Assembly (NCBI GenBank): GCA_021300395.1
Contig: JAJTEO010000039.1
Location: forward strand, 1-33,506
Direction: 5' to 3'
DNA: 33,506 bases
Origin: Fluviicola sp.
Lineage (GTDB): Bacteria > Bacteroidota > Bacteroidia > Flavobacteriales_D > Crocinitomicaceae
Both the position numbers and the translations under genes were made by a program. A model generated the notes under the pieces. It did no database searches. It saw nothing but the letters and a program-made list of their open reading frames with translations, and had not been told where the DNA came from. Shown here piece after piece: positions 1 to 33,506 of the stretch (position 1 is its first letter; the number at the start of each line of letters is the position of its first letter).

Positions 1-45
1 AGATTTTAGAAATTAGAAGTTAGAAATTAGACTTTAGACTTAATA
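1..45. repeat. Low-complexity stuttering AT repeat
   Basis: The first 45 bases consist of near-copies of the words TTAGAA and TTAGACTT in tandem, with no open frame. The stretch sits just outside the terminator of the neighbouring OmpA-family gene. Similar stuttering stretches with other words occur at about 7190, 9915, 15919 and 21703, all beyond the 3' ends of genes. No function is known to me. Confidence 0.5.
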
Positions 46-50
46 GAAAC

Positions 51-88
51 AAAAACGGCGCCTTCAAAAATTTGAAGGCGCCGTTTTT
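51..88. terminator. Bidirectional intrinsic terminator
   Basis: Two 18-nt arms (51-68 and 71-88) are exact reverse complements around a GC-rich core, GGCGCCTTC. Each strand ends the stem in a run of five T, so the hairpin can stop transcription both ways. On the minus strand it lies 17 nt beyond the stop codon of the OmpA-family gene and would end the hemE-OmpA transcript. Confidence 0.9.
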
Positions 89-104
89 AGTATTTAAAGA
101 TCAA

Positions 105-1286
105 TTAAAGTACAACAAATGTTACTCTTCTTGATTTTGCTAATTTTAATTCTTCTTCATCAGATTCGCTTGCATCTGGATTAGGTGCAGTTGACCCCAT
201 TGGTTTAGCAATTAATGCTGCTTCAGCAACACCTTTAGAAACCAAATATTTAATTACAGAATTGATACGTTTATTTGACATATCTGCATAAAGTGGTTTT
301 TCAGCTCCTACTTTATCCTCTAATTCATTTGCATTACCACGAACTTCAATTTTCATATCTGGATTTGCTTTCAATTGTTCAGCAATTAAGTTCAAAGCTT
401 CTTCTCCGATTGGTGTCAATTTGTATTTTCCAAAAGCAAAATAGATTTGTTCAATCTCTACTTTTTGTTTTGGTGTCATTTTATCATTGATGCTGATTTG
501 TTTTTGATAAATCATTGATGAATACTCCGATTCAGTAGCTGCTTTTGCACAATCACATGCTTGATCTTCAGCAACCAACATAACAGAAACATCATCGATA
601 TAATAGTAAGCAGCGATAACAGGAGTGATTTTCATCTCTGTTTTTTTATTCTTTTCACCAATTGTTTCTTCATTTGAAGAAAAATTACCGATCGTAATAA
701 ACTTCTCACCACCTGTAGCTACAAACTCAGCACAAACAGTTTCCCAATTATACATTGCATTGAATACTTTGTTATCTGTATGCAAAACAGAAGCTTTTTC
801 AATAATTGCTGTTTTTGAATCTGTTGTTACTGGTTTAGAAGACAATACAGCTCCTAATTGATTCGATGCATATTTTGACGCCTCAGCTAACGAAACATTA
901 AATTTCACGCAATATTTCAATCCTTTTTTTAATGGAGTTGAAAGTTTGGTCATTATGTAAGAACGAGGAGCTTTATCTCCAAAAGAATAAGCATAAATAC
1001 CTGCATAATTTGTACCTTCTTTAGCTTCTTCTTTACCATAATTGTTAAAAGGAACATTAATTTCGGCCGGTGCAGTTGGAGAAAATAAATCAGCTCTTAC
1101 TCCAGTTGGAGAAACCCAACCTAAAGCACTTTCAATTGAACCTAATTTTTTAACTTTTCCATCTGTTTGCTCAAAACTTCCATTTTCAACTAAATTTTCT
1201 GTTTGTTGAGCAATTGATTGATTCGAAATGAAACCTAGCCCTAAAAAAGCAAGACCTATTCCGTACGTTTTAAAATTTAATTTCAT
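105..1286 (-). CDS. OmpA-family outer-membrane/peptidoglycan-anchoring protein
   Basis: This is a 393-residue exported protein. Residues 1-26 form a signal peptide ending SIAQ. Residues about 30-240 start with NLVENGSFEQ and look like a beta-sandwich, carbohydrate-binding-like domain, a common N-terminal partner in Bacteroidota. The C-terminal 115 residues are an OmpA C-terminal domain: the strand IYFAFGKYKLTPIG, then IEVRGNAN in place of the usual VxGHTD, and the closing KSRRVTFVVL. In this family the domain binds peptidoglycan non-covalently, so the protein probably tethers the outer membrane to the cell wall. The ATG lies inside the last codons of hemE (17-nt overlap), which suggests translational coupling. 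The usual GHTD motif is altered, so peptidoglycan binding is inferred from the fold only. Confidence 0.8.
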   Translation of the reverse strand: MKLNFKTYGIGLAFLGLGFISNQSIAQQTENLVENGSFEQTDGKVKKLGSIESALGWVSPTGVRADLFSPTAPAEINVPFNNYGKEEAKEGTNYAGIYAYSFGDKAPRSYIMTKLSTPLKKGLKYCVKFNVSLAEASKYASNQLGAVLSSKPVTTDSKTAIIEKASVLHTDNKVFNAMYNWETVCAEFVATGGEKFITIGNFSSNEETIGEKNKKTEMKITPVIAAYYYIDDVSVMLVAEDQACDCAKAATESEYSSMIYQKQISINDKMTPKQKVEIEQIYFAFGKYKLTPIGEEALNLIAEQLKANPDMKIEVRGNANELEDKVGAEKPLYADMSNKRINSVIKYLVSKGVAEAALIAKPMGSTAPNPDASESDEEELKLAKSRRVTFVVL

Positions 1287-2156
1287 AGTCTTTTACAGTT
1301 TGAATAAATGTTTTCACCTTTTCTGGATCTATGTCTGGATATACTCCATGACCTAAATTCACAATATGACGTCTACTTTTAAACGACTTTAACTCGCTAC
1401 TGCATTTACTGAAGTAATCGCCCCTTTCGAAAACAAGGTAACCGGAACTTCATTTACTGCAGAAACAATTTTATCCAAGTATTTCAATCCAAATTCAGCA
1501 TATTGTTCTGTTCCCAAAATACCCGCCCATGAGTCGAATACTTGTAACATGTGAGCACCTGCTTTCACCTGTGCTTTCAAGTACTGAATTGTAACATCTG
1601 TAATACGACTAAGCAACTCGTGTGCCAAAGTTGGATTAGTATATAATAATTTTCTTGATTCTGAGAATGTTTTTGAACCTCGACCTTCCACCATGTAACA
1701 GAAAATAGTCCAAGGTGCTCCTGCGAAACCAATTAATGGAACTCTTCCGTTTAATTCTTTGTTTGTGATACGAATCGCTTCTAACACATAACCTAAACGA
1801 TCTTCTATATCAAAATTCGTTTCAGCGTATTTCAAACCTTCTTCAGAACGGATTGTTTTCTCAAACCATGGACCGCTTTTTTCCAACATTTGATATTCCA
1901 ATCCCATTGCTTCCGGAACTACTAAAATATCTGAAAAAATAATTGCTGCATCCACTCCTAAAATATCCACTGGCTGAATCGTAACTTCAGCTGCTCTTTC
2001 TGGTGTTTCTACCAATTCTTTAAATCCCGATAAAGATGCTCTAACATCTCTATATTCAGGTAAAATACGGCCTGCTTGACGCATTAACCAAACTGGATAA
2101 CGCTCAATAGCTTCTCCTCTAGCCGCTCTTAATATTAAATCGTTCTGTAATTTCAT
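1270..2156 (-). pseudogene. hemE: Uroporphyrinogen decarboxylase, broken by an out-of-frame internal deletion
   Basis: HemE removes four carboxyl groups from uroporphyrinogen III to give coproporphyrinogen III in haem synthesis. The first 240 or so codons are intact: signature [10 protein letters not shown] near residue 21, the catalytic aspartate in IIFSDILVV (residue 76), and [16 protein letters not shown]. The frame runs from FSKGA (near 1421) into a stop at 1389. The true C-terminus, with RRHIVNLGHGVYPD and ending DYEIKF, continues in another frame to a stop at 1270. Between the two parts about 45-50 codons usual for HemE are absent, including the GLDW and QGNLDP motifs. The 887-nt span is not a multiple of three. 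One out-of-frame deletion of roughly 140-150 nt explains this. I chose ATG 2156 because the earlier ATG at 2165 lies inside the promoter's -7 box. As written the gene cannot make active enzyme. Confidence 0.88.
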
Positions 2157-2162
2157 CGTAAA

Positions 2163-2192
2163 CAAAGATAATTATTAATTGATAAATGACAA
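2163..2192 (-). promoter_or_regulatory. Promoter of hemE, probably giving a leaderless transcript
   Basis: On the minus strand TTG (2190-2192), a 19-nt spacer and TATCTTTG (2163-2170) match the Bacteroidota sigma-A pattern TTTG-N19-TAnnTTTG. Only 6 nt separate the -7 box from ATG 2156, so transcription would start at or next to the start codon. Confidence 0.75.
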
Positions 2193-2231
2193 TTTTAATG
2201 AAGTTGATATTTTAATGTACTCAAAATCAAT

Positions 2232-2903
2232 TTACCATTGAATTTTTGATTTACCTTTTTCAATTAAATAGTCATTGGTTTTGCTAAAATGTTTACACCC
2301 AAAAAATCCTCTATAAGCTGATAAAGGAGAAGGATGAACAGATGTTAAAATTAAATTCTTATTTGGATCAACATTTTTCGCTTTATCAATTGCTTTCGAA
2401 CCCCAAAGTAAATAAACAACCTCATCTTTTTGAGAACTTAACAAGGTGATTACAGCATCTGTAAATTGTTCCCAGCCTCTGTTGGAATGACTAGCAGCAC
2501 TTCCTTCTCGAACAGTTAAAACACTATTCAATAAAAGAACCCCTTGACTTGCCCAATGTTCTAAACTCCCATTTTCAGGAAACTGCTGACCTAAATCGCT
2601 TTCTATTTCTTTGAAAATATTCAATAGACTTTTAGGAAATGGTTTCACTTCTTTCTCAACCGAAAAACATAAACCATGTGCATGCCCTTTTGTCGGATAT
2701 GGATCTTGTCCTAAAATAACGACTTTCACTTGATCCACTGGACATTCATCAAATGCTCTGAAAATCTGATTAGCTTTTGGGAATATCGCTCCTTTTTGTT
2801 CAGTATATTCCGTTTTAACAAATGAAATCAACTCCTCAAAATACGGTTTATCAAATTCACTTTGAAGTAAAGATTTCCAAGATTCTTCTATTTTAACTTC
2901 CAT
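2232..2903 (-). CDS. ung: Uracil-DNA glycosylase, family 1
   Basis: Ung removes uracil from DNA at the start of base-excision repair. The 223-residue protein, counted from the ATG at 2903, has the normal family length. The water-activating motif is GQDPYP with the catalytic aspartate at residue 67. It is followed by GHAHGLCFSV for uracil recognition, LLLNSVLT, and the minor-groove loop HPSPLSAYRGFFG with the catalytic histidine at residue 190. A longer frame reaches an ATG at 2954. I prefer 2903 because homologues start close to VKIEESW and a perfect -7 box lies just upstream of it, between the two ATGs. In the usual GQDPYH motif the histidine is a proline here, a change I believe is common in Bacteroidota. 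Confidence 0.95.
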   Translation of the reverse strand: MEVKIEESWKSLLQSEFDKPYFEELISFVKTEYTEQKGAIFPKANQIFRAFDECPVDQVKVVILGQDPYPTKGHAHGLCFSVEKEVKPFPKSLLNIFKEIESDLGQQFPENGSLEHWASQGVLLLNSVLTVREGSAASHSNRGWEQFTDAVITLLSSQKDEVVYLLWGSKAIDKAKNVDPNKNLILTSVHPSPLSAYRGFFGCKHFSKTNDYLIEKGKSKIQW

Positions 2904-2907
2904 TGAG

Positions 2908-2915
2908 CAAATATA
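2908..2915 (-). promoter_or_regulatory. -7 box of the ung promoter
   Basis: TATATTTG on the minus strand is a perfect TAnnTTTG box, 4 nt from the ung ATG at 2903. No clear TTG is present at the -33 position, so this is weaker than the hemE promoter. If used, the ung transcript would be leaderless. Confidence 0.45.
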
Positions 2916-2971
2916 CTTTTCTGTTTTAATAGTTTTACTACATTTCTTGCTCATTTTAATAAATGAACCTC

Positions 2972-2999
2972 TTGAAATTTTAAGATTCTAGTATCTTTG
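2972..2999 (+). promoter_or_regulatory. Promoter of the lipoprotein gene
   Basis: TTG (2972-2974), 17 nt, then TATCTTTG (2992-2999) is a full match to the Bacteroidota promoter pattern. The start codon at 3019 is 19 nt beyond the -7 box, leaving a leader of about 12-15 nt. Confidence 0.75.
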
Positions 3000-3018
3000 T
3001 TCTGAAAAATTAATTTGC

Positions 3019-3783
3019 ATGAACTATTTATACTCATTTATAATTGCTGGAATTTTATTTTCAAGTTGTACTTCAACTGAAAAAGAAGAAATCGAAACTC
3101 CTCAAGAGGAGAAAGAAATGTCTTTAGAAGAATTAGCTAAAAGACATGTTGAAAGCGATTTACAAATTCCTTCTACTGAAAAATATTCAATGAGAATTTA
3201 TAAAGAAAATTTAGATGGTGATGCTAAAGAGGATGCAATCATCACTGTAAATCGATTAGAAAATGCATTTAAAACGGCTGAAAAATCAGGCAAATCTGCA
3301 AAATTAGCAGAAATTGGTTTTATGGGAAATCACAATTATTTCTTTTACTATGATGGTGCTTTAGGTAAAATAACTCCGAATATTCCAGTTATGTCATCGC
3401 CATATACCGAGTTAAAAATCAATTTTATCAATTTAATGTCTGATGCATACAAAGATGTTACGATGGATTTTAGAATTTTGAATGCTTCATATAAAGACTT
3501 TATCACAATAAAAAATCATAACCCTAAAGTGATTTTTGAATGGAATGAATATGAAAACCTTGGAAAAAACAATGCTACAGCTGTTTATTTTGACATTGTA
3601 GATAGAAATGTAGGTTTATCAAAAGACATCGTACTTTACAAAGCAAATCTAGAGAACAATGTAGTCGGTATGAATGATGTTTATCACTTCACTCCTATTA
3701 TCAAAAAGACAAACGAAAAATTATATTCTTGGTTCTACAGTCCAGAACAAGGAAAATATTGTACGACTGATAAGAAGAAATAA
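3019..3783 (+). CDS. Putative lipoprotein of unknown function
   Basis: This 254-residue protein opens with a short hydrophobic signal and a lipobox, LFSSC, with the acylated cysteine at residue 17. An acidic low-complexity tether (EKEEIETPQEEKEMSLEE) follows, as expected for a lipoprotein held away from the membrane. The rest is a soluble domain. It contains NLDGDAKEDAIITVN, reminiscent of the Asp-rich calcium-binding loops found in FG-GAP/VCBS-type repeats, and later GNHNYFFYYDGALGKI. I do not recognise the family. It stands alone with its own promoter, divergent from ung and convergent with purC. A periplasmic or surface location is inferred from the signal. Confidence 0.75.
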   Translation: MNYLYSFIIAGILFSSCTSTEKEEIETPQEEKEMSLEELAKRHVESDLQIPSTEKYSMRIYKENLDGDAKEDAIITVNRLENAFKTAEKSGKSAKLAEIGFMGNHNYFFYYDGALGKITPNIPVMSSPYTELKINFINLMSDAYKDVTMDFRILNASYKDFITIKNHNPKVIFEWNEYENLGKNNATAVYFDIVDRNVGLSKDIVLYKANLENNVVGMNDVYHFTPIIKKTNEKLYSWFYSPEQGKYCTTDKKK

Positions 3784-3827
3784 AAAAAGGTGTCTTCGTC
3801 CGAAGTTTCGGACTCCGCTCAGACACC
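3782..3827 (-). terminator. REP-like palindrome acting as terminator of purC
   Basis: The outer stem pairs 3789-3795 (GGTGTCT) with 3821-3827, and the inner stem pairs GTCCGAA (3798-3804) with TTCGGAC (3807-3813). Read on the minus strand, the hairpin is followed by seven T, an intrinsic terminator for purC. The minus-strand core CTGAGCGGAGTCCGAA resembles a palindromic repeat I recall as common in Bacteroidota intergenic DNA. A second copy lies at 9860-9883. Confidence 0.75.
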
Positions 3828-3868
3828 AATATTTTATTAAGCTTTTAGCTTTAATAGTTTTTTATAAA

Positions 3869-4816
3869 TTACATTTTCTTTAAAAAATCAACAACATTGT
3901 TTTCGATTCTTTGAGCGATGTTTGATGTATCAGCTTTAATAAATTGTTTCCCTGTGATTTTTTCATATAACTCAATGTATCTTTCAGTTACAGTGTTCAC
4001 AAATTCATCAGGCATTATCGGCATTGTTTGACCTTCCAATCCTTGAAAATCATTTTCAATTAACCATTGACGTACAAATTCTTTTGACAACTGTTTTTGT
4101 TGTTCTCCTTTTGCTTGTCTTTCAGCATAACCATCAGCATAGAAATATCTTGAAGAATCAGGTGTGTGAATTTCATCAATTAAAATCACTTCGCCATTTC
4201 TCATTCCAAATTCATACTTCGTATCTACTAAAATTAATCCCATTTTAGCAGCCATCTCTGTCCCTCTTTGAAACAAAGCTCTTGTGTAATTTTCCATTTG
4301 AACATAAATATGCTCTGGTACAATATTTTGATCTAAAATTTCTTCTCTTGAAGCATCGATATCATGTCCTTCTTCTGCTTTAATTGCAGGAGTAATAATT
4401 GGTTCAGGAAAACGATCATTTTCTTTCATTCCTTCTGGCATTGTCACTCCACACAACTCTCTTATTCCAGCTTGATATTGTCTTGCTGAATGTCCCGCTA
4501 AGTATCCACGAATAACCATTTCAACTCTCACTGGCTCACAAGCATAACCTACAGCTACAGCAGGATCTGGAGTTCCCAACAACCAGTTTGGTACGATATC
4601 TTTAGTCGCATCCAAAAACATAGTTGCTACTTGATTTAATACTTGTCCTTTGTGAGGAATACCTTTTGGTAAAATATGATCAAATGCTGAAATTCGATCC
4701 GAAGCCACCATCACAACTAAGTCATTTTCTAATGTGTATACATCACGAACTTTACCGTGATAAACTGCTTTTTGACCTGGAAAATTAAATTCTGTTGCTG
4801 TAATTGAATTACTCAT
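3869..4816 (-). CDS. purC: Phosphoribosylaminoimidazole-succinocarboxamide synthase (SAICAR synthetase)
   Basis: PurC joins aspartate to carboxyaminoimidazole ribonucleotide using ATP, a late step of purine synthesis. From ATG 4816 the protein has 315 residues, typical of the longer PurC form. Motifs in order are GKVRDVYTL (nucleotide-binding loop), [42 protein letters not shown] and TPDSSRYF (active-site and substrate loops). An in-frame ATG at 4828 is possible, but homologues start near residue M5 of that longer form. The gene appears to be transcribed alone: phoH upstream ends 97 nt away, and a REP-type terminator lies downstream. Confidence 0.95.
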
Positions 4817-4912
4817 GTTTATATTCATTGTGTGAGTATTCTCACGTTATAATTTTATTTTTTTGCGAAATTACAAAAATCAATCTTTGCTTATGCTTAA
4901 TCGATTATAATT

Positions 4913-5875
4913 TCAATTTTTTGTTTTCTTTTCTTCTACTTCAGCCTTATCAAAAGCATCAATAATTTTCTTCACCAATGCATGACGAATGACATCGTTT
5001 TGATTCAATCGAACGATACCAATATCCTCGACATCTTTCAAAACATCCAAAGCATAGGATAAACCTGATTTTTGTTGTCTCGGTAAATCAACTTGTGACA
5101 TATCTCCAGTTATGACGAATTTAGCAGTCATCCCCATACGAGTCAAAAACATTTTCATCTGCATCGTCGTCGTATTCTGCGCTTCATCTAAAATCACAAA
5201 CGCTTTGTCTAACGTTCTTCCTCTCATGAATGCTAAAGGTGCAATTTCAATCACACCATATTCGATCATTTCAGCTAATTTTTCTCCTGGAATCATATCA
5301 CGCAAAGCATCATACAATGGCATCATATACGGATCTAGTTTCTCTTTCAAGTCACCAGGTAAAAAACCTAAATTCTCCCCTGCTTCTACTGCTGGTCGAG
5401 TTAAAATAATACGCTTAATTTCTTTTGCCTTTAAAGCTCGAACAGCTAAGGCAACAGCAGTATACGTTTTTCCAGTTCCCGCAGGACCAACAGCAAAAAC
5501 CATATCATGCTTATTAACTGCTTCTACTAATTTACGTTGATTATTCGTTCTAGCTTTAATCTTAGCACCACCTGTTCCATGAACTAACGTATCTGTCGCT
5601 TCTTTAGAAACCATTAAAGCACCATCTTCATCCATCAATTCCTTTACATCACTTTCTGATAAATGATTGAATTTTTGAAAAAACTGAACTAACAATTCGA
5701 ATTTATGTTCAAACGCTTTAATTCCTTCATCATCTCCTGCAATTGTTAACACATTTCCACGTGCAACTATTTTTAATTTAGGGAAATACGTCTTTACTAA
5801 TTTCAAATTAGCATTGTTCACTCCGAACAATTCAACTGGATTTAATCCTTTAATTTCAATGCTTTTTTCCTGCAA
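4913..5875 (-). CDS. PhoH-family ATPase
   Basis: This 320-residue cytoplasmic P-loop protein belongs to the PhoH/PhoL group. Residues about 5-70 look like the small N-terminal KH-like domain of the group. The NTPase core has the Walker A motif GPAGTGKT at 130-137, TRPAVEAGENLGFLPG near 160-175, and the Walker B motif FVILDEAQN with D230 and E231. ITGDMSQVDLPR and the arginine-finger region lie near the end. PhoH proteins are linked to RNA metabolism and in many bacteria sit near ybeY, which is not in this window. The frame begins with TTG: an in-frame stop lies just upstream and no ATG occurs before the conserved region, so a TTG start is most likely. The exact substrate is unknown. Confidence 0.9.
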   Translation of the reverse strand: MQEKSIEIKGLNPVELFGVNNANLKLVKTYFPKLKIVARGNVLTIAGDDEGIKAFEHKFELLVQFFQKFNHLSESDVKELMDEDGALMVSKEATDTLVHGTGGAKIKARTNNQRKLVEAVNKHDMVFAVGPAGTGKTYTAVALAVRALKAKEIKRIILTRPAVEAGENLGFLPGDLKEKLDPYMMPLYDALRDMIPGEKLAEMIEYGVIEIAPLAFMRGRTLDKAFVILDEAQNTTTMQMKMFLTRMGMTAKFVITGDMSQVDLPRQQKSGLSYALDVLKDVEDIGIVRLNQNDVIRHALVKKIIDAFDKAEVEEKKTKN

Positions 5876-5926
5876 CTTAAATTATTTATAGCGTATTCTA
5901 TTAATATTCTTTCGAATAAACTTATT

Positions 5927-5967
5927 TTTGGATAAAATTAGAAAATAATTTGTCAATATTGTAGGAG
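5927..5967 (+). promoter_or_regulatory. Probable promoter and ribosome binding site of the SAM hydroxide adenosyltransferase gene
   Basis: TTTG at 5927-5930 is followed after 15 nt by TAATTTG (5946-5952), one base shorter than the consensus -7 box. A good Shine-Dalgarno sequence, AGGAG, lies at 5963-5967, 12 nt before the ATG at 5980. It is one of only two clear Shine-Dalgarno sequences I noticed in the window. Confidence 0.4.
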
Positions 5968-5979
5968 AATTCGAAGACA

Positions 5980-6837
5980 ATGCAAATAATTACGTTAACA
6001 ACAGATATGGGTCTTCAAGACCATTATGTAGCTGCATTGAAAGGGACAATTTTAAAATTGTGTCCAACCGCTCATATTATCGATATTTCTCATCAGGTTA
6101 AGCCTTTCAATATTTCAGAAGCAGCCTATTATGTTTCTTCTTGTATTGAAAATTTCCCTGAAGGATCAGTTCATATTATTGGTGTTGACACCGAACCAAT
6201 CGTAAATTTCGGAGGTTCAGACGGTTCATTTCCTTCCATCTTAAAATATCAAGGACAATACATTATCGCCAATGACAACGGCTTTTTCGGTGCTTTTTTA
6301 CAAGAAAAGGAATATGAAAGTTTTTGGAGAATCGATGATATTTTATCCAATCCAAAATTGTTTACTTTCCCGACAAAAAACATGTTTGTACCGGTTGCTT
6401 GTAAATTACTTCAAGGAGATAAAATTGAAACTTTAGCTAGTGAATTTCCATCATTCAAAAAAGCATTTACACAAACAGCAATCATAGAAACCAATTTGAT
6501 TAAAGGAAGTGTGATTCATATTGACAATTTTGGAAATCTAATTGTAAATGTCAACAAAGAATTATTCAATCGTTTTGGAAATGATGTACCATTTACCATC
6601 TACTTTAGAACAAGAGAATATTTTATAGATAAAATTTCAGCTTCCTACAACGAAGTACCTGATGGTGAAAAAGTAGCAATCTTCAATGAAAACGGCTTAC
6701 TTGAAATTGCCATCAATCGTGGAGCTAATGGTGGAAATGGCGGCGCAGAAAAACTATTTGGAGTTCATTTAGGTGATGTCATTCGCATCGAATTCACACC
6801 AAGAGGATCAAAAGAAACGTTAGAATCTTTATTTTAA
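5980..6837 (+). CDS. S-adenosyl-L-methionine hydroxide adenosyltransferase (SAM hydrolase family)
   Basis: This 285-residue protein belongs to the family formerly called DUF62, which also includes SAM-dependent fluorinase and chlorinase. Non-halogenating members split SAM with water-derived hydroxide into adenosine and methionine. The N-terminal signature is TLTTDMGLQDHYVAALKG, with the family's conserved aspartates at residues 9 and 14. HIIDISHQVKPF, ANDNGFFGAF and the C-terminal-domain strand IHIDNFGNLIVN follow, then INRGANGG. These fit the two-domain trimeric fold. Fluorinase-specific loops are not evident. The physiological role of the family is unclear. The next gene starts 1 nt after this stop, so the two are co-transcribed. 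Confidence 0.88.
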   Translation: MQIITLTTDMGLQDHYVAALKGTILKLCPTAHIIDISHQVKPFNISEAAYYVSSCIENFPEGSVHIIGVDTEPIVNFGGSDGSFPSILKYQGQYIIANDNGFFGAFLQEKEYESFWRIDDILSNPKLFTFPTKNMFVPVACKLLQGDKIETLASEFPSFKKAFTQTAIIETNLIKGSVIHIDNFGNLIVNVNKELFNRFGNDVPFTIYFRTREYFIDKISASYNEVPDGEKVAIFNENGLLEIAINRGANGGNGGAEKLFGVHLGDVIRIEFTPRGSKETLESLF

Positions 6838-6838
6838 A

Positions 6839-7144
6839 ATGATTACACGAATTGTCAAATTACATTTTCAAGATGAAAAAGTAGAAACTTTTTTAGCTTT
6901 TTTTGAAACAATCAAACATCAAGTAAATAATTTTCCCGGTTGCATTGCAATGAAACTTTTGCAAGACATCAAAAATCCAGCTATCATTATGACTTATAGC
7001 CATTGGAAAAATGAAGAAGCTTTAAACACATACAGAGATTCCGAAACCTTTGGCACAATTTGGCCAACAATCAAGCCCTGGTTTGCTGAAAAACCAGAAG
7101 CTTGGTCGGTACATGAATATTTTGATGGGTTTAAGGAGAAGTGA
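6839..7144 (+). CDS. Antibiotic biosynthesis monooxygenase (ABM)-like small protein
   Basis: This is a 101-residue single-domain protein with the dimeric alpha/beta-barrel pattern of the ABM family: an opening strand ITRIVKLHF, a helix with FLAFFETIKHQVNNFPGC, then IIMTYSHWKNEEALNTYRDSE. Members include quinol monooxygenases, haem-degrading enzymes and many of unknown role. The family shape is clear but the substrate is not. It is separated from the SAM hydroxide adenosyltransferase gene by a single base, so it is almost surely the second gene of that operon and may act in the same pathway. No separate promoter is seen. Confidence 0.8.
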   Translation: MITRIVKLHFQDEKVETFLAFFETIKHQVNNFPGCIAMKLLQDIKNPAIIMTYSHWKNEEALNTYRDSETFGTIWPTIKPWFAEKPEAWSVHEYFDGFKEK

Positions 7145-7173
7145 TTAGATAGATACTAATAAAAAATGAACCA

Positions 7174-7262
7174 TCCCGATTAAAATACGGGACAAGTTAT
7201 AAGGGATTATAAGTTCATATAAGTTAGATCACACCTTATATTCCTTACAATCACTTATATGG
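7174..7262. repeat. Imperfect inverted repeat between convergent genes
   Basis: This 3' intergenic stretch has a small hairpin (TCCCG 7174-7178 with CGGGA 7188-7192). A larger inverted repeat follows: CATATAAGT (7216-7224) pairs perfectly with 7253-7261, and 7199-7213 matches the reverse complement of 7244-7258 at 13 of 15 positions. The word TATAAG recurs in the left arm. It lies between the ABM gene and pspC, which converge, and may act as a two-way transcription stop, but no long T-run supports an intrinsic terminator. Confidence 0.5.
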
Positions 7263-7272
7263 TTTAAAAAAC

Positions 7273-8826
7273 TCAATCCCAATGATAATACTCCCCATCC
7301 AAATCCAACTCTCCTTCTTCTTCGTAAAAAGGATCTTCTACATTTTCATCTGAATCGGTTGTTCCTAATGAAATAGTATGATAAGGGAATTTTACTGTTT
7401 TACCTTGAGGTATTTCGATTACAATTGTTACTTCTTGATCTCTCAATTTATCTTTGATTGGAAAATCATAATCCGTATGAACAAACATTTTATTGCCATT
7501 TAACACAACTGCATGATTAATTCTTTTGGCTTTATAAACGGCATTGTTATGCGTATAACCTCTTGCACTCAATTCCTGATAAACATGATACAATGTATCA
7601 GCTGAAGTTTTATATATAAAATTGATTTCAGATTCTTTTACTCTTCCTTTTTTGATCGCTACAAACCCTTCGAAACTTCCATTTTTCACTACAAAATCTT
7701 CTCCAAAACTATTTTTGACAACTTGTGGTTCTACGATCAATTCATTAGCATATACATCTGCTACTTTTCGTTGAACTTCACCTTTGATAGTCATTTCTCT
7801 TCCTACTTTCACACCAATCACGGAACAAACAATCACCCCGACTAATCCAATGAAGAACAATGTACTTAACACGTATTTCGTCCACTTGCTTTTTAATCTA
7901 AAAATTAATTTAGAACCTAAAAGGAACAAGAATAATACGACAGAGAAACCAACAGTAAAAGCACAAAGTCGCATCCAAAACACATCAATATCATTCTCAA
8001 TTACCAGAGTACTCAAATAAGACAGAGACATAAATCCTTGATCCATTTGAGCAGGAATAAAGGCCATATCAAATACACCAAAAACAATTAATGAAACTAA
8101 TATAGATCCACCAAATACAACCATTCCAATACCGACAACAATGGAAATAACCCTTCCTATTGAAGAAATTCTATCGGTTAATTCATCATTATTTCTCAAT
8201 TTATTAGCAAAAGAATTAGTTTCATTACCGAATCTATTTGCTGCTGCTTCCACTTCTTCTTTCACAGAATCAACCGTAATTGGTTTACCCTGCATTCTCA
8301 AACGGTCAATAGATGAATTTACTTTTGGGGTTACAATCCACAGAATAATATATAAAGGAATACTAAAGCCACCAAAGAAAAACACAACTAAAAACAATAT
8401 TCGAATTACTATAACATCTACTGAAAAATAACTTGCTAAACCACTACAAACACCTGCAATTTTTCCATTCTCAACATCTCTAAACAGACGTTTGCCTTTT
8501 TTAACGTCATTCAAATTGTCATTCGAATGCTGTGTTTTTTCTTCCTGAAATGATTCCGAAGTTTCATCAACAAATTCCTCTGGCTGCCCTAATGTCTCTA
8601 ATATTTTTTCAATATCTTCTAGTTCTACAACTTGTTTATTAGAAGTTAAAGTCAATCCACAAAGCTCTGCTATACGGTATTCGATATCTTCAATTATCTC
8701 TTTACTTCCTTGCTCATTTTTCAAACTTATCTCTAAGCGTTTCATATATGATTGAAGTAATTCATAAGCATCTTCTTCAATTAAGAAATTTGTGCCTTTT
8801 ATATTTACTGAAACTGTTTTCTTCAT
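7273..8826 (-). CDS. PspC-domain membrane protein
   Basis: This 517-residue inner-membrane protein has a soluble helical N-terminal region (1-100). A PspC domain follows at 112-168: KRLFRDVENGKIAGVCSGLA, then a hydrophobic segment ending ILWIVTPK. After it come three further membrane segments (about 222-252, 288-306 and 317-340). The long C-terminal region (345-517) is likely soluble and ends in an acidic tail. PspC domains occur in envelope-stress systems. In Bacteroidota such large PspC proteins are usually encoded directly after a PadR regulator, as here, with a 7-nt gap. It is probably under control of that regulator and may sense membrane state. Its molecular activity is unknown. Confidence 0.85.
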   Translation of the reverse strand: MKKTVSVNIKGTNFLIEEDAYELLQSYMKRLEISLKNEQGSKEIIEDIEYRIAELCGLTLTSNKQVVELEDIEKILETLGQPEEFVDETSESFQEEKTQHSNDNLNDVKKGKRLFRDVENGKIAGVCSGLASYFSVDVIVIRILFLVVFFFGGFSIPLYIILWIVTPKVNSSIDRLRMQGKPITVDSVKEEVEAAANRFGNETNSFANKLRNNDELTDRISSIGRVISIVVGIGMVVFGGSILVSLIVFGVFDMAFIPAQMDQGFMSLSYLSTLVIENDIDVFWMRLCAFTVGFSVVLFLFLLGSKLIFRLKSKWTKYVLSTLFFIGLVGVIVCSVIGVKVGREMTIKGEVQRKVADVYANELIVEPQVVKNSFGEDFVVKNGSFEGFVAIKKGRVKESEINFIYKTSADTLYHVYQELSARGYTHNNAVYKAKRINHAVVLNGNKMFVHTDYDFPIKDKLRDQEVTIVIEIPQGKTVKFPYHTISLGTTDSDENVEDPFYEEEGELDLDGEYYHWD

Positions 8827-8833
8827 GATTTCC

Positions 8834-9157
8834 TTATTTAATAATGGTTGTAACTGCTGAATTTAATTCTGACCAAGTTTTCTTTAAACCTTCTAAAAAC
8901 TTTTTTCCCTCTTCGGTCATTGTAAAGTACTTTCTTGGTGGTCCTGAATTCGACTCTTCCCAACGGTAAGCTAGCAACTCCAAGTTTTTCAATCGTGTCA
9001 ACAAAGGATACAATGTTCCCTCCACTACAATTAATTTAGCTTCTTTTAATGTTTCAAGTATTTCGGAAGGATATGCTTCTTTCTTTTCTAATATGGAAAG
9101 AATACAAAATTCTAAAATTCCTTTTCGCATTTGAGCTTGTGTATTTTCTAAACTCAT
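8834..9157 (-). CDS. PadR-family transcriptional regulator
   Basis: This 107-residue winged-helix protein belongs to the short PadR subfamily. It shows the opening MRKGILEFCILSIL, the recognition-helix region YPSEILETLKEAKLIVVEGTLYPLLTRL, and the wing and C-terminal dimerisation segment SGPPRKYFTMTEEGKKFLEGL. This is the standard PadR layout without a long C-terminal arm. PadR proteins usually repress their own operon and release it on ligand or stress. Here the gene precedes pspC by 7 nt, with a good promoter and an inverted repeat upstream, so it most likely controls padR-pspC. The ligand cannot be told from the sequence. Confidence 0.92.
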   Translation of the reverse strand: MSLENTQAQMRKGILEFCILSILEKKEAYPSEILETLKEAKLIVVEGTLYPLLTRLKNLELLAYRWEESNSGPPRKYFTMTEEGKKFLEGLKKTWSELNSAVTTIIK

Positions 9158-9174
9158 ATCTCAAATAGTTTATA

Positions 9175-9206
9175 CAAAGATATATGTTTTATTTAGTATT
9201 ATGCAA
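9175..9206 (-). promoter_or_regulatory. Promoter of padR-pspC
   Basis: On the minus strand TTG (9204-9206), a 21-nt spacer and a perfect TATCTTTG (9175-9182) form a Bacteroidota promoter. The start codon at 9157 is 17 nt downstream. Confidence 0.7.
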
Positions 9207-9209
9207 TAC
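9196..9209. promoter_or_regulatory. Candidate PadR operator
   Basis: GTATT-ATGC-AATAC is a perfect 5-bp inverted repeat that covers the -33 element of the padR promoter. Its position suits repressor binding that blocks RNA polymerase. It is inferred from symmetry and position only. Confidence 0.4.
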
Positions 9210-9277
9210 ATAGTACTATTTATTTTTAAAATATTTTTTATTAAAACAAATAAACCTTTGAAAAATAAGTAATTGAC

Positions 9278-9310
9278 AAAAAAAAGGCCGGCAATTAAAT
9301 TGTCGGCCTT
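9278..9310 (-). terminator. Intrinsic terminator after the rluA-type gene
   Basis: Arms 9284-9296 and 9298-9310 (AAGGCCGGCAATT and AATTGTCGGCCTT) pair with one G-T wobble. On the minus strand the stem is followed by eight T (A-run 9278-9285). It ends transcription from the truncated pseudouridine synthase gene. Confidence 0.88.
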
Positions 9311-9329
9311 AACTATAATTTAGTATTAT

Positions 9330-9860
9330 TTAATTTCTTTCTTCAAAAAACTTCCAAATTGGTTCATTTGGAACTGGTGCTGTTATCTTAATTAACTCCT
9401 TAGTTGTAGGGTGATTTATTTCCAAATAGCGTGCGTGTAAACTAATTGATCCATCAGGATTTGATCGTTTTGCTCCGTATTTAACATCACCTTTTATAAT
9501 ACAACCAATTGTTGATAATTGAGAACGAATTTGATGATGACGTCCAGTATGTAACTCAACTTCCAATAAAAAATATTTATCGGATTTATCAATCAATTTA
9601 TACTCCAAAGAAGCTCTTTTCGATCCAGGTGTTTCTTCTAAACTAGCGTATGATTTATTTTGTTTTTCATTCTTTTTTAAGAAATGAACCAAAGTACCCG
9701 TTTTCTCTTTCGGTTCTTTTTCTACAATTGCCCAATATGTTTTTTTTGTATTTCGCTCTCTAAACTGTTCATTTAAACGAGTTAACCCTTTAGAAGTCCT
9801 AGCAAAAACAAGTGCTCCACTTGTTGGTCGATCTAAACGATGAACGACACCTAAAAACAC
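9330..9860 (-). pseudogene. RluA-family pseudouridine synthase, 5'-truncated
   Basis: RluA-family enzymes isomerise uridine to pseudouridine in rRNA or tRNA. The frame encodes VVHRLDRPTSGALVFA with the catalytic aspartate, then KKTYWAIVE, VELHTGRHHQIRSQL, GDVKYGA and LHARYLE, all typical. The protein, however, begins at VFLGVVHRLD, so the catalytic aspartate is residue 10. Normal members have about 50 more residues before this, including an NKPAG-type motif. The only available start is a GTG at 9860, and codons upstream read through non-homologous sequence (CGLSDSEPS) to a stop. The breakpoint coincides with a REP-like palindrome. The truncated product would lack part of the core sheet and is probably inactive. 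Downstream of panB with its own terminator, it was probably the last gene of the panB transcript. Confidence 0.82.
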
Positions 9861-9883
9861 CGAAGGTTCGGAATCGCTCAGTC
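9860..9883. repeat. REP-like palindromic repeat, second copy
   Basis: CCGAAGGTTCGG (9860-9871) is an inverted repeat, followed by AATCGCTCAGTCC. Aligned with the copy at 3800-3822 it matches at about 20 of 23 positions with one gap. It touches the first codon of the truncated rluA-type gene. Confidence 0.7.
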
Positions 9884-9914
9884 CGCAAATTTTAGATTAT
9901 TAATAATCATCACA

Positions 9915-9935
9915 ATTGACTATTGACTATTGACT
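9915..9935. repeat. Three tandem copies of ATTGACT
   Basis: The 7-nt word ATTGACT is repeated exactly three times just after the panB stop codon (on the panB strand). It belongs with the stuttering short-word repeats seen at other gene ends in this window. Confidence 0.8.
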
Positions 9936-9942
9936 AAAGAAA

Positions 9943-10758
9943 CTAATATTGTTCTTTCTCATTTGGAAAATCTCCAGACTGAACATCTGAAATATATTCT
10001 TGAAAAGCTTTCATCATTTGTTCGTACAAATTGTTGTATTTACGCAAGAAACGTGGACTGAATTCATTATTAATCCCTAACATATCGTGAACAACTAATA
10101 CTTGACCATCTACCCCATTTCCTGCTCCAATTCCAATAATCGGAATTTGAACAGTTTCAGCAACTAATTTAGCTAAATGAGCAGGTATTTTTTCAAGAAC
10201 AATCGCAAAACAACCAGCTGCTTCCAATGCTTTTGCATCTTCAATCAAACGATTTGCTTCTTCTTCTTCTTTCGCTCTAACAACGTAAGTTCCGAATTTA
10301 TAAATAGATTGAGGTGTTAAACCTAAATGTCCCATAACTGGAATTCCAGCTGTCAAAATACGTTTAATCGATTCGATGATTTCAATACCACCTTCCATTT
10401 TCACAGAGTGACCTCCCGATTCTTTCATAATACGAATCGCACTTGATAATGCCTCTTTCGAATTTCCTTGATAAGAACCAAACGGCATATCCACAACAAC
10501 CAACGCTCTATTTACAGCTCTAACAACTGAAGAAGCATGATAAATCATTTGATCTAACGTGATTGGCAATGTTGTTTCATGTCCCGCCATTACATTTGAA
10601 GCTGAATCTCCCACCAAAATAACATCTATTCCAGCTGTATCAATGATTCGAGCCATAGAAAAATCGTAACCTGTTAACATCGTAATTTTACGACCAGTAT
10701 TTTTCATTTCTTGTAACGTATGCGTTGTTACTTTTTTAATTTCAGAATGTACTGACAT
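9943..10758 (-). CDS. panB: 3-methyl-2-oxobutanoate hydroxymethyltransferase
   Basis: PanB transfers a one-carbon unit from methylene-tetrahydrofolate to 2-oxoisovalerate, giving ketopantoate for pantothenate and coenzyme A. At 271 residues the protein is full length. Key parts are [13 protein letters not shown], the metal-binding aspartates in [10 protein letters not shown] (D51) and [10 protein letters not shown] (D90), KMEGG, the [10 protein letters not shown] loop, the catalytic glutamate in IVLEKIP (E189), and [17 protein letters not shown]. It lies 69 nt downstream of the AstE-like gene and has a perfect -7 box of its own. The truncated rluA-type gene follows on the same strand. Confidence 0.96.
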
Positions 10759-10781
10759 TGTATTTTTTTCGTTTAGTCGTG

Positions 10782-10789
10782 CAAAACTA
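10782..10789 (-). promoter_or_regulatory. -7 box of a panB promoter
   Basis: TAGTTTTG on the minus strand is a perfect TAnnTTTG, 23 nt before the panB ATG. No convincing TTG is found at the -33 position, so strength is uncertain. It suggests panB can be transcribed apart from the rimK cluster. Confidence 0.45.
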
Positions 10790-10827
10790 ATAAATCTCTT
10801 TGTATTCTAGCTTTGCGTTATAAATAC

Positions 10828-11796
10828 TTATAGATATTCAACTTTTTCTCCGATATGGAAAATGGCATCACCTTTATTCACAACTGGCGATTCATTGATA
10901 CAAAAAACATAACCTTCCATAGGAGATTTAATTCTTTTCTCAATTTTACCAAATGGATCAGTCACCATACCTAAAATAGTTCCAACATTCACTTTATCAC
11001 CATTTTTTACAGCTGTTTGAAACATTCCTGAATTAGGTGCTCTTAGCCATTTATGCTCTTTTATATAAACAGGGTGACGTTGATTTCCAACTTCTTTAAA
11101 TGAACGCATATTTAAATGATTCAAAAAGCGTTTAATTCCATCAACACCTTCTTTTACAATTCCTTCTTCAATACTATTCGTTTTACCTCCTTCAAATAAA
11201 AGAATCTTTTTACCTCTTTTATTCATCGATTCACGAATAGATTTTGCGATATAAGCTGAATGGATAATAAATGGTGGATTAAAAATCCTAGCCAACTCCA
11301 TGCTTTCATTATCTTTAAATACACAACGAATTTGCGCCATGTTATTACGTTGCGCAGATCCCGTATGAAAATCGATTACATAATCAACTTTTGGCGCTAT
11401 TTCCTTCATAAAATGGTAAGCAAATTGACTTGCTAACGATCCATTTTTTGCCCCTGGAAAACTACGATTCAAATCCCGACCATCAGGAAGAACACGCATA
11501 ACGTTCAAAAATCCAAAAATATTGAAAACAGGTATACAGATAATAATACCTTCTGTTGGTTTATTGTATCCTTTTCGAATGATTCGACGGATAATTTCCA
11601 TACCGTTTATTTCATCTCCGTGCATTCCTGCCATCAATAAAACAACCGGTCCATCCACCTTTCCACGCTCCACAATAACGGGAACTTGTACAGGTGTATG
11701 CGTATGTAAATGTGCTACTTCTAAATTTAATTGAGCCCCTCTTCCTGGATGAATTTCTTCATTCAGAATAACAAACTTTTTATGTTTTAGATTCAT
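10828..11796 (-). CDS. Succinylglutamate desuccinylase/aspartoacylase (AstE/AspA) family zinc hydrolase
   Basis: This 322-residue zinc-dependent amidohydrolase is of the M14-like AstE/AspA group. Zinc ligands and catalytic residues are visible: [12 protein letters not shown] with H59 and E62, the arginine-rich substrate loop [14 protein letters not shown] with H144, and LLFEGG with the likely general base E201. Residues about 240-322 form a C-terminal beta-barrel lobe with [19 protein letters not shown], common in this subgroup. Its start codon overlaps the rimK stop by 4 nt (ATGA), so the two proteins are translationally coupled. Because RimK adds glutamate residues, a role in removing acyl or glutamyl groups from a RimK product is a fair inference. 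The true substrate is unknown. Confidence 0.85.
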
Positions 11797-12671
11797 TTTT
11801 TAACGTTTCGTTCAATGTATTGAATGATTTTTCCAGCAATATCAGTACCTGTTGTTTTCTCAATTCCTTCTAATCCTGGTGAAGAATTTACTTCTAATAC
11901 CAACGGACCTCTTTCAGATTGCAATAAATCAACACCAGCAATACCTAAACCAACTGTTGCAGCAGCTCGAATTGCTGTATCTTTTTCTTCATCTGTTAAT
12001 TCGATAATTCTAGAACTTCCTCCACGGTGTAAATTTGAACGGAATTCACCTGGTTTACCTTGACGTTTCATTGCTCCAACAACTTCTCCATCAACAACAA
12101 ACGCTCTAACATCAGCTCCTTTTGCTTCTTTAATAAATTCCTGAACAATTACCCTTGCTTTCAAACCATTAAATGCTTCCAAAACTGATTGAGCTGCATT
12201 TTGATTTTCAGCCAAAACAACACCTAAACCTTGAGTTCCTTCCAATAATTTTAAAACAACTGGAGCACCACCTGCTGATTCAACAACATGCTCAACGTTT
12301 CTTGAATAATTCGTGAAAACAGTTTTTGGTAATCCCAATCCTTCACGGGAAAGAACTTGTAAACATCTTAATTTATCTCTAGAATGAATAATCCCTCTCG
12401 AACCAACTGCAGAGAAAACTTCCATCATTTCAAATTGACGAACAACAGCAGTGCCGTAAAAAGTAACTGAAGCACCAATTCGAGGAATAACAGCGTCATA
12501 TCCTTCTAAATAATGATCACCATAATACAATGATGGTCCAGTCTGCTCAATTTCGATGTTACACTTTAAATGATCAATCACATTCGCTTCATGTCCTCTA
12601 CTACGAGCAGCTTCTACTAATCGTTGTGTAGAATACAAATTTGGGTTACGTGATAATATGGCAATTTTCAT
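11793..12671 (-). CDS. rimK: RimK-type ATP-grasp glutamate ligase
   Basis: RimK adds glutamate residues to the C-terminus of ribosomal protein S6 in E. coli and can make poly-alpha-glutamate. This 292-residue protein is close to the usual length of about 300. It has the N-terminal pre-ATP-grasp domain ([20 protein letters not shown]), the [21 protein letters not shown] segment, [20 protein letters not shown] (ATP-binding loop), [20 protein letters not shown], and the metal-binding [21 protein letters not shown] strong GAAGGAG site lies 5 nt upstream, unusual in this window. It sits between a retropepsin-like RimB gene and an AstE-like gene, in one transcriptional direction. S6 as the target is known for E. 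coli only; here it is inferred. Confidence 0.92.
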
Positions 12672-12676
12672 CTATT

Positions 12677-12683
12677 CTCCTTC
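12677..12683 (-). promoter_or_regulatory. Strong Shine-Dalgarno sequence of rimK
   Basis: GAAGGAG on the minus strand, 5 nt from the rimK ATG. Most genes in this window have no clear Shine-Dalgarno sequence, as is usual in Bacteroidota, so this supports the chosen start and suggests efficient translation. Confidence 0.65.
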
Positions 12684-12744
12684 TATTTATTGTAATGCGA
12701 TAACGCTTCTTATTTGTTATTTTGCGAATGTATATATATACCTT

Positions 12745-13191
12745 TTATTTCGCTACTTTCTTTTTGTTTTTATAGGACAAATTAACCAATGATGAATCTA
12801 CCAAAAATTCTTTATTCAATAATTTTCTACCTATTAAAATTGGATTTTTCATCTCATGACGTTTAGATAAAGAGAATTCTGTTTCGTACTCCTTTCCAAA
12901 TACCACAATTTTACCTTGAATAAAAAACCGATCTTGAACTTTACCAATCGATGATTTAACTCTTTTCAATCGATACAAGGGAAAATAATATCTATCACCA
13001 GTATACAAAGGATGATTATCTTCTAAAAAAATTACTTCTAATACTCTCTGCCCATCTTTTTCAATTTCCTGATAGTAGTGACAATCGATTGAACAAGAAT
13101 AAGCACCTGAATCTACTTTCACATGTATATTCTCTAATCCAAAATCGGGTAAATCTACTTTATCTTTTCTTCCAATAATTATTTTCTCCAT
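12745..13191 (-). CDS. RimB-like retropepsin-fold protease (ATP-dependent zinc protease family)
   Basis: This 148-residue protein is of the COG4067 type, a single-lobe aspartic-protease fold that would act as a dimer. The likely catalytic motif is VKVDSGAYSCSI, with the aspartate at residue 27 in D-S-G-A where retropepsins have D-T/S-G-A. The family's flap region follows (LYTGDRYYFPLYRLKRVK), and near the end is NPILIGRKLLNKEFLVDSS, the conserved I-G-R element. The family name mentions zinc and ATP, but neither need is visible in the sequence. In pseudomonads the homologue RimB works with RimK. Here it precedes rimK by 73 nt on the same strand, so a joint role is likely. Confidence 0.82.
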   Translation of the reverse strand: MEKIIIGRKDKVDLPDFGLENIHVKVDSGAYSCSIDCHYYQEIEKDGQRVLEVIFLEDNHPLYTGDRYYFPLYRLKRVKSSIGKVQDRFFIQGKIVVFGKEYETEFSLSKRHEMKNPILIGRKLLNKEFLVDSSLVNLSYKNKKKVAK

Positions 13192-13334
13192 CCACTAAGA
13201 CAAAATCTTCATTAAACATACTAAAATGAAATATGAATTTAAAATAAAAATTTCAAATAATACATCTAAAACACTAATAAACCTTAAATTTACAGCGAAA
13301 GTAAAATAATTTCACATTTTTTATTGTTTTTTTA

Positions 13335-13363
13335 TTGAAACTGAGAAATTATTCGTAATATTG
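13335..13363 (+). promoter_or_regulatory. Promoter of rplS
   Basis: TTG (13335-13337), 18 nt, then TAATATTG (13356-13363), one mismatch from TAnnTTTG. The leader to the ATG at 13401 is about 32 nt. Confidence 0.6.
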
Positions 13364-13400
13364 CACCCCGAATTACGCGGAAATATAGAAATTAAGAGTC

Positions 13401-13781
13401 ATGGATATTTTAAAACAAATTGAGAACGAATTAGTTGAAGTAAAAAACTTCCCTTTTTTCAAAAGTGGTTATACTGTAACTGTTTCATATAAAATTAAAG
13501 AAGGTAACAAAGAGCGTATTCAGCAATACCAAGGTGTTGTGATTCAACGTCGTGGTTCAGGTGTTACTGAAACTTTCACAGTTCGTAAAATGTCTGGAAA
13601 CATTGGTGTTGAGCGTATCTTCCCAATTGCTTCTCCTTTCATTGAGGACATCGTAATTAACAAAAGAGGATTTGTTCGTCGTGCTCGTATATTCTACTTC
13701 CGTGAGAGAACAGGTAAATCTGCTCGTATTAGAGAAAAAAGAAGTGCTGCTTCTTTGGCTGCTCAAGCTGCTAAAAAATAG
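13401..13781 (+). CDS. rplS: 50S ribosomal protein L19
   Basis: L19 sits at the interface of the two ribosomal subunits. The 126-residue protein has the family pattern: FKSGYTVTVSYKIKEGNKER, then FQ-like YQGVVIQRRGSGVTETFTVRK, IGVERIFPIASPFIEDI and RRARIFYFRERTGKSARIREK. It is slightly longer than the usual 115 or so because of an alanine- and lysine-rich tail. It stands alone here, without the trmD partner seen in many bacteria, with its own promoter and a strong terminator. Confidence 0.97.
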   Translation: MDILKQIENELVEVKNFPFFKSGYTVTVSYKIKEGNKERIQQYQGVVIQRRGSGVTETFTVRKMSGNIGVERIFPIASPFIEDIVINKRGFVRRARIFYFRERTGKSARIREKRSAASLAAQAAKK

Positions 13782-13800
13782 TACTCAACTATATACATTT

Positions 13801-13828
13801 AAAGCTTCTCAATTTGAGGAGCTTTTTT
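13801..13828 (+). terminator. Intrinsic terminator of rplS
   Basis: AAAGCTTCTCAA (13801-13812) pairs with TTGAGGAGCTTT (13814-13825) with one wobble and runs into six T (13823-13828). It begins 20 nt after the rplS stop codon. Confidence 0.92.
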
Positions 13829-13866
13829 AGTTTACATCAGAATTTAGTAAACGAGCAATAAAAATT

Positions 13867-14619
13867 ATGGCCAAACAAAAACGAAAAACTAATAAATCAA
13901 AGAAGAAATCTTCTGGAGGAAAAATTGCAATTTGGCTATTGATCATTTTTGTGATTTCAGGAATTGGATGGTTTTTCATTCCTAATTCACATAAAAAAAT
14001 CAACAAAAATAATTTTGTTCATCAGATTCCAAAAGGATTCGAGTCATTTGGAATTGACATTTCACATCATCAAGGAGAAATTGATTGGAAAGTATTGCTT
14101 GACGATGAAAAATTCGATACAATCATTCAATTCGTATACTGTAAAGCAACAGAAGGTAATTCTCATCTCGATACCAAATGGGAAGAAAACCGAAAAACAT
14201 TAAATAATAAAGGAATTCCAAACGGTGCTTATCATTTCTTTACACCCAAAGATGCACCTTTACCTCAAGCAGAACATTTTTTAAATCATTGGAAAAAAAG
14301 AGAAGTTGATCTTCCTCCAGTTCTTGATGTTGAAACAGAAGGAATATCTGATGAAGATCTTCGTGAAAAAATGGAAATCTGGTTAAAAGAAGTCGAGAAA
14401 AAATCCGGAATGCGACCTATTATTTACACATCCTATCATTTCTTTGACACAAAATTTAAAGATTATTTTAAAGACTATAAATTTTGGATTGCTGCTTATT
14501 CAAGAAAACCTGAATGCATCGATGACCAGCGAATTTTACATTGGCAATATTCTGAAAGTGGTAATTTACCTGGGATAGATGAACTTGTAGATTTTAATGT
14601 CTCTAAAATAGCATTTTAA
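13867..14619 (+). CDS. Glycoside hydrolase family 25 lysozyme, membrane-anchored
   Basis: This 250-residue protein has a very basic N-terminus (MAKQKRKTNKSKKKSS) and one membrane helix at 19-38, so the enzyme probably faces the periplasm on an uncleaved anchor. The GH25 domain starts at FGIDISHHQGEIDW, with catalytic-region aspartate D64, and continues with YCKATEG, PNGAYHFF and LPPVLDVETEG with acidic residues D154 and E156. GMRPIIYTSYHFF and ILHWQYSESG close the domain. GH25 enzymes cut the beta-1,4 link between N-acetylmuramic acid and N-acetylglucosamine, so a role in wall remodelling is expected. The gene follows the rplS terminator. I see no perfect promoter, and the kinase gene follows 51 nt later. 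Confidence 0.92.
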   Translation: MAKQKRKTNKSKKKSSGGKIAIWLLIIFVISGIGWFFIPNSHKKINKNNFVHQIPKGFESFGIDISHHQGEIDWKVLLDDEKFDTIIQFVYCKATEGNSHLDTKWEENRKTLNNKGIPNGAYHFFTPKDAPLPQAEHFLNHWKKREVDLPPVLDVETEGISDEDLREKMEIWLKEVEKKSGMRPIIYTSYHFFDTKFKDYFKDYKFWIAAYSRKPECIDDQRILHWQYSESGNLPGIDELVDFNVSKIAF

Positions 14620-14670
14620 AAATCGAAATTAGTTACCTTAGCTAAAAATAAACTAGCATATTTTACGATT

Positions 14671-15918
14671 TTGAAAATTTCAGAAATAGGAATTAACGAT
14701 TCATTATCAGATGATCAAAAAAATAAGATTGGACTTTTAAATGTCTTTACATTAATTGCATCAATTGTTTTTTTAATCTCAGGTATTACAAATCTTAATG
14801 TAAACGACACTTTTTCTGGAGTCTTACTTATTTGCTTTAGTGTATTTTCTCTTTTCACAATCCTTTTTAATTATATCAATCAATACAAAGTCGCTATTTC
14901 TTATTTGTATTCCATTATTTCTTTTGGGATATTTTATTTTGACTCATATGCTGGAATTGATTCTGGTTCATATCTATATTATTTTCCTCTATTCCTAGGC
15001 ATTGCTAATTTATTTGATTTTAGAACAAAAAAGGATCGTCAAATTGTCTTTTTACAAACGTTCATTATTATTTCACTTGCTTGTATCAATGTTTTCACGG
15101 ATTATAAATTATTCGAAAATCAAGCACTAAAAGAAGAACAAGTTGAGATCATGTTTAAATCAAACTTGATATTATCATTACTAGCGGTATCGTATTTTAT
15201 TTATTACATCATCAAATCCAATTTGAGAAAACTGGAATTACTTGAAGAATTAATTTCAGATGAAAGTAAATTGAATCAACTTGAGCGTGAAAAAACGAAA
15301 GAAAAAGAAATTCTTCTAGCAGAAATCCAACATCGATTAAAAAATAATCTCAGCATCATTAGCTCTTTAATTAAACTAAAAAGTGAAAATTCAACTGCTG
15401 AAGATTTCAATTTCATCCAACAAGAAACATGGCATGCAATTCACACGATTGCTTTAGCTCATCATCATCAATCTTACAAAATAAACGGATTCTTTATCCC
15501 CATTAAAAGATACGTAACTGAAATAATCGAAAGTTATAATCTCAATGAAAATGGAACATATATCCATCCAAATATTTCTATTGATTGCCAAATCATAAAT
15601 GACATCCACATCAAACAAGCTGTTCCTTTTGGATTATTTATCCATGAATGCATTGCCAATTTCTTTTACATCACTTCTAAATTAAAACTAGAAGATACGC
15701 TTAAAATAAGTGTAAGCATTGAAAAATCAATGATCAATATTCGACTTGATTCAACTTTAAATAAATTATTTGAGAATGATGCAAAAAGAACAGATTTACA
15801 AGAAAGTTTCTTAGAACAATTGGACGGTAAAGTAATTGAACATCATCAAAATTCAATCACATATTCATTTAGATTAGAATCAAATCAACCAGAAATAGAA
15901 AGCAGAAAAATCTTCTAA
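14671..15918 (+). CDS. Six-helix membrane histidine kinase-like protein with degenerate ATPase domain
   Basis: This 415-residue protein has six probable membrane segments (about 22-40, 47-69, 74-90, 101-117, 125-143 and 165-182). A charged coiled coil at 185-217 leads to a HisKA_2/HWE-type phospho-acceptor motif, EIQHRLKNNLSIISSLIKL, with H221. The C-terminal region is in the place of a HATPase domain but is poorly conserved. The N-box position reads FIHECIANFF rather than the usual NELVTNA-K pattern, and no DxGxG or later glycine box is present. It may therefore not bind ATP and could act as a dimerising or phospho-accepting partner of another kinase. The start is a TTG at 14671, with no nearby ATG before the conserved part. 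No response regulator is adjacent. Confidence 0.75.
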   Translation: MKISEIGINDSLSDDQKNKIGLLNVFTLIASIVFLISGITNLNVNDTFSGVLLICFSVFSLFTILFNYINQYKVAISYLYSIISFGIFYFDSYAGIDSGSYLYYFPLFLGIANLFDFRTKKDRQIVFLQTFIIISLACINVFTDYKLFENQALKEEQVEIMFKSNLILSLLAVSYFIYYIIKSNLRKLELLEELISDESKLNQLEREKTKEKEILLAEIQHRLKNNLSIISSLIKLKSENSTAEDFNFIQQETWHAIHTIALAHHHQSYKINGFFIPIKRYVTEIIESYNLNENGTYIHPNISIDCQIINDIHIKQAVPFGLFIHECIANFFYITSKLKLEDTLKISVSIEKSMINIRLDSTLNKLFENDAKRTDLQESFLEQLDGKVIEHHQNSITYSFRLESNQPEIESRKIF

Positions 15919-15968
15919 TTCAAAATTTGAAATCTGCCAATTTGTAATTTGTAATCTGCAATCTACAA
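15919..15968. repeat. Stuttering repeat between convergent genes
   Basis: The 50 nt between the kinase gene and the PorE-like gene consist of a palindrome, TTCAAAATTTGAA (15919-15931), followed by repeated words built on TTTGTAAT and AATCTGC. It is similar in style to the stretches near 7199, 9915 and 21703. No clear terminator with a T-run is seen. Confidence 0.5.
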
Positions 15969-18227
15969 TTATATCTTCTCAATCAAGAAATCTGTACGTC
16001 TATTTTTCGCTCTATTTGCATCAGTCGTATTGTCTAATTTTGGCATTGTTTCACCGAAACCTTTAGATTTCAAACGACTTCCATCAATTCCACAAGCAAT
16101 TAAATACAATTTCACAGCATTCGCACGACCTTCGGATAACAATAAGTTTTGTTGATCATCACCTTGATCATCCGTATGTCCTTGAACCATTATTGTGACA
16201 TTCGGATTTTCAATTAAGAAACGTGAAAATTGTTTCAAAATAAATTTCGAACGATCATTTAAATCATAAGAATTGGTTGCAAATAAGATATCGTTAATCG
16301 TATAAGCCGCTCCTACTTTAATTTCTTTTACTAATAAATCATTGTTTCTGATAGACACATCTTTCGGACGTACTACTTCTGCGATATCTGTTTTCACTTC
16401 CGCTTCTTTCACTGGATTCTGCTTATTCTCTTTCGCATTCGTTTTAGCAGTTTCCTTTGCATTTCCTTTTGTTTCTTTATTTTCTTTACCATCTTTTTTA
16501 GCTTCCGTTTTAGGATTTACAGAGGCTGTTTCTGTTGGTTTTGAAACTGCAGGTTTTGTCGGAATCGTTTTTTCTAATTCTTCTTTTGTAATTAATTTTG
16601 AATCAAAGGCATAACCTTCTTTTTTCACTGTAACCATTACATCTTGTTTAGTCGTGTTTTTTACAACTGTAGCAAAATGTCCATCATTCCCATTCACTTT
16701 CACTTTAGTCACTTCGCCTGTTCCAGCATACGCCACTTCAATTTCAGCTCCTTTAATCGGATCTCCATTTTCATCTTTTAAATCACCTTTCAAGATAGTT
16801 ACACCTGTTGGTCGCGCTTCTTCATATAAGTCAAACGAATAAATATTCCAGTTTCCACCTTGACGTGAAGAATAGTAAGCCAATGTTCCATCAGTAGAAA
16901 CAAAAATCCCTAATTCATCATCAATTGAGTTAATTGGATAACCAATATTTTTAGGTTTTGACCAGTTGTTCGTATTCGCATCCCATCGACAATAGTAAAT
17001 ATCTAATCCACCAACACCTTTTAATTTTTCAGCATCATTTGATACAAAATACAAAGTTTCACTATCTTGATGTAAGAATGGACTTTTATCTTTTCCATTA
17101 CTATTGTATAAAAATGGTTTCACATTTCCCCACTTACCGTCAGCGCCTTTTGTTGCGATCATGATATCGTTATCTCTTGAAGATGGACGCATAACAGTAT
17201 AATACAATGTATTCCCATCAGGTGACAAAGTTGGTTGACCTTCCCATCCATTGGCTGTATTAATTTTATCTCCTAAACTTTCAAGTTTAGTCCAAGTATA
17301 ATCTTGCCATCCTGAACCAACTCTTTCATATTCTGTTCTATACAAATCACAATTCAAATAATTTTGACCACTTACCTGCGTTTGTTTACACGCACAAATA
17401 ATCATTTCCTTATTATCGACAGACATTGTAGCAGCTCCATAACTTGTAAATGTACCATCATTAAACGGTGCTTTCAATGGTTTTCCATTGTCAAAATATT
17501 CTGCAACATTTGGTCGTTGAGAAAATGTAAAATTCTCATGAACAACTACAGCCATTCCTGATTGTTTTTTATCTAAAGTATCCTTTCTCGTGAAAAACAT
17601 AATCTCGTTATCAGGAGAAATCATTGGGAAATATTCGTCATTTTTAGAACTCACATTTTTCACCATTCTTGGTTCAAATGGAACTTGATTTGCTTTCAAC
17701 TCAATTTCACTTTGTAAATCAGGAAGAATTTCATTGATATCGGCTAACTTTTTATCATAATCTAAAGGATAACGATCATTGTTGCTACTTTTAAATTTTT
17801 TAAATTCTCCAAACCACTTTACAGCATCTGGCATGTTTTTTTGAGTATAATTGATTACTCCTAGATAATAGAAACAATTTGCATGAAAATCTGCACAGTG
17901 ATTTAATGTTTCAATAAACATTTCTTTCGCTTTCTGAAAACTTTTATCTCCTTGCGCTGGATTAGGATTTTTCTCATAATATTTCGACCCGCTTTCAAAG
18001 GCATACATCGCATATTCATAATATGGTGTAGCATTATCAGGATTTTCTTCGATTGCTTTATTAAAGTTTGAAATAGCTGTCATTGCATCAGGAGCATTTT
18101 TTCCAGCATCAATAATTTTCATGATTTTTTTTGATGGTGGTAAACAAGCTTCATCCTCTGTTTGAGCGTATGATAAAGATGATGTTAAAATTGTGATTCC
18201 TAGAAATATGAAGTAAAGCTTAAACAT
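15969..18227 (-). CDS. PorE-like OmpA-family protein with TPR, PD40 propeller and CRD domains
   Basis: From ATG 18227 the protein has 752 residues and starts with a clear signal peptide ending SLSYAQ. In order it shows a TPR region (about 35-140, with NPDNATPYYEYAMYAFESG and FYYLGVINYTQKN), and a beta-propeller of PD40 repeats (about 200-470), with ISPDNEIMFFTR, LSPDGNTLYYTV and STDGTLAYYSS. A carboxypeptidase regulatory-like domain follows (about 475-550, GDLKDENGDPIKGAEIEV), then a 70-residue Lys/Glu/Thr-rich linker. The last part is an OmpA domain (623-752) with MVQGHTDDQGDDQQN and ANRAKNRRTDF. This is the domain order of PorE, a peptidoglycan-binding lipoprotein of the type IX secretion machinery. 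No lipobox is seen here, so it is PorE-like rather than proven PorE. An upstream ATG at 18278 would spoil the signal peptide. Confidence 0.8.
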   Translation of the reverse strand: MFKLYFIFLGITILTSSLSYAQTEDEACLPPSKKIMKIIDAGKNAPDAMTAISNFNKAIEENPDNATPYYEYAMYAFESGSKYYEKNPNPAQGDKSFQKAKEMFIETLNHCADFHANCFYYLGVINYTQKNMPDAVKWFGEFKKFKSSNNDRYPLDYDKKLADINEILPDLQSEIELKANQVPFEPRMVKNVSSKNDEYFPMISPDNEIMFFTRKDTLDKKQSGMAVVVHENFTFSQRPNVAEYFDNGKPLKAPFNDGTFTSYGAATMSVDNKEMIICACKQTQVSGQNYLNCDLYRTEYERVGSGWQDYTWTKLESLGDKINTANGWEGQPTLSPDGNTLYYTVMRPSSRDNDIMIATKGADGKWGNVKPFLYNSNGKDKSPFLHQDSETLYFVSNDAEKLKGVGGLDIYYCRWDANTNNWSKPKNIGYPINSIDDELGIFVSTDGTLAYYSSRQGGNWNIYSFDLYEEARPTGVTILKGDLKDENGDPIKGAEIEVAYAGTGEVTKVKVNGNDGHFATVVKNTTKQDVMVTVKKEGYAFDSKLITKEELEKTIPTKPAVSKPTETASVNPKTEAKKDGKENKETKGNAKETAKTNAKENKQNPVKEAEVKTDIAEVVRPKDVSIRNNDLLVKEIKVGAAYTINDILFATNSYDLNDRSKFILKQFSRFLIENPNVTIMVQGHTDDQGDDQQNLLLSEGRANAVKLYLIACGIDGSRLKSKGFGETMPKLDNTTDANRAKNRRTDFLIEKI

Positions 18228-18428
18228 AAACAATGAATTTTTTAATTTCAATGGGTAAAAATCAAAAATCATACCCAATATACTATATCGGAAAAATGAG
18301 CAAAAAGTTACAGTTTTGAACGAAGATTTTTTAGTTAAATTGTATGAAATTCACTTTTATTGAATTCCTAAAAAAATCAACAGTTATCAATTACTACTTC
18401 TATAAATTTCAACTACCAAATATTAATG

Positions 18429-18436
18429 TAATTTTG
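18429..18436 (+). promoter_or_regulatory. -7 box of the BNR exoprotein promoter
   Basis: TAATTTTG is a perfect TAnnTTTG box, 17 nt before the ATG at 18454. A TTTC at 18407-18410 is the nearest candidate -33 element, which is weak. Confidence 0.5.
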
Positions 18437-18453
18437 TAAAAAAATCGTTGAAC

Positions 18454-21400
18454 ATGAAAAATGTATTTTCCTTATTAACATTCCTTTTTGTTGCTATTTC
18501 GGCTACAAACGCTCAGAACGCATCAACAAAAAAAGCAGAATTAGATGAATCAACTGTAGGTGGTTTAAATTTCAGATTAGTTGGTCCAGCTTTAACTTCT
18601 GGTCGAATTGCAGACTTAGCCGTTAATCAAAACACTTGGTATATTGCAGCTGCATCTGGAGGTGTATGGAAAACAACAAACCATGGAACGAGCTTCACTT
18701 CAATTTTTGATAATTACGGGTCGTTCTCAACTGCTTGTGTAGAATTAGCACCTTCAAATCCGAATACTGTTTGGGTTGGAACTGGTGAAAACAATAATCA
18801 AAGAGCTGTTTGTTATGGAGATGGAGTTTATAAATCGCTTGATGGTGGGAAGTCTTTCACAAACATGGGGTTAAAATTAAGTGAGCACATTGGTAATATT
18901 ATCATTCATCCAACTGATGAAAATACAGTTTGGGTTGCAGCTTACGGTCCAGTTTGGAGTAAAGGTGGTGAAAGAGGAGTTTACAAAACAACTGATGGAG
19001 GTAAAACATGGGAAAGAACGTTATTTATTTCAGATGAAACTGGTATTTCTGAAATAGCGATTGATCCTAAAAATCCAAATATTTTATATGCTGCAGCTCA
19101 CCAAAGAAGACGTCATGAATGGACATATATCGGTGGTGGACCAGAATCAGCATTATACAAATCAACTGACGGTGGTAAAACATGGAGAGAAATTTCATCC
19201 GGTTTACCAAAAGGTGAAATGGGAAGAATTGGAATCTCAGTTTCTCCAGCTGATGAAAATTACGTCTATGCAATAATTGAAGGCAAAAACGATAAAGGAG
19301 GATTTTTCAAATCAACAAACAAAGGTGAATCTTGGTCAAAAATGTCTGGTTTTTCAACGAGTGGAAATTATTACCAAGAAATCATCTGCGATAATACGAA
19401 TAAAGACAAAGTATTTATAATGGATACTTGGTTACATCACACAACAGATGGAGGGAAAACAATTGTCGGTACTGGTGAAGACAAAAAACACGTTGATAAT
19501 CACTGTATTTGGGTGAATCCAAATGATCCAAATCATTGGTTAGTTGGTTGTGATGGTGGATTATACGAAACGTTTAACCACGCTAAAGATTGGAAATATT
19601 ATGACAATCTACCAATCATTCAATTTTACAAAGTTGCAACGGATAACAAAGCTCCATTCTACAATATTTATGGAGGAACACAAGACAACAACTCAATGGG
19701 TGGACCATCAGCAACTATCAATAACGCTGGAATCTTAAACAGTGACTGGTATATTACAAATGGCGGAGATGGTTTTGAATCTGCTATCGACCCTACAGAT
19801 CCAACGATTGCTTATGCTGAATCTCAATATGGTGGATTGGTTCGTTACAATACAATTACTGGAGAAAAAATTTCAATTCAACCATTACCAGGTAAAAATG
19901 AAGCTGGTTACCGTTGGAATTGGGATGCACCGCTTTTAATCTCTCCACATGACCCAAAAACACTTTATTTTGCTGCGAACAAAGTTTTCAAAAGCACAAA
20001 CAAAGGCGATGATTGGCAAACAATTTCTTCAGATTTAACGCAACAAATAGATCGTAATAAACTGAAAGTCATGGGGCAAGTTTGGTCTATGGAATCAGTA
20101 ATGAAAAATGCTTCTACGACTATTTACGGAAATATCATTGCATTAGATGAATCACCTAAAAAGAAAGGTTTGTTATACACTGGAACAGATGATGGATGTA
20201 TCCAAGTTTCAGAAAACGATGGTTCAAATTGGACAAAATACACAACGTTTACAGGCGTTCCACAGAACACAAGAGTCAACATGATTTGTGCTTCATTACA
20301 CAATGAAAATGTAGCTTTTGCTGTATTCAATAACCACCGTTCAGGTGACTTTAAACCATATATTTTCAAAACAAGTGATAAAGGAAAAACATGGACTTCA
20401 ATTGCTGGAAATCTTCCTGTAAGAGGTTCTGTTTATTGCGTAAGACAAGATTTTGTTGATCCAAATTTACTTTTTATTGGAACTGAATTTGGTAAAATGG
20501 ATTAAAATTGGTGGATTACCAACCATTGCAGTGTACGATTTAGACATTCAACAAAGAGAATGTGATTTAGTTGCCGCAACGTTTGGTAGAGGTTTTTATG
20601 TATTGGATAATTATGCACCTTTAAGAGATGTTAACACAACAATTCTTGATAAAAAAGCACATTTATTTCCTGTGAAAGATGCTTTATTATATGTTCCTTC
20701 TGCACCACTTGGTTTAACAGGAACAGGTTCACAAGGTGCTGATTTATGGGCAGCAGAAAACCCTGCTTTTGGTGCAACTTTCTCTTTATACATTAAAGAA
20801 ACAGAGAAAAGTTTAAAAGAAAAAAGACAAGAGACGGAGAAAAAATTAGAAAGCGAGAAAAAAGATGTATTCTACCCTACTTTTGAAGAATTGCGTAAAG
20901 AAGAAAATGAAGAAAAGGCTCAATTAATTTGGATAATCAAAGATAAATCGAACAAAGAAATTAAACGTTTGATTACGACTCCTTCTAAAGGGATTTCAAG
21001 AATTAACTGGAATTTAAGAACTGAAACAACTTCAGCGATTAAAATTTCTAAATCTGCTCCAGGTCGTTACGAAAGTGCAGATGATGGTTTTTTAATTAGC
21101 GAAGGCGAATACACTGTTGAAGTAATTCAATTAAAAAATGGAATCGGTGAAAAATTAATTGAACCGACAAAATTCAATGTAAAATCACTTTTCCCGTCAA
21201 TGACTACTCCTAAAATGAATGAAGACTTAACGAGCTTCCGTAAAGAAGTTTCAGAATTAAAAAGAAGCCTTGCAGGAAGTGAAAAGTTAATGAGTGAGAC
21301 AAATGAAAAATTAGAATTAATCAATTATGCATTAACAAATTATCCAAATGCTCCAATCAAATTAATTGAACAAACAAAAGCAATTAAGCATAATTTGGAG

Positions 21401-21688
21401 CAGTGTTCTATTTTACTTTATGGAGATAATTTAATCGCTCATTTAGAATTTGAAACTCCAACTAGTATCATGAATCGTTTTGGAACAGTTGAATATCAAT
21501 TATTCGAAACAACAACTTCAGTTACAGCAACACAACGCAAAAACATCGAGATAACAAAAGAAGAATATGCTGTTTTCCGTTCAAAATTAAATGAACAAAT
21601 CATCGCTTTAGAACAAATCGAAAAACAATTGCAAGACATTCAATTACCTTATTTAAAAGGCGCTGATCAAAATTGGAAAGAAGAGTAA
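18454..21688 (+). pseudogene. BNR/sortilin-repeat exported protein, frameshifted by a small deletion
   Basis: The product is a large secreted beta-propeller protein of the VPS10/sortilin and glycosyl-hydrolase BNR-repeat group, about 1,080 residues in all. A signal peptide ends ISATNAQ. Repeated BNR-type motifs follow, such as YKSLDGGKSFTN, YKTTDGGKTWER, YKSTDGGKTWRE and FKSTNKGESWSK. The first frame ends after LLFIGTEFG with a stop at 20503-20505. The second frame resumes at KWIKIGGLPTIAV, continues through ATFGRGFYVLDNYAPLR, and runs to 21688 with a helical C-terminal half. Homologues normally have about nine more residues at the join (a strand plus DGG). A deletion of roughly 25-29 nt, out of frame, therefore explains the break better than a single-base error. 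No clear type IX C-terminal sorting domain is seen. The catalytic role is unknown. Confidence 0.85.
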
Positions 21689-21702
21689 AATATAATTGAA
21701 AG

Positions 21703-21744
21703 TTAGTAGTTAGTAGTTAGAAATATTTAATTATTAACTACTAA
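21703..21744. terminator. Inverted repeat between convergent genes, possible two-way terminator
   Basis: TTAGTAGTTA occurs twice in overlapping tandem (21703-21712 and 21710-21719). Its exact reverse complement TAACTACTAA lies at 21735-21744. The 10-bp stem with a 15-nt AT-rich loop separates the BNR gene from recG. The stem is AT-rich and has no T-run, so termination is only plausible. Confidence 0.45.
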
Positions 21745-21762
21745 TTCTCAACTATCAATTTC

Positions 21763-23859
21763 TTAAGAAATCTGACTCCAATTCGGTTTTGCTTTCATCA
21801 CTTTTCGTAATTGTTCTTTAACGATGTGATTTTTGGGTAATTCTAAAAATGGATCTTCTTGAAGAATTTTTCGAGCATATTCTCTTGCTTGAGAAACCAA
21901 TTGACCATCTTTGGCTAAATCTGCTATTTTTAAATCTAATTCTCCACTTTGTTGCGTTCCCATGATATCTCCTGGACCTCTTAATTCTAAATCAACCTCA
22001 GCAATTTCGAAACCATCATTGGTACGAACCATTGTTTCCATTCGTTTTTTGGATTCTTTCGATAGTTTGATTCCAGTCATTAAGACACAATAGGATTTTT
22101 CAGCTCCACGTCCTACTCTACCTCTTAATTGATGTAATTGAGACAAACCAAATCGCTCTGCACTTTCGATAATCATGATTGAAGCATTCGGTACATTTAC
22201 ACCAACTTCAATCACCGTTGTAGCAACCATAATTTGCGTTTCACCTTTAATAAAGCGTTGCATTTCAAACTCTTTATCTTCAGCTTTCATTTGACCGTGA
22301 ACAATACTCACTCTAAAATTCGGCAAAGGAAATGCTCTTGAAATAGCTTCATAACCATCCATTAAGTTATTGTAATCCATCGATTCCGATTCTTTTATCA
22401 ACGGATAAACAATGTACACTTGTCTCCCTAGAGTGATTTCTCGTTTCATAAATCCAAAAACCTCTAATCGACTCGCTTCAAACTTGTGCATGGTTGAAAT
22501 TGGTTTCCGACCAGGAGGTAATTCATCTATCACCGACACATCTAAATCTCCATAAAATGTCATCGCCAAGGTTCTAGGTATTGGAGTTGCTGTCATCACT
22601 AATACGTGAGGAGGAATAGTGTTTTTCTTCCAAAGTTTAGCCCTTTGAGCAACACCAAAACGATGCTGTTCATCAATAACAACAATTCCTAAATTTTGAA
22701 ATTTCACAACATCCTCTAATAAGGCATGTGTTCCAATAAGAATTTGAGTTTCACCATTTTCTAATCGCTCGTGAATCCCTTTTCTATCTTTCTTTTTAAC
22801 TGAACCCGTTAACAACTCAACGTTAACATTCATTTCTTTCAAAAAATCTTTGATCGTAATAAAATGTTGATTTGCCAGTATTTCTGTAGGCGCCATTAAT
22901 GCAGCTTGAAATCCATTTCCAATTCCAAAAAGCATAGTTAATAAAGCGACCAATGTCTTTCCACTTCCAACATCCCCTTGTAACAAACGATTCATGTGAT
23001 GTCCAGTCATGAAATCTTTTCGAATTTCTTTCAAAACCCGTTTTTGAGCATTTGTCAATTCAAAAGGTAAATGATGATCGTAAAATTTCGTAAAATGTTC
23101 ACCAACTTCTTTAAAAATATGCCCTTTTGTTTTGGACATACTTATTTGTTTTCGCATCAACATTTCCAATTGAAGAAAAAACAATTCTTCAAATTTCAAA
23201 CGCGTTCGAGCTGAATGAACAATTTGCTCATTGGAAGGACAATGTATTTGAAATAAAGCTTCTTCTCTCGATATTAAATGAAAATCTCGAAGTAATTCAT
23301 TCGGAAGATTTTCAGGAATTTTACCTCTAATTTGTTCAGCTAAGGCTTTAGTGATTTTTTCAATCCCTTTCGAACTGAAACCTTTCATTCCTAATTTCTC
23401 CGAACTTGAATAAATCGGTTGAAATCCAACTTCGTTTTTTACTCTTTCGAGTTCAACGATTTCTGGATGAGGAATATTCCATGAAGAACCAAAAATTTTA
23501 GCCTTACCAAATATTTGATATTCCGTTCCTATTTTCAACATTGGTTTAATCCATTTCGCACCTTGAAACCAAACCAAATCAATCATTCCTGTTTGGTCTT
23601 GAAATTTAGCTGTTAAACGACTTTGTTTACCTACTGGCGTTTCACTAATTTGAATGATTCGTCCTTTAATCTGCGCATAAGAATCCAAATAAGGTAATTC
23701 CGAAATCGTTTGATATTGCGAACGATTGATGTAACGAAATGGAAAATAAAACAATAAATCTTCAAAGGTCCGAATACCCAATTCTTTTTTAAGAATTTCA
23801 GCACGTTGCGGACCAACACCTTTTAAATATTCAATGGGTGTTTGAAGAAAAACATTCAT
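21763..23859 (-). CDS. recG: ATP-dependent DNA helicase RecG
   Basis: RecG remodels stalled replication forks and Holliday junctions. The 698-residue protein is full length. The N-terminal wedge domain (about 1-200) starts IEYLKGVGPQRAEILKKELG and has the OB-fold KGRIIQISETPVGKQSRLTAKF. Helicase motifs follow: LLQGDVGSGKTLVALL (motif I), MAPTEILANQHF (Ia), VVIDEQHRFGVAQRAKL (II, DEQH), VMTATPIPRTLAMTFYGDLD (III), VIEVGVNVPNASIMIIE (V) and LHQLRGRVGRGAEKSYC (VI). The C-terminal TRG-type region contains GPGDIMGTQQSG. Its start lies only 11 nt beyond the T-run of the dsbD terminator, so its own promoter is hard to place. Confidence 0.97.
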   Translation of the reverse strand: MNVFLQTPIEYLKGVGPQRAEILKKELGIRTFEDLLFYFPFRYINRSQYQTISELPYLDSYAQIKGRIIQISETPVGKQSRLTAKFQDQTGMIDLVWFQGAKWIKPMLKIGTEYQIFGKAKIFGSSWNIPHPEIVELERVKNEVGFQPIYSSSEKLGMKGFSSKGIEKITKALAEQIRGKIPENLPNELLRDFHLISREEALFQIHCPSNEQIVHSARTRLKFEELFFLQLEMLMRKQISMSKTKGHIFKEVGEHFTKFYDHHLPFELTNAQKRVLKEIRKDFMTGHHMNRLLQGDVGSGKTLVALLTMLFGIGNGFQAALMAPTEILANQHFITIKDFLKEMNVNVELLTGSVKKKDRKGIHERLENGETQILIGTHALLEDVVKFQNLGIVVIDEQHRFGVAQRAKLWKKNTIPPHVLVMTATPIPRTLAMTFYGDLDVSVIDELPPGRKPISTMHKFEASRLEVFGFMKREITLGRQVYIVYPLIKESESMDYNNLMDGYEAISRAFPLPNFRVSIVHGQMKAEDKEFEMQRFIKGETQIMVATTVIEVGVNVPNASIMIIESAERFGLSQLHQLRGRVGRGAEKSYCVLMTGIKLSKESKKRMETMVRTNDGFEIAEVDLELRGPGDIMGTQQSGELDLKIADLAKDGQLVSQAREYARKILQEDPFLELPKNHIVKEQLRKVMKAKPNWSQIS

Positions 23860-23870
23860 AAAGTAAAGGT

Positions 23871-23900
23871 AAAAAAAATCCCCCGAAAATTTCGAGGGAT
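23871..23900 (-). terminator. Intrinsic terminator of dsbD
   Basis: Arms 23878-23888 and 23890-23900 pair over 11 positions with one wobble on the minus strand, followed by eight T (A-run 23871-23878). It lies between dsbD and recG on the minus strand. Confidence 0.88.
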
Positions 23901-23936
23901 CTTACAAACTGAATATTTAATTTATGTTGATATTAA

Positions 23937-26027
23937 TTATTTTGCTTCGTTAAAAGATTTTAGACCTGCATCTAGCCATTTTTGGAAATCTGAAGTCTTA
24001 CTTGTGTGTTCATAATCAGCAGAACCGTTTGTTAAATCTTTACCATTCACATCTTGCATCACATAATATGGTTGAGCTAAGATATTATAACGATTAATTT
24101 GCATTAACTTCCATTTATCACCAGCAGTTTTTACGGTCATATTTCTTCCGTCAATTGTTTTAAAAACACCTTGCTCACTTTTTGGTAATTCTTCACGATC
24201 ATCAACATGTAATGAAACAATCACAACATCATTTGTCAATTTATTTAGAACACCTTCTTCTCCCCAAACTTGTTGTTCCATCTTACGACAATTAACACAA
24301 TTGATTCCTGTAAAATCAACAAATAATGGTTTGTTTACTTCTTTTGCATATGCTAATGCTTTATCGTAATCATGAAAAACATTAATATTTTGTGGACCTA
24401 AATGCGTCCCTTCTGGTCCACCTTTTTGAGCAACTGTGATTCCTCCACCAAAACCAGTTGGAGATTCACTATATTGCAATGGTGGAGGAAATGCACTCAT
24501 AATTTTCAAAGGAGCGCCCCACATACCAGGAATCATATAGATCACGAATAATAAAGTTGTAGTTCCTAATAAAACTCTACCAACAGATAATTTTTCAATT
24601 GGACTATCGTGTGGCATTCTTATTTTGCCGAATAAATACAATGTCAATACTGTAAATACTGCAATCCAAACTCCAATAAATATTTCTCTCTCCAATAAAT
24701 GTAAATTCCAAGTCATATCAGCATTTGATAAGAATTTAAAAGCTAAAGCCAATTCTAAAAATCCTAAAACTACTTTTACGGAGTTTAACCATCCACCTGA
24801 TTTCGGCATAGAATTTAACCAACCTGGAAACATTGCAAATATTGCAAATGGTAAAGCTAATGCTAATGAAAAACCAAACATTCCGATAATTGGGGTAATA
24901 CCACCAACACTAGCCGCCTCAACAATTAATGAACCTACTATTGGTCCAGTACAAGAAAACGAAACTAAAGCTAGAGCTAAAGCCATGAAGAAAATCCCTA
25001 ATAAACCACCTTTATCTGCTTTTGCATCTGCTTTATTTACCCATGAATTTGGCATTCTAATCTCAAATGCTCCAAGAAATGAAATAGCAAAAACTACTAA
25101 TAAAACGAAAAACACAAAATTGAACCAAGGATCAGTTGACATTTTGTTTAAAGCATCTGCTCCGAAAATTGCCGTCACAGCAGTCCCTAAAGTGATGTAA
25201 ATTAAAATAATTGAGATACCGAAAATAGATGCATTTTTAATTCCTTGAGCTTTTGATTTACTTTGTTTCGTGAAAAAACTAACAGTCATTGGAATCATAG
25301 GGAAAACACATGGTGTAAATAAAGCTGCTAATCCGCTTATAAAAGAAATGATGAAAATTGCCAGTAATGATTTTTTCTCCTCTTTTTGAGGTGAATTATT
25401 AAGTTTAACATCATTAGAAACCTTTTCCTCTTTAACTACATTTTCAACATTTGTCATTGCTGCTTCAGATACTGAATCAACTGATTTTACTTGGTCATCA
25501 ATAGGAGTAATCTCTGAATTAGCACTTGATTTCAAACCTTTAACATTCACTTTAAAAGTTCCATCATAAGGCGCTAAACAATGAGTTGCATCACATGTTT
25601 GAAATGAGAAAGTTCCATTTAACACGAAATCTTTTTCAGAAGTAACTTTGATCTTTTGTTTTAAGAAAATTTTTCCTTCATGATAACTTAAATCTTCATC
25701 AGAAGCATCATCATGTTTAACAATTGGCTTTGGCTCAACAACACTTCCAACTGTTTTAAATGTTGATGTTTTCGTTAATTTAAAAGTTGTTGGTAAACCA
25801 AATACTCCTTTCGGTAACACGATTGAATTAATATGCCAATGCGTTTCCATCTTTACTTCAGCAATAATTGTTGCTTCGTCACCTTTTTGTTCAACAGAAA
25901 ATTTCCATTTCGCTTTATCTTCTGGATACTCAATTTGAGCTAAAATAGCTTTTGAACTGAATAGAACAAAAAACAACATAATCATTTTCATGACATTGAA
26001 AGTATTTTTATTTTTCATCTTTGGCAT
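23937..26027 (-). CDS. dsbD: Thiol:disulfide interchange protein DsbD
   Basis: DsbD carries electrons from cytoplasmic thioredoxin across the inner membrane to periplasmic thiol proteins. This 696-residue protein has a signal segment (MLFFVLFSSKAILAQ) and a periplasmic alpha domain to about residue 170, with the cysteine pair in CDATHCLAPYDG. A charged linker leads to a membrane domain of about eight helices (225-500), whose first redox cysteine is in LFTPCVFPMIPM and second in FSCTGPIVGS. The C-terminal thioredoxin domain has the redox motif INCVNCRKME. All three redox modules are complete. ATGs at 26027, 26018 and 25991 are possible starts. The gene follows a second DsbD-alpha-like gene by 17 nt and probably shares its promoter. 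Confidence 0.93.
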   Translation of the reverse strand: MPKMKNKNTFNVMKMIMLFFVLFSSKAILAQIEYPEDKAKWKFSVEQKGDEATIIAEVKMETHWHINSIVLPKGVFGLPTTFKLTKTSTFKTVGSVVEPKPIVKHDDASDEDLSYHEGKIFLKQKIKVTSEKDFVLNGTFSFQTCDATHCLAPYDGTFKVNVKGLKSSANSEITPIDDQVKSVDSVSEAAMTNVENVVKEEKVSNDVKLNNSPQKEEKKSLLAIFIISFISGLAALFTPCVFPMIPMTVSFFTKQSKSKAQGIKNASIFGISIILIYITLGTAVTAIFGADALNKMSTDPWFNFVFFVLLVVFAISFLGAFEIRMPNSWVNKADAKADKGGLLGIFFMALALALVSFSCTGPIVGSLIVEAASVGGITPIIGMFGFSLALALPFAIFAMFPGWLNSMPKSGGWLNSVKVVLGFLELALAFKFLSNADMTWNLHLLEREIFIGVWIAVFTVLTLYLFGKIRMPHDSPIEKLSVGRVLLGTTTLLFVIYMIPGMWGAPLKIMSAFPPPLQYSESPTGFGGGITVAQKGGPEGTHLGPQNINVFHDYDKALAYAKEVNKPLFVDFTGINCVNCRKMEQQVWGEEGVLNKLTNDVVIVSLHVDDREELPKSEQGVFKTIDGRNMTVKTAGDKWKLMQINRYNILAQPYYVMQDVNGKDLTNGSADYEHTSKTSDFQKWLDAGLKSFNEAK

Positions 26028-26044
26028 TTATTTTAAATTCTTAA

Positions 26045-26473
26045 TTATTTTAATTCTATTTTGAAAGGTATATCTGTTGGTGGCAAACACATTGTTTCAT
26101 TACACACCATGAATGTTACAAAACCTTCAATTATTTGAGAAGATCTAAATTCAACTTTTTGTTTGAATACCACTTCGCCTTTATAAAAATCTAATGTAGC
26201 TTCAAAATTCTCATCATATTCTTTAATAGGCGTTGGCTCTTCTGTTTTTCCAATTAATTTAATCTTATCATTTGGAGTAAAGACAAAAGCTGTCGGAACT
26301 GGTCCAATTTTATTATTGATGTATTGGCTGTATAAATGCCAACCTTCTGCAATTGAAGCTTTCATTTCAATTGTTTTGCTGTTTGAATTGTAAGTAAAAT
26401 CCCATTTCACTTTTTCTTGTGAAAATAGTACTTGACTCAAAATCAACACTAAAAATGTAACAAGTAATTTCAT
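26045..26473 (-). CDS. Exported DsbD N-terminal (alpha) domain-like protein
   Basis: This 142-residue protein has a signal peptide (MKLLVTFLVLILSQVLFSQ) followed by a single immunoglobulin-like domain of the DsbD alpha type. The pattern WHLYSQYINNKIGPVPTAFVF and the cysteine pair in MVCNETMCLPP match the region around CDATHC in the DsbD encoded next door, so the two are paralogous domains. It lies directly upstream of dsbD, 17 nt apart and on the same strand. It may be a separate periplasmic acceptor of electrons from DsbD. That function is inferred from homology and position. Confidence 0.85.
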   Translation of the reverse strand: MKLLVTFLVLILSQVLFSQEKVKWDFTYNSNSKTIEMKASIAEGWHLYSQYINNKIGPVPTAFVFTPNDKIKLIGKTEEPTPIKEYDENFEATLDFYKGEVVFKQKVEFRSSQIIEGFVTFMVCNETMCLPPTDIPFKIELK

Positions 26474-26490
26474 ATTTGTAATTTACAACT

Positions 26491-26498
26491 CAAATGTA
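26491..26498 (-). promoter_or_regulatory. -7 box of the dsbD operon promoter
   Basis: TACATTTG on the minus strand is a perfect TAnnTTTG, 17 nt before the ATG at 26473. No good TTG is seen at the -33 distance. Confidence 0.5.
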
Positions 26499-26652
26499 CA
26501 AAAAGCATTTCTTTAAAACCGTTTGAATTAACAAAAAGCTTGTATTCCTATTTCAAATAAAATCAAATTTATAAATCATTAACACATTTATAAACTGAAT
26601 ATTACAACAAAAACACTTCGGTATTCATAGGTATAATATCGTTTTTTTAAGC

Positions 26653-26683
26653 AAAAAAAAAGAGGAACTAAATTCCTCTTTTT
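26653..26683 (-). terminator. Intrinsic terminator of the small 94-residue gene
   Basis: Arms 26657-26667 and 26673-26683 (core AGAGGAA/TTCCTCT) pair perfectly around a 5-nt loop. On the minus strand they are followed by a T-run (A-run 26653-26661). The hairpin lies 20 nt after the stop codon. The rest of the 230-nt gap to 26473 is AT-rich and shows nothing else clear apart from the dsbD -7 box. Confidence 0.9.
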
Positions 26684-26703
26684 AACATATTTTTAACTGT
26701 AAA

Positions 26704-26988
26704 TTATAATTTCACATCCACAATTCTAGCAATTGGAATCCAAACGCCTCCTTTTAAACAGATATATTTTGCTCCGTTTGCCCATATTGTAGTATCAACT
26801 CTCTTCAATCCTGAATCGTCTTGAAAAATAATAGAAACTTTACTATGGTGTGCATTCCCTAACAAAGTTGCTTTCTCAATCAACTTCATTATTTCTGGAT
26901 TTTGGTCAACATGAATTGAATTATCATGAAACGACAAAGAAGCTACTAGTTCTTTCTCGATAAGTTCTGGTGTCGATGTCTCTTTCAT
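26704..26988 (-). CDS. Small conserved-looking cytoplasmic protein of unknown function
   Basis: This 94-residue protein has no signal peptide and no membrane segment. The N-terminal third is acidic and helical (STPELIEKELVASL). The rest alternates short strands, with ATLLGNAHHSKVSIIFQDD, VDTTIWANGAKYICLKGG and VWIPIARIVDVKL. This suggests a small beta-barrel, a fold often seen in binding modules. I recall similar proteins in other Bacteroidota but know no function. It is a single-gene unit with a clear terminator, between tsaD and the dsbD operon, all on the same strand. Confidence 0.75.
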   Translation of the reverse strand: MKETSTPELIEKELVASLSFHDNSIHVDQNPEIMKLIEKATLLGNAHHSKVSIIFQDDSGLKRVDTTIWANGAKYICLKGGVWIPIARIVDVKL

Positions 26989-27094
26989 ATCTAATTGGTT
27001 TTAGTAATCTTTAATCTTTATCTGTTCCTCTTACTGAACTAAATTTAAATATAAAGAATTTTTTTAATAAATAAAATTTTTGGCAAAAATAATA

Positions 27095-28117
27095 TTAAAT
27101 TTTTAATCTTGCCGTTGCAGTTACAGTTTGGTCGGCAAATATACCATTTTTATACATATATTTTCCAGTTATTGCAATCATTGCGGCATTATCAGTGCAA
27201 AATTCAAATTTTGGTATATAAACATCCCATTTTTTTTGAGCCCCTACTTCCATTAATTTTGTTCTCAAACCAGAATTTGCCGAAACACCACCCGCTATCG
27301 CTATTTGATTTATTTTCAAATCTTTTGCAGCTAAAATGAGCTTTTTAAATAAAATCTCAATAATCGTTTTTTGAATTGAAGCACATAAATCATTTATATT
27401 TTCTTCTAGGAAATTTGGATTTTCCTTAACCTGTTTTTGAATAAAATATAATATTGAAGTTTTTAAACCACTAAAACTGTAATCGTAACCTTTAATTTGT
27501 GGTTTCGAAAATTCAAATCTATCAGGATTACCTAATTTTGCATGCTTGTCAATCAATGGTCCCCCAGGATATGGAAACCCTAATGTTTTAGCCGCTTTAT
27601 CGAATGCTTCACCTGCAGCATCATCAATTGTTTGACCAATAACCTCCATCTCTAAATGATCTTTCACTAAAACAATTTGAGTATGTCCTCCAGAAACTGT
27701 CAAACAAATAAATGGAAATTTTGGTTTCGCCTTTCCTTCATCATCAATAAAATGAGCTAAAACATGGCCATGCATATGATTTACATCCAACATTGGAATA
27801 TCTAGTGCTAAAGCAAATGACTTTGCAAAAGAAGTACCTACAACTAAAGACCCTAATAATCCTGGCCCCTTAGTAAAAGCTATAGCATCAATATCTTGTA
27901 AAGTAATGCCAGCTTTCTTTATTGCAGTATCTACAACAGGAATAATATTTTGTTGATGTGCTCTACTTGCAAGCTCAGGAACAACTCCACCATAAATTTT
28001 ATGTATCTCTTGACCAGCTATAATATTTGATAAAATGGCTTCGTTTTTGATAACTGCTGCAGAAGTATCATCACAAGATGACTCAATACCTAGTATTATT
28101 ATATCTTTTTGACTCAA
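27095..28117 (-). CDS. tsaD: tRNA threonylcarbamoyladenosine biosynthesis protein TsaD
   Basis: TsaD transfers the threonylcarbamoyl group to adenosine 37 of ANN-decoding tRNAs, in a complex with TsaB and TsaE. This 340-residue protein is full length. It opens with ILGIESSCDDTSAAVI and has VPELASRAHQQNI and KGPGLLGSL. The metal-binding histidines are in NHMHGHVLAH (H114 and H118). SGGHTQIV, DDAAGEAFDKAAK, GGPLIDKHA, SFSGLKT and IAGGVSANSGLR follow in order. The start is a TTG at 28117, with an in-frame stop two codons upstream, so no ATG is available. It is divergent from tamB with only 22 nt between start codons. tsaB and tsaE are not in the window. Confidence 0.97.
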   Translation of the reverse strand: MSQKDIIILGIESSCDDTSAAVIKNEAILSNIIAGQEIHKIYGGVVPELASRAHQQNIIPVVDTAIKKAGITLQDIDAIAFTKGPGLLGSLVVGTSFAKSFALALDIPMLDVNHMHGHVLAHFIDDEGKAKPKFPFICLTVSGGHTQIVLVKDHLEMEVIGQTIDDAAGEAFDKAAKTLGFPYPGGPLIDKHAKLGNPDRFEFSKPQIKGYDYSFSGLKTSILYFIQKQVKENPNFLEENINDLCASIQKTIIEILFKKLILAAKDLKINQIAIAGGVSANSGLRTKLMEVGAQKKWDVYIPKFEFCTDNAAMIAITGKYMYKNGIFADQTVTATARLKI

Positions 28118-28124
28118 CTTTTAG

Positions 28125-28132
28125 TAAATTTG
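28125..28132 (+). promoter_or_regulatory. -7 box of the tamB promoter, probably leaderless
   Basis: TAAATTTG is a perfect TAnnTTTG, with 7 nt to the tamB ATG at 28140. The nearest upstream TTTTTG (28106-28111) is only 13 nt away, closer than usual for a -33 element. Confidence 0.5.
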
Positions 28133-28139
28133 TATCTGA

Positions 28140-31100
28140 ATGACAAAAATAATTAAAATAATAGGAAGAATAGTCGGAATTTCATTTGAATGGATTCTAA
28201 TTTTCATATTATTATTTGCTTTTGTAATTCGCACAAGTCCCGTTCAAACATACATAGCTAGTTTTGCAACAAATTTCCTTTCTAAAGAATTAAAAACAGA
28301 ATTCAGAATTGGTAAAGTCTCGATCGTTTCTTTTGATAAATTGGCTTTAGAAGAAGTTCTAGTAAGAGACCAAAAGCAAGACACTTTAGCTTCTATCCCT
28401 AGAGTTTATGTAACACTAAAAAGCTTAAATCTGAGAGCAAATAAAGTAGTGTTAAATAAAATCGAACTTGATAAAGGTATTATTAAATTAAATCGAGATA
28501 AAACTACCGGCGATTATAATTATTGGTTTATTACCGATTACTTTGCTGGTGGAGGAAGTTCAGGAGGAAAAGCTATTGACTTATATCTAAATGAAATTCG
28601 ATTAAATGATGTCAAATTTAATTACGATGATAATCGAAAGTATTACTCTACTTTTGGCGTTGATTACGACCACATCCATTTAAAGCATGTCAACATAATA
28701 GCAACAGATATTTCAGTTATTGGAGAAACCATAAAAGCCTCAATTAAAGAAATTTCAGCCATCGACAAATCAGGATTTATTTTAAAAAAATTCAAAACAA
28801 ACTGTGAAGTTTCACCCAAAGGTGTGCTAATGAAAAATCTTAGTATAAAAACACCTTTTACAACACTTTATGCAAAAAAAATGAATCTTCTAATGGATCG
28901 CTATGAATGTTTTTATTCATTTGAAGATAGTGTTTCTTTTGATTCACACATTAATCCTAGCTCCATCTCTATGAAAGATATCGCTTATTTTGCAACGGCA
29001 TTAGAAGGGATGGATCAACAAGTTTTTTTATCAGCTGATGTTACTAGAAAAGTAAAAGATCTCAAAATTGAAAATTTAGATTTAAAAACAGCTGATAATA
29101 TACAACTTAAAGGAACCCTTAATTTACCTGATTTTAGAAATTTCGAACATGCTTTTTTTCAAGAAAAAATAGACTATTTAAATCTTCCTCTAGCTGATTT
29201 AAAAAAAATAAAATTACCAAAAGATAATGGTGGCGGTTATTTAAGCTTTGATAAATACGTAGAACGATTAGGTTATTTTAATGCAAAAAACTTAAAATTA
29301 GATGGATTTTATTCTCAATTTGTTGTCGCTGCAAATCAGCTGAACACATCGCTTGGCTCAATTAAGTTTGACAATGGGATTATGTTTACTGAAAACAAAC
29401 AAAATAATTCTTATTTCTTCGAGCGTTCAGAAGCAAGTGAATACGATGTGAAAATTGAGAAGTTCCAATTAGATAAATTTTTAAATGATTCCAATTTTGG
29501 AGAAGTTGATGGAACTGTCTTTTTGAGTGGTGAAGCTTTTTCTTTAAACAATATTAAATTTAATAATATTGAAGGAAATATCGATCATTTTCAATACTTG
29601 GATTATACCTATGAAAATGTTTTTGTTGAGCAAGGAAAATTCGTGGATAACATTTTTGATGCTAAAATTGAGGTGAAAGACGATAATCTAAACCTAGTTT
29701 ACGATGGTTTTATCGATTTCAATGGAAATCAACATATGAATTTCAATATTGACTTAACAAAAGCAATTCTAGATAATTTAAACATTACTCATATTGACAA
29801 TACAAAATTAACTTCAAATTTCACTATTGATTTAACGGGTTCAACCTCAAACTCACTTTTTGGGACAATCAAAATGAACGGTTTAGTCTACACAGAAGGT
29901 GATAAAAAAATTAACATACCAGCATTAACAATAAAAGTTGATCGTTCTATTGAAGAAGACATTTTGACGATTAACAGTAGTATATTAAACACAACAATTA
30001 TTGGAAAAGTAGATTTTGGAACGGTAGTAAATGATTTCAAAAATCAATTTAGCAAAATATTTCCAGCAATTGTTAAACCAGAATTAGCGATAAACTCTAA
30101 AAAAGCAAAAAAGAAAAAACCTGTTATTAAACCTAAGAATCATTTTCAATATTCGATTGAGATAAAAGAGGCAAAAGACTTTCTAAGCATTTTTGTTCCT
30201 GACCTTATGATTGCAAATGGGACTAAAATAAGTGGAAATTACATTGGTAAAACAGAAGATTTTTCAATGAAAATAAGTTCTCCTGCTATCAATTATCAAA
30301 ACATTAAAATGCAAAAAATTGCTGTAGATCAAAAAGTTACGTCTACAGAGTTAATTGCTAATTATTCTATAAAAAAACTCCATTTAAACGATAGTATAAA
30401 CGTAGATAATTTATATTTCAAAACTACAGGTACAAAAGACACTTTAACATCTCAATTAACTTGGAATCCAGAAACTAAAAACGATTCAAAAATCAGCTGG
30501 AACACTGTTGTTTTAGATTACGACAAATATAAAGTCCTACTCGACCCTTCTTATTTTGCTCTAAGAGAAAAAAGATGGGATATAAAAAATCAGTCATTCA
30601 TTGGAATTGATGGATTAAACATTCAAGTTGATAATTTTTTACTAGAACGAAGCAATCAATACATTGCTATTGATGGAAAAATTTCAACGAATGACGAAGA
30701 AAAATTAAACTTCAAAGTCAACGACTTATTACTTGATGAATTTGCATATTTAATTGGTTCTCCAGTTAATATTAGTGGATTAGTAAATGGTTGGGGATAC
30801 ATATCAAACCCATATAAAAACTTAAATTATATAGGGGATGCAAATATTCAGAATTTATTTGTTGATAATCGAGAAGTCGGAAATGTTTTTGTTCAATCTC
30901 AATGGAATAAAAATTCTAACAGTTTTGGATTAACAGGTGATTTAATTTATAAAAATGTAGAAACTTTTGCTTTTGAAGGAAATTATTCAGTCGATAAAAA
31001 AGATAATAATTTAGATTTCAATCTCTTATTCGACAATACTGATATTCAATTTACAAATGCATTCATGGATCCTGATGTAATGTCGAATATTAAAGGTTTA

Positions 31101-32753
31101 ATAAATGGAAGTTTAAAAGTTACAGGAAATATTGATGAACCAATTATCGAAGGAGAAGTTGAATTAATAAATGGAAATTCTAAAATAGATATTCTTGGTG
31201 TTAATTTTGGTTTAAACGGTAAGATATCATCCGATAAATATGGTTTTTATATTAATAACATGCCAATTAATGATGAAGAAGGAAATACAGGTTCATTAAA
31301 CGGCTCGCTCTATCATTCGAATTTTAAAGACTGGAACTTTGATCTACAATTTAACCTAGAAGATGATTACGTTCATAAAGATCCACTTTTAGGATGGAAA
31401 CCAGCACCACTAGATAAGTTCCTAGTATTAAATACTCAATTTAAAGAAGGTGATATTTATTATGGAAAAGGATATGGAACTGGTACAGCGAATATTTTTG
31501 GTTATGCCGACAACATAGAAATTACTGTAAATCTAAAAACAGAGAAAGATACAAAAATAATATTTCCAATGTATGAAGCTGCTCAAGTTGAGGAAGAAGA
31601 AAGTTTCATAAAATATACAGTTAAAAATGATACTATAAAAACCCTAGTTCCTGAAATTGATTTTACAGGAGTTGACTTAGATTTAAATTTTGAAATAACA
31701 CCTGAAGCGAACTTAAAAGTTATTTTTAATGATAAAACTGGTGATCAGATTACTGCAAAAGGAAATGGAAACATCGCTGTTAAATTAGATAATTTAGGTG
31801 ATGTAGAAATGGAAGGTACATTTAATGTCAATAACGGAATGTACAATTTTGTAATGGGTTCCGTTCGTCAACCACTTATTATACAACAAGGTTCAATCAC
31901 TTGGACAGGTGATCCATACAATGCCTACATCGATTTAAAAACATACTTTGATGTAAAGGCTAGTATTAGCGAAATTTCACCAGAAAATATTACTGGAACT
32001 AGTAACTCAACACCTCAAGACATACAATGTTACATCAATTTAACGGAATCGTTATTTAAACCTGCAATTGCTTTTGATATAAAAGCTCCAAAAGCATCGG
32101 AAGAAGGTCAAAATCTTATTAGTAGAATAGTAAATGATCCTGATGAAAAAAACAGGCAATTTTTCTCATTATTATTGTGGAAACATTTTCAACCGTTACA
32201 AGGAGCTGCAGGTGCTGGCGGAGGAAGTGCTGCGTTAGATTTAGTTGCAAATCAAATAAATTCAATGCTATCACAAGTTTCTAAGGACTATAATTTAAAA
32301 TTAGATTTAGATGCTGATGCAAATGGAGGTAACACCGTTGCTTTAGATGTATCGAAACAATTTTTAGATAATCGACTCATATTAACAGGTAGTTTTGGTG
32401 TTGAGAATTCAGCTAATTCCCCAACTTCAGCAACAACAACCTCAACCACTACCACATCTACTTCACAAAGTTCATTAATAGGTGATGTAAACTTGGAATA
32501 TTTATTAAATGAAACAGGTACTTTTAGAGTAAATGTATTCAATGAATCAAATGACAACACGATTATCCAACAAAAATCTTTAGGTCTTTTTACACAAGGT
32601 GCTGGACTTCATTATCAAGAAGATTTTAATGATCTAGAAAACTTCAAAATGATTCAATACGCTTTAGATGTCTTTAGACCTAAAACAAAGAAAAAATATA
32701 TCAACAAGAAGAAAAGAAAATTGACTGCTGTTCCAACCAACCAAAAGAAATAA
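28140..32753 (+). CDS. tamB: Translocation and assembly module protein TamB (DUF490)
   Basis: TamB spans the periplasm as a long hydrophobic beta-groove. It works with TamA in inserting outer-membrane proteins and, in other bacteria, in moving phospholipids between membranes. This 1,537-residue protein has one N-terminal membrane helix (about 11-30, WILIFILLFAFVIR). AsmA-like and repetitive beta-strand regions fill most of the length, with recurring patterns of the type L-x-GxI. The conserved C-terminal DUF490 region contains MGSVRQPLIIQQGSITWTGD, YIDLKTYFDVKASI and RQFFSLLLWKHF. The length fits Bacteroidota TamB. A threonine/serine-rich stretch lies at 32421-32475, and the protein ends in a basic tail. 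The start codon is close to the promoter, so the transcript may be leaderless. No tamA is in view. Confidence 0.92.
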   Translation: MTKIIKIIGRIVGISFEWILIFILLFAFVIRTSPVQTYIASFATNFLSKELKTEFRIGKVSIVSFDKLALEEVLVRDQKQDTLASIPRVYVTLKSLNLRANKVVLNKIELDKGIIKLNRDKTTGDYNYWFITDYFAGGGSSGGKAIDLYLNEIRLNDVKFNYDDNRKYYSTFGVDYDHIHLKHVNIIATDISVIGETIKASIKEISAIDKSGFILKKFKTNCEVSPKGVLMKNLSIKTPFTTLYAKKMNLLMDRYECFYSFEDSVSFDSHINPSSISMKDIAYFATALEGMDQQVFLSADVTRKVKDLKIENLDLKTADNIQLKGTLNLPDFRNFEHAFFQEKIDYLNLPLADLKKIKLPKDNGGGYLSFDKYVERLGYFNAKNLKLDGFYSQFVVAANQLNTSLGSIKFDNGIMFTENKQNNSYFFERSEASEYDVKIEKFQLDKFLNDSNFGEVDGTVFLSGEAFSLNNIKFNNIEGNIDHFQYLDYTYENVFVEQGKFVDNIFDAKIEVKDDNLNLVYDGFIDFNGNQHMNFNIDLTKAILDNLNITHIDNTKLTSNFTIDLTGSTSNSLFGTIKMNGLVYTEGDKKINIPALTIKVDRSIEEDILTINSSILNTTIIGKVDFGTVVNDFKNQFSKIFPAIVKPELAINSKKAKKKKPVIKPKNHFQYSIEIKEAKDFLSIFVPDLMIANGTKISGNYIGKTEDFSMKISSPAINYQNIKMQKIAVDQKVTSTELIANYSIKKLHLNDSINVDNLYFKTTGTKDTLTSQLTWNPETKNDSKISWNTVVLDYDKYKVLLDPSYFALREKRWDIKNQSFIGIDGLNIQVDNFLLERSNQYIAIDGKISTNDEEKLNFKVNDLLLDEFAYLIGSPVNISGLVNGWGYISNPYKNLNYIGDANIQNLFVDNREVGNVFVQSQWNKNSNSFGLTGDLIYKNVETFAFEGNYSVDKKDNNLDFNLLFDNTDIQFTNAFMDPDVMSNIKGLINGSLKVTGNIDEPIIEGEVELINGNSKIDILGVNFGLNGKISSDKYGFYINNMPINDEEGNTGSLNGSLYHSNFKDWNFDLQFNLEDDYVHKDPLLGWKPAPLDKFLVLNTQFKEGDIYYGKGYGTGTANIFGYADNIEITVNLKTEKDTKIIFPMYEAAQVEEEESFIKYTVKNDTIKTLVPEIDFTGVDLDLNFEITPEANLKVIFNDKTGDQITAKGNGNIAVKLDNLGDVEMEGTFNVNNGMYNFVMGSVRQPLIIQQGSITWTGDPYNAYIDLKTYFDVKASISEISPENITGTSNSTPQDIQCYINLTESLFKPAIAFDIKAPKASEEGQNLISRIVNDPDEKNRQFFSLLLWKHFQPLQGAAGAGGGSAALDLVANQINSMLSQVSKDYNLKLDLDADANGGNTVALDVSKQFLDNRLILTGSFGVENSANSPTSATTTSTTTTSTSQSSLIGDVNLEYLLNETGTFRVNVFNESNDNTIIQQKSLGLFTQGAGLHYQEDFNDLENFKMIQYALDVFRPKTKKKYINKKKRKLTAVPTNQKK
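28144..28151 (-). promoter_or_regulatory. -7 box of the tsaD promoter, inside the tamB coding start
   Basis: TATTTTTG on the minus strand is a perfect TAnnTTTG, 26 nt before the tsaD TTG start. It lies within codons 2-4 of tamB and faces the tamB -7 box. No TTG at the -33 position was found. Confidence 0.45.
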
Positions 32754-32826
32754 GACAATTTCTTTAAATAAACCTTTTATAGCCTAAGAATAAAGACAAA
32801 TAAAGTTAATCAAAGAGAACTTTTAT

Positions 32827-32834
32827 TATTTTTG
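32827..32834 (+). promoter_or_regulatory. -7 box of the biotin carboxylase gene promoter
   Basis: TATTTTTG is a perfect TAnnTTTG. Transcription from it would start near 32839 and give a leader of about 107 nt before the ATG at 32946, long for this window. No clear -33 TTG is seen. Confidence 0.5.
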
Positions 32835-32840
32835 CAAGAA

Positions 32841-32919
32841 TGTGAAATAAGCTAAACGATAAACTCCTTAAAGGATAAATTAAAGGCTTGCAATTCACAC
32901 GTTGACTAGTTTCAGTCAA
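32841..32919 (+). other. Structured 5' leader of the biotin carboxylase gene
   Basis: Two nested hairpins can be read. TGTGAA (32841-32846) and AAGC (32849-32852) pair with GCTT (32886-32889) and TTCACA (32894-32899), enclosing the palindrome CCTTAAAGG (32866-32874). A second hairpin pairs TTGACT (32902-32907) with AGTCAA (32914-32919). The motif TGACT recurs at 32921-32925. It matches no riboswitch that I recognise. Nothing else is seen in the 192-nt gap after tamB. Confidence 0.35.
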
Positions 32920-32945
32920 ATGACTTTAAAACATGTAAAATACAT

Positions 32946-33506
32946 ATGAAAAAAGTATTAATTGCAAATAGAGGTGAAATTGCTAGAAGAGTAATTCGCA
33001 CATTAAAAAAAATGAATATTGCCAGTGTTGCAATATATTCAGATGCAGATAGAAACGCACCACATGTATTAGAAGCTGATGAAGCAGTATATGTAGGAGA
33101 AAGTCCATCTTCTGAAAGTTACCTTAAACAAGATGTTATTTTAGATTATTGCAAAAAACTAGGTGTAGATGGAATTCACCCAGGATATGGTTTTCTATCT
33201 GAAAACTCAGGATTTGCAAGAAAAGTAAAAGAAGCTGGAATTACATTTATCGGACCTTCTCCAGAAGCAATGGAGTTAATGGGAGATAAATTAAGTGCGA
33301 AGCAAGCCGTAAAAGGATACAATGTACCTTTAGTTCCAGGAGTTGATAGCGCTATTTCAGATATAAATGAAGCCATTAAAATTGCAGAAGAAGTTGGATA
33401 CCCAATTTTGATTAAAGCTTCCGCTGGAGGTGGTGGTAAAGGAATGCGACTTGTTGAAAATTCTGAAGAATTTACAGAGCAAATGAAACTTGCTCAAAAT
33501 GAAGCT
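32946..33506 (+). CDS. Biotin carboxylase (acetyl-/propionyl-CoA carboxylase type), partial at window end
   Basis: The first 187 residues of a biotin carboxylase are present; the gene runs off the window. This subunit carboxylates biotin with ATP and bicarbonate for an acyl-CoA carboxylase. Visible parts are the N-terminal MKKVLIANRGEIARRVIRTL, AIYSDADRNAPHVLEADEAV, DGIHPGYGFLSEN, FIGPSPEAMELMGDK, and the ATP-grasp glycine loop PILIKASAGGGGKGMRLV. The start is supported by homologues, which begin at this point. Without the C-terminus I cannot tell an AccC (about 450 residues) from a longer alpha subunit with a biotin-carrier domain, or from pyruvate carboxylase. The sequence type (NAPHVLEADEAV) fits the acyl-CoA carboxylase alpha subunits of Bacteroidota. 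Confidence 0.93.
   Translation, partial: MKKVLIANRGEIARRVIRTLKKMNIASVAIYSDADRNAPHVLEADEAVYVGESPSSESYLKQDVILDYCKKLGVDGIHPGYGFLSENSGFARKVKEAGITFIGPSPEAMELMGDKLSAKQAVKGYNVPLVPGVDSAISDINEAIKIAEEVGYPILIKASAGGGGKGMRLVENSEEFTEQMKLAQNEA

Follow-up and report, generated by a model that had tools for sequence, protein, structure and literature searches.

A 151-nt hole in hemE of a Fluviicola draft genome is probably an assembly fault and not a loss of haem synthesis

The stretch of DNA analysed here (the window, 33,506 nt of Fluviicola sp., GenBank contig JAJTEO010000039.1) corresponds to contig 53 of a 2.52-Mb draft assembly, which has 173 contigs and is 83% complete and 3.9% contaminated. The nearest named relatives are mostly metagenome-assembled Flavobacteriales/Crocinitomicaceae, some of them filed under other names, and the draft itself is presumably metagenomic. 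The window carries hemE, the gene of uroporphyrinogen decarboxylase, as two pieces in different frames (Table 1). The URO-D domain (PF01208), which should be found at full length in a single frame, gave in profile searches a match in two parts, 2-250 and 315-346, with about 50 residues gone between profile positions 250 and 315. The C-terminal block, ...NLGHGVYPDIDPEK..., was read in a frame different from that of the 5' part, up to the TAA listed in Table 1.

Table 1. Broken genes and associated features in the window and on two further contigs of the same draft
Feature	Location	Strand	Observation
hemE 5' part (uroporphyrinogen decarboxylase)	window 1389-2156	minus	ATG at 2156, premature TAA at 1391-1389; PF01208 profile 2-250, E 2e-97
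hemE 3' remnant	window 1270-1393	minus	other frame; TAA at 1272-1270; PF01208 profile 315-346, E 2e-8
hemE junction	window 1393|1394		relatives have 151 further nt between these bases; no bases common to the breakpoints
ompA-like gene	window 105-1286		start overlapped by the hemE 3' end
rluD-like pseudouridine synthase gene	window 9330-9860 (region to 9875)		5' end absent
Vps10/sortilin-like gene	window 18448-21688		26-nt hole at 20493 splits the gene and breaks its frame
Adenylate kinase gene (adk)	L161 5178-5674	plus	out-of-frame internal hole
Uracil phosphoribosyltransferase gene (upp)	L161 about 8940-9510	minus	split in two frames
DUF2071 gene	L179 (contig C90) about 9019-9601	minus	frame switch

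Both the FSDIL and the GHG blocks, which we take to be important conserved blocks of HemE at its N-terminal and C-terminal ends, respectively, were kept in the window gene and are common to a solved enzyme; they are read here in different frames. The GLDW and QGNLDP blocks were missing: they fall inside the absent 151 nt and are present in the intact gene of a relative (locus L034), which aligns with solved HemE over nearly its whole length, as well as in the solved enzyme 3gw0. Compared with the family as a whole (solved structures 1uro, 3cyv, 2inf), the remnants in the window match the N-terminal three quarters and the C-terminus, and the gene differs in the roughly 50 missing residues and the broken frame.

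Base-by-base alignments with three genomes of the same genus (G010, G009 and G003; DNA identity 92.7-97.1% in the alignments flanking the hole) showed that exactly 151 nt were absent at the junction. The more distant G006 (75-76% identity) had 161 nt where the window has 10, the same net difference of 151 nt. Since 151 is not divisible by three, the frame changes across the hole. A preliminary description of this DNA had proposed just such an event, a single out-of-frame deletion that takes conserved motifs, and this is exactly what the window contains: the N-terminal frame does stop just after FSKGA with the C-terminal block in another frame, as both the reading frames and the URO-D matches demonstrated, and GLDW and QGNLDP do lie within the lost part. 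Its estimates of 140-150 nt for the deletion and of about 65 residues from FSKGA to NLGHG were close to the values of 151 nt and 70 residues found in relatives, whose hemE genes proved intact in the comparison that it had called for.

With no bases shared between the breakpoints, a repeat-mediated deletion of the hemE segment was rejected. The seventh base on the 3' side of the junction was changed (an N-to-K replacement in the old frame), a change seen in none of G010, G009 and G003; of the 80 loci of relatives, 66 were readable by the pattern used in the script, and one of them had K at this site. The length of 151 nt is also a common read length. We did not rely on this as a clue to an artefact, because the other holes have other sizes (26 nt in the Vps10-like gene, 166-181 nt net in the rluD-like gene).

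The broken frame is not the usual state of hemE. The gene was matched in 47 of 59 genomes, the present draft included, and the other 46 of 46 had frames of 341-389 aa; among the 80 hemE loci of relatives, 79 reached a stop codon at 343-349 aa and one was cut by a contig end. Intact near relatives, both in these 46 genomes and in the aligned G010, G009 and G003, are what is expected of a pseudogene made in assembly. We observed one TAA within the URO-D match of another genome, G151. Among the matches listed, several family drafts showed two-part or weak URO-D matches, and some of these may have odd hemE genes.

The surviving part of hemE is not decaying. Over the first 250 codons the dN/dS ratio was 0.023 against G009, 0.036 against G010 and 0.037 against G003, and the changes specific to the window were five synonymous and no nonsynonymous ones. 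By simple arithmetic, five synonymous changes would, without constraint, be accompanied by about 17 nonsynonymous ones, given the roughly 583 nonsynonymous sites and 167 synonymous ones. These codons are thus under strong purifying selection, and relaxed selection, for which hemE was the gene tested, was not found in its 5' part (dN/dS 0.023-0.037).

Two more genes of the window are damaged. The rluD-like gene has 12 nt at its 5' end compared to 178 nt in G010, 13 nt compared to 193 nt in G003 and 27 nt compared to 208 nt in G006, so that the net loss is 166-181 nt. The hole in the Vps10-like gene was measured against G010, G009 and G003, which do not have it; G006 is without that stretch of the gene, having 1 nt opposite 182 nt of the window. 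The rluD-like lesion adjoins a repeated intergenic element that appears palindromic by eye. Short intergenic repeats were also seen at 3780-3832, 7164-7242 and 15924-15986; they have many related copies in the genomes of relatives and likewise look palindromic by eye. At 7171-9325 the window has about 2.15 kb, with genes that we named by eye as PspC-like and PadR-like, compared to only 147 nt in G003.

Breaks of a similar kind were found elsewhere in the draft (G000). Contig C98 of the draft, taken as locus L161, had been chosen for its hemH gene and not for lesions. Its adk gene opens with MLNIVLFGP (identified by eye) in one frame and continues in another, whose alignment with solved adenylate kinases begins at their residue 36; about 25 residues are missing, the P-loop among them. 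On the same contig, one piece of upp matches positions 8-73 of a 209-position profile and the other aligns from position 134 of a 208-residue chain, with about 60 residues absent. In the DUF2071 gene, the start MKKSFLTAEWR (by eye) is in one frame, and a second frame takes over at position 70 of the 212-position profile, a loss of roughly 55-60 residues. The sizes of these three holes are estimates, made without the DNA of a close relative. None of the other 218 loci matched the adk and upp pieces. Bacteria need adenylate kinase to live, and it is difficult to see how a cell could survive with a hole through the P-loop of this enzyme, unless it has another adk copy.

Several such breaks therefore exist in the draft; a high density of them over the whole draft, however, was not supported by the genes placed outside the window, none of which was split (0/18 placed from G010 and 0/2 from G006). 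In the reverse test, genes of the draft, from the window and from other contigs, were placed on the DNA of relatives, and frame switches were seen in 0/41 for G010, 0/20 for G009, 0/23 for G003 and 1/26 for G006. This test registers a lesion only where the reference ORF is closed and the frame switches, and the lesions of the Vps10-like and rluD-like genes are not counted by it. The single switch in G006, which is also a draft, was in the ompA-like gene beside hemE (L153, 5973-7134). With this gene itself frame-broken in G006, which had served as a control, the draft comparators are not clean.

In a scan of codon usage, the candidates numbered six for the present draft (263 kb of coding sequence), three for G010 (337 kb) and nine for G006 (282 kb). 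The scan found the Vps10-like break and missed hemE, adk, upp and DUF2071, and is therefore insensitive. Among ORFs of 100-170 aa drawn at random from the present draft, one of 20 (44 eligible) matched a longer Pfam family as a fragment; none of 20 short ORFs drawn from G010 (27 eligible) was a clear fragment, with one weak partial match to DUF1569 left uncounted. The mean ORF length in sampled stretches was 336 aa in the present draft, 354 aa in G006 and 386 aa in G010, a weak indicator, as the value of G006 falls in between and the contigs differ in length.

The rest of the haem pathway, as far as we followed it, was in place. Both hemB and hemH, each named by NCBIfam, were present in the draft without internal stops, and so was a gene of a COX1-family oxidase subunit. 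The preliminary description had recommended a search of the rest of the genome for hemH, which was found intact, and for a second hemE, which the profile search of the contigs (the assembled 83% of the genome) did not reveal in the form of any further hemE/URO-D match. It had offered three consequences of the break. A second copy was thus not seen in the assembled 83%; haem scavenging is disfavoured by the intact hemB and hemH and by the strong purifying selection on the remaining hemE; and an assembly fault is favoured, since other housekeeping genes, adk included, are similarly broken in the same draft.

We put the probability at roughly 85% that the hole in hemE is an assembly fault and not a true loss of haem synthesis, the organism most likely having an ordinary, intact hemE. 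The breaks in adk, upp and the rluD-like gene, the fragmented state of the draft and the lack of relaxed selection in hemE all argue for it. During contig building, the two pieces of hemE would have been joined with the 151 nt between them omitted, and the frame would thereby have been broken. We infer that the join belongs to the sequence data and that the DNA of the cell does not have it; the responsible step may have been a wrong gap closure, a scaffold join, a merged read pair or a chimeric read in a region of low coverage. Errors in assembly have been documented to produce apparent pseudogenes (Cooley and Wright 2024, PMC11017572). In the parts of that paper that we draw on, the likeness lies in a conserved gene that is broken in one draft and intact in near relatives, with further broken genes beside it; the difference is that the lesions are described there generally as frameshifts and internal stops, whereas those of the present draft are holes, from 26 to roughly 180 nt long. 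Breakage of other conserved genes, essential ones included, is also expected of such a draft, and the rluD-like, Vps10-like, adk, upp and DUF2071 genes were all broken, adk counting as essential here unless a second copy exists. Some points stand against the assembly fault. Repeat collapse does not usually produce a join of this kind, with no bases in common, which would require a chimeric read or a step that closed a gap. A high density of breaks over the draft was not demonstrated, with 0/20 split among placed genes outside the window, and some other family drafts may have odd hemE genes as well.

A biological reading of the break is weak. Its main form, which we consider unlikely, is a true and very recent deletion of the 151 nt in the strain or in part of the population, with haem then obtained from neighbours. 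The clean junction, the N-to-K change at the seventh base of its 3' side and the single hemE in the assembled 83% would fit such an event, as would the existence of genomes of the same family with no match to hemE or hemB. It is opposed by the purifying selection on the first 250 codons of hemE, by the intact hemB, hemH and COX1-family genes, and by the similar breaks in adk, upp, the rluD-like and Vps10-like genes and DUF2071.

An established loss, with the organism a haem auxotroph and hemE decaying as a pseudogene, is very improbable. Kim et al. (2021) are said, in a later paper that cites them, to have described haem auxotrophy in freshwater bacteria. Haem auxotrophs are known in freshwater plankton, according to the portion of PMC12381374 that we used, and the window as given resembles them in having no functional hemE; unlike them, as far as that portion describes them, it has hemB and hemH intact in its draft and the rest of hemE not decaying. 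A haem auxotroph is expected to have lost several pathway genes, and the intact hemB and hemH speak against auxotrophy. Three family members at least 99% complete do match neither hemE nor hemB, but those relatives are without hemB too, and the present draft retains both hemB and hemH together with 250 conserved codons of hemE. Decay would also have left some of the approximately 17 nonsynonymous changes expected beside the five synonymous ones, and none was seen.

We give equally little credence to the idea that short deletions (26 to roughly 180 nt) are truly present within several housekeeping genes of the population. The variants might, for instance, live side by side with intact sister cells, which would make good the lost haem, nucleotide and other functions. 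Least credible of all is that the two overlapping hemE fragments cooperate or that a frameshift restores HemE: both fragments still match URO-D, but about 50 residues including GLDW and QGNLDP are in neither, and no reading of the DNA supplies them.

Within the family, URO-D was matched by profile search in 192 of 200 genomes. Neither hemE (PF01208) nor hemB (PF00490) was matched in G023 (100% complete), G029 (99%), G107 (99%, three contigs) and G187 (89%). The URO-D-negative genomes G101, G211, G091 and G123 did have a hemB match, and G013 had a weak URO-D match with hemB present. G023, G029 and G107 belong to three genera and are possible natural haem auxotrophs. Loss of at least the hemE and hemB steps would then occur naturally in the family, in a pattern that seems unlike the case in the window.

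The assembly fault as the preferred reading carries a caution: haem dependence should not be inferred from a single gene that is broken in a draft, as the same reasoning would give this organism a defective adenylate kinase. A true deletion would mean that haem synthesis was lost very recently and in one step, with the other tested genes of the pathway, hemB and hemH, still kept. The three nearly complete relatives without hemE and hemB matches are the better lead on haem dependence in the family.
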